Assembly: GCA_026705465.1 (NCBI GenBank)
Contig: JAPPAP010000037.1
Coordinates: 124,001-188,000 of the forward strand
Length of the DNA stretch: 64,000 nt
Source: a bacterium
GTDB taxonomy: Bacteria; Actinomycetota; Acidimicrobiia; Acidimicrobiales; Bin134
Direction of reading: 5' to 3'
The position numbers were made by a program, and so were the translations under genes. Of this stretch, positions 1 to 64,000 are shown one piece after another. Numbering within the stretch: position 1 is the first letter of the stretch; every line of letters starts with the position of its first letter. Under the pieces are notes generated by a model that saw only the letters and a program-made list of their open reading frames with translations, was not told the origin of the DNA and did not search any database.

Positions 1-499
1 TCATCTTCTCCGCGGTGGGCTGTTGTTCCTCAGACAAGCTGTCTATCAATTGCTGACGGTGGGCGCGGCCTGGACGCAGGCGTTTCGTCTTGGCACGGTC
101 GTCATCGCGGCGGGAATCCTGGCGACCACGATCTTTCCTGTTCCCTCGACCACCACGATCTTGACCGTCTCGCCGGTCGCCCCGGTCACCCCGGTCGCGG
201 CCCCGGTTCTTGCGATTGGACACCAACTGAGTGGTCACCAGCGGCTGATCTCTACCCGATCCCAGAATCTCCAGTGTCTCGGGCATCGGGCGCTTTTCCT
301 TGGTCTCAAACGCCTCGATGATCTCGATGCCGTCCATGTGGAATTCAGCTTCCACCGTCAGCTCGTCTCCCACACTGGCGGCAAAAGAAATCAGATCACC
401 GGATAGCTCGCCCTTGGGCTCCCGCGCTCCGGCTGCTCGCCATGTCCAGGAGCCATCGGACCGCTGGCTGGTCAGTTCGATCTCTATCCTCCGAGACAC
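1..499 (-). CDS. Conserved hypothetical protein with Arg-rich linker, 3' end cut by window
   Basis: Read on the minus strand from a GTG at 499-497, the frame stays open to base 1 (166 codons). It begins VSRRIEIELTSQ and continues with a compact domain to about residue 70 (TWRAAGAREPKGELSGDL, then EAEFHMDGIEIIEAF). A low-complexity Arg/Asp/Gly stretch follows (about residues 85-120), then KTKRLRPGRAHRQQL. An upstream TGA in frame sets the earliest start. The small N-terminal beta-rich domain plus a basic linker suggests nucleic-acid binding, but this is inference. I recall similar proteins of unknown function in Acidimicrobiia. It lies 62 bp after the last Tad gene and could be in that operon or separate. 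Confidence 0.6.
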   Translation of the reverse strand, partial: MSRRIEIELTSQRSDGSWTWRAAGAREPKGELSGDLISFAASVGDELTVEAEFHMDGIEIIEAFETKEKRPMPETLEILGSGRDQPLVTTQLVSNRKNRGRDRGDRGDRRDGQDRGGRGNRKDRGRQDSRRDDDRAKTKRLRPGRAHRQQLIDSLSEEQQPTAEKM

Positions 500-561
500 C
501 GGCGGTCACGCTACCGCATGAGAGCTCGGGCACAGAACTGCTGCGGGCTTTCCGCAAACCA

Positions 562-933
562 TTAGCACGCTCCCAAGACGTTGGCCGCTGGCAGGATAAA
601 GCCTTCGAGTTCCACCGCACTGGTAGCGGAGGAAGGGGATAGCCCAGTGAACACTCTGGGACTCCAGGGAATCTGGGCCTCAACTCGAAGGACTGAACCA
701 TCGGGGGTTTGGGCGATACAGCCGGTTAAGACCGTGCCGTCGCCGCGGGTGGTGTTCACGGCTATGGAGTCGCAACCCGTGCTGCCACAGCCATCGATAA
801 ACGCCGCCGCAGCCCGTTCTGCTTTGTCGGCCGCCAAATTGCGGTTGGTGATCAACTCCCCATGATCGGCCAGCGATCCAGCGGCCACTGCCACCGCCAC
901 CCCCAGCGTCAACAGCACAATGGAGGTGTACAC
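562..933 (-). CDS. TadE/TadF-like pilus-associated membrane protein
   Basis: A 123-residue protein with one N-terminal membrane segment (about residues 4-20, VLLTLGVAVAVAAGSLA) followed by a short extracytoplasmic domain. That domain has Cys at about 49, 54, 72 and the extreme C-terminus, suggesting disulfides. Small single-pass proteins of this shape are the pseudopilins (TadE/F) of Tad loci. The assignment rests on shape and position rather than a diagnostic motif. The GTG start at 933 lies 4 bp after the stop of the preceding gene, so the two are almost certainly translated together. It is the last gene of the Tad operon. Confidence 0.65.
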   Translation of the reverse strand: MYTSIVLLTLGVAVAVAAGSLADHGELITNRNLAADKAERAAAAFIDGCGSTGCDSIAVNTTRGDGTVLTGCIAQTPDGSVLRVEAQIPWSPRVFTGLSPSSATSAVELEGFILPAANVLGAC

Positions 934-937
934 CGCC

Positions 938-1357
938 CTATCCGATGGGCTCGACGCTGGCGGCGACGATTCGGTTGACCTTGAGCAGCCGTCCCAGTTC
1001 GACCGGGCAGGTGATCACCGCGGCTACTGACGGAGGATGCCCGTGATCGTCGGGGGGCCGAGGTTGAGAGATCAAGCTGACATTGAAAGCGGAATCGGTT
1101 TGATTGCAGACCCCAGCTGTTGCAGCCACCCCAGATTGCTCTACGGTGGCGACCGCTTCACCCCATCGGGCCCGGACCGAAGGCTCGGCGCCGGCAGCAG
1201 GGGAGTGGGCCAGAGTGGCAGCGGCGGTGACCGCGGCAGCCTCGGAAAAGGTCGAAGTTCGGTAGCGGGCTGTTCCCAGCGTCCCTGCGGCATCGAGTAT
1301 CACCACACCGAGGACCAACGATGGCAAAATCAGCAAGAATGCGATGGCGTCGCTCAT
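938..1357 (-). CDS. TadE-like pseudopilin
   Basis: A 139-residue protein with an N-terminal hydrophobic segment (residues 5-25, AFLLILPSLVLGVVILDAAG), then a helical Ala/Thr-rich region typical of TadE stalks and a C-terminal globular part with two Cys. The N-terminus lacks a classical prepilin leader, as is usual for TadE-type proteins in actinobacteria. The ATG at 1357 is preceded by the previous gene ending at 1382. It belongs to the minus-strand pilus operon and probably acts as a minor pseudopilin initiating or priming Tad pilus assembly; that role is taken from the family, not shown here. Confidence 0.65.
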   Translation of the reverse strand: MSDAIAFLLILPSLVLGVVILDAAGTLGTARYRTSTFSEAAAVTAAATLAHSPAAGAEPSVRARWGEAVATVEQSGVAATAGVCNQTDSAFNVSLISQPRPPDDHGHPPSVAAVITCPVELGRLLKVNRIVAASVEPIG

Positions 1358-1381
1358 GGCCTGTTCCTCATGGCACTGCTC

Positions 1382-1783
1382 TCAACACGACCCGGGGACG
1401 CTCAGGGTCGCAGCTTGGGCCGCCGAGCGGCAGGCAGTGGCCGTGGTGTGCAGGGCCGGCACCCGAGCATCCAATGGCGCGGCGGTGACCGCGGCAATGA
1501 GATTGCAGGCCTCGGCAAATACCTCCACCGCCACCGGCTGTACCGCCAGATGATCGACCTGGCCCAGGGCCGCTTGGGCCGCAGCGGCGACCGCCACGGG
1601 TGGGGGAGTGGGCTGGCACTGCCATTCGGCGGCCACCGCCGCCTTTACCGCGGCATTGGCGGCTGACTGGGCCGCGGCATCGGCCGAGAGTCGCGTGACG
1701 TGGCTCACATACAGCCCAGTGACCACGGCCAGCAGGAACATCAACAGCACCGCAGTGCGGAGGATTACTAGAGAAGAAACCAC
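1382..1783 (-). CDS. TadE/G-like Ala-rich membrane protein of Tad locus
   Basis: A 133-residue protein with one membrane segment at about residues 8-26 (LRTAVLLMFLLAVVTGLYVS), then an extremely Ala-rich helical domain with four Cys. The VSHVTRLSADAAAQSAANAA stretch matches the amphipathic Ala-rich region seen in TadE and TadG N-terminal parts. The GTG start at 1783 lies 6 bp downstream of the 66-residue pilin-like gene. It is probably a minor pseudopilin in the pilus membrane complex. There is no von Willebrand A domain, so it is not a full TadG. Confidence 0.6.
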   Translation of the reverse strand: MVSSLVILRTAVLLMFLLAVVTGLYVSHVTRLSADAAAQSAANAAVKAAVAAEWQCQPTPPPVAVAAAAQAALGQVDHLAVQPVAVEVFAEACNLIAAVTAAPLDARVPALHTTATACRSAAQAATLSVPGSC

Positions 1784-1789
1784 GGACTT

Positions 1790-1990
1790 CTAGGAACAAG
1801 CCGCTGGGGTTCCGCTCCAGCTTCCGCCTACCGCATCGCACAATTTCTCCGACGTGATCCGAGACTTGTCGATGTTGTCTCCAGTCTCAGGCGCATTCGA
1901 GCTGAGCTGGGCGTAGACGATGATGGCCACGATGGCGGCGGCGGCAATGCCGACCACAATCAAGATCATTTGAACGATGGCTGATTGCAT
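1790..1990 (-). CDS. Small pilin-like membrane peptide, candidate divergent Flp pilin
   Basis: A 66-residue protein. Residues 4-30 are a continuous hydrophobic helix (AIVQMILIVVGIAAAAIVAI). The tail of about 35 residues carries two Cys (residues 51 and 65) that could form a disulfide loop around GGSWSG. Size, single N-terminal helix and position between the TadC and TadE-like genes fit the major Flp pilin. However, the G-xxxxE-F/Y processing site of Flp pilins is absent and only three residues precede the helix. Either this is an unprocessed pilin-like subunit or the real pilin is elsewhere. ATG start at 1990. Confidence 0.6.
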   Translation of the reverse strand: MQSAIVQMILIVVGIAAAAIVAIIVYAQLSSNAPETGDNIDKSRITSEKLCDAVGGSWSGTPAACS

Positions 1991-2026
1991 TTCGGGTTCT
2001 CCTGAGGGATGGGCTGCCAGTGCTCT

Positions 2027-2740
2027 TCAGAGAACGAAGATCACGGCGGCCATGACGACGAGACCAGCGATGGCGGCCACCAGCGTGACCGTGGTTCCGA
2101 TGGCCCGGCTGAGCTGGTCGATCGCCAGGCGTCGCTCGGACTCCAAGGTCCGAACCGATCGGGACAAGGACTTGTCCAGCAAGTCCGATGATGCCGCCCC
2201 TGCTCGTTCTGCCGCGGTCACCGAGGCCAACAGCGGCTCGGCGGGGGATCCGGCGATGGCAGCGGCGACTGCCGGTAGCGGGTCCTTTCCCGCGTCCAGA
2301 GCTGCGCCGATGGCCCCCTGAGCGACGGTGAAGGCTCGACCCGAGACGGTCAGGGCGGCGTTGACCGCTCCGGCGTTGATGGGCTGGCCTGCCGATGTCA
2401 GGAGCCGCAGCTTCCGCATCCACTCCAACATCTTCTGGTCGCGCTCACTCCGATAGGCCGCGGCAGCAAACGCCCGAATCCCCGACGGCGTGGACAACGG
2501 CAGCCAGGTTGCTGCCACCACCGCCAAGAACAGTCCGACGGCCCATCCCATCGCCGTCCGCCCGACCAGCCCGGCGGCGACAGCGCCCGTTCCGGCAAGA
2601 ATCCAGCTTGCGGTCGAGATCCGGTTGGGAGACCACCCCATCGCCGCGGCTTGAATGGCAGTCTGACCGTTTGTCTTGGGTGGTGTGAGCACAAGAACGG
2701 CGACCGCGGCCACCCCCGAGACTCCGGCCAACAGGATCAT
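2027..2740 (-). CDS. tadC: TadC-type inner-membrane platform protein (T2SF/GspF domain)
   Basis: About 237 residues with N-terminal membrane segments, a central helical cytoplasmic GspF-like domain (LRLLTSAGQPINAGAVNAAL, the typical T2SF bundle start) and two C-terminal membrane helices ending VMAAVIFVL. TadC pairs with TadB to form the membrane platform on which the TadA ATPase acts. I chose the ATG at 2740 because it overlaps the TadB stop as ATGA; a TTG at 2755 is the alternative. The gene is shorter than many TadC proteins (about 300 residues) but carries the full T2SF bundle. Confidence 0.85.
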   Translation of the reverse strand: MILLAGVSGVAAVAVLVLTPPKTNGQTAIQAAAMGWSPNRISTASWILAGTGAVAAGLVGRTAMGWAVGLFLAVVAATWLPLSTPSGIRAFAAAAYRSERDQKMLEWMRKLRLLTSAGQPINAGAVNAALTVSGRAFTVAQGAIGAALDAGKDPLPAVAAAIAGSPAEPLLASVTAAERAGAASSDLLDKSLSRSVRTLESERRLAIDQLSRAIGTTVTLVAAIAGLVVMAAVIFVL

Positions 2741-3552
2741 CGGCTCATCCGCCAAGCTGGCGCCAAGACCCGGGCGCAGACCGCGGCAGTCAGTACGGCG
2801 AGAAGCAATAGGATCTGCTGTCCCACCGGGGAGACCAGCCAGCGACCCACGTCTTTGGCGGCAAACCCGGTAACGGCCAGCATGCCGACGGCCATTACCA
2901 CCGTGACCACGATCTGGGGCATGAGAGCAGCGACATAGCGGTGGAAATGGCGGGCTGTCTCAGCTGCCTCGGTGGCTTCGTCGGCCAGGACGCCGGCCAA
3001 ACCCACCCACTGCGAACCGCCTCGGAAGGCTTCAGCCAGCACGGTGGCCAGCATCTCGGCGATCGGTCTCTGGATGGTGGTAGAGAACCGGTTGGCGGCT
3101 TCCACCAGTCCGCCGGTCTCGCATTCGGCGGCCATTTGCCGAGCGGCACCACCCACCCGACCGGGGATGAGCGGTGCGGCCTGGCGTATAGCCTCCACCA
3201 CTGTCGGTGCCACCAGGGCCTGGTTGGCAAGCCCGTTGGTGAGTTGGGCCAGCTCCGCAGCCTCCCGCAAACCGCGGCGCGATCGGAAGCGAACCGCCAC
3301 TGCCCAAGCGCACACTCCGGTCAGCACCATGACGGCCGTTCCCGTGGCAGCGCCAAACAGGATCAGGCCGACGACAAAGCCGAAACCCACTGCCAACACG
3401 GCGGCCGCCGGCCCAGCTCGAAGAGGGCGTCGGCGAGCAAGCACGATGCTGCTCACCAGGTGCGCCGATGGGCTTCCCGATGCCATCGGCCACCAGATCA
3501 GAGCCATGAGCGCGGCCCCGGCAACGAGAACAAGCAGGGTCTGTGCGGTCAC
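2737..3552 (-). CDS. tadB: TadB-type inner-membrane platform protein
   Basis: A 271-residue membrane protein with hydrophobic segments at about residues 5-22 and 48-85, a cytoplasmic T2SF helical domain (about 95-205, including ELAQLTNGLANQALVAPTVV and EMLATVLAEAFRGGSQWVGL), and C-terminal helices at about 210-262. This is the TadB platform subunit. The GTG start at 3552 overlaps the ATPase stop as GTGA, and its own stop overlaps the TadC start, so ATPase, TadB and TadC are translationally coupled and probably made in matched amounts. Confidence 0.85.
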   Translation of the reverse strand: MTAQTLLVLVAGAALMALIWWPMASGSPSAHLVSSIVLARRRPLRAGPAAAVLAVGFGFVVGLILFGAATGTAVMVLTGVCAWAVAVRFRSRRGLREAAELAQLTNGLANQALVAPTVVEAIRQAAPLIPGRVGGAARQMAAECETGGLVEAANRFSTTIQRPIAEMLATVLAEAFRGGSQWVGLAGVLADEATEAAETARHFHRYVAALMPQIVVTVVMAVGMLAVTGFAAKDVGRWLVSPVGQQILLLLAVLTAAVCARVLAPAWRMSR

Positions 3553-5177
3553 AGGACCTCCACTGGGGAGCTTCCTGTTTGTTTCACTGAACCCACCGGC
3601 TGCCCACTGGCCATTGCGGTACGCGGGCTGGCCGGTCGCAACTCAATGCCTGCTGATTGGTACAGCCGCTCGACTTGGCCGTGGGGTCGGGCTACGGGAG
3701 CAGCCCACCGCTGGCCAGAGTCGAGCGCCCACAAACAGCGGGTTTCGATGGTGTCGTCGCGGTCGTTATAGCTGACGATCTGCGACACATCGGAGATCAC
3801 CCGCTCTCCGAGCTCGTTGCGGCCCATCCACACCAGAAGATGCACGGCAATGGCGATCTGTTGACGGGCGAATCGGGGATCAGCGCCCTCGCTGCATGCG
3901 TAGGACAGCAGCTTGGCCAGCACTCCCGGACCGGGTTGGCTGTGCAAGGTCACCAGGCATCCGTTGAGACCGCTGCTCATGGCATCCAGCAGTGCGAGGG
4001 TTCCCTCGCCTCTGGTCTCGCCGATCACCAGCTTCGACGAGTTGGCTCGTTTGGCATCGCGGATGTGGTCGCTCATCGACAGCTTTCCCACTCCGTCGTT
4101 GTTGGCGTCGCGAGTGAGGCGCTCGAAGCTGTTGGGATGGATGCCGTATTGGGCCAGCCGGAGCTCAGGCGTGTCCTCAATGGTGTCGATCCGCTCCGAG
4201 CCATCGACTGTGGCCAGCAGGGCCTGACAGAGAGTGGTCTTGCCCCCGCCCATGGCCGCGGCGATCACAATATTGGCCCGGACTGGACCGGATACCGCAC
4301 CCACCAGGATCTTCTGAAGCAGCGGCGCGGCTACATTGAGGTCGGCCAACGCGGCCTTCCCTGCCATATTGGACCGCAGAACCATGGTGGGGGGTTGGCA
4401 CATGAACGCCTCGGCGTGGAGCCGCCACCGGTCGCCGAGGCGGATGTCCAGTCGGCTGTCGAGAACGTCGAAACGCTGTGGGTGGCCGCCGGAGAAGCTG
4501 GCCAAGTGTCGGGCGGTCTCGATCAGTTCTTCATTGGAGGCAAACGGCGAGTTTCGGCGTTCACGCTGCCCGTCGACACGATGGACGATCATGCACTCTC
4601 CGCCCCTGATCTGGAACTCCTCAACCCCAGTTTCTTCAAGCAGATCGGCCAGCCGGGTCTGGGCAGCTTGCGAAGCCGACCACAGATGGGTCTCACGGTC
4701 GAGCGGGTCAAGCCGGCGAGGGGCGACGGCGGTCCATGCCAGCCGACGGCCGAGACGGATCAGTCGACGACGGTCGCGGCGAGTCAGGTCGGGGGACACC
4801 CAGCAGGTAATTGCCCGTTGGCGGCGAAAATGCTCCAGGTCGGGCTGCTCGTCGGACACCACCACCGACACGATGGGGGTCCTGCGCCGTGATCCAGTGT
4901 CCAGTCGAAGCAGGGAGCGCACATCGGCGCTGTCGGCTGTGGTGATCCACAGCACCGCAGCGGCAGATGCCACCGCCGACTCCAAACGCGTCTCCGGCTC
5001 GTCGTCGCCGAGGGCCAGCACCGTCGGATGCCCGGCCGCGGAGGCCTTGTCGACCTCTGCGGGGGAAGCGGCGAGAACCACGCTGGGCGCGGTGCTGGCA
5101 ATGCCCTCCAAAACGCTCTCCATCAGCTGCTCCACGGCTTCGATGTCGAGCCACCGGTCTCTGACGGTCAAGAGCAT
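3549..5177 (-). CDS. tadA: Tad pilus assembly ATPase (CpaF/TadA family) with extra N-terminal domain
   Basis: A 542-residue secretion ATPase that powers Tad pilus extension from the cytoplasm. Residues 165-480 form the CpaF core. Walker A is AAAMGGGKTT with Lys313 (slightly off the usual GxxGSGKTT), the Asp box is IDTIEDTPELRL, and the Walker B-like segment is KLVIGETRGEGT, followed by the His-box-like LVTLHSQPGPG. About 160 N-terminal residues resemble an alpha/beta receiver-like fold (VLALGDDE, AVLWITTADSADVRSLL), recalling the TadZ/CpaE N-terminal domain. No separate TadZ is present here, so this domain may substitute; that is inference. ATG at 5177 shares a base with the upstream TGA. Confidence 0.9.
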   Translation of the reverse strand: MLLTVRDRWLDIEAVEQLMESVLEGIASTAPSVVLAASPAEVDKASAAGHPTVLALGDDEPETRLESAVASAAAVLWITTADSADVRSLLRLDTGSRRRTPIVSVVVSDEQPDLEHFRRQRAITCWVSPDLTRRDRRRLIRLGRRLAWTAVAPRRLDPLDRETHLWSASQAAQTRLADLLEETGVEEFQIRGGECMIVHRVDGQRERRNSPFASNEELIETARHLASFSGGHPQRFDVLDSRLDIRLGDRWRLHAEAFMCQPPTMVLRSNMAGKAALADLNVAAPLLQKILVGAVSGPVRANIVIAAAMGGGKTTLCQALLATVDGSERIDTIEDTPELRLAQYGIHPNSFERLTRDANNDGVGKLSMSDHIRDAKRANSSKLVIGETRGEGTLALLDAMSSGLNGCLVTLHSQPGPGVLAKLLSYACSEGADPRFARQQIAIAVHLLVWMGRNELGERVISDVSQIVSYNDRDDTIETRCLWALDSGQRWAAPVARPHGQVERLYQSAGIELRPASPRTAMASGQPVGSVKQTGSSPVEVL

Positions 5178-5836
5178 CAGTGCTCCACCCCGCCTTCTCT
5201 TCCTGGAGTGGGTACGGCATCATCACGCTCGTACTCACAAGCAGGCCAGCCCCCGGGCGGAGACTCCCATAGCCACCACTGCTCATCAGCCAGAGTGCTG
5301 GCCAGTTCGGGCGTTGCCTCTACGGTGACGAGTGTCCCGGCGCCTTGGTCGGCGATCGCCGCCAAGGGCACCAATGCGATTGCGCAGCCCCCGGGCGAGG
5401 GCGAGAACACCGCTCGATCCCCAGCAGTCGGGCCGGGATCGGGCCACAGTTCTGCGTTCACGGTGAATCTCATCAGCACCGTGGTGCGGGCCTCGTCGCC
5501 GCTTTGGCGGGGGCGTAGCATTTGCGGCGAGATGAGAGTCCCCTCGGGCACATCGACGGCTGCCACTGCTCCGGCCAGATCTGAGGGATGGACGAAGAGC
5601 ACCGCCAGATCGGCCGGCATGTTGACAGTGGCATAGTCGCCGGGAGGATGCCCCTTGGGCCATCGCTGGGCGGCGGCCACCACCGAAACCTCCGAAATCG
5701 GCTCATCGCCGGGGGACAAGGCGAAGACGGTGATGCCAGTAAGGGCCAATACGACCACCGCAGCCAGCAGGCGCCACCGGAACCTCACTGGCCAGGATGA
5801 GGGCGTCCACTGCTCGCGATTGGGTGGGCTCACCAC
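5177..5836 (-). CDS. cpaB: CpaB/RcpC-like SAF-domain pilus protein
   Basis: A 219-residue protein with one N-terminal membrane helix (about residues 22-41, LLAAVVVLALTGITVFALSP) followed by a SAF-like domain. Features of this domain are the VVAAAQRWPKGHPPGDYATV region and DVPEGTLISPQMLRP, typical of CpaB/RcpC, which act in the periplasm or cell wall zone during pilus assembly. It ends in a polar tail. Start GTG at 5836; GTG at 5833 is also possible. It overlaps the stop of the secreted protein gene by 7 bp and the ATPase start by one base, so it is fully embedded in the operon. Confidence 0.8.
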   Translation of the reverse strand: MVSPPNREQWTPSSWPVRFRWRLLAAVVVLALTGITVFALSPGDEPISEVSVVAAAQRWPKGHPPGDYATVNMPADLAVLFVHPSDLAGAVAAVDVPEGTLISPQMLRPRQSGDEARTTVLMRFTVNAELWPDPGPTAGDRAVFSPSPGGCAIALVPLAAIADQGAGTLVTVEATPELASTLADEQWWLWESPPGGWPACEYERDDAVPTPGREGGVEH

Positions 5837-7278
5837 AGGGTTACCTGCTGTCCGAGATACTCGGTCGGCTCGCGGAACCAGGACAGATCGGCAGCCAGGA
5901 CCTCAGTGTGGTGATCGCCCTGCTCAGAGGTGTACCTGATCTGGAGTTGCCATTCCCAAAAGCCCCGACGGGGAATCGACCATCGGCACTTCCCGTAGCG
6001 TCCCTTCCAGTCGTCGGAAAGCGAGAGCACACCGGTGATCGGCGCAGTCCACGGCGGCAGCTCATCCGGGGAACACCATGTGATAGCGGGATCGCTCCAG
6101 GGAAAGGCCGCTTCATACCACCGCTTGCGCTGCTGGCTCAGGCGATCCCAAAGTCTTGCCGCGATTTGAGCTTCACTCGCGGCGGCGACATTGCCTGGAG
6201 ATCGCAATTTAGCGAGGTCAGATGACTGGTAGGGGAGTAGTTCCTGAAGGGAGACTCCGACTGCTATGGCAGTCCACAGACACCCATTTGTTTCGGCATC
6301 TGTCACATCGAGGGTCGTGCCCGATTGCTGTGCGATCCAATGCCGAGCCGGGTTGGCACCGGTCGAAGCGGCGGTCAGGAACAGCCGACCTCCCGGCACC
6401 TCCGGGTGGTGATGGCCGGTGAAGCCATCGGCATAGGGAACGACCGACTCCCATCGCAAACGGCTCAGCAGTTCCTGACGGGTCGTGCCATCCCAAGCTG
6501 ATGTGCACGTCTTGGACGGTGGCAGAGGAGTATCGCCCGGGCAGTTGGCAGAGATTGCGGTACTAGGACACGGGGGTGGACAACCGTTGTTGGCACAAGG
6601 GTCGAATTCGGTCCAGTCGGGGTCCCCGGGATCCAAGAATGGCTCGGGGGCCGGGTCGTCAGGAGAAGCTGTCGGTGTGGACTGCGGAGTCGGTGTAGGT
6701 GAGCCCTGCTGGGGACAGGAATCGCCGGGAAGGGTGTATGTCCCGTCGGGGCACTGCTTCACGCAAATGCCCATGGGCCCCCGAATCAGGCCAGCCTGAC
6801 AACCATGCCGGTGCTTGACGGCGACCCTTTGTAGTCCCAACCAGCGGTAGTTGGTGTTGTAGTGGCCATTCCATTGGGTCCATGTGCCGGGGCCGGTGGG
6901 CTGTGGGGTGCTGTTGTGCGGTCCGTGGCCGCAGTTGCTTGAACCTTGACAAGAGCTGGTTGCCGAGGTGGAGGTCACACTCATGTCGCATTGTTCGATC
7001 ACTTCAACCGTGCAGCCAGCTGAGACGGTGGCGGTGTAGTGGGTCCAGGAGTTCACGTGCGTCCATGTCGTCGTGCAGTTCTCGACATGGGAAGGGCATT
7101 GTCCTGGCCCACTGGTGGCCACAAGCTCCGTCTGTTCGTGAGCGAGCACTGGCCGGGAATCCGGGATTATGAGTGCGATGCCCAGCGTGAGCAAACCGAT
7201 GAAGGCCACTCCGATTGCCAATCGCGCGGCGGGGACCCGCCGTGGCAGCTTGGCGGAAACCTGCTCAGGCCGCGTCAT
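5830..7278 (-). CDS. Secreted Cys/Trp-rich protein of the Tad operon, candidate pilus-linked surface protein
   Basis: About 482 residues from the ATG at 7278, which overlaps the upstream lipoprotein stop as ATGA; an upstream start at 7362 would run deep into that gene. A basic N-terminus precedes a membrane/signal helix (LAIGVAFIGLLTLGIALIIP). The exported part begins with a Trp/Thr/Cys-rich repeat-like zone (TTTWTHVNSWTHYTATV) with many paired Cys. A Pro/Thr/Ser/Asp-rich linker follows (about residues 205-270), then a C-terminal domain of about 200 residues containing Trp-rich segments. No family recognised. Position upstream of the SAF and ATPase genes suggests a surface or tip component of the pilus; this is inference. 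Confidence 0.6.
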   Translation of the reverse strand: MTRPEQVSAKLPRRVPAARLAIGVAFIGLLTLGIALIIPDSRPVLAHEQTELVATSGPGQCPSHVENCTTTWTHVNSWTHYTATVSAGCTVEVIEQCDMSVTSTSATSSCQGSSNCGHGPHNSTPQPTGPGTWTQWNGHYNTNYRWLGLQRVAVKHRHGCQAGLIRGPMGICVKQCPDGTYTLPGDSCPQQGSPTPTPQSTPTASPDDPAPEPFLDPGDPDWTEFDPCANNGCPPPCPSTAISANCPGDTPLPPSKTCTSAWDGTTRQELLSRLRWESVVPYADGFTGHHHPEVPGGRLFLTAASTGANPARHWIAQQSGTTLDVTDAETNGCLWTAIAVGVSLQELLPYQSSDLAKLRSPGNVAAASEAQIAARLWDRLSQQRKRWYEAAFPWSDPAITWCSPDELPPWTAPITGVLSLSDDWKGRYGKCRWSIPRRGFWEWQLQIRYTSEQGDHHTEVLAADLSWFREPTEYLGQQVTLW

Positions 7279-8360
7279 GGCTGAGCCTCGACGGCGAGGT
7301 AGTGGCAGCCGATCGCTTGATCGCTGGGGGAGCGGCTCTCCCGTCCGGTTTGTCGAGCCCACACATACCCCAGGAACGCGTGGTAGCAGGTATGGGGACT
7401 GTCGGGCAGGCCTCGGTCAGTGTTCTCCGCTGCATGGGCCTCGATGATGCCGACCATCGGCGCCCAACAGGAAGGAAGTGGCGCTCCGGCTGGATAGATC
7501 CCCTCGGGATCGGTCGGATGCCTCGGGTTGGGATGCGACGCCGCAATCTCGGCACACCGCTCTGCCAGCCACCCTGGGGGGCGGGGTGCGGTTGGGCTGT
7601 AGCCGATCGACGGACACACCGTCAGCGGCCGGACTCCGGAATCCCCGAGGCGGACGTGCTCGATTGCCGCGGCCGCCAAACATTTCACTCCTTCTTTGGT
7701 CCACCAGTACCGGGTCAAGAGTTCTGCGATTTGGGTGAGCCCTCCCAGACAGGAGTACACGCTTTGGGCCGATACCCGTCCAAAGACAACATCAGTAGCA
7801 CCAAGGGCTTCTGCGGAAAGGCGGCGGGCACATTCTTGAACCCACGAACGAGTCCCCGGAGTGTCCTCAATAGTTCCTTGCCTCGTGCCTAGCTGTTCCC
7901 TCATTCGGTGCAGGGCCTGATGATCGGCAGGCACAGAAAGGATGACAATCTGTCGATTGCCGTCCCAAGTGAAAACCTCATCCCCAAACTCGTAAAACGC
8001 GCTGTTCCGAGCAGCAGCACGCAGCGCCATTTTGTTTGCGGGAACGACCTCAGTGGTAGAGCCGTCCACATCGTCGGGCATCGCACTCGCGCTGGCTTGC
8101 GGCTCCTCTAGAGCACTGCCGATCGATACTGGTGTGGGGTGCGGATTTGCAGGCGGGATGGCGGTGGAAGGTGCTTCGTCTCCAGGAACCAGGGTGTCGG
8201 AGCGAACGGGCTCTTCGAACACAAGGGGATCAGAATCGCCATGACCCTGAGGGAGAGCTTCGGGCAATACCTGGGCTGACGACGATCCGCTCGTCCCGCA
8301 CCCGGCGCTCAACAGCAGCAGCACAGAAATAAGACCGCTGGCTCGTCGGGCTTCTCGCAT
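7275..8360 (-). CDS. Lipoprotein of unknown function, first gene of the Tad operon
   Basis: A 361-residue protein with a clear lipoprotein signal (SVLLLLSAGC, lipid-anchored Cys at residue 21) and a Ser/Pro/Asp-rich linker to about residue 110. The folded domain after it has regularly spaced Cys, for example in WVQECARRLS, VYSCLGGL, CYHAFLGY. ATG at 8360 has GGAGGG about 5 bases upstream. It is the first gene of the minus-strand pilus operon and overlaps the next start by 4 bp. No known family recognised; an outer-surface anchoring or regulatory role in piliation is only a guess from context. Confidence 0.6.
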   Translation of the reverse strand: MREARRASGLISVLLLLSAGCGTSGSSSAQVLPEALPQGHGDSDPLVFEEPVRSDTLVPGDEAPSTAIPPANPHPTPVSIGSALEEPQASASAMPDDVDGSTTEVVPANKMALRAAARNSAFYEFGDEVFTWDGNRQIVILSVPADHQALHRMREQLGTRQGTIEDTPGTRSWVQECARRLSAEALGATDVVFGRVSAQSVYSCLGGLTQIAELLTRYWWTKEGVKCLAAAAIEHVRLGDSGVRPLTVCPSIGYSPTAPRPPGWLAERCAEIAASHPNPRHPTDPEGIYPAGAPLPSCWAPMVGIIEAHAAENTDRGLPDSPHTCYHAFLGYVWARQTGRESRSPSDQAIGCHYLAVEAQP

Positions 8361-8583
8361 TGCGCCCTCCGTTCGACTCGTCTCGATGGGGGCCTGCGAG
8401 GCCGATAGCTCTGGCCGCTGCCAGCAACGGGCACTCTATCCAAATGAACTTCAACTGTCTACAACTAATTTCGTTGATCCCCATCCGCAGAATTCTCGTG
8501 AAAGCGTTGAGAATACATGTTATGTAAAGTTATGGGTTGAATCGGTCCAGTACGATGAAGTTCTCCTGCCACCGAAGGTCCTG
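8361..8583. other. Divergent intergenic spacer, AT-richer core
   Basis: This 223-bp spacer separates the start of the minus-strand Tad operon from the plus-strand MBL gene, so promoters in both directions must lie here. The part from about 8440 to 8560 is AT-richer than its surroundings. TTGAGA at 8507-8512 is the best -35-like hexamer on the plus strand, but no well-placed -10 stands out. The frame of the next gene is open through the spacer, but the residues encoded before 8584 do not look like part of the protein. Confidence 0.4.
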
Positions 8584-9492
8584 ATGGCCAGACAAGATCA
8601 AGTTCATGCCGACAATGTGGATGGTCCGTGGTTTGTGGATACCCGCTGCATTGGGTGTGACGTAGCTCGGCATTGGGCCCCCGGTCTCATCGGTATGGAT
8701 GTCAAGGGGCGTTCTCTTGTGACTCGGCAGCCAATGACTCCCGAGGAAACTTCGGCTCTTTGGCGGGCCGCGGTAGCTTGTCCGACACAGTCGATCGGTA
8801 ATCGGGACCAGGTTCGACCGCCGCCCGGCGTGTTCCCTTTCGAACTCACCGAGGGGGTTTATGCCCTAGGCCACAACTCGCCCAGTTCTTTCGGCGGGCA
8901 CTCTTACTTGGTGGTAAGGCCGACAGGGAATCTCATGGTCGACTCGCCCCGCTATTCCCGTGCCCTCAAGGAGGCTGTCGATGTCTTCGGCGGCATCGCC
9001 CACGTGTTGCTTTCCCACCGCGACGAGGTCGCTGATGCAGAGAAATGGGCTAGCCGGTACAACGCCCGAGTTTGGATCCATCAAGACGACGCCGATGCTG
9101 CCCCATTTGCTACCGATATCACCGTCTCAGAACAAACTGTCGATGCAGGTGTTGTCTCCATTCCCATTCCCGGCCACACCAAGGGCCATGTCGCCTATCA
9201 CGTGGACAACCGTTGGCTCTTCACCGGCGACGCGCTGTTTTGGAATCATCGCCAACAAGAACTTGACATAACTCCGAAGCACACGTGGTACTCCTGGGAA
9301 GCCCTCGCCGACAGCTTGGACTCCGTAGCCGATCTCAATGTCGAATGGGTCTTCCCCGCCCACGGAAAGTGGCACCCTGTTGGCGCCGAGCTGTACGCCC
9401 GCCAGATGGCCAGACTCGGGCCAGCCATGCGCGACATCGGACAGCAAGACTGGAGTCGACGGGCCCACATACTCTTCGACTGGGATCCGTAG
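8584..9492 (+). CDS. Ferredoxin-like / metallo-beta-lactamase-fold fusion protein
   Basis: About 302 residues from the ATG at 8584 (GAAGG a few bases upstream). Residues 16-75 form a ferredoxin-like domain: Cys22-Ile-Gly-Cys25, then Ala28 where a third Cys is usual, and Cys66-Pro67. The rest is a metallo-beta-lactamase fold with GGHSYLVV, SHRDEVADAEKW in place of the HxHxDH metal motif, the retained GHTKGH, the Asp of FTGDALFW and the late PAHGKW His. This Fd-MBL family occurs in cyanobacteria, plants and actinobacteria; its substrate is unknown to me. The iron-sulfur and one metal site look degenerate, so activity is uncertain. Confidence 0.75.
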   Translation: MARQDQVHADNVDGPWFVDTRCIGCDVARHWAPGLIGMDVKGRSLVTRQPMTPEETSALWRAAVACPTQSIGNRDQVRPPPGVFPFELTEGVYALGHNSPSSFGGHSYLVVRPTGNLMVDSPRYSRALKEAVDVFGGIAHVLLSHRDEVADAEKWASRYNARVWIHQDDADAAPFATDITVSEQTVDAGVVSIPIPGHTKGHVAYHVDNRWLFTGDALFWNHRQQELDITPKHTWYSWEALADSLDSVADLNVEWVFPAHGKWHPVGAELYARQMARLGPAMRDIGQQDWSRRAHILFDWDP

Positions 9493-9645
9493 GCCACCAG
9501 CACTCCTGCGAAGTGGCTGGCCGAGTCTCCACAAGGCGCTTATCAGCCTGTTGTCACTGATTGACTGTTGCTGGTTCGATCAGAGTTAGACTCTGCACCG
9601 ATATCCACCACCACTTTGTCTTGACGGATAGCTCATCGAAAACTG

Positions 9646-10824
9646 ATGAAAACTCCCAGCGATTACGACAACCCTGGCTACGCGCAGGCTTGTGCTCTCG
9701 AACCTGAAATGGCGGAGAACTACGTCGCGCACACCATGATCGGTGATCCCCTGGCCGATGCCGCGGTCGAGGCGCTCTCCAAACTGAAACGGTCGGAGTC
9801 CAACCGCATCATCTCGGCCTACATGAACGTCCCCGATGGGCAGGAGCCTCCTAAGGCACCTTCGGAGGTCCACGCGCTGTTCGAAGACGTCTTCACCCCA
9901 CCCGACTGGCTCGACCTTCCCGCATTGACCGCCGGCATTCATATGTTCCACCGGAACCGGAAGATGGTTGTAGCCGGGATGCTGGCCGGAGTGCTCGTGG
10001 AGGGATTCTCCACCAATATCAGCGAGTCGTTCTTCGTCACCGGTCGTCTGCGCGACCAGGGTGTGCGGCGTCTTCAGCAGAACAACCGCCATATGGTGGA
10101 GATTTTCCTTCCCGGCGGCATGGGGCCCCAAGGCGACGGATGGCGGCTCTCGTTCCGGATCCGCCTCGTGCATGCCCAGGTTCGATTCCTGCTGAACAAC
10201 TCAAAAGACTGGGACGTGGAAGCATTGGGCGTCCCGTTGAGCGCCGCCCATTGCGGTTACGCAATCACCGCGTTCTCCGCACGATTGCTCAAGCACATGA
10301 GGAGCCTGGGAGCAGTCTTTAGCGAAGAAGAGGCGGCAAGCTTCATGGCCACATGGCGCTATTCGGGACTTCTCATGGGGATTCCTGAGTCAATCCTCTT
10401 CGACGGCGAAGCAGATGCGCTGAGGCTGTACGAGATCGGCACCATGTGCGAGCCGGAGCCCAGCACTTCCTCCGTCGTTTTGGCCAACTCCCTGGTCAAC
10501 TCGGCCCCACTCGTGGTTGGCATCAACGACCCGGTCGAAGGGCAAAAGCTGTCGCAGTATGTCTACAAGGTGTCGCGGGCGCTCATCGGGGACTCACTGG
10601 CCGATTCCTTGAATTACCCCAAGCAGTCCACCTTCGGCGTGCTCCCCTGGTTCCGCGTCCAGGCCAGGTACGATCGCTTCACGTCGCGGTTCCTCCCCAA
10701 GATCGCCCGCAAGAGCAACATTTCCAACTTCACAACGCTTATGTCGGGATCGTGGTACCACGATGAGGGCATCACTTACCATCTGCCCGACCACGTCTAC
10801 GCCGAGGAGTCCAGCAAGTGGTGA
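9646..10824 (+). CDS. MpaB/latex-clearing-protein-like haem oxygenase (DUF2236 superfamily)
   Basis: A 392-residue mostly helical protein. Features of the MpaB/Lcp oxygenase superfamily are the N-terminal GDPLADAAVEAL segment, the central FFVTGRLRDQGVRRLQQNNR and a following SFRIRLVHAQVRFLL, whose His is the expected proximal haem ligand. Relatives cleave isoprenoid double bonds (rubber, mycophenolate side chain). ATG at 9646 has no convincing Shine-Dalgarno. The MMPL exporter starts only 42 bp downstream, so the two are probably co-transcribed. Substrate unknown; an isoprenoid or lipid is a reasonable inference. Confidence 0.75.
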   Translation: MKTPSDYDNPGYAQACALEPEMAENYVAHTMIGDPLADAAVEALSKLKRSESNRIISAYMNVPDGQEPPKAPSEVHALFEDVFTPPDWLDLPALTAGIHMFHRNRKMVVAGMLAGVLVEGFSTNISESFFVTGRLRDQGVRRLQQNNRHMVEIFLPGGMGPQGDGWRLSFRIRLVHAQVRFLLNNSKDWDVEALGVPLSAAHCGYAITAFSARLLKHMRSLGAVFSEEEAASFMATWRYSGLLMGIPESILFDGEADALRLYEIGTMCEPEPSTSSVVLANSLVNSAPLVVGINDPVEGQKLSQYVYKVSRALIGDSLADSLNYPKQSTFGVLPWFRVQARYDRFTSRFLPKIARKSNISNFTTLMSGSWYHDEGITYHLPDHVYAEESSKW

Positions 10825-10866
10825 GTCTCTCTGACCGGCAGGCACACCACTAGCTGAGACCAAGAC

Positions 10867-13362
10867 ATGTTCCGCTGGCAGGCCCGCACAATCCGGCGAT
10901 CGCCACAGTTCGTCCTTTTGGTATTGGGGGCGATAACTCTCGCCCTCCTCGCCGGGTTCCTGGTTCGGGACCGGCCTGAGGGGCCTATCGACTCCACGGG
11001 GATCTTCCTCCCTGCCGACAGCGACCTTGCTGACGCCACCGACGCTATAAGGGAGAGCTTTCCCGCCGCCGCCGACCTGCGGGTGGTCCAAATTCTGGCC
11101 AAAGGCGACGTCCTCACCGCTGACTCCCTTCGGACCGTCAGGGATCTACAAGCCGCCATCATCAGCGATCCTGAGATTGCACCCTTCCTGGTCGAAGAAC
11201 CCCTTTATGGATACGTCCAGCTCATAGAACTGGCGGCAGCCGATGTGGGGCTCGGCATGGACACGCTTACCGATGCCCAAGTGTCACTCGGCCTAGCTCA
11301 GCTGGCCCAGGATCCCGAACGCGCCGACTTGAACGACTTGCTGGGTCGCTTTGTGGCCCGAGACATCGAGGGTGTTGCCTTCGCCGGACTCTCCCTGGTG
11401 ATCCTCGACGACGTCGATGATGCCCTCGGTCAAGAGACGGCGCAGCTGCGGGCCCATGAGATCGCCGAGTCATTTGATACGGCATCTCTCGATGTCACCA
11501 TCATCACCCTGGCCAAGAGCGATGCCGAGGGTAAAGACGCCCGCGAGGAGAACCTGGTGATCCTCACCGTGATTGCGCTCGCGGTGATCGTGGTGTTGCT
11601 GGCCCTGTTCTACCGGACCCAGTCCGATGTCCATATCACGATGTTGGGCCTCGGCATGACGATTCTCTGGACATTTGGCGCACTGTCCTGGCTCTCCCCC
11701 GGCGGCATCGGCATCGTCGACCCCGACAACATCCTCTTGACCCTCGTCCCAGTCCTGCTCATCAGCTTGTCGGTGGACTACGCCCTTCAGATCATCGGAC
11801 GCTACCGCGAGGCGCTGCGTGATGGCGCTGAGGGAGGCGACATCGCAGACGACGCTGATCAAGGTGATGACGCTTCCGGCCGGGCCATTGCCCACTCGGT
11901 GCGACTGTGTGGGGTGCCCGTCTTGCTGGCCGCAGGCACCACTGCCGTCAGCCTGCTAGCCAATCTGAGCAGCCGCTTCGAGCCCATCGCCGACTTCGGC
12001 ATCATCGCCAGCATCGGTGTCATCTCAGGCTGGATCGTGATGAGCAGTTTCGTACCAGCCGCCCGGTTGATGCTGGACCGCCGGCTCGCGGCCAAAGGAA
12101 AAGGCCCGACGACCCGTCCCCTGGCCGACACGATTCCCGGAGCGGGAGCCGTCCTACCCCGAGTGGCTACCGGCGTGGCCCGCCGGCCGCTGCCGGTCAT
12201 CACTGCTGCTGTGGCCCTCACCGTCCTTTCTATCGTGGCCGCGAGCAACCTCAGCACCAGCTTCGCCGTAAAGGACTTCCTGCCCAATGACTCCGACACG
12301 TTCCAGAGCTTTGACTTCCTAGAGGAAAACTTCGACGGCAGCGCCACCCTGATAACGGTGCTCATCGAGACCGACCTCGACAACAGCCGGGCGGTACGAG
12401 ACCTCGCCGATCTCCATACCACCCTGGTCGATCCGCTGCGGCGGCCCGATGGCATTGTGGGACCGCCTCTGGCCTCAGCAGGAACGCTGCTCGCCGACTG
12501 GACCGGCCAGAGCGGAGGCAACAACGACCCCGCCGTTAAGGCTGCCTTTGACCACCTCAACACCAGCATCACCGCCACCGACGAGGAGGCCCGCCAGGCG
12601 TGGAATCTGCTGAGAAGTGCCGATCCGAAGGGCTTCGCCGAGGTGATCGACCTCCGCTCCGCTGGACTCGATCGCACAATCATCCAGATACCCGTGGCGG
12701 TGCAGAGCAACGAGGCCCTTCAAGAGTTGATCTCCGAGTTGGAAACGCTTTGGGGCGGTGACAGCTCCGAAATCACTGTTACCGGGGGCGACGCCCTTAT
12801 CGCCCTGATCACCGAGGAGCTGGCCGACAGCCAGGTTCTCAGCGTGAGCCTGGTCCTCGCTGCCGCGCTGGCCATCCTGGTGGCCTACTTCGCAATAAGC
12901 CAATCCCGCCCGCTGCTCGGCGTGATCACCATCATTCCCATAGCCGTGACCCTGTCCTGGCTGTTGGGAGCCATGTGGGTGTTCGGAATCTCCTACAACA
13001 TGGGCACCGCGCTTATGGTGGTGCTGACCATCGGGATCGGCGTTGACTATACGATCCACCTGACGCATCGCTTCCTAGAGGAGTTACAGGAGTCGGCGCG
13101 TGTGGTTGATGCCATCAGGGAGTCGATGGTCACCACGGGTGGGGCACTATTGGCCAGCGCGCTTACCACTGCGCTCGGCCTGTTGGCGCTGTTGTTCTCG
13201 CCCCTCGTGCCAATGCAGGAGCTGGGCATCCTCGCCGCGGTGGCGATTCTGTTCGGCCTGATCGCCACATTCACCGTGCTCCCTCCCCTGCTGGTGCTCT
13301 GGGCCCACTACCACCGGTGGCGCACCCACGAGGCCACCCTGGTGGGCGCAGGGGGCGGCTGA
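10867..13362 (+). CDS. MMPL/RND-superfamily transporter
   Basis: An 831-residue protein with the classic duplicated RND layout. The first membrane helix is at about residues 18-35, followed by an exported loop domain, then helices 2-6 (about 218-400, including VVDPDNILLTLVPVLLIS, then SVDYALQIIGRYREAL). A second half repeats this, with loop 2 at about 470-660 and a final helix bundle containing TIGIGVDYTIHLTHRFLEEL. The VDYAL and VDYTI motifs on helices 4 and 10 are the proton-relay region of MMPL proteins. Family members export lipids or hydrophobic metabolites. It follows the MpaB-like oxygenase gene closely. Confidence 0.85.
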   Translation: MFRWQARTIRRSPQFVLLVLGAITLALLAGFLVRDRPEGPIDSTGIFLPADSDLADATDAIRESFPAAADLRVVQILAKGDVLTADSLRTVRDLQAAIISDPEIAPFLVEEPLYGYVQLIELAAADVGLGMDTLTDAQVSLGLAQLAQDPERADLNDLLGRFVARDIEGVAFAGLSLVILDDVDDALGQETAQLRAHEIAESFDTASLDVTIITLAKSDAEGKDAREENLVILTVIALAVIVVLLALFYRTQSDVHITMLGLGMTILWTFGALSWLSPGGIGIVDPDNILLTLVPVLLISLSVDYALQIIGRYREALRDGAEGGDIADDADQGDDASGRAIAHSVRLCGVPVLLAAGTTAVSLLANLSSRFEPIADFGIIASIGVISGWIVMSSFVPAARLMLDRRLAAKGKGPTTRPLADTIPGAGAVLPRVATGVARRPLPVITAAVALTVLSIVAASNLSTSFAVKDFLPNDSDTFQSFDFLEENFDGSATLITVLIETDLDNSRAVRDLADLHTTLVDPLRRPDGIVGPPLASAGTLLADWTGQSGGNNDPAVKAAFDHLNTSITATDEEARQAWNLLRSADPKGFAEVIDLRSAGLDRTIIQIPVAVQSNEALQELISELETLWGGDSSEITVTGGDALIALITEELADSQVLSVSLVLAAALAILVAYFAISQSRPLLGVITIIPIAVTLSWLLGAMWVFGISYNMGTALMVVLTIGIGVDYTIHLTHRFLEELQESARVVDAIRESMVTTGGALLASALTTALGLLALLFSPLVPMQELGILAAVAILFGLIATFTVLPPLLVLWAHYHRWRTHEATLVGAGGG

Positions 13363-13365
13363 AGG

Positions 13366-14079
13366 TTAGAGGGCGGCTCGACCAGCGCTGAGGCCCCCGT
13401 CGACGTAGATGATCTGGCCCGTCACATAACGGGCATCGTCGGAGGCCAAAAAGCCCACCACATCGGCGATGTCCTCGGGCTGGCCGTTTCGGCCTAGAGG
13501 CACGGCCCTGGCCCGGCGCTGGCCTAGCTCGCCCTCGTAGTTGACCTGGGTGCCCTCGGTTTGGATCATCCCCGGGCCGACCGCATTGGCTCGTATGCCC
13601 CGGCGGGCCAACTCGAGGGCAGTCTGCTTGGTGAAGCTCTCCACCGCAGCCTTGGATGGCGGGTAGATGCCCACCCCCGGCGAATTGGAGTGGGCTGCGC
13701 TAGACGAGAGGTTGACGATGGCGGAACCCGGTTTCATCAGGGGGGCCAAGGCCTGGGTGCAGTAGAAGACGCCCATCACGTTCACCTCCAGCACTCGGCG
13801 CACATCATCAGGGGTCATGGCGTCCATCCCGGCGAAAATCCAGATGCCGGCGTTGTTCACCAGCACGTCTACCTGATCGAGCGAGGCGGCCAAAGCGGCC
13901 ACCGATTCTGAGTCGGACACGTCGCACTGCCGCCACTCACCGCCGATCATTTCCGCGGTGGCTGCCGCGGTCTCGGGGTTCAGGTCCACGGCCACAACGT
14001 GATGACCATCGGCCGACAGCCGCTTCGAAATTGCTCGTCCAAGTCCCTGCCCGGCACCGGTGACTACTGCTGTACCCAT
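13366..14079 (-). CDS. SDR-family oxidoreductase
   Basis: About 237 residues from the ATG at 14079, where the cofactor motif begins almost at once (VVTGAGQGLGRA, residues 4-15); longer upstream frames are not plausible protein. The NNAGIW motif, a Ser in VNLSSSAA and the catalytic pair YPPSK follow, so all classical SDR catalytic residues are present. The C-terminus ends YVTGQIIYVDGGLSAG. Likely an NAD(P)-dependent dehydrogenase of an alcohol or ketone; substrate unknown. Its stop is 3 bp from the convergent MMPL stop, and it is divergent from the MFS gene. Confidence 0.8.
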   Translation of the reverse strand: MGTAVVTGAGQGLGRAISKRLSADGHHVVAVDLNPETAAATAEMIGGEWRQCDVSDSESVAALAASLDQVDVLVNNAGIWIFAGMDAMTPDDVRRVLEVNVMGVFYCTQALAPLMKPGSAIVNLSSSAAHSNSPGVGIYPPSKAAVESFTKQTALELARRGIRANAVGPGMIQTEGTQVNYEGELGQRRARAVPLGRNGQPEDIADVVGFLASDDARYVTGQIIYVDGGLSAGRAAL

Positions 14080-14114
14080 CGAGCCAGCATGACAGATGAG
14101 CGACGCAGCATTGC

Positions 14115-14120
14115 TACGGT
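14115..14120 (+). promoter_or_regulatory. Candidate -10 box (TACGGT) for a leaderless MFS mRNA
   Basis: TACGGT fits the actinobacterial TANNNT -10 pattern and ends 6 bases before the GTG at 14127. That places the transcription start on the start codon, with no ribosome-binding site needed. No clear -35 box is visible. Confidence 0.5.
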
Positions 14121-14126
14121 CCCGGC

Positions 14127-15350
14127 GTGTCCACGCCCCATCAACGCCATCAATTTCGTTGGGTGATGCTTGGCGCGCTGTGGATGGTGTACTTCTCCTT
14201 CGGGCTGGCGGTGTTCTCCATTGCACCGTTAGTGGAAACCATCCGCGACGACCTCGGCATGAGCAAAGGTGCCATGGGCACCGTTCTGGGGGCTTGGCCA
14301 CTGGTTTACCTGGCTGCTGCACTCCCTGCAGGTGCGCTGGTCGATCGTCTCGGTTTGCGTCGTTCGCTGGGGATTGCCACTGCGATCATCTCAGCATCGG
14401 CATTGCTGCGCCCAGCAGCCGACAGTTTCATCGAGCTGTTCGGCGCAGTGGCACTCTTCGGGCTCGGTGGGCCGCTGGTTTCGGTGGGTGCCCCCAAACT
14501 AGTCGGCGTCTGGTTTGACAACGAGGAACGCGCCCTAGCCATGGGAATCACCATGACCGCGCCGGCCTTGGGAGGTGTGCTGCCTCTGGTCACCGCCAAC
14601 AGCGTGCTGATGCCCGCTTTTGACCAGAGCTGGCGATCGACGCTCCTGGTTTATGCCTTCATCACGGTTGCAGTCATCGCATTCTGGCTTATTGCCGCTG
14701 CGGTCGCCGAGCGGGTCGCACCCGGCACCGACCGCGACGTCGATCCTGCCCCCGGATTCTCAGGCGCCTGGGAACTCCTCGGCCGCAGAGCTGTCCAGCT
14801 CATGATGGTCGTGGCGCTGGGTATGTTTTTCTTCAACCACTCCCTCAACGGATGGCTCCCGACAGTGATCGAAGACCGAGGGTTTTCCAGTTCGGTGGCC
14901 GGCTACCTTGCCGGCGCGGTTACCGCTTTGGGCATCATCGGCGCGCTGTTCGGAACCCGGGCCATAACGGAAGGCAGCCGTATAGCTGCTATGGCGACGC
15001 TGTTCGCCCTGTACGGGGTGGCCACCATATTGCTCAACGTTGACGGCAAGCCGGCCACGTTCGTTGGTTTGGCCATTATCGGATTGAGCAAGGGCTTGGC
15101 CGTGCCGGTGGCTTTGTTGGTGATGATGCAGCTTCCTGGTGTCGCCCAGCGCAACATGGGTGCTGCTGGCGGCTTGTTCTTTACCGCCGGAGAGGCTGGA
15201 GGGGTATCGGGTCCCATCTTGTTCGGCGTGTTCTCTGATATAGGCGGATCTACAGCCGGGTTGGTACTGCTGGCCGGGGTGACCTTTGCTACGGCTGTGC
15301 TCGCCCTATTCCTCCGCACAGCCATGGTTGGCGCTAAGCAACTCCATTGA
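14127..15350 (+). CDS. MFS transporter
   Basis: A 407-residue protein with about 12 membrane helices. The motif-A equivalent between helices 2 and 3 is GALVDRLGLRRS, and the two 6-helix halves are joined by a polar loop near residue 200 (VAPGTDRDVDPAPG). This resembles the CynX/NimT-like and oxalate/formate-type MFS branch, but the substrate cannot be told from sequence. The GTG start at 14127 is supported by a TACGGT box 6 bases upstream; an ATG at 14166 would remove part of helix 1. It ends 13 bp before the convergent isocitrate lyase stop. Confidence 0.8.
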   Translation: MSTPHQRHQFRWVMLGALWMVYFSFGLAVFSIAPLVETIRDDLGMSKGAMGTVLGAWPLVYLAAALPAGALVDRLGLRRSLGIATAIISASALLRPAADSFIELFGAVALFGLGGPLVSVGAPKLVGVWFDNEERALAMGITMTAPALGGVLPLVTANSVLMPAFDQSWRSTLLVYAFITVAVIAFWLIAAAVAERVAPGTDRDVDPAPGFSGAWELLGRRAVQLMMVVALGMFFFNHSLNGWLPTVIEDRGFSSSVAGYLAGAVTALGIIGALFGTRAITEGSRIAAMATLFALYGVATILLNVDGKPATFVGLAIIGLSKGLAVPVALLVMMQLPGVAQRNMGAAGGLFFTAGEAGGVSGPILFGVFSDIGGSTAGLVLLAGVTFATAVLALFLRTAMVGAKQLH

Positions 15351-15362
15351 GGACCTCGGCGA

Positions 15363-17633
15363 TTACGCACCCCGACCTTGGATGAGTTCCTGCAAGGCAT
15401 CGTCGTCGGTAACCAGATTGGCAACAACTGCTTCATCGACGTCGGCCACCGTGATCTGCCCCACCTCGTCGGATACCGAGGAGTAGAACCCCAAACCCCG
15501 CATCCCCTCGGCCTGTCGGAAGTTGTCCTCGGTCGGGGTCAGATACTGCACCGACACCGCGTTGTAGCGCCGGATCAGGTACAGGTGCATCAGCGTCATC
15601 AGCCGTTTGCGGCGCAAAGCCGGACTGTGGGTGTTCTGGTCGCGTACCGACAGGATGGCCCGACGACGGCGGTCGTGGAGCACCCCGAACACCACGTTGG
15701 CCAGGTCGTTGTCGCCGCTGCGAACCACCAGTTCAAGGATCTCGGACCCGGCGGTGTAGGGGCGCAGTTGCACCTTCAATTCGGCATCGACGTTGTTGTG
15801 CAACGCCCACCGCTCCAACCAGGCTTCGAGCTCCCGGGTGGGCACTTCGGTCTGGACGAGGTGTTGGAACTGGGTCGAGCCCTTGCCCATGGCCCGGGTG
15901 GTGGCGGTGCGGCCGGAGCTGGCCATGAGAGCGGCATCGAGCCGTGGTCCTCCCACCAAGGTTTGGGGGGTCTTGTACGGGGAGTCGACGAGGCGGAACT
16001 TCCTCTGAAGCCGGGCCAGAGCCAACATGCCGTCCTGCTGAAGGGAGGCGGCGAATTCCTCGCCGGCCATGCCGTCGATCTGGTGCCCGCCGTAGGTAAT
16101 GAAGTTGAATACGAACCCCAGTCGACCCAGCTCGTCGGGAAACTCCCGCATCTCGTCCTCGGTCATGCCGGTGGTGTCCCAGTTGAAAGAGGGCGACAGG
16201 TTGTAGGCCAGCATCTTGTCGGGGTACACCGCATGGACGGCCTCCGCGAATTCTCTGGCGTCTTCGAGGTCGGCGGTCTTGGTCTCCATCCACAGCAGGT
16301 CGCAGTACGGGGCCACGGCCAAGGACTTGGCCACCGCGTAGGGGATGCCCCCCTGCACCTGGTAGTAGCCCTCGGTGGTTCGGGCCACCTCTGCATTCCA
16401 GGCCACATCAAGGCCCATTTCCGCGGCCCGGCCTCGGGCGGATGCGGTGTCGACCGTGCGGGCGAAGTCGAGCCAATCCCCCACTTCCATTCCAAAGCTC
16501 TCACCTTCCGAGGTCCGCAACGCCAACTGATCGGCCACTGCCTGGGAATAGGTAGCCAGCCCCGACGCCCTGTGCCACGCTTCGGCCAGCGCATCAGAGG
16601 CTCGATCGACTGCGTCGTCGGCCCGGGGATCAGGCGATGAATGGTAGGTGACCGCGGCCTTCTCAATGATCTGGTTCACCCCGGTTTGGTCAAGCCAGGC
16701 GATGGCCCCCTTGTAGCGGTTCTCGGGCACGGCATACAGCAGATGCCCGTTGACCCCTTCCACACCGGCTTCGGCCAGCAGGCGCAAGACCGCCAGATAG
16801 GCATCCTTGTACGACGGGACTGATTGCTGGGTAGCCCCCATGATGAATGGCTGATCCCGCTCGTCAGCGCCGCCGTCCAGCAAATTGGCTGCTTCGGCGT
16901 CGGTGCGGGCCACGATGATGCCGGGAACACCCATCACGTCTAGCTGGAATCGGGCAGCATTCAGTCGCTTGATCTGCTCGTCGCACGGCACCAGCACCTT
17001 GCCGCCCTGATGCCCGCACTTCTTGACCCCGGGCTTTTGGTCCTCGATGTGGTACCCGGGCACTCCGGCCTCGACGAATCGGCGGATCAGATTCCGGACG
17101 TGGGCGTCACCGCCGTGGCCAGTATCGGCATCGGCAACTATCGACGGGGTGAAGTCCACCTCCGCGGTGCGCATTCGCTCTTCAATGCTCATCCGCGATC
17201 GGGCGAACCGCTGGTTGCGGTCAGCGGTCAACAGCGCTCGTACGAGCCCCGCGGCCTCGTCGGGAACCATGCCCAGCGGGTAGCTGGCCAAATCCGGACC
17301 AGGATCCTCTTGCAGGGAACCCTTTGCAGAGGTGGCCCATCCGCCCAGGTAGATCCCCTCGATCCCGGCTCGTTTCATGGCCACAGCCTGGCCCGGTGAG
17401 TAGGGGCCGAAGGTGGAGATGCACCGTCTCTGATCGAATAGCTCCCGCAAGCGGCTATAGAACCGCTCAGCCGCCACCCGGGCCACGACGTATTCCTGGT
17501 TGATCGCTCCCCGCTGCTCTACTACTTGACGGGCCGAGTACAGGCGGGTCAATCCCTCGAAACGGGGCGAGGCCATCCACGATTGTGTAGATCTGACCTC
17601 GGCATCGAATGAACCGGCAACGTTGGCGGCCAT
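15363..17633 (-). CDS. aceA: Isocitrate lyase, long (about 760-residue) form
   Basis: A 756-residue isocitrate lyase, which splits isocitrate to succinate and glyoxylate. The active-site loop KKCGH (catalytic Cys, in [18 protein letters not shown]) is present, as are the GGWATSAKG segment and the Mg-binding [11 protein letters not shown]. Ordinary bacterial AceA is about 430 residues; this matches the longer mycobacterial AceA2/eukaryote-like form with an inserted helical domain and an extended C-terminus. The ATG at 17633 has AGAGG 8 bases upstream. Divergent from malate synthase G, so together they make the glyoxylate shunt for growth on acetate or acyl-CoA. Confidence 0.92.
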
Positions 17634-17756
17634 GCTGATACCTCTTTAGTGGTGTGAGGGTGGTTGTTGGGGGACGATAGCAACCGCGGTGCGCTTAACT
17701 GCACCTTTATTCGCGAGAAACGGCCACAGGCCTAAGAACGCGGCCTCGCCCGCCCG

Positions 17757-17762
17757 TACGCT
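17757..17762 (+). promoter_or_regulatory. Candidate -10 box (TACGCT) upstream of malate synthase
   Basis: TACGCT ends 8 bases before the GTG start at 17771, which suggests a leaderless or near-leaderless glcB transcript. It lies in the 137-bp divergent spacer 17634-17770 shared with aceA. That spacer also holds a short inverted repeat (GGTGC at 17688-17692 and GCACC at 17701-17705), a possible regulator site. Confidence 0.45.
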
Positions 17763-17770
17763 GAAGAGCA

Positions 17771-19948
17771 GTGACCGACCAGACATTCAGCAGGATTCAA
17801 GTAGCCAGCTCGCTGGCCGATTTCGTCAGCGAACGACTTGCTCCAGGCACCGATGTGAGCGTTGAGCAATTTTGGTCGTCCTTTGAACAGCTCGTTGAGC
17901 GCTTCTCGCCGAGGGTTAGAACCAGTTTGGACGAGCGCGACGATCTCCAGGCTCGGATCGACTCCTGGCATCTCGGCCGAGAAGCGGAACCCGGGGATGC
18001 GGCCGACTTTCTCCGCTCCATCGGGTATTTGGTCGATGATCCAGGACCAGGGCCGGTGACCACCGCGGGAGTGGACCCCGAGATCGCCTCGCTGGCCGGG
18101 CCGCAGCTAGTCGTGCCGCTGGACAATGCCCGTTACGCCCTCAACGCGGCGAACGCTCGCTGGGGCAGCTTGTACGACGCCTTCTACGGCACCGACGCGA
18201 CCGACGAGACCGGCGGCGCAGACCGGGGCGGGCCGTATAACCCGGTGCGGGGCCAGCGGGTGATCGACCAGGTTCGGGCACTACTGGACACCCATGTACC
18301 ACTGTCCTCTGGATCCCATGCTGACGCGGTGGCCTACACGGTGACCGCCGATGGGTTGCGGGTCGATCTGGCCGATGGCACATCAGCAGAACTGGCCGAC
18401 CCCAAGCAGTTCGCTGGATATACCGGAATGGCTTCGGCTCCAGGAACGGTGCTACTGCGCAAGCACGGCCTCCACATCGAACTGGTGATCGACCGCGATC
18501 ATGCAATCGGCCGAGATGACCCTGCAGGAGTGGCCGACGTGATGATGGAGTCGGCCCTGACCGCCATTATGGACCTGGAGGATTCGGTGGCCGCGGTAGA
18601 CGCGGAGGACAAGACACTGGCCTATGCCAATTGGCTCGGTCTGATGCAGAGCAATCTCGCCGCCTCATTCACCAAGGGCAACCAGGCCATGACCCGCAGT
18701 CTGAACGCCGACTCAACCGCCCTTGATCGGTTGGGGAATCCCATGACGGTGCGTAGGCGCAGCGTCATGCTGATTCGCAGCGTGGGGCTCCACATGGAGA
18801 CCGACATGATCCGGCTGGATGGCCAGCCGATTCCCGAGACCTTCATCGACGTGGTGGTGGCGGCGTGGGGCGGCCTCCACGATCTGATCGGTGCTGGCCC
18901 CCATCGCAACAGCCAGACCGGGTCGGTGTACATCGTGATGCCCAAGCTGCACGGTCCCCGCGAAACGGCTCTGGTCCGCGATCTGTTCATCGAGGTTGAG
19001 GGCATCTTGGGCCTGCCCTTCAACACCCTGAAAATGGGGATCATGGACGAGGAGCGCCGGACCTCGCTCAACCTGGCTGCCTGTATCGCCGAAGCCTCAG
19101 AGCGGGTGGTGTTCATCAACACCGGCTTTCTGGACCGCACTGGCGACGATATCCATACCACCATGGAGGCGGGTCCCATGGTCCCCAAGGCGGAGATCAA
19201 GGGGTCGGGATGGCTAAATGCCTATGAGGAGGCCAACGTGGAAGTCGGGTTGGCCATGGGCCTGCCCGGCCACGCCCAGATCGGCAAGGGAATGTGGGCG
19301 CGACCCGACGACATGGCCGCCATGCTAGAAGAGAAGGTTGGCCACCCACGGGCGGGGGCGTCTACCGCGTGGGTCCCCTCTCCCACCGCGGCCACTTTGC
19401 ACGCACTCCACTACCTGGAGACCGGCGTTGACGCTCGACAGGCCGAGCTCGCCACGTCACCGTCTGCTCGCGCCGAGGCCATCCAAGCCATGCTCTCCCC
19501 CGCTTTGCTGCCGCCCGACCGCGAGCTGTCCCCCGCAGAGATTCAGCGAGAACTGGATAACAACGCCCAAGGCATCTTGGGCTACGTCACCCGGTGGGTG
19601 GGCCAGGGAGTGGGGTGTTCCAAGGTGCCCGACATCGACAACGTCGCCTTGATGGAAGATCGAGCCACGCTGCGGATTTCGTCCCAGCACATCGCCAATT
19701 GGCTGCACCATGGCCTGCTGTCGGAGGAGCAGGTGATGGAGGCCATGCATCGAATGGCCTCGGTGGTGGACGGGCAGAATGCCGACGATCCCGCCTACGA
19801 GCCCATGAGCAGCGACTTCGCGGCCAGCATTCCTTTCAGCGCCGCCCTCGCTCTGGTGCTAGAGGGCCGCGACCAGCCCAACGGCTACACCGAGCCGATC
19901 CTCACCGCCCACCGCCGCCGCCAGAAGGCAGCACAGCAGGATTCCTGA
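17771..19948 (+). CDS. glcB: Malate synthase G
   Basis: A 725-residue malate synthase of the G isoform, whose usual length is about 720-740. It condenses glyoxylate with acetyl-CoA to malate. Visible family segments include IMDLEDSVAAVDAEDK, RSVGLHMETDMI, the catalytic barrel stretch FIEVEGILGLPFNTLKMGIM followed by DEERRTSLNL, and GKGMWARPDDM. The GTG at 17771 has no ribosome-binding site but a TACGCT -10 box 8 bases upstream. Paired divergently with isocitrate lyase, so the glyoxylate bypass is complete in this window. Confidence 0.93.
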   Translation: MTDQTFSRIQVASSLADFVSERLAPGTDVSVEQFWSSFEQLVERFSPRVRTSLDERDDLQARIDSWHLGREAEPGDAADFLRSIGYLVDDPGPGPVTTAGVDPEIASLAGPQLVVPLDNARYALNAANARWGSLYDAFYGTDATDETGGADRGGPYNPVRGQRVIDQVRALLDTHVPLSSGSHADAVAYTVTADGLRVDLADGTSAELADPKQFAGYTGMASAPGTVLLRKHGLHIELVIDRDHAIGRDDPAGVADVMMESALTAIMDLEDSVAAVDAEDKTLAYANWLGLMQSNLAASFTKGNQAMTRSLNADSTALDRLGNPMTVRRRSVMLIRSVGLHMETDMIRLDGQPIPETFIDVVVAAWGGLHDLIGAGPHRNSQTGSVYIVMPKLHGPRETALVRDLFIEVEGILGLPFNTLKMGIMDEERRTSLNLAACIAEASERVVFINTGFLDRTGDDIHTTMEAGPMVPKAEIKGSGWLNAYEEANVEVGLAMGLPGHAQIGKGMWARPDDMAAMLEEKVGHPRAGASTAWVPSPTAATLHALHYLETGVDARQAELATSPSARAEAIQAMLSPALLPPDRELSPAEIQRELDNNAQGILGYVTRWVGQGVGCSKVPDIDNVALMEDRATLRISSQHIANWLHHGLLSEEQVMEAMHRMASVVDGQNADDPAYEPMSSDFAASIPFSAALALVLEGRDQPNGYTEPILTAHRRRQKAAQQDS

Positions 19949-19951
19949 CTG

Positions 19952-20677
19952 CTACATCCCCCACGGGCTCAAATCCACGTCAAGTTCCCGGAGGCGGTCG
20001 ATGATCATCGGTGGATCCATGGTCATAGCTGGCCAGTGATAGTCGTAGATGCGGATGTTCAGTACGAATGAGATGTACTCAGACACCTGGTCGACGGTGA
20101 AATAGATGCCCCGGCGGCCGATGGAGGCCTCATAGGCCGCCCCGTTCTCGCGGTTCAACACGAAGTTGGTGTGGTCGCACATGTGCTTCATGTCGGTGTT
20201 CACCCAGTCCCAGATCATCTCGGTGCACAGAATCAGCGGTTCGGAAGGCTCGGCTGAAATCAGCTTGAAGTCCTTGGAGACCAGGGTGATGGGCTCCAGC
20301 GTGTGAGCGTCGTAGGTCCGCAGCTCCACTTCCCTGCCCCGGAAGTACGGGGTCCACGACACTCCGATTCCCTCATGGGCGCAGCCGATATAGCTGTGGA
20401 ACTCCCCGTCGAGGTACATCTCCACCTGGCTGGGAAACGCCGAGAACGGCGGCGCCTTCAAGATGTCGCAGTTGGGCGACGTCTCGTCGATCACGAACAC
20501 GATTCCCAGTTGCAGAAGCTTGAGCGCCTCTATCAAGCGGCGCCGCTCGATACCGGTACCGGCATGCATGGCAGCCAGATTGGGGGCGCGCCTGTTCTCC
20601 CCCCAGTAGTCAAACACGAACTGCCTTAGTTCGAGGGCATCCTCGGTCCACTCGATTTCTGGGACGTGCTGAGGCAT
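19952..20677 (-). CDS. Organomercurial lyase (MerB)-like protein
   Basis: A 241-residue protein. Residues 10-65 are helical and winged-helix-like (APNLAAMHAGTGIERRRLIE, then ALKLLQLG). Then comes a MerB-like core: FPSQVEMYLDGEFHSYIGCA with Cys99, Glu102 in CAHE, PYFRGREVELRTYDAHT, and a second Cys167 in MKHMCDHTNFVLNRE. MerB uses Cys96, Asp99 and Cys159 to cut C-Hg bonds; this protein keeps both Cys at matching spacing but has Glu for Asp. No mer genes are nearby, so mercury chemistry is not established. ATG at 20677 has CAGGAG about 8 bases upstream. Probably co-transcribed behind the SDR at 20702-21472. Confidence 0.6.
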   Translation of the reverse strand: MPQHVPEIEWTEDALELRQFVFDYWGENRRAPNLAAMHAGTGIERRRLIEALKLLQLGIVFVIDETSPNCDILKAPPFSAFPSQVEMYLDGEFHSYIGCAHEGIGVSWTPYFRGREVELRTYDAHTLEPITLVSKDFKLISAEPSEPLILCTEMIWDWVNTDMKHMCDHTNFVLNRENGAAYEASIGRRGIYFTVDQVSEYISFVLNIRIYDYHWPAMTMDPPMIIDRLRELDVDLSPWGM

Positions 20678-20701
20678 TGTGCTACTCCTGTTCTTGGATG
20701 A

Positions 20702-21472
20702 TCAGACCTTTGCCGCCGAGCCACCGTCGACGAAGAGTTGGCTGGCGTTGGTAAAACCGGAAGCTTCTGAGGCCGCGAACACAATGGTCCGGGCCACTTC
20801 CTCTGATTGGCCTACTCGCCCTTGGGGAATTCGGCCGCCAAGCACGGTATCGGCAAACTCCTTAGGGCTCATTCCCTGAGCTTCAGCGGCATTGGCCACC
20901 ATCTCCATCAAGCGGTCGGTGGCCGTCGGCCCGGGGTGCACCGCCACCACTCTGACTCCATCGGGCGCCACCAGCTGTCCAACCGAGACACTGACGTGAG
21001 TCAGCGCGGTCACGATGCAAGCCAGCACATAGCCCGGTGACGCCTCTGTCCCTGCCACTCCGAGCACGTTCACCACCGTGCCCGAGCCCTGCTCTTGCAT
21101 CGCCGGCAATACCGCCCTCATAGCCCGCACATATCCCATGAGCTTGAGGTCGATGGTCTCCTGCCAAGCCTCCTCATCGGCGGCAAGAATCGATCCTCCC
21201 GTCGAGGAACCGGCGTTATTGACCAGTACATCAACTCCGCCTAACTGAGCCATGGCCTCGTCCATAGCCGCAGCCACCCCGGTGGCCGTCGACAAATCGG
21301 CAATGACTGAGACGCCGCCGATCTCCGCCGCAATTGCTTCCACATCGGGAGGTGTGCGGGCAACCACCGCTACCCGGGCGCCTTCGTCGGCGAAGATTCG
21401 AGAGGCAGCCAGTCCAATCCCCCGACTCCCCCCGGTGACAATCACCCGCGCTCCTCGGAGTCCAAGATCCAT
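20702..21472 (-). CDS. SDR-family protein with altered active site
   Basis: About 256 residues from ATG 21472. The cofactor motif is intact (VIVTGGSRGIGLA, about residues 10-22) and NNAGSS is present. The catalytic region reads NVLGVAG where Ser is normal, and GYVLAC where YxxxK is normal, so both the Ser and the Lys of the tetrad are replaced. The C-terminus ends FVDGGSAAKV. NAD(P) binding looks retained; classic dehydrogenase chemistry may be lost or different. I recall a similar SDR subgroup with this substitution. Divergent from the sulfotransferase across a 25-bp spacer; the MerB-like gene follows 24 bp downstream. Confidence 0.75.
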   Translation of the reverse strand: MDLGLRGARVIVTGGSRGIGLAASRIFADEGARVAVVARTPPDVEAIAAEIGGVSVIADLSTATGVAAAMDEAMAQLGGVDVLVNNAGSSTGGSILAADEEAWQETIDLKLMGYVRAMRAVLPAMQEQGSGTVVNVLGVAGTEASPGYVLACIVTALTHVSVSVGQLVAPDGVRVVAVHPGPTATDRLMEMVANAAEAQGMSPKEFADTVLGGRIPQGRVGQSEEVARTIVFAASEASGFTNASQLFVDGGSAAKV

Positions 21473-21480
21473 GGGCGCTG

Positions 21481-21490
21481 AGGTTATCCT
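21481..21490. promoter_or_regulatory. Overlapping divergent -10 boxes (AGGTTATCCT)
   Basis: Plus strand: TATCCT at 21485-21490, 7 bases before the GTG at 21498. Minus strand: TAACCT at 21486-21481, 8 bases before the ATG at 21472. The two boxes share the TA at 21485-21486, so a single 10-bp element could fire both ways and make two leaderless mRNAs. Confidence 0.5.
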
Positions 21491-21497
21491 GCCGGAC

Positions 21498-22757
21498 GTG
21501 AGCGACCGCCCTGCCCCCATCCGCATTGAGGACCTCGTCGAACCGGAATTGCCTCCCGAGATCGTCCAGATGATGGAGCAAACCGCTCCTCTGGCCGATC
21601 AAATCGAGCTAAGCCCTGAGGCAGTGCTGGGCGCGGCCACCGCTCAGACGGGGCTCAGCGATTTCGGCTCCGACGAATTCCGGGAACCGTTGGAGGTGCT
21701 GTGTCGGGCGATGGACACAGAGGCCGACTTCTCCCCCATGGGCAAGTTGAGCCAGTTCAGCCAGCTCACCGCCTTCGCGGTCAATCGGCTGCGCATCGAG
21801 CAGTACATAAAGGACCACCCTGATGCCCTAGACCTACCCGTCGATCGGCCCATGGTGATCGCTGGGCTGCCCCGTACCGGCACCACGCATTTGCACAACC
21901 TCATATCTGCCGATCCGGCGTTGCGCTCGCTGCCCTGGTGGGAATCTCTGGAGCCGGTTCCCCCGGCCGAAGAGGCTGGCACCATTGAGGGCCGCGTTCA
22001 GCGGGCCAAAGACGGGCTGGTGATCATGAACAAGGCCGTGCCCCATTACGACCGCATGCACGAAATGACCTGGGACCACGTCCACGAGGAAATCCACCTG
22101 CTGGCTATCGACTTCTCCACCATGCTGTTCGACTGCTCAGCCGTTATGCCCTCATGGCGGTCGTACTACAAGGAGCACGACCAAACCCCGCATTACCAGT
22201 ATCTCAAGCGGATTCTCAAGGTTCTCGCCCATCAGCGCCCGCCTCGCGAGCGCTGGGTCCTCAAGTCGCCCCAGCATCTGGAGCAGATTGGGCCGCTCAT
22301 GAACGTGTTCGGTGACGCCACGGTGGTGTTCACCCACCGAGACCCGGTGTCGATTACCGCCTCGTTCGCCACCATGATCTGCTATTCGGCCCGCATGAGC
22401 GCCCCCCACCCGGTTGATGTTCACGGCATCGGCCAATGGTGGGCCCAGCTCATCCAGGACATGCTCCAGTCGTGCACTGACGACCGCGACCTGGTGCCGC
22501 CCGAGCAGTCCATCGACGTGCTGTTCCACGAGTTCATGGCCGACGACGTGGCCATGGTGGAGCGCATCTACAAGCTGGCCGACCAGCCGTTCACTCCCGA
22601 CGTGAAGGCGGCCATGGACCAGTACATGGTCGAGCATCCCCGGGGAAAGCACGGCAGAGTGATCTACAACCTGGCCGACTTCGGCATGACCCCAGAGGAA
22701 CGCCGCCAAGCGCTCAGCTTTTACACCGACCGCTTCGCCGTTGAACTAGAGCATTAG
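21498..22757 (+). CDS. Sulfotransferase-family protein
   Basis: About 419 residues from GTG 21498, chosen because upstream frames overlap the divergent SDR and a TATCCT box lies 7 bases before it. The PAPS-binding P-loop is VIAGLPRTGTTHLHNL, the 3'-phosphate-binding region is WVLKSPQHL followed by VVFTHRDPVSITASF, and a PF13469-type sulfotransferase layout is clear. It would transfer sulfate from PAPS to a hydroxyl on a small molecule; the acceptor is unknown. The C-terminal part (EHPRGKHGRVIYNLADFGM) is typical of the actinobacterial branch. Its TAG stop overlaps the stop of the convergent DUF1214 gene. Confidence 0.85.
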   Translation: MSDRPAPIRIEDLVEPELPPEIVQMMEQTAPLADQIELSPEAVLGAATAQTGLSDFGSDEFREPLEVLCRAMDTEADFSPMGKLSQFSQLTAFAVNRLRIEQYIKDHPDALDLPVDRPMVIAGLPRTGTTHLHNLISADPALRSLPWWESLEPVPPAEEAGTIEGRVQRAKDGLVIMNKAVPHYDRMHEMTWDHVHEEIHLLAIDFSTMLFDCSAVMPSWRSYYKEHDQTPHYQYLKRILKVLAHQRPPRERWVLKSPQHLEQIGPLMNVFGDATVVFTHRDPVSITASFATMICYSARMSAPHPVDVHGIGQWWAQLIQDMLQSCTDDRDLVPPEQSIDVLFHEFMADDVAMVERIYKLADQPFTPDVKAAMDQYMVEHPRGKHGRVIYNLADFGMTPEERRQALSFYTDRFAVELEH

Positions 22758-23836
22758 TGGAGCTCGGTCAGCTTCACTACCTCGGCGCTGATGGGGTCGG
22801 GGGTCTGCTCGGGCAAGAACCACCGGAACCAAATGCGCCCATGGGGCCGCCCCTGGGTGCAAACCCAGTTGGGCATTCCTGGATCGATTGCTGAGATCAC
22901 AATGGTCCACGACCCGTCGTCATCGAGCTCCACCTTGGAGCCGTTGGTGGTGACATCGTCATAGTCGTAGTTGAAGCAGTGCAGGAACTGATTCCACAGG
23001 CACATGTTCCAGAAGGTGCACTCCGGCGACCTCCCCTTCAATACCAAAGCCTCGTCGTCGTCGAGTTCGAACGCCCCCATAGCGTAAGAGGCATCTCCGG
23101 CGGCCCAGCCGAAGGTCTCAGTGGGTACCGGATAGGGATCGTCGATGTGGTTGAGCGTGCCCAGAGGAATGGGAACCATGGCGGCTTGTTCTTTCACCCA
23201 CGTGGTGGCGTGCTGGAAGCGCCGGGCCACCTCCGCGTCGGTGTGTACCTCGCTCCACGGCGGGGCCGGGTCCAAGCACTCGATGCGCCAGCGCGCCTTC
23301 TCTCCGTTCTCGGGGTCGTTCATATAGTCGCGGGTACATGCCACTACGGCATCGGGGGCCAGCTTTATGAAGTTGCCGTCGTGATCGTTCGGACTGACGA
23401 TCATCTCGTAGGTGCCGTCAGCGTTGGGAGTCATCTGAGTGGTGTTGAGCGTTCCTACGATGCGTTCGGAATAGCGGCCATCATCCGGGCCCCCGTACAC
23501 GGTGAGCGACAGGTACACCGCGTCGCCGGGGTCCACGGTCACCCGGTAGGTGCGGGAGGGGTCGACCCGGGTCATGAAATAGAAGGCATCTGAGTTGTCG
23601 CCGCCCCACTTCTTGTACGGGCCCACGATTTCGGTGAAACGGGGTCGGTTGGTATCGGCCCATACGTAGACGTCAAGCGCCACCTGGGTAATCGAGAAGA
23701 TCCATCGGTAGCCCTCCAGCACAGCCTGATCATCGGCCAGTGCTTTGGATCCTGACAGAAACTCCTGATCCAGGCTCTTCATGGTGTCGATCAGCTCGTG
23801 TACCGCCGTGCTGGTTTCAAAGCTGGCATCAGTCAT
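22754..23836 (-). CDS. DUF1214 domain-containing protein
   Basis: A 360-residue soluble protein. The C-terminal half carries the DUF1214 signature: WNMCLWNQFL, then WTIVISAIDPGMPNW and GRIWFRWFLPE. The N-terminal part includes LEGYRWIFSITQVALDVYVW and ADTNRPRFTEI. DUF1214 proteins are common beside lipid and steroid catabolic genes in actinobacteria, but their activity is not known to me. ATG at 23836 has GGAGAA upstream. It is the last gene of a minus-strand run SDR (25358) - thioesterase - DUF1214. Confidence 0.8.
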   Translation of the reverse strand: MTDASFETSTAVHELIDTMKSLDQEFLSGSKALADDQAVLEGYRWIFSITQVALDVYVWADTNRPRFTEIVGPYKKWGGDNSDAFYFMTRVDPSRTYRVTVDPGDAVYLSLTVYGGPDDGRYSERIVGTLNTTQMTPNADGTYEMIVSPNDHDGNFIKLAPDAVVACTRDYMNDPENGEKARWRIECLDPAPPWSEVHTDAEVARRFQHATTWVKEQAAMVPIPLGTLNHIDDPYPVPTETFGWAAGDASYAMGAFELDDDEALVLKGRSPECTFWNMCLWNQFLHCFNYDYDDVTTNGSKVELDDDGSWTIVISAIDPGMPNWVCTQGRPHGRIWFRWFLPEQTPDPISAEVVKLTELH

Positions 23837-23868
23837 GGATTCTCCATTCGTTGATTTCCTTCTGAGAC

Positions 23869-24537
23869 CTATGAGTCGTCGATGAGCAGCCGGTTGGCCC
23901 GAACGAAGATCCCTTCGGCGGACGCGGTTACCGCTCCGTCGCAGACCATCTCGCCCGATACGAACAGCTTTCGCCCCTCGCTGCCCGACGGCCAGGCCCG
24001 CAAAGTGATCTCCTTCAGCAACGGCGTGGGCCGCTGATACACCACCTTCAGCGTGCCGGTGTAACCGCCTTTGTCGTTGACCACGTTGACCACACCCAAA
24101 AGCTCGTCGAACACCATGGCGATGATCCCCCCGTGGACCATGCCCGGTGGTCCGGCATAGACCGCCGACAAGTTCATCCGTCCATGGACCTCGACATCCT
24201 CAACCCAGAACTCCGCAGGGGGCGAAGCGGGGTTCAGCCGTCCGATGATCGGGCTGTAGGGGAAGAAGGCCATCGGGTCGCGGGATTTGAACCCGGCTTC
24301 CAGATCTCCCATCACCCCTTGGCGGTGGAGCCCTTCCATCTGCTCGGCCTCCAGCAGTCCTGCTGCTTGTTCGAGCAACTCGGTGGCTTCAGAAACTGCA
24401 TCGTCACCTGCCGCGGTTACCCGCACTGCGTTCAGCAGGCGGCGGGCGGCGCTGGCCACGGCCAACCGTTCAGTGCCAGCCCCATAATCGGGGCTAGGGG
24501 CAGCGCTGGGGGCGTCCCAGAGTGGCGGTTCGCTCAA
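23869..24537 (-). CDS. PaaI-like hotdog-fold thioesterase
   Basis: A 222-residue protein. Residues 105-220 are a hotdog domain with the PaaI/4HBT-type active-site segment PPGMVHGGIIAMVFDELLG, followed by GYTGTLKVVYQRPTPLLKEI. An N-terminal helical extension of about 90 residues is normal for this actinobacterial subgroup. Likely hydrolyses an acyl-CoA or acyl thioester. The start is a TTG at 24537 with no clear ribosome-binding site, so the N-terminus is uncertain by a few residues. It lies between an SDR and DUF1214 in one transcription unit. Confidence 0.8.
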   Translation of the reverse strand: MSEPPLWDAPSAAPSPDYGAGTERLAVASAARRLLNAVRVTAAGDDAVSEATELLEQAAGLLEAEQMEGLHRQGVMGDLEAGFKSRDPMAFFPYSPIIGRLNPASPPAEFWVEDVEVHGRMNLSAVYAGPPGMVHGGIIAMVFDELLGVVNVVNDKGGYTGTLKVVYQRPTPLLKEITLRAWPSGSEGRKLFVSGEMVCDGAVTASAEGIFVRANRLLIDDS

Positions 24538-24560
24538 TTGAGGTCGGTGTTGGAAGCGCT

Positions 24561-25358
24561 TCAGTCGGGGTCGTACCCATACTCGACCACGAAATCGGAG
24601 CCGGGAAGACCGGGGGTGACCAGTCCCGCTCTCCAGCCGCCGTCTACGTTGACTTCTGAACCGGTGATATACGAGGCCTCGTCGCTGGCCAAAAAGAGGG
24701 CGGCGTAGGCGATTTCAATTGGCTCGCCCACCCGGGAAATGGGGTGGAAGATGTAGGGCTCCTTTTCTGCCCGAGGATCATTCGTCGGATTGCCCATCGG
24801 CGTATTCACCCCACCGGGGTGAATGGAGTTGACCCGGATGTCGAACCGGCCCCATTCGATGGCCGCGGTCTTGGTCATTCCCCGGATGGCGAACTTGGAG
24901 GCCGAATAGCTGATGAGACCGTTCTTGGACTGTTGGCCGTCAATCGAGCTGATGTTGACGATGGAACCCCCGCCGGCCATCTTCATAGGCTCGAACACCG
25001 CCTTCATTCCCAGAAAGGTGCCCACTTGATTGACATTGATGACCTCCATGTATTCGTCCAGGGAGGTCTCTTCGATGGCCGCGGGCCTGATGATGGCTGC
25101 ATTGTTGACCAGAACCGTCAGCGACCCCATGCCGGCGGCCGCCTCTACCGCCCCGGCCCAGTCGGCTTCTTGAGACACATCCAGATGCACATATTGGGCG
25201 CTCTCGCCGATGCTGGCGGCGACTTGCTCGCCGTCGTCGTCGAGGACGTCCCCCAGCACCACTTTGGCCCCTTCAGAGGCGAACAGTCGGGCCTCGGCCT
25301 CCCCCTGCCCTCGGGCTGCTCCAGTGATGATCGCTACTTTGCCGTCCAGCCGTCCCAT
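24561..25358 (-). CDS. SDR-family oxidoreductase
   Basis: 265 residues from ATG 25358, preceded by AAGGAG about 10 bases upstream. Complete classical SDR: IITGAARGQGEAEA (residues 9-22), NNAAII, Ser in VNISSIDG and catalytic YSASK. The C-terminus, ITGSEVNVDGGWRAG, fits the 3-alpha/20-beta-hydroxysteroid dehydrogenase-like branch. Likely oxidises a secondary alcohol on a terpenoid, steroid or similar ring; the substrate is inferred from subfamily only. First gene of a minus-strand operon with the thioesterase and DUF1214 genes. Confidence 0.82.
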   Translation of the reverse strand: MGRLDGKVAIITGAARGQGEAEARLFASEGAKVVLGDVLDDDGEQVAASIGESAQYVHLDVSQEADWAGAVEAAAGMGSLTVLVNNAAIIRPAAIEETSLDEYMEVINVNQVGTFLGMKAVFEPMKMAGGGSIVNISSIDGQQSKNGLISYSASKFAIRGMTKTAAIEWGRFDIRVNSIHPGGVNTPMGNPTNDPRAEKEPYIFHPISRVGEPIEIAYAALFLASDEASYITGSEVNVDGGWRAGLVTPGLPGSDFVVEYGYDPD

Positions 25359-25401
25359 CGCTCCGTACTCCTTCGTTGATCGGGCGGTGATTGCCGGGGC
25401 C

Positions 25402-25411
25402 ACCCTAACCT
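25402..25411. promoter_or_regulatory. Overlapping divergent -10 boxes (ACCCTAACCT)
   Basis: Plus strand: TAACCT at 25406-25411 lies 7 bases before the amidohydrolase ATG at 25419, a leaderless arrangement. Minus strand: TAGGGT (25407-25402) shares the same TA and would start an SDR mRNA with a leader of about 37 bases carrying AAGGAG. Confidence 0.45.
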
Positions 25412-25418
25412 GGGGCAC

Positions 25419-26609
25419 ATGGATCTGGGATATCGGGCGTTCGACGCCGACAATCACTACTACGAGCCCCGAGATGCCTTCACCCGCTACATCGACCCTG
25501 CCTTCGCCGATCAGGCAGTGCGGCCGGTTATCGAGGTCGACGGCACCGAGGAGGTGTACATCGGCGACAGAAAATTCACCTTCTTGGAACACCGCAGCTT
25601 CGATACCGCCCCGAAGCCGGGGATGCTGCGAGAGATGCTGAAAGCCATGAAGCGGGGCGACGACGGAGGGAACATCACGGGCTCCCGGGTTTCTGAGCCC
25701 CACCAGCCCGAATACATCAAGCGATCAGCCCGAGTCGAAGTGCTCGACACCCAGGGCATCGAAGCAGCAGTGCTGTTCCCCACCCTCGCGGTGTGTGTGG
25801 AGCATTACATGGTGGAAGAACCCGATCTGCTCTACGCCAACCTGAGCGCGTTCAACCGCTGGCTAGACGATGAGTGGGGCCTCAATCGGGACGGGCGCAT
25901 CCATGCCCCTCCCCTGTTGTCGCTAGTCGATCCTGACCGGGCAGTGGCCGAATTGGAATGGGCGTTAGAGCGAGGGGCTCGAATCGTGTCCATTCGCCCC
26001 GGTCCTGCCGCTGGCCGCAATATTGCCGACCCGGTTTTCGACCCGTTCTGGGCCCGGGTCAATGAGGCTCGGGCAGTGGTCGGGTTTCACATCGGCGAGT
26101 CGGGCTACAACCAGTCGATGTCGGTGCACTGGGGGGAGGAGCCCAATCCGCCATCACACCGACAATCGGCATTGCAGTGGACCTGCTTCTACGGCGATCG
26201 TCCGATCATGGAGACAATCGCTGCTCTGATCTACGCCAATCTGTTCCAGGCCTTTCCCAATGTGCGGGTCATGAGCGTGGAGAACGGCAGCTTGTGGGTG
26301 GACTACCTGATGGCGGCCATGAACAAGATGAACCGCATGGGGCGAAACGGCCCATGGCTGCGGGGTCCGGTGGGTGAGAAACCCAGCGACGTATTCCGGC
26401 GCCACGTGTTCGTGTCTCCCCATCATGAGGAACCGGTGGCTGATCTGGCCCGCTCAATCGGAGTGTCTCAAGTGCTGTTCGGGTCCGACTGGCCCCATGC
26501 CGAGGGCCTGGCCGAGCCATTGGAGTTTGTGGAGGGCCTGTCCAGTCTCTCCCCCGCCGATACTCGCCTCATCATGCGGGACAACTTGGCTGGCCTGCTC
26601 GCCGGCTAA
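25419..26609 (+). CDS. Amidohydrolase-family (ACMSD-like) protein
   Basis: A 396-residue TIM-barrel amidohydrolase of the Amidohydro_2 group. The metal-binding start is FDADNHYYEP, where NHYYE replaces the usual DxHxxE. Later motifs are GFHIGESGYN with the metal His, SPHHEEP and GSDWPHAEGLAEP with the catalytic Asp. Members hydrolyse or decarboxylate ring and lactone intermediates; the exact reaction is unknown. Its TAA stop overlaps the TAG stop of the convergent DUF2236 gene. A second member of this family lies at 51865-53019. Confidence 0.82.
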   Translation: MDLGYRAFDADNHYYEPRDAFTRYIDPAFADQAVRPVIEVDGTEEVYIGDRKFTFLEHRSFDTAPKPGMLREMLKAMKRGDDGGNITGSRVSEPHQPEYIKRSARVEVLDTQGIEAAVLFPTLAVCVEHYMVEEPDLLYANLSAFNRWLDDEWGLNRDGRIHAPPLLSLVDPDRAVAELEWALERGARIVSIRPGPAAGRNIADPVFDPFWARVNEARAVVGFHIGESGYNQSMSVHWGEEPNPPSHRQSALQWTCFYGDRPIMETIAALIYANLFQAFPNVRVMSVENGSLWVDYLMAAMNKMNRMGRNGPWLRGPVGEKPSDVFRRHVFVSPHHEEPVADLARSIGVSQVLFGSDWPHAEGLAEPLEFVEGLSSLSPADTRLIMRDNLAGLLAG

Positions 26610-27493
26610 CTCTGCCTATCGCGAAACAGCCGAGGGTCGTAGGGCGTCCCACACCGCTCGAGGGCGGCCTGCCAGGCTGGGCTGTTCTGCATAACTCGTC
26701 GCAAGCCCAGAACCAGCGTTGTGCTGCTCACTCGAGCACCGGGAAGCGGGGTCATCCCCAAGACCGAGGTCAGTTCTCGGGGGATGGTGGAAATTGCCCC
26801 ATTCATCAACACCTGGTAACCGATTTTCTGCGCTGTCGGGATCGGCGGGTTTCGAAGGAACTTGATCGCCGCCCGCATCCCCGGACTAGGGGCCAGCGCG
26901 GAATGCCCGTTGATCCATGCCCGCAGATCCCCGGCCGATTGCGGGAGTGGCGAAGCATCGAGCATTTCTCCGATCTTGGTCTGCTCGACAACGAACTGGT
27001 CGGCCTCGGCTGTAGTCAAGCGCCCTCCGAAGCGCTGGAAGGACTCCAAGAAGGAGTCGGTGAGAGTGTTGTGAACCCACGCGGCCAACTCCGGAGTGGA
27101 TGCGCTGTAAGCCCGCCCCCGATGGGACGTGCCGCTCACTCCTTGGTGGGCCGATTTCACCTTGTCGATGGCTTCGGCGACTTCAGGCATCGCGCCGTAG
27201 GTAGCCGAGGTGACATAGAAGGAAGTCCGACTGAGCCGCCCCAGAGGATCATCTCGATAGCGGCTGTGCTCATCTACCCCGGCCACTACCTCGGGATGGG
27301 CAGCCTGGATCAGCAATGCCCGAATGCCGCCAACGAACACGCTGACATCGCCGATCACCCGCCAGCTCACCGACCCAGGACCGCACAGACCCGGATCTCC
27401 GGGGAAGTCGCCGGTGTGCTTCAGCGGCATCTCCGCGTGGGCAAACATGCTGCTCACCGAGTTGATAACTCGAGATCTGGCCGCGCCAAGCAT
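26606..27493 (-). CDS. DUF2236/MpaB-family oxygenase-like protein
   Basis: A 295-residue helical protein of the DUF2236 family. Recognisable segments are PGSVSWRVIGDVSVFVGGIR, LLIQAAHPEVVAGV with the conserved His, YRDDPLGRLSRTSFYVTSATYG and AAWVHNTLTDSFLESFQRFG with a second conserved His. Family members bind haem b and are oxygenases or peroxidases; the substrate here is unknown. ATG at 27493 has GAGG just upstream. It lies 7 bp after the P450 gene on the same strand, so the two haem oxygenases are probably one operon. Confidence 0.8.
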   Translation of the reverse strand: MLGAARSRVINSVSSMFAHAEMPLKHTGDFPGDPGLCGPGSVSWRVIGDVSVFVGGIRALLIQAAHPEVVAGVDEHSRYRDDPLGRLSRTSFYVTSATYGAMPEVAEAIDKVKSAHQGVSGTSHRGRAYSASTPELAAWVHNTLTDSFLESFQRFGGRLTTAEADQFVVEQTKIGEMLDASPLPQSAGDLRAWINGHSALAPSPGMRAAIKFLRNPPIPTAQKIGYQVLMNGAISTIPRELTSVLGMTPLPGARVSSTTLVLGLRRVMQNSPAWQAALERCGTPYDPRLFRDRQS

Positions 27494-27500
27494 CGTTACC

Positions 27501-28682
27501 TCACCCTATCGCCACCATGAGATTGTCGAAGCGGCGGATAGATGCGTACGGCACCCACTCGGGCTCAGCGGCCAGCTCGATGCGGGGGTAGCGATCCAAC
27601 AGCATGGAAAAGGCCACTTGGCCTTCCAATCGGGCCAAGGCCGCGCCTAGGCAGTAGTGGATGCCTTGGCCAAAGCTCATCAGCTTGCCTCCTGTTCGAG
27701 TGATATCGAAGAGGTCGGGGTCATCAAATGCGATCGGGTCGCGGTTGGCCGCCAAAGACATAGTGGTAACGGTCTCGCCGGCAGCTACCGGCACTCCGAA
27801 CAAGTCCAGAGGCTCGGCCGCGTCCCGCCCTGAGCCTAGAACCGGCGCCTCAAAGCGGAGTATCTCATCAACGGCTTGTGCGGCCAGATCTGGATCGCCG
27901 GTCAGGATGGCTCGCTGTTCAGGATGAGACAGCAGAAGCGCCACCCCGATCATCAACATCGAGCGGGTGGTGTCATGTCCGGCGAAGAGCAGGTTCTCCA
28001 CCATGGCCACCAGCTCCGTTTCGCTGAGGACATCCCCGTCGGCTTCAGCGGCAATCAGACCGCTGAGCAAATCATCACCGGACCGGGTCCGTCGATCGGC
28101 TATGAGCTCGGCCACATAGTCATTGAGCCCGTCGATAGCTGCTTCTAGGCGGGTCAGCAGTTCCGGGGTATGAACCGAGGAAAACACGAGGCCAAGATCT
28201 GCCGTCCAAGTCGCGAAACGGTGATGATCCCCATCGGGCACACCCAGCATCGCCCCCATCACCCGAATGGGCAGCTCGTGGGCGAATTCGGCCACCATGT
28301 CAACGGTCGTGCCGGAGAAGCCGTCCAACAAGCCCTTTGTGATCTCCACCACGCGGGGGCGCAGCGACTCAACTGCTCGAGGGGTGAACGCCCGACTCAC
28401 CAGACGCCGCAGCCGGGTGTGCTCTGGCGGGTTGGCCGAGAACATGACCTGACCCCACCATTCGGCAATCGGGCCCTCGGTGATCCCCCGGGGGGCCAAG
28501 AGATCGGTCGTCAAAAAGCGAGGATCGCGCAGCACCGTCTCCGTAGCTTCGAAGCTCAACGTCATCAGGCTTCCGTCGACCCCCCGAGCCAGCGGGTGCC
28601 GATTTCGAGCCTCCGCCAATACCGGATAGGGGTTCGACCAGAAGGCTGGATCAGTGAGGTCTACAACGGGAAGGGCGTCCAC
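27501..28682 (-). CDS. Cytochrome P450
   Basis: A 393-residue soluble bacterial P450. The I-helix reads LLFAGHDTTRSM, the ExxR motif is EILR, and the haem-thiolate loop is FGQGIHYCLGAALARLE with the Cys ligand. The length is normal for the family. It hydroxylates a hydrophobic substrate using electrons from a ferredoxin encoded elsewhere; no ferredoxin or reductase gene is adjacent. The start is GTG at 28682. Divergent from the SMP-30 gene across a 20-bp gap and immediately upstream of the DUF2236 gene. Confidence 0.9.
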   Translation of the reverse strand: MDALPVVDLTDPAFWSNPYPVLAEARNRHPLARGVDGSLMTLSFEATETVLRDPRFLTTDLLAPRGITEGPIAEWWGQVMFSANPPEHTRLRRLVSRAFTPRAVESLRPRVVEITKGLLDGFSGTTVDMVAEFAHELPIRVMGAMLGVPDGDHHRFATWTADLGLVFSSVHTPELLTRLEAAIDGLNDYVAELIADRRTRSGDDLLSGLIAAEADGDVLSETELVAMVENLLFAGHDTTRSMLMIGVALLLSHPEQRAILTGDPDLAAQAVDEILRFEAPVLGSGRDAAEPLDLFGVPVAAGETVTTMSLAANRDPIAFDDPDLFDITRTGGKLMSFGQGIHYCLGAALARLEGQVAFSMLLDRYPRIELAAEPEWVPYASIRRFDNLMVAIG

Positions 28683-28688
28683 GGTCGC

Positions 28689-28694
28689 TATTGT
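28689..28694 (+). promoter_or_regulatory. Candidate -10 box (TATTGT) for a leaderless SMP-30 mRNA
   Basis: TATTGT ends 8 bases before the ATG at 28703. This argues against the TTG at 28691, which lies inside the box, and for the ATG as the start. Confidence 0.45.
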
Positions 28695-28702
28695 CCCCCG
28701 AC

Positions 28703-29554
28703 ATGGAGATGCTTCCCAGTCCAGAGCCGTTCATCCAAGGAGTGGACTTCGGCGAGGGTCCTCGTTGGCATGAGGGCAGACTCTGGTACTCAGACTTCTA
28801 TCAGTACACCGTGAATGCCGCATCGCTGGATGGCAGTGTTGAAACCATTGTCGAGGTTCCCGGCCAACCGTCGGGATTGGGCTGGATGCCCAATGGCGAT
28901 CTACTGGTGGTTTCCATGCGGGACCGACGAGTCATGCGCTACGACGGCATAGCGCTCCACGAGCACGCTGATCTCTCCGAGATCGCCACCTCGCTTTGCA
29001 ACGACATGACGGTAGATGCTCAGGGACGGGCCTATGTGGGCAATTTCGGATTCGATCTGCACAGCGGCGAGGACTTTGCCCCGGCCACTCTCGGGTTGGT
29101 GCACCCCGATGGGAGGGTCGAGGCGGCGGCAGGCGATTTGGCGTTTCCCAACGGAGCAGTGATCACTCCTGACGGCGCCACCTACATTGTGGGTGAGAGC
29201 TTTTCCAGCCAGTTCACCGCCTTCGACCTCGGTCCTGATGGCCGATTGGACAACCGTCGGCTGTGGGCTGCGGTACCCGGCACCATCCCTGACGGATGCT
29301 GCTACGACGCTGAAGGGGGCATCTGGTACGCCGATGCGATAGGCCGGGCTGCCCTGCGGGTGTGTGAAGGGGGTGAGATCACCCACCGAGTGGAGACAGA
29401 ACTCAACTGCTTTGCAGTGATGCTGGGAGGCGACGACCGCCGTACGCTCTTCCTCGTCACCGCACCGGGATCACATCCTGACGAGGTGCAGGGCCACGGG
29501 CTAGGTCGGATTGAGACCGTGTCGGTGGAAATTCCTGGTGTGGGATTGCCCTAG
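28703..29554 (+). CDS. SMP-30/gluconolactonase-family protein
   Basis: 283 residues from ATG 28703. A six-bladed beta-propeller of the SMP-30/LRE family. The metal-binding Glu is in VDFGEGPRWHEGRLWYSD, the conserved Asn residues are in CNDMTVDAQGRAYVGN and AFPNGAVITPDG, and the catalytic Asp is in GGIWYADAIG. These enzymes open sugar or aromatic lactones with a divalent metal. It starts a plus-strand run with two SDR genes, consistent with a small carbohydrate- or lactone-oxidising route. Confidence 0.85.
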   Translation: MEMLPSPEPFIQGVDFGEGPRWHEGRLWYSDFYQYTVNAASLDGSVETIVEVPGQPSGLGWMPNGDLLVVSMRDRRVMRYDGIALHEHADLSEIATSLCNDMTVDAQGRAYVGNFGFDLHSGEDFAPATLGLVHPDGRVEAAAGDLAFPNGAVITPDGATYIVGESFSSQFTAFDLGPDGRLDNRRLWAAVPGTIPDGCCYDAEGGIWYADAIGRAALRVCEGGEITHRVETELNCFAVMLGGDDRRTLFLVTAPGSHPDEVQGHGLGRIETVSVEIPGVGLP

Positions 29555-29583
29555 GAATCAGAACGCGTGCAAGGAGCTGCTTC

Positions 29584-30330
29584 ATGAGGTTTGCTGGAAA
29601 GGTTGCCTTGATCACCGGCGCGGGATCGGGAATCGGCCAAGCCACCGCGGTGCGACTGGCCGAAGAGGGTGCTATCGCTGTGGGCAGTGACATCAATGCC
29701 GCCGGTTTGGAGGAAACCGCTGGGATGATTGGCGAGGGTGCTGATTTTCGTTCAGCAGTCTCCGACGTGCGCTCACGAGACGCCTGCCATGAGCTTGTGG
29801 CGTCGGTGGTGGCCGAACACGGCCGCCTTGATGTGCTGTGCAATATTGCCGGGGTGGCCCGAGGCCATCGGGTGAGCGACGTCGACCAAGAAGTCTGGGA
29901 TCTGATATTCGGTGTGAACGTCGAGGGTGTGTTCTGGATGTCGCAGGCTGCGCTCCCCCACTTGGAGCAGTCGAGCGGATGCATTGTGAACATGGCTTCC
30001 AACGCCGGGTTGATGGGGCAGGCCTATACCGTGCCCTATTGCGCCAGCAAAGGGGCCGTGATCCAGATCACCAAGGCCATGGCAATGGAGACGACACGGA
30101 CTGGAGTAAGGATCAATGCCATCGCCCCTGGTGGAGTGGAAACCAATTTGGCCGTCTCGTTCGGCTTTCCCGACAATCCCGATATGGAGTTGATGGGGCG
30201 ATACATGGGGATGCGAGGCATGTCCCAGGCCGATGACATCGCCTCGGCGGTGGCCTACTTGGCCTCTGATGAATCCCATCGAATCCATGGTGCAGTGCTG
30301 AGCATCGACGCCGGATTGACCGCAGGATGA
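29584..30330 (+). CDS. SDR-family oxidoreductase
   Basis: A 248-residue classical SDR. It shows LITGAGSGIGQAT (cofactor), CNIAGVARG, Ser in VNMASNAG and the catalytic YCASK, and the C-terminus is AVLSIDAGLTAG. ATG at 29584 has AAGGAG 8 bases upstream. Its TGA overlaps the next SDR start as ATGA, so the two SDRs are translationally coupled. Likely a dehydrogenase acting in series with its neighbours; substrate unknown. Confidence 0.85.
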   Translation: MRFAGKVALITGAGSGIGQATAVRLAEEGAIAVGSDINAAGLEETAGMIGEGADFRSAVSDVRSRDACHELVASVVAEHGRLDVLCNIAGVARGHRVSDVDQEVWDLIFGVNVEGVFWMSQAALPHLEQSSGCIVNMASNAGLMGQAYTVPYCASKGAVIQITKAMAMETTRTGVRINAIAPGGVETNLAVSFGFPDNPDMELMGRYMGMRGMSQADDIASAVAYLASDESHRIHGAVLSIDAGLTAG

Positions 30331-31118
30331 GCTGGGATCCAACCGGCCAACGAGTTCTTATAACCGGCGCCTCATCGGGCATTGGAGCAGCCCTAGCGGT
30401 GGAGATGGGCCGGCTCGGGGCATTTGTGGGTTTGGCTGCTCGACGAGGCGACCGCCTTGAGCAAGTCTTGGGCGAGGTACGGAATGTCGGCGGAGACGGC
30501 AGCTGGTGGACCCTGGACCTCGCCGACCTCGATAGCGTAGCCCCGTTCGCCGACCGGGCCTGGGCGGAGATGGGATCCATCGACGTGCTGGTGAACAACG
30601 CCGGCGCCCCTCGCCGCCGGTCGATGAAACGGCTCACCCCTGAGGAGCTGGATGAGACCATGGCGGTGAACTTCACTGGCTCTGCTCGGCTGACTCTGGC
30701 CCTGCTGCCCTACATGCTGCAACGAGACTCAGGGGCCATCGTCAACGTGTCATCGATGGGGACCCAGTCGTTGGCGTTTCGCACGGGAGCCTATGCCGCA
30801 GCCAAAGCGGCATTTAACCTGTTCACTGAAGGTCTCTACTTCGACCTGGCCGGTACCGGCGTCCGAGCGCATCTGTTCATTCCCGGGTCGACCGCCACCG
30901 AGTTCTCCACCCCCAAGCCGGGGAACGACGACCCGTTCCCCCAGCCTCCAGATGCGTTCATGGATCCGGTAGACGTGGCCAGAGCGCTGATTGCCAAGCT
31001 GGGCACCGACGATTTCGAGGGTTTTGCCGCTCCGGACCTACAGGAGACCGCCCAGGCCAAGCGGGCCGATACCAACAGCTATCTGGTCAAGATGATGGAG
31101 ATGATGGGTCTGCGTTAG
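30327..31118 (+). CDS. SDR-family oxidoreductase
   Basis: A 263-residue classical SDR with LITGASSGIGAALA, NNAGAPRRR, Ser in VNVSSMGT and the catalytic YAAAK. The C-terminal part (ALIAKLGTDDFEGFAAPDLQ) differs from the DGG-ending SDRs nearby and resembles the SDR branch used on long-chain or acyl substrates. The ATG at 30327 overlaps the preceding gene by 4 bp. It ends 2 bp before the stop of the convergent phosphotransferase gene. Confidence 0.83.
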   Translation: MSWDPTGQRVLITGASSGIGAALAVEMGRLGAFVGLAARRGDRLEQVLGEVRNVGGDGSWWTLDLADLDSVAPFADRAWAEMGSIDVLVNNAGAPRRRSMKRLTPEELDETMAVNFTGSARLTLALLPYMLQRDSGAIVNVSSMGTQSLAFRTGAYAAAKAAFNLFTEGLYFDLAGTGVRAHLFIPGSTATEFSTPKPGNDDPFPQPPDAFMDPVDVARALIAKLGTDDFEGFAAPDLQETAQAKRADTNSYLVKMMEMMGLR

Positions 31119-31120
31119 GG

Positions 31121-32479
31121 CTAGTCAATTCTTGAGAAGTGACGACCGGGGAACAAGTCCACCACCGGCTTCCACAGATACTCCAGACGCCAAGCCCGGC
31201 GAGCCAGGTAGCGGAGCACTTCAGCCTCATTTTCTGTACCCCAACCCTTGATGGCGTCGTCTAGCTCCATCAGTCCGTCTTCAAGGCTGTCGGCCCGCCG
31301 GCCAGTCAACGCGGCGATCTCGTCCAATTCAATGCTGGCAAGATGAGGACCGAGCTGCTGTTGGCGGTCCAAGCACTCCACCAGCAGGGTGGCGTGCTCC
31401 AGGCGATGGCGGGGGAAGTCACCGTCAACAGCGGGCAGCACCTCATCGCGCAAGTTTTGGACGACCACCCCCTCCAAGGATAAGCCCAATTCGACCTGGG
31501 GCAGTTCCGGCCGCTCCAACTCCACTCCCATGGCATCGGCCAGCGCCTCGCAGGTGGCCCGCTCACATATATAGCGGTAGGCCCAATTCATGCCGTTGGG
31601 CATCTGGGGGTCGTTGATCACGGTTATGCGGGCCAGCGACACAATGGACCGCACAAACTGCTGCACCCGGTAGTAGCGCACCGAGTCGAGGTGCACCGGG
31701 TACCCGGACAGTTCCTCGTAGCGGCGGATAATCGGGCTGAGCCCCTCTTCTGGCGTGCAAGGGCAGTAGAACTCCCGGGTGCAGATATTGCCGAAATCCT
31801 CCATGGGATCGCCGAAGTGAGCCCACTCCCAGTCGACGATGGCGCTTACTCGCCCCTCGTGGAACATGAAATTGGCCGGACCGGTGTCACCCTGCAAAAG
31901 GCTCACCCGGTCGAGGCGCTCAGGAACGTGGTTCCGGATCCACTTGAGTGAATAGGTGTAGAGCGGGTCGGTCACCATGCCACCGAGGAACTGTTCGACA
32001 AAGTCCACCTCGCCCAACGCGCACTCGGCCGAAGTGGTGGGAATGGGCATGTGGTCGAGCCCCAGCGACTCAGGGTCGAGCGAGTGAAGCAGCACCAGCT
32101 GCTGGATGAAGTCATCGAGCACCGCGGCCTGCTCTTCGGGGTCAGCGTTGTCCAGGTCGGCCCGGCCCGGCATCCGTTGGTGCAACGCGGCTTGGAGGCC
32201 TTCGTTCCAAGCGCAGATGGCGGGAACCTTCAGCCCGGTTTCGACCAACGCGGTCTGCACTTTGGCCTCGCTCTTCACTGAGTGGGTGCCGCTGCCGTCC
32301 CCTTCGCGATCCAGGCGCAAGAAGTACTCCGCTACCGATCCGTCGGAACGGGTTACATCAACCACCCACGCCTCCCGCCGGGCAATATGGCGGTCCAACC
32401 GGGTGATTCGACCGCCCCCCGCGTCGGCGATCCAGTCGGTCATCCCTTCGGGCAGGTCGTGTTTGAGCTCCTCAGCCAT
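31121..32479 (-). CDS. APH/choline-kinase-like phosphotransferase
   Basis: A 452-residue protein with an APH-fold kinase core at about residues 20-300. The catalytic loop is LLQGDTGPANFMFHEGRV (a QGD variant of HGDxxxxN) and the Mg-binding segment is IVDWEWAHFGDPMEDFGN. About 140 extra C-terminal residues are helical and not recognised. Family members phosphorylate small alcohols, amines or acyl-type substrates in actinobacterial catabolism, and many sit beside acyl-CoA dehydrogenases. ATG at 32479. The next minus-strand gene upstream (methyltransferase) is 20 bp away. Confidence 0.8.
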   Translation of the reverse strand: MAEELKHDLPEGMTDWIADAGGGRITRLDRHIARREAWVVDVTRSDGSVAEYFLRLDREGDGSGTHSVKSEAKVQTALVETGLKVPAICAWNEGLQAALHQRMPGRADLDNADPEEQAAVLDDFIQQLVLLHSLDPESLGLDHMPIPTTSAECALGEVDFVEQFLGGMVTDPLYTYSLKWIRNHVPERLDRVSLLQGDTGPANFMFHEGRVSAIVDWEWAHFGDPMEDFGNICTREFYCPCTPEEGLSPIIRRYEELSGYPVHLDSVRYYRVQQFVRSIVSLARITVINDPQMPNGMNWAYRYICERATCEALADAMGVELERPELPQVELGLSLEGVVVQNLRDEVLPAVDGDFPRHRLEHATLLVECLDRQQQLGPHLASIELDEIAALTGRRADSLEDGLMELDDAIKGWGTENEAEVLRYLARRAWRLEYLWKPVVDLFPGRHFSRID

Positions 32480-32499
32480 CCCGATGGCTTAGCACGCCG

Positions 32500-33279
32500 C
32501 TACCCCACAGGCCGCTTTCCCCAGACAGCAACCCATAGGCAGTCGATATAGCGGAAGGTGGGATCGTCGAAGCAGGCCAGCAGTTCGTCGTACTCAGCTT
32601 CGTCGTAATCCTCTCGTCGGGCGCTGAGAGGGCGAGCAACTTCCATGGTGAAGCGACGGTATCGAGCCCTCAGTGAACCGCCACTCACAATGTCGGTCAG
32701 CCCTTCTGAGGACACATCTTCCAAACTGCCCTCCAGTACTTGGTGGACGAGGCGGCCAACGAACGCGTCCATGCGGGTACCAGCGGCCGATCGTTCTCGG
32801 AAACGACGGAACACCTCGGCTCGGGGATGGTCGGGATCGCATTCCATCATGGTTCCGTAGTCAGGCTCGGCGACCATCACCCATCCCCCCGGTCGGGCCG
32901 AAGCCACCAAATGCTCGACAGCGGCATCAAAATCGGCCACATGGGCAAGCAAGGCCCGACAGTGCACTAGGTCGAAGGCCGATTCCTCGACCGGGCCGTC
33001 GCAGATGTCATGGGTGCGAACGTCGGGACCGTTTAGGAACCGGGGCATGATGTCGGCCGAAATCACCTCAGCACCGCGATCTCTCAGCCAATTCGATACC
33101 GACCCTCGACCAGCCCCCACGTCGGCACACCGCCAGCCGCTCCCCGCCCCGATTCGCTCCAGCCGGGTAAATGTGGGCCCGTCGAGGATGGCCTCCAATA
33201 GTGCCAACCGCGGCCCTTCTCCCTCCTCGTCGATCTCCGACATGGCATACCGCACCCCAGGAGGCTCTGCACCGGTCAT
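32500..33279 (-). CDS. Class I SAM-dependent methyltransferase
   Basis: A 259-residue protein. The SAM-binding motif I is CADVGAGRGSVSNWL (about residues 50-64), the acidic end of motif II is EVISADI, and motif IV is FDLVHCRALLAH. The C-terminal beta strands end IDCLWVAVWGK. Substrate unknown. ATG at 33279 is supported by a TAGGCT -10 box 6 bases upstream, indicating a leaderless mRNA; a downstream ATG at 33243 is less likely. Divergent from the cupin gene across only 22 bp. Confidence 0.82.
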   Translation of the reverse strand: MTGAEPPGVRYAMSEIDEEGEGPRLALLEAILDGPTFTRLERIGAGSGWRCADVGAGRGSVSNWLRDRGAEVISADIMPRFLNGPDVRTHDICDGPVEESAFDLVHCRALLAHVADFDAAVEHLVASARPGGWVMVAEPDYGTMMECDPDHPRAEVFRRFRERSAAGTRMDAFVGRLVHQVLEGSLEDVSSEGLTDIVSGGSLRARYRRFTMEVARPLSARREDYDEAEYDELLACFDDPTFRYIDCLWVAVWGKRPVG

Positions 33280-33285
33280 GGCGTG

Positions 33286-33295
33286 AGCCTACGAT
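33286..33295. promoter_or_regulatory. Overlapping divergent -10 boxes (AGCCTACGAT)
   Basis: Minus strand: TAGGCT (33291-33286), 6 bases before the methyltransferase ATG at 33279. Plus strand: TACGAT (33290-33295), 6 bases before the cupin ATG at 33302. They share TA at 33290-33291. The whole 22-bp spacer consists of two six-base gaps and this 10-bp element. Confidence 0.55.
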
Positions 33296-33301
33296 GCAGG
33301 T

Positions 33302-33622
33302 ATGAGCGAAGAGCGGGTATTCGGCGATGTGGCTACCAAGCTGCTGATGGAGAACGACCGGGTGCGGATCTGGGAGATGCGCTTGGACCCCGGCGAGCGG
33401 TCTGATCTCCACCGGCACGATCATGACTACGTGCTGGTCCAGGTGTCAGGTGACAAGATCGCAGGGGATTTCGAGCCCGACACCGCCGGGGAGTTCTCCG
33501 GCCTCGTGGAGGGCGACGTGATCCCCGGCCAATCCATGTTCATCTCCAAGGGCGGCATCGAAACCGCAGTCAACACTGGCACCGAGTCCTATTACGAGAT
33601 CCTGATCGAGTTGAAAGACTGA
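33302..33622 (+). CDS. Small cupin-domain protein
   Basis: A 106-residue single-domain cupin. Metal-binding cupin motif 1 is RLDPGERSDLHRHDHDYVLVQ (His-rich, three His) and motif 2 lies in the GDVIPGQSMFISKGGIETAV region, where the usual late His is not obvious. The fold binds a metal ion and often senses or converts small acids; function unknown. Leaderless start at 33302 with TACGAT 6 bases upstream. It runs directly into the MFS gene, whose proposed start overlaps this stop. Confidence 0.8.
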   Translation: MSEERVFGDVATKLLMENDRVRIWEMRLDPGERSDLHRHDHDYVLVQVSGDKIAGDFEPDTAGEFSGLVEGDVIPGQSMFISKGGIETAVNTGTESYYEILIELKD

Positions 33623-35004
33623 ACTCTCCAACAATTCATCGACAGCCGCCCGATCCGGCATACGCGTGGCGGCTGCTTATCACCCTGTTGGCCGGACAGG
33701 TGGTGTTCGGCTCCACCATGACCATCATCGGGGCATCGCTTTCAGACATCGCAGAGAGTCTGGGCACCTCCAACGCCACCTTGTCGTGGGCGGTCACCGC
33801 CCCGTTTCTCGGGCTCGCCGCGGGAACGACGGTATTTGGAACCTTGGGGGACCTGTGGGGTCACCGGCGAATGCTGATCATCGGGTTGACGGTCTTCACT
33901 GCGGCCACCGGGATTTGCGGTCTGGCCTGGGACGCCTTCAGCTTCATCGGGTTCCGGGCTCTGGTAGGTCTGGGCGGGGCCATGATGATCCCCAACGGGA
34001 TGGCCATCATGATGGCCGCGTTCCCGGTCAACCAACGGGCCCGGGCCATGGGCTGGTTCCAATTCGCAGCCGTTGGCGGGCCGGCCATTGGACTCGTCAC
34101 TGGCGGTGCTCTGGTAGATGCGCTGGGTTGGCGGGCAATTTTCGCGGTGTACACCCCTATCACCGCAATTGGCCTACTCGCCGCGGTCATAGTCGTGCGC
34201 CCCACCCGTGCTGTCGAGGCCAAGTCGGTCGATATTGCAGGGGCGCTCAGCCTGGTGGCCACGGTAGTCGTGTTGATGGTGGCCCTGGACCGGGGTGCCA
34301 CACTGGGCTTCGGACACCCGGTGGCATTGTTGCTCTTGGTATTGGTCCCGGTCGCCATCGGGGCTTTTGTGGCTATCGAGCAGCGCTCGGCCCATCCGAT
34401 GATCCCGCTGGAGTGGTTCCGCCGTCGTAACTACGCCGGGCCGGTGTTGGCCTCAGCCACGGCCAATGCGGCTTACATGGGCGGGTTCATCCTCGCGCCC
34501 CAACTCTTGCAGGAGCGCTACGGCTATACCCTGACCGCGGCCACCGTGTTCTTGGTAATCCGGTTGATCTCCTACAGCATCAGCTCTCCGGTGGGCGGCA
34601 GGCTGACCGCCACCCGGGGTGAGCGCTGGACGTCGTGTCTCGGCAGCGTGTTGGTGGTGTTGGCCATGGTGTCTTTTGCGGCAGGATCGCTGGTTGACGC
34701 CGTCGTGCTGGTCGTGCTTGGCCTGGCCCTGGCTGGCGGGGGGCTGGGGGTGGCCGGCCCGGCCTATCAGGTGTCGGTGGTCGGTTCCGTTCCGATGGCC
34801 AACCTGGGCGCGGCAACCGGCATGTTTCAGACGCTCACTAGTTTGGGCACAGCCGCCGGGATCCAGGTGCTGGTGCTAGCCGTAGGAGATGAAGCTACCG
34901 GCTCGGCGTTCGCCAACGCCTTCTGGCTGGGCGCGGCAGTTGCCGCAGTCGGTGTCTTGGGAGCCCTGGTTATTTCTTCTACCAACTCCGCTTCGGCGAA
35001 GTAG
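33619..35004 (+). CDS. MFS transporter (DHA2-like) with probable non-canonical CTG start
   Basis: A drug/proton-antiporter-type MFS protein, about 14 predicted helices, with GTLGDLWGHRRMLIIG (motif A) and a motif C-like region WFQFAAVGGPAIGLVTGGAL. The frame has no ATG, GTG or TTG before a TTG at 33688, and starting there would delete the first half of helix 1 (WRLLITLLAGQVVFGSTM). A CTG at 33619 gives 23 plausible residues (NSPTIHRQPPDPAYA then the helix) and overlaps the cupin stop as CTGA, the same geometry as other coupled genes here. I therefore propose CTG; TTG 33688 is the conservative alternative. Substrate unknown. Confidence 0.75.
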   Translation: MNSPTIHRQPPDPAYAWRLLITLLAGQVVFGSTMTIIGASLSDIAESLGTSNATLSWAVTAPFLGLAAGTTVFGTLGDLWGHRRMLIIGLTVFTAATGICGLAWDAFSFIGFRALVGLGGAMMIPNGMAIMMAAFPVNQRARAMGWFQFAAVGGPAIGLVTGGALVDALGWRAIFAVYTPITAIGLLAAVIVVRPTRAVEAKSVDIAGALSLVATVVVLMVALDRGATLGFGHPVALLLLVLVPVAIGAFVAIEQRSAHPMIPLEWFRRRNYAGPVLASATANAAYMGGFILAPQLLQERYGYTLTAATVFLVIRLISYSISSPVGGRLTATRGERWTSCLGSVLVVLAMVSFAAGSLVDAVVLVVLGLALAGGGLGVAGPAYQVSVVGSVPMANLGAATGMFQTLTSLGTAAGIQVLVLAVGDEATGSAFANAFWLGAAVAAVGVLGALVISSTNSASAK

Positions 35005-35007
35005 CGA

Positions 35008-35556
35008 TCAGTTCTGGCCCGTTAGCGCGGCCAAGACCTTGGGTGCCATGATCTCGGCTAGTTCCAGGCACTCCTCTTTCGACCAGATGGCGATGGGTAC
35101 CCAGGGGTAGTTGACGGTAAGGAATTCATAGTCGGCACAACCGCTCACACGGGCTATGGCCTGCGCCGATCCTCTCATCTCTTCATGGACGATGGCGATG
35201 CTGGGAACACCCGCCCACTCCAACTCCACTGCGTCCCGCAAACTGCGGGCACTACAGCTGCCTCAACCGCCGAAGCCGGTTATGGCGACGGTTGCCTCCT
35301 CGGTCAGTCGGCTCCAATCCCCTGGATCTGGCGGGATCGATACCGAGCTCTTGACCACCTTGAGTGGGGCTTGCAGGTCGCTTAACTTGGCCAACTCGTC
35401 GTAGAGGGCATCGAGGAAGATCTCGCCCTCGCCGAGTCCATTGGCCACCAAGCCGACCACCGCCCCGTCCAAGCTGGCTGGCCGAGGGGCGAAATCGTGA
35501 TCGTCAGTGCGGTCGAACGGACCCGATGTGGGGTCGAGGCCGATGAGAGTTGTCAT
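35008..35556 (-). CDS. UGSC-motif selenoprotein (in-frame TGA read as selenocysteine)
   Basis: A 182-residue protein when the TGA at 35265-35263 is read through as selenocysteine (U98). The two halves, 35556-35266 and 35262-35008, are in the same frame. The junction reads GFGG-U-GSCSARSLRDAVELE, the signature of the UGSC (seleno)protein family, with U98 and Cys101 forming a U-x-x-C redox-type motif. The N-terminal half (GLVANGLGEGEIFLDALYDE) and C-terminal half (GVPSIAIVHEEM, NYPWVPIAIW) both fit that family. A SECIS-like hairpin follows the TGA at the expected distance. ATG at 35556 has a TAATCT box 6 bases upstream. Sec machinery genes are not in this window. Confidence 0.85.
35231..35265 (-). 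ncRNA. Bacterial SECIS-like hairpin with the selenocysteine UGA
   Basis: In the mRNA, UGA (35265-35263) is followed by 10 bases, then a stem GUGCCCGC (35252-35245), the loop AGUUU (35244-35240) and GCGGG-A-CGC (35239-35231). That is eight pairs with one bulged A and one G-U. The loop starts 18 nucleotides after UGA and has G in its second position, both as expected for SelB-binding bacterial SECIS elements. Confidence 0.7.
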
Positions 35557-35562
35557 GGAATC

Positions 35563-35568
35563 AGATTA
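35563..35568 (-). promoter_or_regulatory. Candidate -10 box (TAATCT) for a leaderless UGSC selenoprotein mRNA
   Basis: On the minus strand TAATCT ends 6 bases before the ATG at 35556, so the selenoprotein can be transcribed on its own as well as by read-through from the partner gene, which ends 28 bp upstream. Confidence 0.5.
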
Positions 35569-35595
35569 GCCCATTGGAGCACGTCCGGGCGGCGG

Positions 35596-36579
35596 CTAGA
35601 CGATGGGTTCGGTGATGGCAAGGGCGAGATGGGGCAGCAGGAGCCAGCTAGCCCCCATCCCCGCTCCCCCGGCGGCGACGATCAGAATGCCTTCAGGCTT
35701 GCCGATGCGGGCCATCCGGTCGGCGGCGCTCGTGGCCGGCGCGTTGAGCCGGGGCCATAAATGCTGCTGGATGTCGCTCTTCGACCAGCCTTCCTCGATG
35801 AAAAACCGGTGGTGCTCGTGGCCGATCACGATGACCACGTTGCCGTCCTCACCCAGCCACGAGTCCCCAGCAATGCCGTTGGCCCGGATATTGGACACCA
35901 GCGTGTCGCACACCCCTTCAGCGGTTCGACTGGTGAAGTCGGTGGCTTCGACCATCTTCATCAAGGAGTGGACGGTCACCGCGCTCTGTTCAGGAGCCAA
36001 CCCTCGCTGGACGTGGAGCGGTTCCCAGTCGGAGGCCTCCTCGTTTTCACCGAAGCAGAAGGAGTAGCGGGCCGGGGTGGAGTAGCTGGCCCGGTCCAAA
36101 AAGCCGGGGATGCCTCGACAGACGTTGCGAATCACGAGGCGCAGCGCCCGGCCAATGGTGGCGTTGGGCCGAAATCCAGGTCCGAAGCAACCCGCCCCTG
36201 AGGCCACGCCAAGTTCGTTGCGAATAGGGCCGTTGATGATCACCACCTGGGCCGCACCCGACAGTGTGCCGGTGGTGGAGTGGCAATTGCCCTTGGGACT
36301 TAAGTGGGCACGGACCGCGGCCACCACCGCGGGGAAGTACTCGGGGAGGCAGCCGGCCATCACCGCGTTCGCGGCTGCCTGTTCCGCGGTGCACGTCACC
36401 TCGCGGGTCGGCACAGTACCGAGCACCTCGTCACCGGAGAGGCCGGCGCGCTCCAGAAAGGCGGTCACCTTTTCCGGAGTCGGGGGCATGATGGGCAGCC
36501 CATCGGTCCAGCCCTTTTCGAAATAGTCCTCCACCAGAGCTTCGTAGGAGTCGTAGGCATGCTGGGTGGCCGTCGTCAT
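35596..36579 (-). CDS. Conserved protein of unknown function, partner of the UGSC selenoprotein
   Basis: A 327-residue soluble protein with conserved-looking segments GWTDGLPIMPPT, NAVMAGCLPEYFPAVVAAVRA, VIINGPIRNEL, FGPGFRPNATIGRALRL, FCFGENEEASDWEPLHVQRG and VIVIGHEHH. It has several Cys but no CxxC and no known catalytic motif. I recall, but cannot check here, that proteins with these segments commonly neighbour UGSC proteins. ATG at 36579 has a TAGTGT box 6 bases upstream that begins in the stop codon of the Lrp gene. Gene order implies a shared pathway with the selenoprotein 40 bp downstream; the reaction is unknown. Confidence 0.7.
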   Translation of the reverse strand: MTTATQHAYDSYEALVEDYFEKGWTDGLPIMPPTPEKVTAFLERAGLSGDEVLGTVPTREVTCTAEQAAANAVMAGCLPEYFPAVVAAVRAHLSPKGNCHSTTGTLSGAAQVVIINGPIRNELGVASGAGCFGPGFRPNATIGRALRLVIRNVCRGIPGFLDRASYSTPARYSFCFGENEEASDWEPLHVQRGLAPEQSAVTVHSLMKMVEATDFTSRTAEGVCDTLVSNIRANGIAGDSWLGEDGNVVIVIGHEHHRFFIEEGWSKSDIQQHLWPRLNAPATSAADRMARIGKPEGILIVAAGGAGMGASWLLLPHLALAITEPIV

Positions 36580-36585
36580 ACTTAG

Positions 36586-36591
36586 ACACTA
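36586..36591 (-). promoter_or_regulatory. Candidate -10 box (TAGTGT) for the UGSC partner gene
   Basis: TAGTGT on the minus strand ends 6 bases before ATG 36579. Its first three bases are the TAG stop of the upstream Lrp gene, so a promoter is packed into a stop codon. A leaderless mRNA is implied. Confidence 0.45.
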
Positions 36592-37050
36592 AAGCTCGTG
36601 ACGGGTGGTCTCCCAGACAGAACGGATGGCGAAACTGGATCGGAGACGGCCCACCCCGCTGAAGCGGGACAGGTATTGGTTATGGATCCGCTCAAAGTCG
36701 CGCTGGTCAGCCACCGCGAGATGGAGCAGATAGTCGGCGTCGCCAGCCATCAAGTGGCAAGACATGACTTCGGGACACTCCACCACCTCCTTCTCGAACT
36801 GGCGCAGATTCGTTTCGCTCTGACTCACCAAGGAGATTTCGACGAACACATCAAGAGAGCGGTTGATGGCCTCGGGATCGACAATCATCACGTAGCCGGA
36901 TATCACGCCGTCCGCTTCAAGGCGACGGACCCGTCGGTAGCACGCGGAAGGCGACAGGCCTACCCGCTCAGCGAGCTCGGCATTGGAGATGCGGGCGTCG
37001 CTCTGGAGTTGGTTGAGGATAGATCGATCGATTGAATCCAAATCCGACAT
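36589..37050 (-). CDS. Lrp/AsnC-family transcriptional regulator
   Basis: A 153-residue regulator with an N-terminal AsnC-type helix-turn-helix (LDSIDRSILNQLQSDARISN and AELAERVGLSPSACYRRVRR) and a C-terminal RAM ligand-binding domain (SCHLMAGDADYLLHLAVADQ). ATG at 37050 has GAGGAG upstream. It is divergent from alanine dehydrogenase across a 185-bp AT-rich spacer, the standard arrangement of AldR-type regulators. It most likely activates or represses ald in response to alanine or another amino acid; that is inferred from context. Confidence 0.88.
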   Translation of the reverse strand: MSDLDSIDRSILNQLQSDARISNAELAERVGLSPSACYRRVRRLEADGVISGYVMIVDPEAINRSLDVFVEISLVSQSETNLRQFEKEVVECPEVMSCHLMAGDADYLLHLAVADQRDFERIHNQYLSRFSGVGRLRSSFAIRSVWETTRHEL

Positions 37051-37125
37051 GGGTCTGACTCCTCGCAGGTGACGCGCTACTCAAAGCGTTGCAAGACATA
37101 AAATAGGCGAATTAGAGAGTATCTG

Positions 37126-37140
37126 CGAAGAATATTTTCG
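37126..37140. promoter_or_regulatory. Candidate Lrp-type operator in the lrp-ald spacer
   Basis: CGAAGAATATTTTCG is an imperfect 15-bp palindrome with an AT-rich core, the style of Lrp/AsnC sites. It lies in the middle of the unusually AT-rich divergent spacer 37051-37235, which also has further A/T runs (about 37155-37180) that could be additional sites. Confidence 0.4.
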
Positions 37141-37193
37141 ATTCTTGATGCTATCTCAATAAAGTTACAAGAATTTTTCCCCTCTGTCGCGGA

Positions 37194-37199
37194 TAAAAT
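37194..37199 (+). promoter_or_regulatory. Candidate ald -10 box (TAAAAT)
   Basis: TAAAAT is the strongest -10-like hexamer in the spacer. It would start ald transcription near 37206 with a leader of about 30 bases containing the GGAGG ribosome site. No good -35 is seen, consistent with activator dependence. Confidence 0.4.
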
Positions 37200-37235
37200 G
37201 TCACTGTAACCATCGGATTGCGGCGGAGGCATTCA

Positions 37236-38369
<1,134 letters not shown>

Positions 38370-38372
38370 GGC

Positions 38373-39893
38373 CTAGATCAGCTCGGCCATCCGCTCAGCC
38401 ACCGCGATCACGTTCAGGTTGGTGTTGGCCCTCGGGGTCTCCGGCATGATCGAGGCATCGCACACTCTGAGTCCTTCAGTCTCCCAAACCCGACCATCGG
38501 GGCCTACCACCGCAGCAGAGTCATCAGCTGAGCCCATCGCGCAAGTGCCAGCGCCGTGGTAGAAGGCCACATGTCGTGCGAACACGTAGGCCAAGAGGTC
38601 GTCGCGAGTCAGCCGATCAGGCAGAAATAGCGGGCCTCGGGCCACCCTCTGATACGACGGCGACGCCAGGAGCTCCAAGCCGAGGTCGACTGCCTCAACC
38701 AGCCGCTCTAAGTCAGGCTTGTAGGCGAGGAACGGATAGGTGATCGCCGGTCGATCAGTTGGATCAGCCGACACTGGGCGCACCGATCCTCGGGCTTCCA
38801 CCCGTTGCAGCGCTGCGTTGAAGGCGAAGACGGCGTCCAATCCCCCAGCCTCGGCCCGGCGTCGGGGACTGGTGCTGAGGTCGATCGTCCCCACTGGAAA
38901 AAGCTGGAGATCGTTGGCCGGTCCCGATGAGCTGGTGAACCGCAGCAGGGTTTGAATCGTGACATCCTTCGGGTTCACCATCCCTGGCTTGGGCGCGGCA
39001 AAGAGGTAGACGGCAGGGTGATCGGAGAAGTTGGCACCCACTCCCGGTCGGTCGGCCACCACGTCGAGTCCCAAGCCGGTCAACTCCGAGGCCGGACCGA
39101 TGCCCGACCGCCATAGCAGCATCGGTGATTGGATGACCCCCGCGGCCAGGATGACCTCTTGGGCTGAGACGGCTTCCACTCGGCCGTTGTTGACTGCGTC
39201 CACTCCAACGGCTCGATTGCCATTCCAGCGCACGGTCAGTGCCAGGCAATTGCCTCGCACATCCAAGTTGGGCCGAGCACGAACCTCGGGAGTCAGGTAG
39301 GCATCGGCGGCAGACACTCGTCGCAACCCTCGCCGATTGCGAGGCAGCGGACCTGCGCCGTGGGAATTCGGCGCATTGTGGTCAGCGACGTGGTCATACC
39401 CTGCTGCTTGACACGCTTCATAGAACACCGCTTGGACCGGGAGCAGCTCGGTTTCGGGGGTGCGCACGATAGGCAGCGGACCTTCCCGGCCGTGCCAGCG
39501 CTCCTCGCCGTCCAGATCCGACTCCAATCGCCGAAAACAGTCCAGCACCGCCTCCCAGCGCCATTCGGGGAACCCCCAGGCGTCAAAGTCTGCCGGCATA
39601 GCTCGTACCGCGATGCCGCCGTTGACTGCGGAACTGCCGCCGAGCACTCTCCCTCGCGGATATGGCTGAGTCCTACCCCCAGGTAGCCGTACCTCATCAC
39701 CCCAGTCGTGGTCCGGATGAGAGGAGACTGTGATGTCGGCCAACTCGGACGGCACGCGATCTCCATGATCCGGACCGGCTTCAAGCAGCAACACGCGGCG
39801 AGCCAAATCCTCCGACAAACGAGCCGCCAAGACCGACCCCGCTGAGCCTCCCCCCACAATCACTGTGTCATAGGAGCTTTCAGTCCAAGCCAC
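38373..39893 (-). CDS. GMC-family FAD oxidoreductase
   Basis: A 506-residue GMC flavoenzyme related to choline and alcohol dehydrogenases. The FAD motif VIVGGGSAGSVLAARLSE is at the N-terminus, GMC signature 1 is in GRVLGGSSAVNGGIAVRAMP, and signature 2 appears as AAGVIQSPMLLWRSGIG. The C-terminus carries the catalytic HGAGTCAMG His region and PRANTNLNVIAVAERMAE. It oxidises an alcohol group; the substrate is not evident. The GTG start at 39893 has a TACTGT box 6 bases upstream. Divergent from an SDR gene. Confidence 0.9.
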   Translation of the reverse strand: MAWTESSYDTVIVGGGSAGSVLAARLSEDLARRVLLLEAGPDHGDRVPSELADITVSSHPDHDWGDEVRLPGGRTQPYPRGRVLGGSSAVNGGIAVRAMPADFDAWGFPEWRWEAVLDCFRRLESDLDGEERWHGREGPLPIVRTPETELLPVQAVFYEACQAAGYDHVADHNAPNSHGAGPLPRNRRGLRRVSAADAYLTPEVRARPNLDVRGNCLALTVRWNGNRAVGVDAVNNGRVEAVSAQEVILAAGVIQSPMLLWRSGIGPASELTGLGLDVVADRPGVGANFSDHPAVYLFAAPKPGMVNPKDVTIQTLLRFTSSSGPANDLQLFPVGTIDLSTSPRRRAEAGGLDAVFAFNAALQRVEARGSVRPVSADPTDRPAITYPFLAYKPDLERLVEAVDLGLELLASPSYQRVARGPLFLPDRLTRDDLLAYVFARHVAFYHGAGTCAMGSADDSAAVVGPDGRVWETEGLRVCDASIMPETPRANTNLNVIAVAERMAELI

Positions 39894-39899
39894 TCGATG

Positions 39900-39924
39900 A
39901 CAGTAGCCATCAGACCACTACCGT
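39900..39924. promoter_or_regulatory. Pair of divergent leaderless promoters (TACTGT minus, TACCGT plus)
   Basis: Minus strand TACTGT (39905-39900) ends 6 bases before the GMC GTG at 39893. Plus strand TACCGT (39919-39924) ends 6 bases before the SDR ATG at 39931. Unlike three other divergent pairs here, these boxes do not overlap; they are 13 bases apart in a 37-bp spacer. Confidence 0.5.
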
Positions 39925-39930
39925 GACCCC

Positions 39931-40800
39931 ATGGGCAGATCATGCAAAGGACGTGTGGCGCTGGTCACCGGTGCTAGTAGAGGAATCGGAGAGGGGGCGG
40001 CGCGACGTCTCGCTGCCGAGGGAGCAGCCATAGCCGCGGTGGCCCGCACTCAGGCCGACGGCGACCACCGATTGCCCGGGTCCCTCGATCGGGTCGTGGC
40101 CGACATTCAGGACCAGGGTGGCAGGGCGGTGGGCATCTCAGCGGACTTGTCCGACCCATCACTGGACCGATCCACCATCGTGGCTCAAGCCGAAGAGGAG
40201 CTAGGAGGCAGCGTCGACATCCTCATCAACAATGCCGCCCGGGCCTTCTACCAGCCGTTCACGGAATTGACCGAGAAGCGGTGGCGCATTGCCAATGAGT
40301 TGAATGTGTGGGCCCCGTGGGACCTGGCCCGGCTGGTCTTGCCTGGAATGCGGGAACTCGGTCGAGGAGCCATCGTGAATATTTCCTCTGGAGTAGCCGA
40401 GCCTCCCGCGCTGCCGCCCAACCGGGCCAGCGGACCCACCATGACCGGATGCCTGTACGGATCGACCAAAGCGGCTCTCAACCGCTGGACAGTGGGGCTG
40501 GCTGCCGAGACTTGGGACGACGGGATCACCGTCAACGCAGTGTCGCCTGAAGCTGCGGTGATGACTCCGGGCGCCGGCGACTATGTGAACCTGCCGCCGG
40601 AGAGCCTCGAGCCCATGGAGACTATGTGCGAGGCCATCTTGGCCCTGAGCACGGCCAAGCCCCAAGAACTCAGTGGGAGGATCACCTACTCACTGTCTCT
40701 GGTCTGCGAACTGAACCGCTCGGTGTGGACCCTTGACGGCACTGAGCTGCATCCCGGATGGCAGCCCGGCGACATCGATCCCAACCGGTTGCGCAGATAA
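39931..40800 (+). CDS. SDR-family oxidoreductase
   Basis: A 289-residue SDR with LVTGASRGIGEGAA at residues 11-24, NNAARAFYQP, Ser in VNISSGVA and the catalytic YGSTK. It is longer than its paralogues and ends with a polar tail (DGTELHPGWQPGDIDPNRL). Leaderless ATG at 39931. It stands alone between the divergent GMC gene and the convergent crotonase, so its partner enzymes are uncertain. Substrate unknown. Confidence 0.83.
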   Translation: MGRSCKGRVALVTGASRGIGEGAARRLAAEGAAIAAVARTQADGDHRLPGSLDRVVADIQDQGGRAVGISADLSDPSLDRSTIVAQAEEELGGSVDILINNAARAFYQPFTELTEKRWRIANELNVWAPWDLARLVLPGMRELGRGAIVNISSGVAEPPALPPNRASGPTMTGCLYGSTKAALNRWTVGLAAETWDDGITVNAVSPEAAVMTPGAGDYVNLPPESLEPMETMCEAILALSTAKPQELSGRITYSLSLVCELNRSVWTLDGTELHPGWQPGDIDPNRLRR

Positions 40801-40810
40801 GCAAATCTCC

Positions 40811-41578
40811 CTACTGGGCAGCTTTGTTTGACTCTCGCTCACCTCGGATGAAGGCGTCCCGGGCCTTGTCGCCCTCGCCCATCAGGTTCAGTTCGTAGGT
40901 GAACCCCTGTTCGAATCGATAGCTGCGATGGACGTCCACCGGGTCAATCCCGTTGATCGACCACTTGGCCTTGCGGATCACACCGGGGGGCTTGGACGCG
41001 ATCACCCCTGCCACTCTGCGGGCCTCATCCATAAGCTGGTCGCCCGGTACCACGCTGAGGACGGTCCCCCATCGGTGGAGGTCTTCAGCAGCCACCGGTT
41101 CGCAGCTGTACATCATCCAGCGCATCACCTTCTCGGGAACCAGCCGGGCGGTATGGGTGGCGGCTCCTAGGGCTCCGTTGTCCACCTCGGGCATAGAGAA
41201 CTTGACTCCCTCGGCCGCCACCACCAAGTCGCAGTTTCCCGCCAAGCCGATGCCCAATCCCAGGCAAAAGTCTTGAACCGCGGCGATCACTGGGACTGCG
41301 CAGTCGTACACCGCCCCAAAGGCCTCATAGCAGGCGTCCCCAGTACCCAGAACCCCCTCGAACCCCTCCATAGTCTGCATTTCCTTGATGTCCACCCCGG
41401 CGTTGAATCCCCGACCCACCGCAGTGAGAATGGCGACCCGCACGTCAGAGCTGTGCTTGAAGCTTCGGAATACCTCGGCCAGTCGATAGGTGTCGGCGAT
41501 GTTGAGGGCGTTCACCGGCGGATTGTCCATGGTGACGACGGCGATGCCCTGGTCATCGATCTCGGTGTGAATGGCCAC
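40811..41578 (-). CDS. Enoyl-CoA hydratase/isomerase (crotonase) family protein
   Basis: A 255-residue crotonase. Oxyanion-hole segments are GRGFNAGVDIKEM (residues about 55-67) and AVQDFCLGLGIGLAGNCDLV; the SMPEVDNG region carries an acidic residue at the usual catalytic position. The length is standard. It hydrates or isomerises an acyl-CoA double bond in a beta-oxidation-type pathway. The GTG start at 41578 has AAAGGAG 8 bases upstream. Divergent from the LLM and MaoC operon, which fits a shared acyl-CoA route. Confidence 0.86.
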   Translation of the reverse strand: MAIHTEIDDQGIAVVTMDNPPVNALNIADTYRLAEVFRSFKHSSDVRVAILTAVGRGFNAGVDIKEMQTMEGFEGVLGTGDACYEAFGAVYDCAVPVIAAVQDFCLGLGIGLAGNCDLVVAAEGVKFSMPEVDNGALGAATHTARLVPEKVMRWMMYSCEPVAAEDLHRWGTVLSVVPGDQLMDEARRVAGVIASKPPGVIRKAKWSINGIDPVDVHRSYRFEQGFTYELNLMGEGDKARDAFIRGERESNKAAQ

Positions 41579-41690
41579 TGTGCGCTCCTTTGCCCGACTC
41601 TGGTTCCCGGCGGCTCAGCGTACGCCTACCCAGCGACGGCTACTAGCTTCTACCCAAATAGACTTCCCGATCCCAGAAAGCGAGTCCACC

Positions 41691-42773
41691 TTGCGCATCG
41701 GCTATCTGATCGACACCAACCACGGATACTACGACCAGCCCCTGCCCGAACCGGAAAACGCGGCCGACGCCCTCGACGCCATGATCGAAGAAGGCATCTT
41801 GGCCGAGCGGAGCGGTTTTCACTCCATTCAGGTGCCCGATCGCCATGGCCGCACCGAGTCGTACTTCGGCTCGCCGCTGAACCTGCTGATGATCTTGGCC
41901 CGGGAGACCAGCCGAGTGGCCATCGGCTCGTATTGTTTGGTCAACACGCTGTACCACCCTATGGAGGTGGCCGAGCAGTGCGCCATCATCGACAACATCT
42001 CCAGGGGCCGGTTGTACATGACCTGGGGTCGAGGCTTCCACGCTGGCTATTGGGGCCAGTTCGGGGTTCCGCCCGAGCGGATGCTGGGCCGATACCTGGA
42101 GAACGTGGCCATCATCGACAAGGCGCTGCAATCCAAGGGAGAGCGGTTCAGCTGGGATGGCGACTTCTACCAGGTGAACGAAGGCCTGCTGTCTCCCAAT
42201 TCCTACCAGCAACCCCGATTCCCATTCTGGGGCGGCGGTCAGCTCCCCACCGCCATCGAGCGGTGCGGGGTTTACGCCGAATCGTGGACCTGTGACGACT
42301 TCCCCATCCTCAAGGAAACCTGGGATGTACAAGCCGGCGCATACCGGGCCAAAGCCATCGAACACGGCAAAGAGCCGTTTATCGTCTTGATGCGAAAAGC
42401 CTGGGTGGCCGATACCTTTGAACAGGCTGCCGAGCAGTACGGCACCCACTACGTGCCCGAGATGCGCTTCTACTGCGAGCAGGGAATCCTGGCTCACCAC
42501 CCCGAGTTCGACTCTCCCGAAAAGATCACCACCGAATCGGCCCGAGAACACATCGTGGTGGGCTCTCCCGCTCAGTGCCGCGAGCGCTTGGAGCAGTACT
42601 ACGAAGAGTTGGGCGTGCAGTATTTCACCGTGCAGTTCCGCATGGTCACCGGCCCCTCGTTCGAAGCCACCCGGGAGCAGATCCAGCGCTTCGGCGAGGA
42701 GGTGGTGCAGCCCCTGCACCGCAAGTATCCCGCCCCCGATCACCCTGCCATCCCCGAAGCTTGCCGGTGGTGA
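41691..42773 (+). CDS. LLM-class flavin (F420-type) oxidoreductase
   Basis: About 360 residues from a TTG at 41691 that starts the protein as LRIGYLIDTNHGYYDQ; the residues encoded upstream are not protein-like. A TIM-barrel luciferase-like monooxygenase with SRVAIGSYCLVNTLYHPMEV, WGRGFHAGYWGQFG and FPFWGGGQLPTAIERCG, as in F420-dependent or FMN-dependent oxidoreductases of actinobacteria. Its substrate is unknown. Five bases downstream begins the first of two MaoC-like genes, giving a likely three-gene operon. Confidence 0.83.
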   Translation: MRIGYLIDTNHGYYDQPLPEPENAADALDAMIEEGILAERSGFHSIQVPDRHGRTESYFGSPLNLLMILARETSRVAIGSYCLVNTLYHPMEVAEQCAIIDNISRGRLYMTWGRGFHAGYWGQFGVPPERMLGRYLENVAIIDKALQSKGERFSWDGDFYQVNEGLLSPNSYQQPRFPFWGGGQLPTAIERCGVYAESWTCDDFPILKETWDVQAGAYRAKAIEHGKEPFIVLMRKAWVADTFEQAAEQYGTHYVPEMRFYCEQGILAHHPEFDSPEKITTESAREHIVVGSPAQCRERLEQYYEELGVQYFTVQFRMVTGPSFEATREQIQRFGEEVVQPLHRKYPAPDHPAIPEACRW

Positions 42774-42777
42774 GATC

Positions 42778-43236
42778 ATGACTTCAGAGATGGCGACACC
42801 GACCGTCGAAGAACTGGAAGCCCTAGTGGGACGGCAGTTCCCCGGCGGAACCTACGCGATAGAGCCCTGGCGAGTATGGCTGACCAATGACGTCATCGGC
42901 GCTCCGCAGCGAATCGACGGCATCGCCCACCCCATGTTCTGCTACTACGCCGCCATGGCCGGCCTGGGTATATCCATCGACGAGATGTTCACCCTTTGCT
43001 ACGCATCAGCCGACGATGGCCCGATGTTCGGCGAATGCGACATCCAGCAGCTTCGCCCATTGAAAGTGGGAGCCACCTACACCGTGCGAGGTGAGATCAC
43101 CAGCGCAGTCCGCAAACAAGGTGAACGTACGGGGACCTTTGACATCGTGGCCTTCCGACTCGAGGTCGTGGCGCCTGACGGCGGAGTTTCCTCGATTGTC
43201 TCAAACTCTTTCATCTTTCCCAGGAGGTCAGAATGA
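42778..43236 (+). CDS. MaoC/FAS1-dehydratase-like hotdog protein, probable non-catalytic half
   Basis: 152 residues from ATG 42778; the frame is open much further upstream but overlaps the LLM gene. A hotdog fold of the FAS1_DH/MaoC N-terminal type with HPMFCYYAAMAGLGIS, FGECDIQQLRPLKVGATYTV and a C-terminal FRLEVVAPDG strand. The D-x-x-x-x-H hydratase motif is not evident. Its TGA overlaps the next MaoC gene start as ATGA, so the pair probably forms a heteromeric enoyl-CoA hydratase like ChsH1/ChsH2-type steroid enzymes; that pairing is inference. Confidence 0.75.
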   Translation: MTSEMATPTVEELEALVGRQFPGGTYAIEPWRVWLTNDVIGAPQRIDGIAHPMFCYYAAMAGLGISIDEMFTLCYASADDGPMFGECDIQQLRPLKVGATYTVRGEITSAVRKQGERTGTFDIVAFRLEVVAPDGGVSSIVSNSFIFPRRSE

Positions 43237-43643
43237 ACATGACGACAGCCCCGTCGGTGGGCGATGAGCTTCCCCGACTGGTGATCGAGTCGGTCGATGC
43301 CGAGAAGATGAAGACGATGGCCGCCCTGCTGGCCGATTCCAACCCCATCCACTGGGATGTCGACACCGTGAGAGAGCTAGGCATGGGCGACCAGCCGGTG
43401 AATCAAGGACCCAACAACTTGGGCTACGTGATGAACATGCTGGGCGATTGGGCTGGCGGTGCCGAGCGCATACGGCAGATTCGAGTGCGATTCCTGGACA
43501 ATGTGTTCGCCGGTGATCGATTGGAAGCTGGCGGCACGGTTACTGCGGTCGGCGATGACGGTTCTATCGACTGTGACGTCTGGCTGGCCCGCGACGGCAC
43601 CCATCCGGTGCTGGCCGGAACCGCCACCCTTTCATGGGGCTGA
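43233..43643 (+). CDS. MaoC-family (R)-hydratase-like protein, catalytic half
   Basis: A 136-residue hotdog protein. The catalytic hydratase motif is LLADSNPIHWD (Asp and His at residues about 35-41), followed by PVNQGPNNLGYVMNML and VRFLDNVFAGDRLEAGG, as in MaoC dehydratases. It adds water across an enoyl-CoA double bond, presumably together with the non-catalytic neighbour whose gene overlaps by 4 bp. It ends one base before the stop of the convergent metal permease gene. Confidence 0.8.
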   Translation: MNMTTAPSVGDELPRLVIESVDAEKMKTMAALLADSNPIHWDVDTVRELGMGDQPVNQGPNNLGYVMNMLGDWAGGAERIRQIRVRFLDNVFAGDRLEAGGTVTAVGDDGSIDCDVWLARDGTHPVLAGTATLSWG

Positions 43644-43644
43644 G

Positions 43645-44508
43645 CTAGGTGATCAGCCGCACGTTGTAGGTGCCGGAGAGAGATCGAATCAGCACGGCAA
43701 TCAAGAACAGGATGACCGTGCCCAGCGCCATGGTTGCGCCTGCTGCGGTGTCGTGGTGGTAGCTGATGAGCAGGCCAACGACAACGGCGATGGAACCGAG
43801 AATGACTGCGGCGACCATCATGACAGGGATCCGCCTCACCAACATGGCGGCGGTCGACGGCGGGCCCACCAAGAAGGCAAAGACTTGTAAATTTCCGACG
43901 GCCTGAAATGACGCCACGATAGATATGGCCAAGAGCGCCAGCAGACCAGCGTGGGCTAGTCGAGGTCGAAGCCCCATCAGGCGGGCTTGCACTTCGTCGA
44001 AGGTCATGACCAGAAACGCCCGATGGAGCACCACAACTCCCAACAAAGTGATCCCAGCGATGATGAGCTGGCGAATGAGGTCATTGTTGGTCACCCCGGT
44101 AATGGATCCAAAGAGGAATCGGGTGAGGTCTCCTGCGTATGCCCCCGATCCGCTGGACAGAATCACCACCGCCAAGGCCAAGAACCCCACATAAAGCAGC
44201 ACGATCGAACTGTCTTCGGGCAACGGCGAGTGGTTGCGAACGAGGTTTACGCCATAGACCATGACGAATGCAGCGGTCAGTGCGCCAAGCGTGGGATCGC
44301 CCCCGAGTATGAATGCGATGGCCAACCCGGGCAGCACCCCATGGGCCATGGCCTCGCCGAAGAAGCTCATCCCTCGAAGCACCACCCACGTTCCCACCGT
44401 GGAGGTAGCCAGTACCGCCAGCAGCCCTGACCACAGGGCATTCCGCATGAAGACGTTGTCGTAGAAGGGCTCGATCCACCAGTCGAATGGACTGGTCAGA
44501 AAGTCCAC
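43645..44508 (-). CDS. znuB: Metal (Zn/Mn-type) ABC transporter permease
   Basis: A 287-residue protein with about eight or nine membrane helices, of the ZnuB/MntB (ABC-3) family. Recognisable features are FFGEAMAHGVLPGLAIAFI, AFVMVYGVNLVRNHSPLPED and VGNLQVFAFLVGPPSTAAML. ATG at 44508 is 25 bp after the binding-protein gene. The matching ATPase gene, usually between the two, is absent from this locus. The His-rich partner suggests zinc, but the family also imports manganese or iron. Confidence 0.88.
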   Translation of the reverse strand: MDFLTSPFDWWIEPFYDNVFMRNALWSGLLAVLATSTVGTWVVLRGMSFFGEAMAHGVLPGLAIAFILGGDPTLGALTAAFVMVYGVNLVRNHSPLPEDSSIVLLYVGFLALAVVILSSGSGAYAGDLTRFLFGSITGVTNNDLIRQLIIAGITLLGVVVLHRAFLVMTFDEVQARLMGLRPRLAHAGLLALLAISIVASFQAVGNLQVFAFLVGPPSTAAMLVRRIPVMMVAAVILGSIAVVVGLLISYHHDTAAGATMALGTVILFLIAVLIRSLSGTYNVRLIT

Positions 44509-44533
44509 TAGCCCAATTTAGTTGGTGGAATAA

Positions 44534-45724
44534 CTAACCGAGGCCTTCGGCGATCTTCTGGGCGTTAGTACGTATGAACCCGATGTAGGTACCGGAACTG
44601 CTGTCAGCGGGACCTAGGGATCCAGTATCCAAGGAAAGCACCTGGACCCCGGCCTCACGGCCCAAAGCTTCAGCGTCGTCAGAACTGTGTGTTGACTCCG
44701 AGAAGATGGCGGATACACCGGTCTCTTCGATTAGCTCAACCAGTTCCTGGAGCCCCACGGGATTGGCCGCCGCCAATGTGGAGCCGCTGGGAATGACCGT
44801 CCCGATCACTTGGAAACCGTAGCGATCGGCAAAGTAGCCGAGAGCATCGTGGTTGGTGACCAGTAGGCGGTCCTCAGGATGCAGCGGGGCCAAGATGTCC
44901 TCGACTTCGGCGTCTAGGGCAATGAGCTCGCTGCGATACGCGGCAACACAGTCGTCTAGGGCTGCGGCATCGAGGCCTGCTTGGGTCGCCAGGGCTTGGC
45001 TGAGCGCGGGCAGCGCCTCAGCAACTCGAATGGGATCGAACCACACGTGGGGGTCTTCACTGCCGTGCGCGTGCGCATGGCCGTGGTCGTCGTGGTCGTC
45101 GTCGTGCTCGTCGTCGTGCTCGTCTTCGTCGTGGCCCTCGTGGTCGTCGTGCTCGTCCTCGTCGTGGTCGTCGTGGTCGTCGTCGTCGTGGTCGTCTTCG
45201 TCGTGGCCCTCGTGGTCGTCGTGGTCGTCGTGGTCGTCGTGCTCGTCTTCGTCGTGGCCCTCGTGGTCGTCGTGCTCGTCCTCGTGGTCGTCGTGCTCGT
45301 CCTCGCTATGTCCCCCGTGCCCTGTCGCAAATCCGTACTCGATAGTCGAGAGGTGGTCGGCCATACGAAACACTGGCGTACCCGCTTGTTCGACCGCGTC
45401 AATGGTGTCTTCTAAGCCTTCCTCCAGGAACAAGCCATTGGCCACTACCAGTGCGGCGTTTTCCATATTCCCGCGATCATTCAACGAAGGCTGGAAGGCA
45501 TGGGGGTCGCCTCCGGGCGGAATGAGGGTAGACACTTCGGCCAACCCGTCACAGGCCACGTTGGCAACCACATCAGCCCATATCGATGTTGTTGCTATCA
45601 CTGTTGGGATTCCAGCACCGTCATCATCATCGTCGTTACCGCAACCGGCCGCGATCAATGCCAATACAGCCAGCAAGCATCCTGTACCAAATACCAGTCG
45701 CCTAGAATTGATAATGAGTCTCAT
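44534..45724 (-). CDS. znuA: Metal ABC transporter substrate-binding lipoprotein with long His/Asp-rich loop
   Basis: A 396-residue ZnuA-like lipoprotein with lipobox LALIAAGC. Metal-site segments are GGDPHAFQPSLND (first His), SEDPHVWFDPIRVAEALPAL (second His) and LLVTNHDALGYFADRYGFQV (third His). Between them, residues about 138-222, lies an extreme run of Asp/Glu/His repeats (units like HDDHEGHDEDEH), longer than in most ZnuA proteins and probably a zinc-gathering loop. The C-terminal domain ends IRTNAQKIAEGLG. ATG at 45724 has a TAGGTT box 7 bases upstream and overlaps a palindrome that may bind the adjacent Fur-type regulator. Confidence 0.9.
   Translation of the reverse strand: MRLIINSRRLVFGTGCLLAVLALIAAGCGNDDDDDGAGIPTVIATTSIWADVVANVACDGLAEVSTLIPPGGDPHAFQPSLNDRGNMENAALVVANGLFLEEGLEDTIDAVEQAGTPVFRMADHLSTIEYGFATGHGGHSEDEHDDHEDEHDDHEGHDEDEHDDHDDHDDHEGHDEDDHDDDDHDDHDEDEHDDHEGHDEDEHDDEHDDDHDDHGHAHAHGSEDPHVWFDPIRVAEALPALSQALATQAGLDAAALDDCVAAYRSELIALDAEVEDILAPLHPEDRLLVTNHDALGYFADRYGFQVIGTVIPSGSTLAAANPVGLQELVELIEETGVSAIFSESTHSSDDAEALGREAGVQVLSLDTGSLGPADSSSGTYIGFIRTNAQKIAEGLG
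45080..45306 (-). repeat. Imperfect GAC/CAC tandem repeat encoding the His/Asp-rich loop
   Basis: About 225 bp of GTC, GTG and CTC triplets (plus strand) forming nested repeats of roughly 27-45 bp. On the coding minus strand they give alternating Asp, His and Glu with occasional Gly. Such DNA changes length easily, so loop length may vary between strains. Confidence 0.75.
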
Positions 45725-45737
45725 TCCTGCAAACCTA
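45713..45737 (-). promoter_or_regulatory. Candidate znuA -10 box and overlapping Fur/Zur-type palindrome
   Basis: AATGAG-T-CTCATT (45713-45725) is a perfect 6+1+6 palindrome covering the znuA start codon. TAGGTT (minus strand, 45737-45732) lies 7 bases before the ATG. A repressor on the palindrome would block a leaderless start; the adjacent Fur-family gene is the natural candidate regulator. Confidence 0.4.
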
Positions 45738-45812
45738 TTCTGTGGCCAGCATCAACGGCAAACAGACCTCGCCTGCCTTTGCAAAGAGGCACTCCGGCAA
45801 GAAAGGAAGACC

Positions 45813-45971
45813 ATGACGGCCATTGTCCACGCGCTGTACGTCATCGGGCAGCTCTTTGCGATCATGGGATTTGTGTTCGTCGTACCCCTGCTGGTGTGCG
45901 ATTGCTGTCGGTACTGCTGGAAGCGCCGATGCGAACGCCGTGAGCGTTGTGCGTCCGATATAGGCCCCTAA
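45813..45971 (+). CDS. Cys-rich 52-residue membrane protein beside the metal-uptake regulator
   Basis: ATG at 45813 with a strong ribosome site (AAAGGAAG, about 5 bases upstream) opens a 52-codon gene ending TAA at 45971. Residues 7-28 form one membrane helix (ALYVIGQLFAIMGFVFVVPL). The tail contains six Cys in 18 residues (29, 31, 32, 35, 40, 46) mixed with seven Arg/Lys, as in CDCCRYCWKRRC. By the positive-inside rule the tail should be cytoplasmic. Placed between the metal-binding protein and the Fur-type regulator, it may bind or sense metal; this is inference. I know no named family. Confidence 0.65.
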   Translation: MTAIVHALYVIGQLFAIMGFVFVVPLLVCDCCRYCWKRRCERRERCASDIGP

Positions 45972-45984
45972 GATAAAAGCAGGA

Positions 45985-46455
45985 ATGACTGAGCAATCAC
46001 GACAGGGCGCGGTAGACAAAGATCTCCTCTCCGAGCTACACGCTCAAATCGGCAGCAAGCTGACTCAACAAGGCCACCGCTACACCAACGGTCGACAGGA
46101 GCTGGTGGAAGCCCTGATGCTCACCGGCCAGCCCATGACCTTGCCTGACATCGTTGAGGCAGATCCGAAGTTGGCCCAGAGCTCGGCCTATCGCAATCTG
46201 GATGTCTTGGTCCGGTGCGGTGTCATCCGCCGTATCAACGCGGGGGGCGATCACTCCTACTTCGAGTTGGCGGAGCCGTTACTCGGCCATCACCACCACC
46301 TCATATGCATGAGCTGTGGCAGCATTGAGGACGTTCACTTCGACAGTGAAATCGAACACTTGGTGGACAAGAGTTTGAGTGAAATATCAGCACGAACCGG
46401 ATTCACCCCCACCACCCATAGCCTCGACCTCCACGGACATTGCGCCGACTGCTGA
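45985..46455 (+). CDS. Fur-family regulator, probably Zur-like
   Basis: A 156-residue Fur protein. Winged-helix domain at about residues 20-90 (GHRYTNGRQELVEALMLTGQ, SSAYRNLDVLVRCGVIRRI). The metal region is LLGHHHHLICMSCGSIEDV, with structural-zinc Cys pairs CMSC and the C-terminal HGHCADC. Its position next to a zinc-type ABC transporter makes Zur the best guess. TAAGAT at 45969-45974 is a good -10 box that overlaps the stop codon of the small Cys-rich gene, with AGCAGGA before ATG 45985. Co-transcription with the small gene is also possible. Confidence 0.86.
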   Translation: MTEQSRQGAVDKDLLSELHAQIGSKLTQQGHRYTNGRQELVEALMLTGQPMTLPDIVEADPKLAQSSAYRNLDVLVRCGVIRRINAGGDHSYFELAEPLLGHHHHLICMSCGSIEDVHFDSEIEHLVDKSLSEISARTGFTPTTHSLDLHGHCADC

Positions 46456-46483
46456 CGCAGGCCCTTAGAATCCGCACTGGACG

Positions 46484-48061
46484 ATGCGGCTAACCGAATT
46501 CCGACTAAGCACTGAGTTGATCCCATGGCGTAATGAGGTCAGAGGATTTCTAGCTGCGGAGATGGCGCCAGAGAGGGTGGCTGGCCATGTCGACCCCACT
46601 GATCTGACCGGTCTCGACCTGGAATTCGAACAGCGACACCAAAGGGAGGCAGCTCGTCGGGGATTTCTGGCTGTCTCATTGCCGAAAGCCGTCGGGGGCG
46701 GCGGCCGCTCTCGGGCTTGGAAGCACGTATACGACTTGGAGGCTGCCTACCACGGTGCGCCATCCATCGACACCGGTGTGACGCTGTGCGGCTTTGTGCT
46801 CTCCCAATTCGGGACGTCGGCCCAAAAGTCTCGGTGGCTAGCCCCGATGATCTCCGGCGAGATGCTAGGCGCCATTGCCTATAGCGAAGCCGGCGCAGGC
46901 AACAACCTGGCTGCCATCTCCACAACGGGAGCGAGGGACTCTGAGGGATGGGTGCTTTCGGGAACCAAATCGCACGTGACGGGAGCCCACAAGGCCGAGG
47001 TGGCTGTGGTGCTGGCAGTGACAGATTCCGAAGCGAAGCCTCGCTCATCCATGACTATGTTTCTGGTTCCCTTGGATGCTCCTGGGGTCGAGGTGAAACG
47101 AAAGCCCACCATCAATCGCTGGACTCTCAGTGAAATCAACCTCAATCACGTTCGACCCGATGACGATTGCGTTTTGGGCGAGGTCGGCGCAGGATGGTCG
47201 CAAGTGCTGGCCGCAGTGGCCGCCGAGCGAGGTTCACTGGCCCACTACGGCTGGGCCGAGCAATGGTTGCAGCGGCTGCCAGCGGGAGTTCCCCGGCTGG
47301 AGCGGGCCAGGCTGCACGCGGCCGCCACTCGAGTCCGGGCTTTCGGCCAGCGGCTGAACGAGTACGAGGAGTCTGGCCGACCTGTCGGGTATGAGGCGTC
47401 GGTTATGAAGGTGGCGTCTACCGAGCTACTCCAGGACATTGCCCGCACGGCCCGGTCAGGAGCAGAGCAGGGGGAAACCAATTGGACTCCGATGTTCGAG
47501 GATGGTCCGTCGTATGCCTATGACGCGCTTGAGGCCATTCACCCCACCGTGTCGGTCGGAGCGAATGAGACCCACCGAGACATGATTGCCACCGAGTTGT
47601 TGAACCGCGATCTGTCTGTGGCCGCTTCCCCGACCGCGGCTTTCGACGACCCTGTTCTCTCTGCTTGCGCCGACCAGGCGGCACAGGCCCGCCAGATCTT
47701 GGCCTTAACTGCCCAGCACGCCCTCCAACGCCCCTTGTTCGGGAAGCAGGTGGGAGACTTCCAGACGGCCCGTCACCGTTTCGTGGACATGGCCATCGCC
47801 GTTGAAGCCCTGGAGCTGACCGCTGTGGAAGCCGCCCTCGCCCCTTCGGGACCGCAGCGCGACTACCTGGTATCAGCAGCCAAGGTGACCGGGAACGAGT
47901 CCCTGCTGGACGTGGTGGCTGGCGCCCATCAGCTGCACGGGGCCGACGGTTACTACGACAACCACTATCTCGCGCCCTTCACCCGTCGTGCTTGGGCAGT
48001 CCAGTCCCATGGGGGAACCACCGCCGAGCATCTAGAGAATCTGGCCCGGCTGACTGCCTAG
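46484..48061 (+). CDS. Acyl-CoA dehydrogenase with an extra C-terminal dehydrogenase-type domain
   Basis: A 525-residue protein. Residues 1-385 make a full acyl-CoA dehydrogenase: N-terminal helical domain, beta domain with IAYSEAGAGNNLAAISTTGA and GWVLSGTKSHVTGAHKAEVA, and a helical C-domain ending in SVGANETHRDMIATELL. A second C-domain-like segment follows (about 400-525) with the FAD-contact motif PLFGKQVGDFQTARHRFVDM and a tail HQLHGADGYYDNHYLAPFTR. Ordinary members have about 380 residues, so this looks like a fusion of an alpha-type subunit with a beta-type half. TAGAAT at 46466-46471 is a good -10 box upstream of ATG 46484. Confidence 0.82.
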   Translation: MRLTEFRLSTELIPWRNEVRGFLAAEMAPERVAGHVDPTDLTGLDLEFEQRHQREAARRGFLAVSLPKAVGGGGRSRAWKHVYDLEAAYHGAPSIDTGVTLCGFVLSQFGTSAQKSRWLAPMISGEMLGAIAYSEAGAGNNLAAISTTGARDSEGWVLSGTKSHVTGAHKAEVAVVLAVTDSEAKPRSSMTMFLVPLDAPGVEVKRKPTINRWTLSEINLNHVRPDDDCVLGEVGAGWSQVLAAVAAERGSLAHYGWAEQWLQRLPAGVPRLERARLHAAATRVRAFGQRLNEYEESGRPVGYEASVMKVASTELLQDIARTARSGAEQGETNWTPMFEDGPSYAYDALEAIHPTVSVGANETHRDMIATELLNRDLSVAASPTAAFDDPVLSACADQAAQARQILALTAQHALQRPLFGKQVGDFQTARHRFVDMAIAVEALELTAVEAALAPSGPQRDYLVSAAKVTGNESLLDVVAGAHQLHGADGYYDNHYLAPFTRRAWAVQSHGGTTAEHLENLARLTA

Positions 48062-48068
48062 TGGTCCA

Positions 48069-48851
48069 CTAACCCGGAACGCTGCTGACAATGGTGACCC
48101 GGTGGAGAACCCGCTCTTGGCCTCCCGCATCCCCGACAACCGCGTGTTGGGTCGACCGGTTGTCCCAGATGATCAGGTCGCCATTGCACCACCGATGTCG
48201 GTAGGTGTTCTCGTAGCGCCCAATAACTCCATAGAGGTACTCCAGCAGCGGGCGGCTCTCCTCGGAAGTCCAGCCCTCAATTCGAGTCACATAATTGTCG
48301 TTGACAAACAAAGCTTCGGCCCCGGTATCGGGATGAACCCTCACCACGGGATGTATGGCAACTACCGCTTCATGGTCCAAACCGGCGTCTGCGGCCAAGG
48401 CGGTGCCCTCATGAACGGCTGAAAGCGTGCGCAGCACGGCCTGGAATCCTGGCGACAGCGATTCGAACGCCTGGACGGCACTGGCGAACATCGTGTCACC
48501 ACCCACATCGGGCAATACCCGGGCCAATAGCAGTGTGTAGGCATGCGGCTCCCGCATGTGGGTCGAATCGGAGTGCCAGGTTTGAGTGATGGGGTTGGGG
48601 TCGTAGATTTTCATGATCCCTGGGTACCCCTGGATCGAAGGTACATAGGGATGGATGGAGATCTCCCCCCACTTGGCGGCAAAGGCCAGTTGGTTCTCAG
48701 GGGTCATCGCGCCTTGGCCGCGAATGCAGATGACGCCGTTTTCATGCAGCGCATCGCGCACCGACGCGAAGTCGGCATCAGAGATCTCGTCAGCCAGATC
48801 CAGCCCGAGCACCTCGGCTCCGAGTGCCCCCGCAAGCTGCCGAATCTCCAT
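48069..48851 (-). CDS. TauD/TfdA-family Fe(II)/2-oxoglutarate dioxygenase
   Basis: A 260-residue TauD-type dioxygenase. The iron facial triad is His and Asp in QTWHSDSTHMREPHAY plus the distal His in IIWDNRSTQHAVV; the 2-oxoglutarate-binding Arg lies in ERVLHRVTI. The N-terminal GALGAEVLGLDLADEISDAD is typical. Related enzymes oxidise taurine, alkylsulfates or phenoxyacids; the substrate here is open. ATG at 48851 has a TAGAGT box 9 bases upstream, inside the end of the P450 gene. It may be co-transcribed with that gene. Confidence 0.87.
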   Translation of the reverse strand: MEIRQLAGALGAEVLGLDLADEISDADFASVRDALHENGVICIRGQGAMTPENQLAFAAKWGEISIHPYVPSIQGYPGIMKIYDPNPITQTWHSDSTHMREPHAYTLLLARVLPDVGGDTMFASAVQAFESLSPGFQAVLRTLSAVHEGTALAADAGLDHEAVVAIHPVVRVHPDTGAEALFVNDNYVTRIEGWTSEESRPLLEYLYGVIGRYENTYRHRWCNGDLIIWDNRSTQHAVVGDAGGQERVLHRVTIVSSVPG

Positions 48852-48863
48852 AGTCGAGGAACT

Positions 48864-50126
48864 CTAACCAGTGGCCGTGTGGCCAACTGTGAGGTCATTG
48901 AATTCGATGGGCAGCGTCTTGAGCCCGCTCAATCGATTAGTGCGGGTCCACGTGGCATCACCAGCGATCTCGACATCGCTCCAGCGGTCCAAGATGGTGT
49001 TGAGCATTACATCGATCTCCAGCCGCGCCAGGTTGGCACCCAGGCAGAAATGGGGACCATGGCCAAAGCCCATGTGATTGTTGGGGCTTCGGTCGATGCG
49101 GAACTCGAATGGGTTGTCGAAGACTGCGTCGTCCCGATTGGCTGACATCTCCCATACCACGACCTTCTCACCCGCTCGTATGGCCTGGCCGCCCAGCACC
49201 GTGTCCTGTGTCGCCGTACGCCGTTTGTAGACCGACGGAGTGGTCCAACGGACGATCTCTTCGATGGCCGCTCCCATAAGGGATCGGTCGGCGGTGAGGC
49301 GAGCTAGTTGCCCCGGCGACTTCACCAGCTCCCACAAGCCCCCAGCAATGGCCTTTCGAGTGGTCTCCGAGCCAGCAGTGAACAGCAGCGACCAGAACAT
49401 CGCCACCTCGTCGCTATCCAGCCGAGAGGGATCCTGGTCGGGGAGTTCGCCGTGGATGACCACCGACAGGAGGTCGTCACCCGGGTTCTCGATGCGGCCC
49501 TGGATGAGGCGCTGGCCGTACAAGAACATGTTGACGCCAGCCTCGCTGGGCTGGTCGGGCATTTCTTCGAGGGTGAAGGTTTCAGAAGTGATATCCACCC
49601 ATTCGCACAGCATGCGCCGATCCTCGTCAGGGACGCCCAGCAGCATGCAAATCGCCTGAAGAGGGAGTTCCGCTGCCACATCGGTGACCAGATCGCAGGC
49701 GCCCCGCTCGCCGGGAGCGGGGGCCACGCTGTCGAGGATTTGGTGGGATCTGCTCACAAGGTCGCCGCGAATCCGCCCGATCATCTTGGGGGTGAAGCCC
49801 TTGTTCACCAACTGCCGGATCCGCTGGTGGCGCGGGTCGTCCATCATGTTGAGGAGCTTCCCGCTCATCTCCATGTCGTTGATGGTGGTACCGCCGTACG
49901 GGCGGTCCCCACCGGTGTGACTGGAGTAGATCTTGGGGCTGCGAAACACCTCCACCACGAGCTCATGGGTGCTCACACACCAGAAGCCCTCGCCATCGGG
50001 GGTGCGGTCAGTCGGCTCGTGCCACCATACCGGCGCCTGTTCGCGCAACTGGACGAACGCCTCATGGGGGAACCCGTGAACGAAGGTTTGGTAGCTGCTG
50101 AGATCGGGGATGTCGACTGTGGCCAT
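48864..50126 (-). CDS. Cytochrome P450
   Basis: A 420-residue bacterial P450. I-helix LLFTAGSETTRKAIAGG, ExxR motif EIVR, and haem loop FGHGPHFCLGANLARLE with the thiolate Cys. The style (MLGV/LLGVPDEDR, GGTTINDMEMSGKLLNMMDD) recalls actinobacterial CYP125/CYP142-like cholesterol and terpene hydroxylases, though I cannot assign it to one. ATG at 50126 has AGGAGG upstream and overlaps the stop of the beta-hydroxyacid dehydrogenase gene by one base. No redox partner gene is adjacent. Confidence 0.9.
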   Translation of the reverse strand: MATVDIPDLSSYQTFVHGFPHEAFVQLREQAPVWWHEPTDRTPDGEGFWCVSTHELVVEVFRSPKIYSSHTGGDRPYGGTTINDMEMSGKLLNMMDDPRHQRIRQLVNKGFTPKMIGRIRGDLVSRSHQILDSVAPAPGERGACDLVTDVAAELPLQAICMLLGVPDEDRRMLCEWVDITSETFTLEEMPDQPSEAGVNMFLYGQRLIQGRIENPGDDLLSVVIHGELPDQDPSRLDSDEVAMFWSLLFTAGSETTRKAIAGGLWELVKSPGQLARLTADRSLMGAAIEEIVRWTTPSVYKRRTATQDTVLGGQAIRAGEKVVVWEMSANRDDAVFDNPFEFRIDRSPNNHMGFGHGPHFCLGANLARLEIDVMLNTILDRWSDVEIAGDATWTRTNRLSGLKTLPIEFNDLTVGHTATG

Positions 50127-51025
50127 CAGACCTCCTGGGACGGGACTGGAACAGTGAAGCCTGCTTCGTGTTCGAGGGCTTCCAATGCCCCGATGAAGAA
50201 CTTGTCCCCCAATCCCAACTGCACCGCCTGAGCCAACACTCCGTGGGCAGCCCTCGTCAACGGCAGGGGTGTATCGATCTGCTCCGATGACTCGAGCGCC
50301 AGACGCAGGTCCTTCTCCGCAAGGGCCAGATCATAGGTTGAGTCATCCCACTGTCGGTTCACAATCATTTCGGAGAGCAGCATGTAGAAGCCCGCCGAAC
50401 TCGCCCGCAGCACTTCCAAGAACCTGGGCAGGTCGAGGCCAGCCTTTGCCGCCATGAGGTATCCCTCAGCGAACACCTGCGTGCCGACGAGGAACACCTG
50501 GTTGTTGACCAGCTTTATCAGTGTGCCGGTGCCTGAAGGACCGAGCCATTGGGTCTCCTCGCTGCCGAAGCACAACAGCAGGTCTTTGATACGGTCGAAG
50601 GCCGCCTCGTTGCCGGAGGGCATAAGGGTGAGGGCTCCCGCTTCAGCCCCAATGCTGCCTCCTGACACCGGGCAGTCGATGAAGTCGACTCCGGCAGCCG
50701 CGCAGGCCTCAAAAAGCTCTTTGGTGACGCCGGCGCTATTGGTCGAAAGGTCGACCACCACTGATGCCGGCGAATCAGTCGAGAGGACCCCATCCTCGCC
50801 GGTCACCACAGCCCGCGATGCATCAGGCGAGGGCAACGACAGCAGGACTACTTCGCTTGATGCCGAGACCTCTGCCGGGTTGGCTGCCTCCTTCGCCCCT
50901 GCCTCGACCAAACGCCCCCGAGCATGGCAGTCCAGGTCGGAGACGGTGAGCTCGTGGCCCGTGGTCAAGATGTGGCGGGCACAATGACCCCCGATATTTC
51001 CGAGCCCGATAAAGCCGATTCTCAT
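50126..51025 (-). CDS. 3-hydroxyisobutyrate dehydrogenase-family NAD(P) oxidoreductase
   Basis: About 299 residues from ATG 51025, which has GGGAG 8 bases upstream; a GTG at 51040 is the alternative. The Rossmann motif is MRIGFIGLGNIGGHCARHIL. The family substrate motif is FIDCPVSGGSIGAEAGALTL, and the catalytic Lys region is GTLIKLVNNQVFLVGTQVF. Members oxidise beta-hydroxyacids such as 3-hydroxyisobutyrate or tartronate semialdehyde. It is the first gene of a minus-strand unit with P450 and perhaps TauD, and is divergent from a TetR regulator that may control it. Confidence 0.86.
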   Translation of the reverse strand: MRIGFIGLGNIGGHCARHILTTGHELTVSDLDCHARGRLVEAGAKEAANPAEVSASSEVVLLSLPSPDASRAVVTGEDGVLSTDSPASVVVDLSTNSAGVTKELFEACAAAGVDFIDCPVSGGSIGAEAGALTLMPSGNEAAFDRIKDLLLCFGSEETQWLGPSGTGTLIKLVNNQVFLVGTQVFAEGYLMAAKAGLDLPRFLEVLRASSAGFYMLLSEMIVNRQWDDSTYDLALAEKDLRLALESSEQIDTPLPLTRAAHGVLAQAVQLGLGDKFFIGALEALEHEAGFTVPVPSQEV

Positions 51026-51172
51026 GAGCTGCACTCCCACGGCCAGCGTATCGGGATCGAATTGCTAGCGGTGCAGCTTGCTGATGCCATCTCAGCGGCC
51101 ACAACATCGCCCCGGGGAACTCGACCGATTGGGAGACAGAATTGACGCTTCTAACCCTTGATTGCCTCCCGG

Positions 51173-51178
51173 TAAGCT
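51173..51178 (+). promoter_or_regulatory. Candidate -10 box (TAAGCT) for a leaderless tetR mRNA
   Basis: TAAGCT ends 7 bases before ATG 51186, supporting that start over the ORF start at 51162. The 160-bp spacer 51026-51185 to the divergent dehydrogenase gene probably also holds the TetR operator, but no clear palindrome was found. Confidence 0.45.
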
Positions 51179-51185
51179 TGCCCCG

Positions 51186-51833
51186 ATGGCAGAGTCCAGC
51201 AAGCTCAGCAAGTACCGCGCTGATCACGAAGATCTGAACACCAAGAGCCGCTCAGCGATCATTGAGGCAGGACAGGTGCTATTCCTTAGCCAGGGGATCG
51301 CCTCAACCACAATGGGCGATATCGCCGAGGAAGCAGGCGTCAGCAGAGTCACCGTGTATCGCCACTTTCCCGATTGCGGCGCCATCGCCTTCGAGGTGTA
51401 CAACCAGATGCTCGACTCGGTCCTTGAGGCAACGCGAGCACGAGTGTCTTCGGGGGCCAGCGGCCTTGACGCTGCCCGCGACTGTCTGAACGCTCTATTC
51501 GCGGCGTATTCCGAACAAGAGGCCGCCTTTCGCTTCTGCGCAGTGTTCAGTTCCTACTATGCCGTTGAGAAGCGCTCACAGGAGATGGCGGAGTGGTACG
51601 GCGCTCGGGAGTTCCGGGGACTGGCCGAGGCTTGTGCCCCCTTCTTCGACACTCGCTTCGACCAGAAGACATCTAACCGGCTGATGGCCCTCACCGATGC
51701 GGCAGCCAGCGGACTGTGCACTCTGGCGCTCAGCGGGTCTCCGCGAAACCAGACAAGCGTCGACGTTCGTCTCCGCAACCTCAGGGAGTTGATCATGACG
51801 CACTTCGACGCCGTTATCGCCCCGAACGCTTAG
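51186..51833 (+). CDS. TetR-family transcriptional regulator
   Basis: 215 residues from ATG 51186. The N-terminal TetR helix-turn-helix is at about residues 18-65, with IIEAGQVLFLSQGIASTTMG, then DIAEEAGVSRVTVYRHFPD. The C-terminal ligand-binding domain is helical and carries no recognised subfamily motif. It probably represses the divergent dehydrogenase-P450 genes and may respond to their substrate; this is inferred from gene order. A leaderless start is indicated by TAAGCT 7 bases upstream. Confidence 0.87.
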   Translation: MAESSKLSKYRADHEDLNTKSRSAIIEAGQVLFLSQGIASTTMGDIAEEAGVSRVTVYRHFPDCGAIAFEVYNQMLDSVLEATRARVSSGASGLDAARDCLNALFAAYSEQEAAFRFCAVFSSYYAVEKRSQEMAEWYGAREFRGLAEACAPFFDTRFDQKTSNRLMALTDAAASGLCTLALSGSPRNQTSVDVRLRNLRELIMTHFDAVIAPNA

Positions 51834-51864
51834 CAGCGCGTCAACTACGAGTTCATCACCGGCC

Positions 51865-53019
51865 CTAGTCAGGGCCTTCGATGTGGTAAAGGTCAGCCGC
51901 GTTCTCCCATAGCAGCTTGCGGCGGACTTCCGGCGAATGACCGGCGAGTGAAGCCTCAATTCGCTCCCGCACATTGCCGTACAGACAGGTGGGATGGGGA
52001 AAGTCGGTTTCGAACAGCACGTTGTCGACACCGATCTTGTCGAGCAGCCGCTGGGGTGCAGTTTCCTCGAACCAATAGCAGGCGTAGACTTGGCGGCGGA
52101 AGTACTCGCTGGGCAGCATCTCGAAATTCGTTGCCTGCTCGAGGCCGCCGCACTCATTGAAGGAGTGGTCAACGGCCTCGAGCACGAAGGGGATGAAGCC
52201 GATGCCGCTCTCCACCGACACGAACTTGAGGTCGGGATAGCGAGGCAGCACACCGGATCCCAATAGGTCGGTGAGCTGGATGCCATTCTTCAGGAACATT
52301 TCCAACGACGCGTATGCGTAGGTGGAGGGCTTGCCGTGGGTCGCCATCCGCTCGGGAGTGAACCCGGTCGTGGTGTCGCCGCTTCCGATGTGGAGGCTGA
52401 TGGGAAGTCCGGCTTCCTGGGCTACGGACCATAAGGGATCCCAATGGGGGTCACCGAGCAGAGGAAGCCCAAACCGCTGGGGTTCCCCCGTGAACAGCAC
52501 GGCACGATGCCCGAGTTCGGCGCAACGGGCCACCTCGGCCACGGTGTGGTCGATGTCCCAGAAAGGCGTCGAGACGACGGCCACGAATCGACGGGGGTCG
52601 GGCGAGATCCAGTCCAGTTGGAAATTGTTGTAGGCCTGCACACAGGCCAGCATCAGTTCTCGGTCTTTCAACTTCAGGAAGTGCTGCGCGCCGAAGCCGC
52701 CTACGTTGGGATAGAGAACCTGAGCCCAGATTCCCTGCTCGTCCATCAGCTTTAGCCGTTCGGCAGCGTCATAGGCCGCAGGGTGGATCTCCTCAAACAC
52801 CGATGGGCCAGCGGGAAAAGGCTCAGGCCATCCGGCCACCGCGGTCATGCCCACCGACGAGAACACCTCGCCGTTCACGAACCAGTGGTCTTTTCCCTCG
52901 TCGGTGCGCTCGACCCGAGGCACTCGGTCTTTGAACTTGTCCGGAACTCGGGAGACAAATGTGTCGGCGGGCTCGGTGATATGGGTGTCCACGTCGATGA
53001 CGAGCTCAGTGATGGGCAT
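51865..53019 (-). CDS. Amidohydrolase-family (ACMSD-like) protein
   Basis: 384 residues from ATG 53019, where the metal motif VIDVDTHITEP appears within 20 residues. TIM-barrel Amidohydro_2 features are LPISLHIGSGDTTTGFTPER (metal His), SVESGIGFIPFVLEAVDHSF and NVLFETDFPHPTCLYGN with the catalytic Asp. It is likely a hydrolase or decarboxylase of a ring-cleavage or lactone intermediate. It lies 43 bp downstream of an SDR on the same strand, so an SDR-amidohydrolase pair is probably one unit. Confidence 0.85.
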   Translation of the reverse strand: MPITELVIDVDTHITEPADTFVSRVPDKFKDRVPRVERTDEGKDHWFVNGEVFSSVGMTAVAGWPEPFPAGPSVFEEIHPAAYDAAERLKLMDEQGIWAQVLYPNVGGFGAQHFLKLKDRELMLACVQAYNNFQLDWISPDPRRFVAVVSTPFWDIDHTVAEVARCAELGHRAVLFTGEPQRFGLPLLGDPHWDPLWSVAQEAGLPISLHIGSGDTTTGFTPERMATHGKPSTYAYASLEMFLKNGIQLTDLLGSGVLPRYPDLKFVSVESGIGFIPFVLEAVDHSFNECGGLEQATNFEMLPSEYFRRQVYACYWFEETAPQRLLDKIGVDNVLFETDFPHPTCLYGNVRERIEASLAGHSPEVRRKLLWENAADLYHIEGPD

Positions 53020-53062
53020 ACCCTTAGTCTGCCCCACTCCCCCACTGCTGTCAGACGGAGCC

Positions 53063-53809
53063 CTATTTGGTGATGCGGGCCATGCCGCCATCGATCACAA
53101 CGGTCTGGCCGTTTATGAAGCTCGATTCGTCCGAACACAAGTACACCAGCAAGCCGACGAGGTCTTCTGGTTGGCCTGGTCGTCTGACGGTTTGGCGGGC
53201 CAGAAGCCTCTGCACCTGCTCTTCGGGCAGTTTCGCGGTCATCACCCCCGGCGCAATGCCGTTGACCCTGATGTTGTCACCGGAGAATTCGTCAGCGAGC
53301 ACTTTGGTGACGCCGTTGAGAGCCAACTTCGAAACCGTGTACGCACCGGCATCGATCCACGCGCCGTTCGACGACTGATTGACAATGACGCCTCCGCCGC
53401 GGCCCCGCATGGACTCGGCACAGGCCTTGGCGCACATGATGGGAGCGACGGTATTAACGGCCAGGATTTCCATCCACTCGTCCGCGGAGAGGATCAACGC
53501 CTCGCTCCACTTCCCCCGAGCCAACCCGGCGTTGTTGACCAAAATGTCGATGCCGCCGAATTCGTCGTCGGCAGCCTGCACCATTGCGTCAATGTCATCG
53601 GGGGAAGTCACATCGCAGTGGACTCCGATGGCCCGAGCCCCGGTATCAGCAATGGTCTCGGCAATTCGCTTTGCTGCCTCGCCGTCAACGTCAGACACCA
53701 CCACCGCGGCTCCCTCTGAGGCAAGGGCCCGGGCATAGACAACCCCCAAACCTCCGACACCAGCACCGCCCGCCCCGGTAACGATCGCAACCTTGCCTTC
53801 AAGCCTCAT
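53063..53809 (-). CDS. SDR-family oxidoreductase
   Basis: A 248-residue SDR. The glycine-rich loop is IVTGAGGAGVGGLGVVYARA, longer than the usual TGxxxGxG; NNAGLARG, Ser in VNQSSNGA and the catalytic YTVSK are present, and the C-terminus is INGQTVVIDGGMARI. This loop form is seen in a known SDR subgroup. ATG at 53809 has GAGGTGG upstream. First gene of a likely two-gene unit with the amidohydrolase. Confidence 0.85.
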   Translation of the reverse strand: MRLEGKVAIVTGAGGAGVGGLGVVYARALASEGAAVVVSDVDGEAAKRIAETIADTGARAIGVHCDVTSPDDIDAMVQAADDEFGGIDILVNNAGLARGKWSEALILSADEWMEILAVNTVAPIMCAKACAESMRGRGGGVIVNQSSNGAWIDAGAYTVSKLALNGVTKVLADEFSGDNIRVNGIAPGVMTAKLPEEQVQRLLARQTVRRPGQPEDLVGLLVYLCSDESSFINGQTVVIDGGMARITK

Positions 53810-53916
53810 ACAACCACCTCTTGGACGACTGGAATCCTATGCTCGCAGTTGATACAGGGCGCTTGGTTCTGCAATTCCACTGTCCGATCTAGAAGCCGAC
53901 GCCGCGAATGCACCCA

Positions 53917-54894
53917 CTAGGCAGAATCTTTCCTGCCCATATCTTCCATGAGTCTGAATCGGTTGGTGTCAGGGCAGATCACGACGGGAATCGGATCGCT
54001 GACTCCCCCTCGGAACGAGTCTGCATCACCGTCCAGAAACGCAAGGAGTGCGTAACCATCCGTCTCGGTACGGATGATTCTTCCGGCGTATCGGCCGCCA
54101 TCCTCGTCGGCGTCGATAAAGGTTGGGGGTTCCGCAAAGGGTCCGAACAGATGCGGACCGAGGAACTCTCCGGTTCCAATTTTCGGGTGGGCGCCGGGGT
54201 CATCGCGAGGCCACGGTCCATCGCTGTTCGTACAGAAGATCAGGTGACATTGGCTTCCAGTCTTGATGAGTTGGGGCACTTCAAGCTGGGCGAAGTGGCC
54301 GGCTATCCCGGGTAGCGGCGGTTGGGCGACCCAGCTCATCCCATCGGGTGAAGTTGCGACCGCGATGGTTCCGGCCCCGTATGGGTTGCTGGCGCCAAGG
54401 ATTCGAGCGCTGAGAAGCATGGCGTAGCCGTCGTCTGCAAGGTCAACCAAGAACGGGTCTCGCCAGCCGTGCTGCCACGTTGAGTCCCCCGGCTGTTCAT
54501 ACCATTGGGGATCCGATTCCAAGACCGGATTCGAGGGGTCCCTTTCCCAATTGTCGAGATCATCGGACCATGCCAAACCGATGCGCTCAACGAAATCACC
54601 GTCTTCCTGGGCTATTCCGGTATACGCCATCTGCCACCGGCCCGAGTGGTGCCGTATCACTGAACCAGTCCAAATCGCGGTGTCGTCCCAAGAACCGGGC
54701 ATTCCCATTTCTAAGGCAGTGGCTCGGGGAGTCCAGTCGATGAGGTTCCTGGACACAGCATGGCCGACGGTTGCATGCCAGTGGCGTTGTTCTGGAGACA
54801 GCGTCTTGGGTGCCTGGAGGTGGAACATATGCCAGAAGGAATCGTCGTGTACCAGCCAAAAGTCCCACACCCAGCGGTCACTTGGTTGGTACAA
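53917..54894 (-). CDS. Glycoside hydrolase, clan GH-J-like (GH32/GH68-type)
   Basis: About 325 residues from a TTG at 54894, chosen because longer frames overlap the permease gene; AAGGG lies just upstream. A five-bladed beta-propeller is suggested by repeated W-x-D units. The likely nucleophile Asp is in VWDFWLVHDD, the RDP motif is GWRDPFLVDL and the acid/base Glu is in QLEVPQLI. These match the three catalytic positions of fructan- and sucrose-acting enzymes. There is no signal peptide, so it acts on sugars already imported by the adjacent ABC system. It could also be GH43/GH130-like. Confidence 0.75.
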   Translation of the reverse strand: MYQPSDRWVWDFWLVHDDSFWHMFHLQAPKTLSPEQRHWHATVGHAVSRNLIDWTPRATALEMGMPGSWDDTAIWTGSVIRHHSGRWQMAYTGIAQEDGDFVERIGLAWSDDLDNWERDPSNPVLESDPQWYEQPGDSTWQHGWRDPFLVDLADDGYAMLLSARILGASNPYGAGTIAVATSPDGMSWVAQPPLPGIAGHFAQLEVPQLIKTGSQCHLIFCTNSDGPWPRDDPGAHPKIGTGEFLGPHLFGPFAEPPTFIDADEDGGRYAGRIIRTETDGYALLAFLDGDADSFRGGVSDPIPVVICPDTNRFRLMEDMGRKDSA

Positions 54895-54896
54895 GA

Positions 54897-55814
54897 TCAG
54901 CCCTTGATTCCTACTGCTGATATTCCCTGGCGGAAGTACCTCTGGAAGGTGAAGAAGATGATGGCCATCGGAATGGTGGTCAACAGACTGGCAGCCATGA
55001 GCGTGTTCCACGGGTTGGTCTCGCCGAATGCGCCGCGAAGGAGGGCAAGCCCGACCGGCAGTGTTCGAATATCAGGATTGCTCGGCGCGGCGAGCAGGGA
55101 CTGGAGGAATTCATTCCACACGCCCTGCACGCTCAAGATGGTGAGCGCGATGAGACCGGGACTGACCAAGGGAAGCATTACGCGGCTGTAGGTCTGCCAG
55201 AGCGATGCTCCGTCCAGGGCCGCGGCCTCCTCAAGCTCTCGGGGCACAAGGTCGAAGAAGCCCTTCATCATGAATATGGCGAAGGCGTCGAATATGAGTG
55301 GAAGGATCAGCGCCCAGTAGGTGTTGAGTATTCCGAGTTCCTTGAGGACGAGGAAGCGAGGAATGATCAAGACGATGCCGGGTATGCCTTGAACGGCTAT
55401 CACTGCGCCAAAGACCAACCACCGGCCACGAAATCGGAGTCGGGATAGGGCATAGCCGGCCAGCGTCGCCAAGAACAACCTCCCGATGGTTACCGACACG
55501 GTTTGGATGGTGGAGTTGAGCGCCCACCGGGGGATGCGAATTCGCTCATTGTCCAATCGCTGTAGCCCTTCAAGGGTGGGGCTTCCGAGATCGCTGTCGA
55601 ACGACAAGCTTGTTGGGTTTTCGGCGATGTCTGGCAGGGACTTGAAAGAGGAAAGCCCGGCCAAGACAAACGGCATGATGAAGGCCATGGCAAAGGCGAT
55701 GAGTACCGCGTAAGAGAGGAAGAACCTAAGTCGGCGAATCCAATTCTTGACCTGCTCTCGCTCGAAGAAGGAAGGAGTCCCTTCTGCGTCGACTGTTGCA
55801 ACCACCGCGGCCAT
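54897..55814 (-). CDS. Carbohydrate ABC transporter permease (MalG type)
   Basis: A 305-residue inner-membrane protein with six predicted helices. The ATPase-contacting EAA loop is ELEEAAALDGASLWQTYSRV followed by MLPLVSPGLIAL. The N-terminal region and the final SAVGIKG tail are typical of MalG-family sugar permeases. Its ATG at 55814 overlaps the stop of the MalF-type gene by one base, and its TGA lies 2 bp before the glycosidase start. It works with the MalF partner and binding protein; the ATPase is encoded elsewhere. Confidence 0.9.
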   Translation of the reverse strand: MAAVVATVDAEGTPSFFEREQVKNWIRRLRFFLSYAVLIAFAMAFIMPFVLAGLSSFKSLPDIAENPTSLSFDSDLGSPTLEGLQRLDNERIRIPRWALNSTIQTVSVTIGRLFLATLAGYALSRLRFRGRWLVFGAVIAVQGIPGIVLIIPRFLVLKELGILNTYWALILPLIFDAFAIFMMKGFFDLVPRELEEAAALDGASLWQTYSRVMLPLVSPGLIALTILSVQGVWNEFLQSLLAAPSNPDIRTLPVGLALLRGAFGETNPWNTLMAASLLTTIPMAIIFFTFQRYFRQGISAVGIKG

Positions 55815-56902
55815 CAGACCATTTCCTTATTGCGCATCAGCAACCGCTGGAGCCCTGTGAACGCCATGATGATGAAGAACAGAAGCACTGCCATGGCCGC
55901 ACCGAGACTCGCCTTGCCATTTTGGAAAGTCTGAAAATAGGTGAGAAACGCCGGTGTCATCGTCGTCTTCTCCGGCCCTCCAAAACTGATGGCGAAGATC
56001 TGGTCGAATACTTGCCACGTTCCCAACAGACCCAATGTCACGACGAAGGTAATAGTGGGCCTCATGATTGGGACGGTTACGTAGCGGAATCTCTGCCAGG
56101 CTGAGGCGCCATCAAGCTCGGCGGCCTCTTCGATTGACGGAGAGATGTTCTGGAGCGCGGCCAGGAAGATCAACATGAACGTGCCGGTGGTGGTCCACGT
56201 TGAGAGAATCATGATTGACGCCATCGCTACTGAAGGCCCGCTCACCCACTCCCACAGAGAAAGGCTCATGACCTCGGTGTCGTCCAACCAATCCGGAGGT
56301 GAGTCAACTCCCAGCGTGCCCAGCAGGTTGTGGATGATGCCGTTGGGGTTTGCCAGCCAGTTGAAGTCCTGGAATGGAATCAGGGCGTTGACCGCCCCGT
56401 GAGTTTGGAACAAGAAGAGAAAGATCAAGGAAATGGCTATTGAGCCGGTGATCGATGGGAAGTAATACGCGGTGCGGAAGAACCCCTTGGCCTTCAGGCG
56501 CTTCTGGTTGACGATGACTGCCAACACGAGCGCCGTCATGGTCTGAGTAGGGACCACGCCGAGCACGTAGTAGAGGTTGTTCCGGATAGAAATGGCGAAG
56601 TCTTTTCGGCGAATGCCGTCTTCGGTGAGCAGTTCGCGGTAGTTGTCAAGCCCTACGAATTGGCTGTTGAACGGCGCCGTGATCCCCGTCCAGTCGCGCA
56701 AGCTGACCAGGATGGACATGACGATGGGGATGGCAAGAAATACGAACAGTCCGAGCAGAGCTGGCGAGACGAAAATCCATCCCCAAACGCCCTCGCCCTT
56801 GAATATGCGGGCTCGAGTAGGTTCCCTCGAATCTCTTAGCTGCTTGAACCAGCCCGCTCGGCGAGCAGGGGTTGCAGAATTGCTCGAAGTCGCAACTGCC
56901 AT
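55814..56902 (-). CDS. Carbohydrate ABC transporter permease (MalF type)
   Basis: A 362-residue membrane protein with helices at about residues 40-62, 110-135, 145-165, 220-245, 280-300 and 330-352. The EAA loop is SIEEAAELDGASAWQRFRYV followed by TVPIMRPTITF. About 35 polar N-terminal residues precede helix 1. It is the first permease gene after a strong RNA hairpin that separates it from the binding-protein gene 152 bp upstream. ATG at 56902. Confidence 0.9.
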   Translation of the reverse strand: MAVATSSNSATPARRAGWFKQLRDSREPTRARIFKGEGVWGWIFVSPALLGLFVFLAIPIVMSILVSLRDWTGITAPFNSQFVGLDNYRELLTEDGIRRKDFAISIRNNLYYVLGVVPTQTMTALVLAVIVNQKRLKAKGFFRTAYYFPSITGSIAISLIFLFLFQTHGAVNALIPFQDFNWLANPNGIIHNLLGTLGVDSPPDWLDDTEVMSLSLWEWVSGPSVAMASIMILSTWTTTGTFMLIFLAALQNISPSIEEAAELDGASAWQRFRYVTVPIMRPTITFVVTLGLLGTWQVFDQIFAISFGGPEKTTMTPAFLTYFQTFQNGKASLGAAMAVLLFFIIMAFTGLQRLLMRNKEMV

Positions 56903-56959
56903 GTGCCGGGTATCCTCGCACCCCTTCGTGATCTACAACAGATCGGAAGCTGGAACCAG

Positions 56960-57001
56960 CTGGTCGGGGCGGCGCAGAGGGATAAACGCCGCCCCGACCA
57001 G
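56960..57001 (-). terminator. Perfect 15-bp intercistronic hairpin (attenuator or partial terminator)
   Basis: TGGTCGGGGCGGCG (56961-56974) and CGCCGCCCCGACCA (56987-57000), plus a flanking C-G pair, form a 15-bp stem with a 12-base loop. No U-tract follows on either strand. It sits between the binding-protein and permease genes, where such stems lower downstream expression or protect the upstream mRNA, so binding protein exceeds permeases. Confidence 0.7.
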
Positions 57002-57054
57002 TCAGGTCATTCGGATCTCGATTGCTGAGATCCGCTTTGCCCGTAGCAGGAGGG

Positions 57055-58455
57055 TTATAGGAGGTCGTCGCCGGCCTCGACCACCTCTTCGATGAGTTCA
57101 TCGACTGTGACATCGCCGGTGATGAGCTTTTGGAAGTTGTCGTTGAAGACTCCCTGGATGTCACCAACGCCGGTGGGGAACTGGAACCGGGAGGCGTAGG
57201 CGGCACCGTCAACAAAGGCGCTCAGTTCGGGGTTGTCGTCCACCCAGCCGTCACGCACAGACGCCCGTGCGGGCATTACTTGGAATCCAGATGTCCAGGC
57301 GGCAGCGCCCTGAGCGTTGGTGAGATAGTCCACAAATGCCCATGACTGTTCTGGGTTGCTTGCATTCGCGGCGACGCCGTAGCACACGGTGAAGGCAAAC
57401 GTTCCTGGTCCCGCGGGTCCGTGGGGAAGCTCTGCTACCGCCCACTCGCGGTCGGGGAAGTTGTTATTCAGATATCCAACGATCCAGTTGCCCTCAATGG
57501 TCATGGCTGCATTGCCCGAGGCAAAGGCCTCGCCACCCCAGCCGGTGTCGATGGCCTGGGGAGAGGCCGCGTGACCTGCCGCGAACAGGTCGGCAAGATA
57601 CTGAAGGGCGGTCCGGGCCCCATCGGAGTCCAGGGCCACTGCGGTGCCATCGGCGGTCAAGATGTCGGTTCCGGCTTGGAACAGAAACGCGCCAGCGCGC
57701 GAATACTCAGCACCGAAACTCAGCCCTACTCGATCGTCGGTGGTCAGTGCCTCGGCGGCGGCCGCGAGCTCGTCCCATGTGGTTGGCACATCGATGCCCG
57801 CCTCATCAAACGCTGCGGGGTCGTATATCAAGCCCAGGGTCGAAAAATCCTTGGGTGGGCAGTACCAAGTTCCGTCAATGGTGAAGATGTCCCGCAGGGC
57901 CGGATAGATGTCGTCGGGGTCGCTGAGCACTCCTTCAGGAACAGGAGCTAGTGCACCAGAGGCCACCAAGTCAGGGAGCCTTGACGAGTCCACATAGAAC
58001 AGATCTGGTGGATCGCCGGCTACGAGGGATGCTTGGAGAGCGGTGTCGTACTCAGGTTGCGGCTCAAAAGAGGCATCCGCTCCAGTATCGGCATTGAACT
58101 GGTCGACAAGGGCCGAGAGTTGGGTGTCTTCGGCCTCCGAAGATGCCCACCCCCAAACGACCAGGTCGGCTCCGGTGAGGTCAACCCCCATCGTCGGCTC
58201 GTCATCGGCCATCGGCTCATCATCAGCCGCGGGCTCGTCATCAGCCATCGGATCATCATCAGCCGCGGGCTCGTCATCGGCCATCGGCTCATCATCAGCC
58301 GCGGGCTCGTCATCGGCTTGGGTGTCTTCTCCATCATCTGATGGCTGAACGGCGGGTGTTTCATCAGCGCCTGCATCATCATCGTTGCCACAAGCCGCAG
58401 CAACCAGGCCAAATGTTAGAAGAAGCGCTAGCAAGCGCATCCAGTGTTTGTTCAC
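57055..58455 (-). CDS. Sugar ABC transporter substrate-binding lipoprotein
   Basis: A 466-residue extracytoplasmic binding protein (family 1 type) with lipobox GLVAAACG at the N-terminus. Residues about 35-95 are a low-complexity Asp/Glu/Pro linker made of three 12-residue repeats (PAADDEPMADDE). The binding fold then includes VVWGWASSEAEDTQLSALVD, FYVDSSRLPDLVASGALAPV and EGNWIVGYLNNNFPDREWAV. GTG at 58455 overlaps the LacI stop as GTGA and has GGAGGGG upstream. It captures an oligosaccharide or related sugar for the two downstream permeases. Confidence 0.9.
   Translation of the reverse strand: MNKHWMRLLALLLTFGLVAAACGNDDDAGADETPAVQPSDDGEDTQADDEPAADDEPMADDEPAADDDPMADDEPAADDEPMADDEPTMGVDLTGADLVVWGWASSEAEDTQLSALVDQFNADTGADASFEPQPEYDTALQASLVAGDPPDLFYVDSSRLPDLVASGALAPVPEGVLSDPDDIYPALRDIFTIDGTWYCPPKDFSTLGLIYDPAAFDEAGIDVPTTWDELAAAAEALTTDDRVGLSFGAEYSRAGAFLFQAGTDILTADGTAVALDSDGARTALQYLADLFAAGHAASPQAIDTGWGGEAFASGNAAMTIEGNWIVGYLNNNFPDREWAVAELPHGPAGPGTFAFTVCYGVAANASNPEQSWAFVDYLTNAQGAAAWTSGFQVMPARASVRDGWVDDNPELSAFVDGAAYASRFQFPTGVGDIQGVFNDNFQKLITGDVTVDELIEEVVEAGDDLL
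58195..58320 (-). repeat. Three 36-bp tandem repeats encoding the acidic linker
   Basis: About 3.3 copies of a 36-bp unit code for PAADDEPMADDE with a few synonymous changes and one Glu-to-Asp change. The linker tethers the binding domain to its lipid anchor. Near-identical copies suggest recent slippage or unequal exchange. Confidence 0.75.
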
Positions 58456-59504
58456 GGGGTCCCCTCCTGGGTCAGTGGCACCTCTTCGGCCGAAGCGGCC
58501 TTCAAGGCACCGGTTGTTGATTGACGGACGATGAGGTCGGGCTCAACGAGCACCGACCCCGGCGCGTCCTCGCCGGTCAGTCGAGCGGCTAGCCGCTCAA
58601 CCAGAAGTGCGCCCACCCGATCCATGGGTTGGCGGAGAGAAGTCAACGACGGCGCACAAAGCGACGCTGCCGGAATGTCGTCGAATCCTGTGACTGCAAT
58701 CTGGTGTCCGGGTTCCAGCCCTTCATCTCGGAGCCCCGACATCACTCCTAATGCGACTGTGTCTGAGACGCATACCACCGCGGTGGGACTGTGGTCGGAC
58801 ATGAGGGCAGGTACGAGTTTTCGAGCAAGGTCAAAGTCGTTATGCGTTCTGACCACTCGGTGTGCTTCGACCCCGAGTTCGTTGGCCCACGAGGAGAACC
58901 CTGCATAGCGGTCGTCTCCAGTGGCTGAGCCTTCCGGCCATCCCACAAAGGCAATACGCTCATGTCCAAGCGAATGCAGGTGGCTTGCCGCAGCCTGAAT
59001 GCCGGAGGCACCGTCGACGTCGACAGAAATCACCGTCTCATCGATCACTCGACCAAAGCAGACGAACGGAATGTCGCGCTGTTGGAGAAACTCCACGCGA
59101 GGATCGTCATAGTCGATGCCCGAAAGAACGAATCCGTCGGCACCTCCGCGGCGAAGGACGTCGGCATACGGCTGTACCCGGTCGACGTCCTTTTGCGCGA
59201 ATAAGAGGACCTCAAGGTCAGCTTGGGCCGCAGTAGACACCATGTGGTGCAAAAACACATCCAAGGCAGCATTTGGTGAGGTGTCTCCTGGCAGGCAGTA
59301 GCCCAGCAAAAATGTGCGGCCCGCTGGAAGGCTCCTCGCCGCCCTACTTGCCTGATAGCCCAGCAATTCGATGGCTTCATGGACACGCCGCTTTGTTCGA
59401 TCTCTAACGTGTGCGTGTCCGTTGACGACATTGGACACCGTCGCCATGGATACCCCGGCGTGTTCAGCCACATCTTGAATCGTGGGGCGCCTCCCAGAAG
59501 GCAT
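58452..59504 (-). CDS. LacI-family transcriptional regulator
   Basis: 350 residues from ATG 59504, where the DNA-binding domain starts: PTIQDVAEHAGVSMATVSNV and VNGHAHVRDRTKRRVHEAIE, then the hinge LLGYQASRAARSLPAGR. The C-terminal effector domain resembles periplasmic sugar-binding folds (LGHERIAFVGWPEG, AVTGFDDIPAASLCAPSLTS, LRQPMD). It is the first gene of its own operon and is divergent from the debranching enzyme. The paired operators just upstream point to autoregulation and control in both directions. Confidence 0.9.
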   Translation of the reverse strand: MPSGRRPTIQDVAEHAGVSMATVSNVVNGHAHVRDRTKRRVHEAIELLGYQASRAARSLPAGRTFLLGYCLPGDTSPNAALDVFLHHMVSTAAQADLEVLLFAQKDVDRVQPYADVLRRGGADGFVLSGIDYDDPRVEFLQQRDIPFVCFGRVIDETVISVDVDGASGIQAAASHLHSLGHERIAFVGWPEGSATGDDRYAGFSSWANELGVEAHRVVRTHNDFDLARKLVPALMSDHSPTAVVCVSDTVALGVMSGLRDEGLEPGHQIAVTGFDDIPAASLCAPSLTSLRQPMDRVGALLVERLAARLTGEDAPGSVLVEPDLIVRQSTTGALKAASAEEVPLTQEGTP

Positions 59505-59526
59505 AGTGGGCAACATACAGGATAAT

Positions 59527-59553
59527 TTGAAGCGTTTCAAGAAACGTTTCAAA
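59527..59553. promoter_or_regulatory. Paired LacI-type operators
   Basis: TTGAAGCGTTTCAA (59527-59540) and AAGAAACGTTTCAAA (59539-59553, with a perfect GAAACGTTTC core) are two CG-centred palindromes of LacI/GalR type. Their centres are 12 bp apart, about one helical turn. They lie 22 bp before the LacI start and about 100 bp before the debranching enzyme start. Confidence 0.75.
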
Positions 59554-59649
59554 GGGTGTCCCGACTGTGCAAGACTGGCCGCAAAACGTACATCTTCGCA
59601 ACGGGCGCGATCCGCAGGCCGATCGATCCTCGAACCTCAGCAGGTGCCA

Positions 59650-61584
59650 ATGCCCTCACCAATTCCTGATCACGGTTGGAGCATGACCCGAGCCGGCGTT
59701 GCCCTAGTGACGACTGCCGATGGGACCATTACTGGAGAACAGGCCACTGGTCTGTTCCACCGCGACCGCCGCATCGTCTCCAAACTGCAATTGAGCGTCG
59801 ACGGCGAACCGCCGGCATACTTGAATGGCGCGACCGTGGGCGCAGCCGCTGATCGATTGATCTATGGCTACTGGGCAGGCGGGCCCGATCCCCAAGCAGT
59901 CATCGTCCGAGAGCGCTCTCTCCAGGGCGGATACCACGAGCGTCTTACCTTCCATGGCTCCCAGGAACCAGTGACGCTTCACATCGAAATCCGGCTTGAA
60001 CCCGGGACCGCTACCGTCTACCACCTGGATGAAGACACCTACGGTTTGGACGAAGTGGAACTCCTTGGAGATGCCCTCTGGGCAACTGGAGCGGCTCTTT
60101 CCGGCCTTACGGTCGCCCAGGACGTAACCATCGACCCAGGAACGCCAACTTCTCTATCGTGGGGAGTCGCACTCGACGTCAAGCAGCCACCGATTCGGCC
60201 GTCGACTGCGATATTGACCCGCGACCCCGGCTTGCAACGATCCGTCGACAACAGCGCTTGGTCATTTGAGTCTCTGACGGTCAGCGAGCCTCACACCGGG
60301 CTCCCTTTCGTTGCCGCTGGAGCCCCCCACTTTCTCGCCCTCTTCGGTCGTGATGCGTTATCCACCTCGGTCTTGTCCATGATCGCTGATCCCCATCGGG
60401 CCCTTGAAACCCTGGAAGTCCTCGCCGAGTACCAAGGAAGCGTCCAAGACCAGCGCACTCTCGAAAGCCCCGGGCGAGTCCTCCACGAATTGCGGATCGG
60501 AGAGATGGGGGTCTTTGGTCTCGAACCTGGCACCGCCTATTACGGGTCAGTTGATGCCACACCCCTCTTTGTGATTGCCATGTTGGAGTGCCTTCGGTGG
60601 GGGGCACCCCGCAACCGACTCGAACAGCTTCTTCCCTCGGCCCGTTCAGCCATGGCGTGGTGCCGCTCCCACACCGACGAATTCGGCTTCATCCAATCTG
60701 TCCCTCACGAAGGCGGCATAACTAACCAGAATTGGAAGGACTCAGGCGACTCGATTGTCCGTCCAGACGGTTCTGTCCTCCAGGAGGCCACCACACCAGT
60801 TGAGGTGCAGGGCTACTTCCACGACGCACTAGTTGGCCTCGCCGAACTCGAGACCGCCCTCGGCGACTCCAATGAAGCCGAGGGGTTGCTTGAAGAAGCT
60901 GAGCAGCTCGCAGAGCGGTTTCATCAACACTTCCTGGTGGACGATCCGTCCCTCGTAGCCCTAGCCCTAGATTCCGCTGGAGAGCCGATCCCGGTGCGGG
61001 CGTCTAATGCCGGCCATCTCCTCGATTCCGAGATCATTGACGACGATCTCGCGGCCAAACTCTCCGATCGACTCTTCAGCGACCAAGAGTTCTCCGGTTG
61101 GGGGATACGCACCCTGGCCGCAACTGAGACCGCATACAACCCCCTCGGCTATCACGTCGGCAGTGTTTGGCCCCACGACAACGCGGTGATGCTCCGGGGA
61201 CTGGCCCGCCGCGGTTTCGACGGCTACACCAGGTTGCTCGCCTCGTCGTTGGCCGACCTTGCGGCTGCTTCACACCACCAGCTCCCCGAACTCCTAGGGG
61301 GCTTTTCAAGGGAGCAATTTCCCGAACCAGTCCCCTATCCTGCTTCGGCCCGCCCGCAGGCATGGGCTGCCGCGGTCCCCTATCAGATCGTCACCGCGCT
61401 TTTGGGACTCCAGCCGCAGATCCATGTCAACAAGTTGCGTCTTCGACCAGTTCTGAATGCCGAAGAGCGGATCGTCGTCAAGGGCCTTCACCTTGGCGAA
61501 CGCACCATAAGTATTGAAGCCAGCGGATCAGACGCAATTGTCAGCGGCGACACTGAAGGACTGACAATAGACATCGAAAGCTAA
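59650..61584 (+). CDS. Glycogen-debranching-type (amylo-alpha-1,6-glucosidase-like) glycosidase
   Basis: About 644 residues from ATG 59650; the frame upstream crosses the operators. The N-terminal GDE_N_bis-type beta domain is at about residues 10-220 (GEQATGLFHRDRRIVSKLQL). It is followed by an (alpha/alpha)6 barrel with HFLALFGRDALSTSVLSMIA, ELRIGEMGVFGLEPGTAYYG, SVDATPLFVIAMLECLRWG and VWPHDNAVMLRGL, whose acidic residues form the active site. No signal peptide, so it is cytoplasmic. It probably trims an imported oligosaccharide under LacI control together with the GH-J-like enzyme. Exact linkage specificity unknown. Confidence 0.83.
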   Translation: MPSPIPDHGWSMTRAGVALVTTADGTITGEQATGLFHRDRRIVSKLQLSVDGEPPAYLNGATVGAAADRLIYGYWAGGPDPQAVIVRERSLQGGYHERLTFHGSQEPVTLHIEIRLEPGTATVYHLDEDTYGLDEVELLGDALWATGAALSGLTVAQDVTIDPGTPTSLSWGVALDVKQPPIRPSTAILTRDPGLQRSVDNSAWSFESLTVSEPHTGLPFVAAGAPHFLALFGRDALSTSVLSMIADPHRALETLEVLAEYQGSVQDQRTLESPGRVLHELRIGEMGVFGLEPGTAYYGSVDATPLFVIAMLECLRWGAPRNRLEQLLPSARSAMAWCRSHTDEFGFIQSVPHEGGITNQNWKDSGDSIVRPDGSVLQEATTPVEVQGYFHDALVGLAELETALGDSNEAEGLLEEAEQLAERFHQHFLVDDPSLVALALDSAGEPIPVRASNAGHLLDSEIIDDDLAAKLSDRLFSDQEFSGWGIRTLAATETAYNPLGYHVGSVWPHDNAVMLRGLARRGFDGYTRLLASSLADLAAASHHQLPELLGGFSREQFPEPVPYPASARPQAWAAAVPYQIVTALLGLQPQIHVNKLRLRPVLNAEERIVVKGLHLGERTISIEASGSDAIVSGDTEGLTIDIES

Positions 61585-61616
61585 GCCAGCAGTTCCAGCC
61601 CCATCGAGGTCAAAAG

Positions 61617-63116
61617 TTAGGGGGCAAAGCTGAGGGGAATTCGGATCGTGGCCTCGGGGTCTTGAAGGCCGGAGTCGTTTACCGCAATCACACAGTCTTC
61701 GACGGTGGCGTCACAGATACCGCTGCCAACCGCCCCGACGACGATCGTCAACTCCACCGAGCCCTCGCCGGTGGGATTGGGATGCAGGATTCTGGCGTTG
61801 GTGAAATCACAGACCCCTGAGCCCTCGATGCCGCCTTGCGAGCACTGGAGGATATTCACGGTCTGTTCGGGGAGGAATCCGCTCCAGGAGACCACCACAG
61901 TCTGTCCGTCGACCAAGCCGGTTGTTGGCTCAGCCGACGCTTGACGGCTGAGCTCGGGCACCTCGAACTCCACGGTCAGGCCGGATTTCGCCTCGGCTGC
62001 GAACACCAACTCGGCGTTGGGAGATGAGCGGGGCTGTTGCAAGCGGGTGGCGGCCTGCTCGTCGTCATCGAATGCCACGGCCAAGAAATCCATGATGGTG
62101 GCGACAACGTCGTCAAAGAGGTCGCTGTCCGAACCCAGCCAAGAGCCGTGGTCCGCACCTGTAAGAGTCAACAGGCCCTTGATCGCCGAAATGTCGTTGA
62201 ACAGCTTCGGTGAGGTTGCGTAAAGAATCAGAGGGTCTTTGGTGCCGTGGATTATCAAGATCGGTGGTGTATCGGTGAAGTCGTACTCGCCTTCAAAGGG
62301 TGCCGGCGGACCTGCCATGGGCACCACCGCACTAACCCGCTCGTCGCGACAACAGCTGTTGGCGCCGATTCCCAGCACGGTGATCGCCCCATTGGAATGC
62401 CCGATTGCCGCGATCTTGCTGCTATCTACCATGTTGGCCAATGGCCATTGTGGGTCGGCGTCGAGTTGGACGACGGTGTCAATCAGGAAGCTCAAGTCAC
62501 CCGGTTGGGATTCGGTGTCGCCCGCGTCAGCGCCACCAGGATTGAATCTCGAGCTGCGGGGGAACTCGGGGGCGGCGATGATATATCCGGCTGAAGCGAT
62601 TGCGGCCAGGAACTCTCCGTATCCCTCCGGGTAGCCGCTCAGCCCGTGGGCCAACAGGACCAGCGGATACGGGCCGCCTGCCGGTTGGGCGTTCTCTACC
62701 GGGCTGGCAGCTGAGCCATCCGCCGCGGCCGGATAGACCAGGAGGGTTCGAAGCGTGCGGCTGTCTTTGCCCGGGTCGTTGCCGCTCGGGGGTGTTGGCC
62801 GGTCGTGATCGACGAACGTCTCCTCGATGTAGCCGAGTCCGGAAACAATCGGGGCCGACTCGTCCGCAGTTGCTTCCGGCTCCTCAGGAGGAACCGATGG
62901 GGTGACGGGAGCTGTGGTTCCAACCGAGTCTTCGCTTGTCTGATCGGAGCCAGTCGCCTCCGCAGCAGGGGTTGGGCCAGCGGAGGCTTCGACTGCTGAT
63001 GCATCCTCTGGGGCCTCGGGTGTTTGATCGCCAGACGATCCGCAAGACAGCAGCACGACCGCGCTCAGAGCAAAGACACAAGTGATGGCCGCGGCACGGC
63101 TCATCCAGTCCAACAT
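61617..63116 (-). CDS. Lipoprotein alpha/beta-hydrolase with C-terminal neocarzinostatin-like domain
   Basis: A 499-residue surface lipoprotein: lipobox VVLLSCG, acidic Thr/Pro/Glu linker to about residue 90, then a dienelactone/PAF-acetylhydrolase-type alpha/beta-hydrolase (LVLLAHGLSGYPEGYGEF; nucleophile Ser in AAIGHSNGAITVLG; NSCCRDERV; late ILIIHGTKDPLI and GADHGSWLG supplying Asp and His). The C-terminal 110 residues (TVVVSWSGFLPEQTVNILQC, then VCDF, CVIAVND) look like the immunoglobulin-like neocarzinostatin fold with two disulfides. Likely a secreted esterase anchored to the cell; substrate unknown. Confidence 0.82.
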   Translation of the reverse strand: MLDWMSRAAAITCVFALSAVVLLSCGSSGDQTPEAPEDASAVEASAGPTPAAEATGSDQTSEDSVGTTAPVTPSVPPEEPEATADESAPIVSGLGYIEETFVDHDRPTPPSGNDPGKDSRTLRTLLVYPAAADGSAASPVENAQPAGGPYPLVLLAHGLSGYPEGYGEFLAAIASAGYIIAAPEFPRSSRFNPGGADAGDTESQPGDLSFLIDTVVQLDADPQWPLANMVDSSKIAAIGHSNGAITVLGIGANSCCRDERVSAVVPMAGPPAPFEGEYDFTDTPPILIIHGTKDPLILYATSPKLFNDISAIKGLLTLTGADHGSWLGSDSDLFDDVVATIMDFLAVAFDDDEQAATRLQQPRSSPNAELVFAAEAKSGLTVEFEVPELSRQASAEPTTGLVDGQTVVVSWSGFLPEQTVNILQCSQGGIEGSGVCDFTNARILHPNPTGEGSVELTIVVGAVGSGICDATVEDCVIAVNDSGLQDPEATIRIPLSFAP

Positions 63117-63122
63117 CGCGTC

Positions 63123-64000
63123 TCAGAATACGACGACCCCGCGGGCGTTGTGGCCGTCTTCCATCTTCTCGACCGCGCCGTTGATCTCTTCGAGATCGAA
63201 TCGGTGGGTGATGAGCTTCTCAATTTCCAGCTGACCCTGGCGGTACATCTCAAACAGCATCGGAATGTCTGTCGTGGGTCGCGAGGTGCCGTACACGCAC
63301 CCCATGAGAGTCTTCTCTGTCATGCAGAATTCGAGGCCGGGAAGCTCGGTGGTCGCTCCGGCGGCTTGAACGCCGATGGCCACCACAGTGCCGTCTTGGC
63401 GGAGGCAGTCCCAAGCCAGACGCACCAGCGCCGGGATGCCGACCACTTCGAATGCATAATCGGCACCCTCACCTCCGGTCAGTTCGAAGATCTGCTCCAC
63501 AGTGGTTTCAGCACTCTCGTTTCTGACCAGGTTTGTGGCCCCGAAACCCTGAGCCATAGACAGCTTGTCGTCGTGAAGGTCGACGCCGATGATCACGCTG
63601 GCTCCGGCGAGCGCGGCGGCCTGGATCACGTTGAGCCCCACGCCGCCACAACCGATCACCACCACCGACGAGCCGGGTTGGACCTTGGCCCGATTGAACA
63701 CCGCCGAGGTACCGGTAAGGACGCCGCAACCGGTCATGGCGGCAATCTCCATCGGCACGTCACCGGGAATGGGTATGGCCCGCCTCTCATTGCAGATGAG
63801 CTCTTCAGACAGGGTGCCGATGGCCGAGAACTGGTACAGGCCCTTACCCTGCGAATCGACCATCCGGGTTGAGCCATCGGCGGCATCGGTGCCGGGGAAC
63901 GTCAATTCCAGATTGGCCGTACACAAGTTGGGCCGGCCTTTCAGGCAATTCCGGCATGTCCCACAGTGGATAAGAGCGGAGAGCACAACGTGATCGCCTA
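63123..64000 (-). CDS. Zinc-dependent alcohol dehydrogenase (MDR), 5' end beyond window
   Basis: The frame is open to the right edge, so the N-terminus is missing; 292 codons are present. The structural-zinc lobe is CGTCRNCLKGRPNLC, and the NAD-binding motif is VVVIGCGGVGLNVIQAAALA. The tail GVYGTSRPTTDIPMLFEMYR resembles class III/mycothiol-dependent or NDMA-dependent dehydrogenases. A GTG at 63986 is internal, since GDHVV continues the family pattern upstream. It likely oxidises an alcohol or a thiol-formaldehyde adduct. Confidence 0.88.
   Translation of the reverse strand, partial: GDHVVLSALIHCGTCRNCLKGRPNLCTANLELTFPGTDAADGSTRMVDSQGKGLYQFSAIGTLSEELICNERRAIPIPGDVPMEIAAMTGCGVLTGTSAVFNRAKVQPGSSVVVIGCGGVGLNVIQAAALAGASVIIGVDLHDDKLSMAQGFGATNLVRNESAETTVEQIFELTGGEGADYAFEVVGIPALVRLAWDCLRQDGTVVAIGVQAAGATTELPGLEFCMTEKTLMGCVYGTSRPTTDIPMLFEMYRQGQLEIEKLITHRFDLEEINGAVEKMEDGHNARGVVVF

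Follow-up and report, generated by a model that had tools for sequence, protein, structure and literature searches.

The 64-kb stretch of DNA analysed here (hereafter, the window) is part of contig C21 of a draft Acidimicrobiia genome of 3.11 Mb and 95.7% completeness, whose nearest named relatives are Acidimicrobiia MAGs, the marine group Sva0996 among them. On the minus strand of the window, two open reading frames in the same frame (listed at 35263–35556 and 35008–35241) are parted solely by a TGA codon at 35265–35263; and the reading of that codon as selenocysteine (Sec), as put forward in a preliminary description of this DNA, yields one continuous protein of 182 residues (35008–35556; ATG start, TGA stop at 35010–35008) that contains the segment GFGG-U-GSC-SARSLRDA. 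In that product the Sec would be residue 98 and would form a UxxC motif with Cys101. A candidate bacterial SECIS hairpin follows at 35231–35252 on the same strand, with a stem of 35249–35244 paired to 35240–35235, a loop at 35243–35241, and a lower stem with a bulged A. Directly upstream of the gene, at a distance of 39 bp, lies a gene for a protein of 327 amino acids (35596–36579, minus strand), hereafter the partner, which is preceded by a gene for an Lrp/AsnC-family regulator (36589–37050, minus strand) that probably heads the operon; an alanine dehydrogenase gene (37218–38369, plus strand) is divergently oriented. Elsewhere in the window, an ORF of 106 amino acids (33302–33622, plus strand), located between a methyltransferase gene and an MFS-transporter gene, reads like a small cupin and had no Pfam match at 1e-5.

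The 182-residue product matched the UGSC family PF24696 over residues 7–179, across the TGA, with 136.1 bits (E-value 1.7e-39; profile positions 3–171 of 172), the Pfam gathering cut-off for that family being 25 bits, which match agrees with the family assignment of the preliminary description. The family motif, U/C-G-S/A/G-C, corresponds to residues 98–101, and the columns 98, 99, and 101 were invariant among 49 relatives when U was written as C. The score against the NCBIfam equivalog NF041046 was 89 bits, under the curated cut-off of 125, so that by its sequence the protein is best regarded as a divergent member of the wider UGSC family.

A split reading frame taken alone is poor evidence of Sec decoding, since this GC-rich window has 38 instances in which a single TGA parts two open stretches, each 80 codons or longer. 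That number of chance pairs, along with the TTG available at 35241 as a downstream start, favors the plainest alternative—namely, that the TGA is a real stop, the product a protein of 97 residues, and the downstream ORF either a separate gene or a remnant. When other long TGA-joined pairs were tested as selenoproteins, however, a Pfam domain crossed the TGA in none of 10, and the present gene stands apart from such pairs because PF24696 does cross its TGA. Moreover, the TGA was retained in all 17 congeneric orthologues, the window gene counted, 16 of which were aligned while the 17th was L114; and roughly 100 UGSC copies in 18 genomes of the genus carried exactly one TGA each, the single genome of the genus without it being N-masked at the site. 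In the 16-sequence alignment the pN/pS was 0.082 for the part preceding the TGA and 0.095 for the part following it, in keeping with the equal coding character formerly ascribed to the two sides, and the similarity of these purifying values argues that both halves are translated and equally constrained. Neither TAA nor TAG replaced the TGA in the orthologues examined, whereas Cys codons do occupy the site in relatives—TGC in L237, L253, L205, and L211, and TGT in L256 and L257—which are the Cys-bearing homologues with which a comparison had been suggested.

The hairpin weighs in the same direction. It can be drawn as CCCGCA/UGCGGG with a GUU loop, or as CCCGC-AGUUU-GCGGG, in either event beginning its loop 18–19 nt after the UGA, with a 6-bp stem in the former drawing and a fold energy of −16.0 kcal/mol (z −2.1). 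The published limits for bacterial SECIS elements are a loop of 3–9 nt, a stem of 4–16 bp, a spacing of 16–37 nt, a G within the first two loop positions, and a minimum free energy at or below −7.5 (PMC13188914), and the element proposed in the preliminary description lies within every one of them; a scan of the 64-kb window with Rfam returned no matches. Synonymous change was absent from the hairpin codons 103–108 (pS 0.000 versus a mean of 0.38 in the 16-sequence alignment), and the three lowest of 175 seven-codon synonymous windows fell within the hairpin. In 62 of 76 UGSC genes, representing several phyla, the best hairpin had a loop that began 18 or 19 nt after the UGA; the register was the best of all those tested, with 94.9% paired versus a median of 40%; and in 68 distinct sequences 88% of the pair cells were standard, versus at most 49% when the register was slid. 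Two-sided changes were found at seven of the eight hairpin pairs in those 68 sequences, the pair 20–26 alternating between C-G (42) and G-C (26). Because amino-acid changes among the paralogues add to such pair changes, we regard the freezing of silent sites within the orthologues as the cleaner evidence. The hairpin is conserved across phyla, and its presence with frozen silent sites right after the TGA, together with the domain match and the constraint on both sides, makes a real stop at this position very improbable.

A misread TGC codon for Cys, which the existence of Cys homologues elsewhere might suggest and which had been named in advance as an outcome that would count against the Sec reading, is ruled out for practical purposes because the TGA is conserved in all the congeneric orthologues; it is present in the independent assemblies of 16 congeners and in 74 UGSC genes from several phyla. 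A genome-wide reassignment of UGA—for example, to Trp or Gly—would be compatible with any frame open across a TGA, but deserves no further weight because ordinary TGA stops occur, the UGSC gene itself terminating at TGA within a window that otherwise follows translation table 11, and because the genome carries the Sec machinery and the signature of the family is Sec or Cys.

With regard to that machinery, the search recommended earlier for selA, selB, and selD was successful for all three (405.6, 271.2, and 356.1 bits, respectively, each above its curated cut-off), selA and selB being located side by side at 16–19 kb on contig C3 and selD on contig C19. The selD gene carries an in-frame TGA near the N-terminus (HGAG-U-AGKLGP; L018:1531–1533, contig C19), at the usual active-site position of SelD, and thus constitutes a second selenoprotein gene in the host genome. 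The expectation of a selC gene was borne out in part: contig C3 opens with the 3′-terminal 53 bases of a tRNA-Sec gene, while the anticodon half would lie beyond the contig end; and since the contig starts inside the tRNA gene, the missing half is probably attributable to an assembly break rather than to absence. On alignment with five congener genes, the 53-nt piece matched four without a difference; a complete tRNA-Sec was found in 17 of 21 congeners, at about 67 bits, and the anticodon was UCA in all six congener genes checked. In the host genome, ARAGORN detected no UCA anticodon, and the matches to RF01852 were rejected as tRNA-Ser, -Leu, -Trp, and similar tRNAs. The remark that Sec is uncommon in the phylum is consistent with the recovery of above-cut-off UGSC genes in only 27 of 396 sampled actinobacterial genomes.

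From all these results we conclude, with a probability of about 95%, that the gene is a member of the UGSC family whose internal TGA is decoded as Sec. By analogy with established Sec biology, and with strong support from the sequence, SelB would bring Sec-tRNA(UCA) to the UGA owing to the hairpin, and the ribosome would insert Sec98 and continue to the 182-residue protein. The UGSC family was listed among the abundant aquatic selenoproteins, with Cys homologues, in the GOS survey (Zhang and Gladyshev, 2008; PMC2398784), and the family of that survey, of PF24696, and of NF041046 shares with the window gene the UxxC (UGSC) motif, the length, the TGA-encoded Sec, and the SECIS. UGSC-motif selenoproteins are likewise known from actinobacteria in the UAG-decoding Sec systems of the Geodermatophilaceae (PMC5330540); here, in contrast, the codon is UGA and the congener tRNA-Sec anticodon is UCA.

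Three observations go beyond those of the preliminary description: five further paralogues, the partner gene, and a relationship to GrdB/PrdB. The host genome contains six UGSC paralogues with one TGA each, and every one of the six adjoins the partner ORF or a homologue of it, the homologues being 30–36% identical. The 327-residue ORF matched no Pfam or NCBIfam family. UGSC has a cultured carrier in Reyranella aquatilis KCTC 52223 (L181). A profile search for the partner in the genome collection retrieved at least 566 relatives; for the best 80 of these, drawn from many phyla, a UGSC gene was present within 3 kb in 73, and in those loci it shared the strand of the partner in all but one and had TGA 74 times versus TGC twice. 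The seven loci without UGSC comprise three that stop at contig ends and four with complete flanks and no UGSC gene within 3 kb—L185 and L189 from Poribacteria, and L192 and L155 from Chloroflexi—behind which a partner-only variant is possible. In the reverse direction, which is the stricter test, we took the 29 UGSC loci from the phylum sample and sought the partner within 1.5 kb: the partner was found at all 27 actinobacterial loci above the Pfam cut-off, four Cys forms included, the two loci without it being those below the cut-off. In each of the 16 congeneric loci inspected, the Lrp gene adjoined the orthologous partner–UGSC pair, and the alanine dehydrogenase gene was kept in the congeners wherever the fetched stretch reached, except at one locus with a short flank; the latter gene may share the Lrp regulator with the partner–UGSC pair.

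In the literature that we searched, whose coverage was incomplete, no account of the UGSC–partner linkage was found. The GOS survey does report a fusion of UGSC with a domain designated "Unknown_1" (PMC2398784), which may be the same partner; the survey describes a fusion only, whereas a single Acidimicrobiia genome here has six paralogues, all of them beside an uncatalogued partner gene.

The predicted structure of the UGSC protein (mean pLDDT 87.8) is a parallel flavodoxin/Rossmann-like α/β sandwich in which Sec98 stands at the start of a helix (99–114) after a strand (90–96). Foldseek and VIA-align matched this model to generic flavodoxin/Rossmann structures, with the best natural chains at Z about 9, and these PDB matches gave no functional lead; sequence searches of the PDB with both the UGSC and the partner families produced no real match. 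The partner model, at a confidence of 90.4, had no Foldseek match at an E of 0.001 or better, with a best Z of 6.2 over about 90 residues. The invariant residues of the partner—D, G, P, E, N, R, and W—suggest an active site.

A remote likeness was found between UGSC and the Sec-containing subunits GrdB/PrdB (PF07355) of the glycine/sarcosine/betaine and D-proline reductases. In both families the Sec comes directly after a hydrophobic strand, in GrdB/PrdB it is followed by GTGTRCGSTLAKELERAGIPT, and the common pattern is U-G-[ST]-x-[TS] with a helix and GIP behind it; and hhalign placed Sec on Sec with an E of 2.5e-5 over about 63 columns (75–86% probability), whereas the best of 60 column-shuffled profiles gave 0.078 and a reversed one 0.42. 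Unlike those reductases, the window protein had no PF07355 match—the Pfam scan returning UGSC alone—so that the likeness is confined to the profile level and to the Sec region. The partner, for its part, is not like the pyruvoyl-forming GrdE-type subunit of those enzymes: a relationship to GrdE was rejected by profile comparison (probability 0.2%, E 0.35), as was one to GrdB, and no PF09338 protein was found in the host genome.

As separate observations on PF07355, the model (GRDB) ends just before the Sec codon (L215–L223) and misses in its matches both the active site UGTGTRC and the C-terminal stretch of some 90 residues. A single-domain relative of its C-terminal part lies outside the window at C21:32970–33389 (43.5 bits), and similar short actinobacterial genes, L225 and L226, run through an in-frame TGA just past the end of the model; the gene on C21 may accordingly, from its sequence, be another unannotated selenoprotein.

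The invariant columns 98, 99, and 101, the relation to GrdB/PrdB, and the linkage to the partner lead us to propose, albeit as a model whose correctness we put at somewhat below even odds, that UGSC and the partner would form a two-subunit, Sec-dependent oxidoreductase. The selenolate, at the N-terminal end of the helix that follows the central strand, as in the Sec region of GrdB/PrdB, would attack the substrate; Cys101 would resolve the intermediate as a selenenylsulfide; and the partner would supply substrate binding or activation. Since the partner is unlike GrdE and GrdB and has no clear fold match in the PDB, the proposed enzymatic role is without support from direct homology. Alternatively, Sec might be inserted into a free-standing thiol/selenol redox protein of the thioredoxin type, the partner being merely co-transcribed, which possibility is favored by the UxxC motif and by the thioredoxin-like fold conjectured in the GOS survey (PMC2398784). 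That fold proposal of 2008 is unsupported by our results, because the protein model is flavodoxin/Rossmann-like and drew generic, flavodoxin-like matches from the PDB; the partner linkage, furthermore, holds across phyla and in the Cys forms, and the partner invariants suggest an active site, so that we consider the free-standing protein unlikely, though far less so than a true stop at the TGA. As to the substrate of the proposed two-subunit enzyme, the Lrp regulator and the divergent alanine dehydrogenase hint weakly at a role of the window copy in amino-acid metabolism; the substrates of the five remaining copies may differ.

The UGSC family has been in the lists of selenoproteins since 2008 and is uncharacterised. 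We tentatively suggest that UGSC and its partner of about 330 residues could constitute an undescribed and widespread class of reductases, dependent on Sec or sometimes on Cys, that would combine a Sec site distantly related to that of GrdB/PrdB with an unrelated substrate-activating subunit, possibly of a new fold, and would have diversified within one Acidimicrobiia lineage to give six or more copies, each with a substrate of its own. Ordinary gene calling that halts at TGA would split all six UGSC copies in such genomes. The present results establish Sec decoding, at the probability given above, in actinobacteria of a marine and sponge-associated lineage that has received little study, and the near-obligate partner together with the link to GrdB/PrdB provides a testable idea of function for the family—that is, which two proteins to purify jointly and what chemistry to seek.
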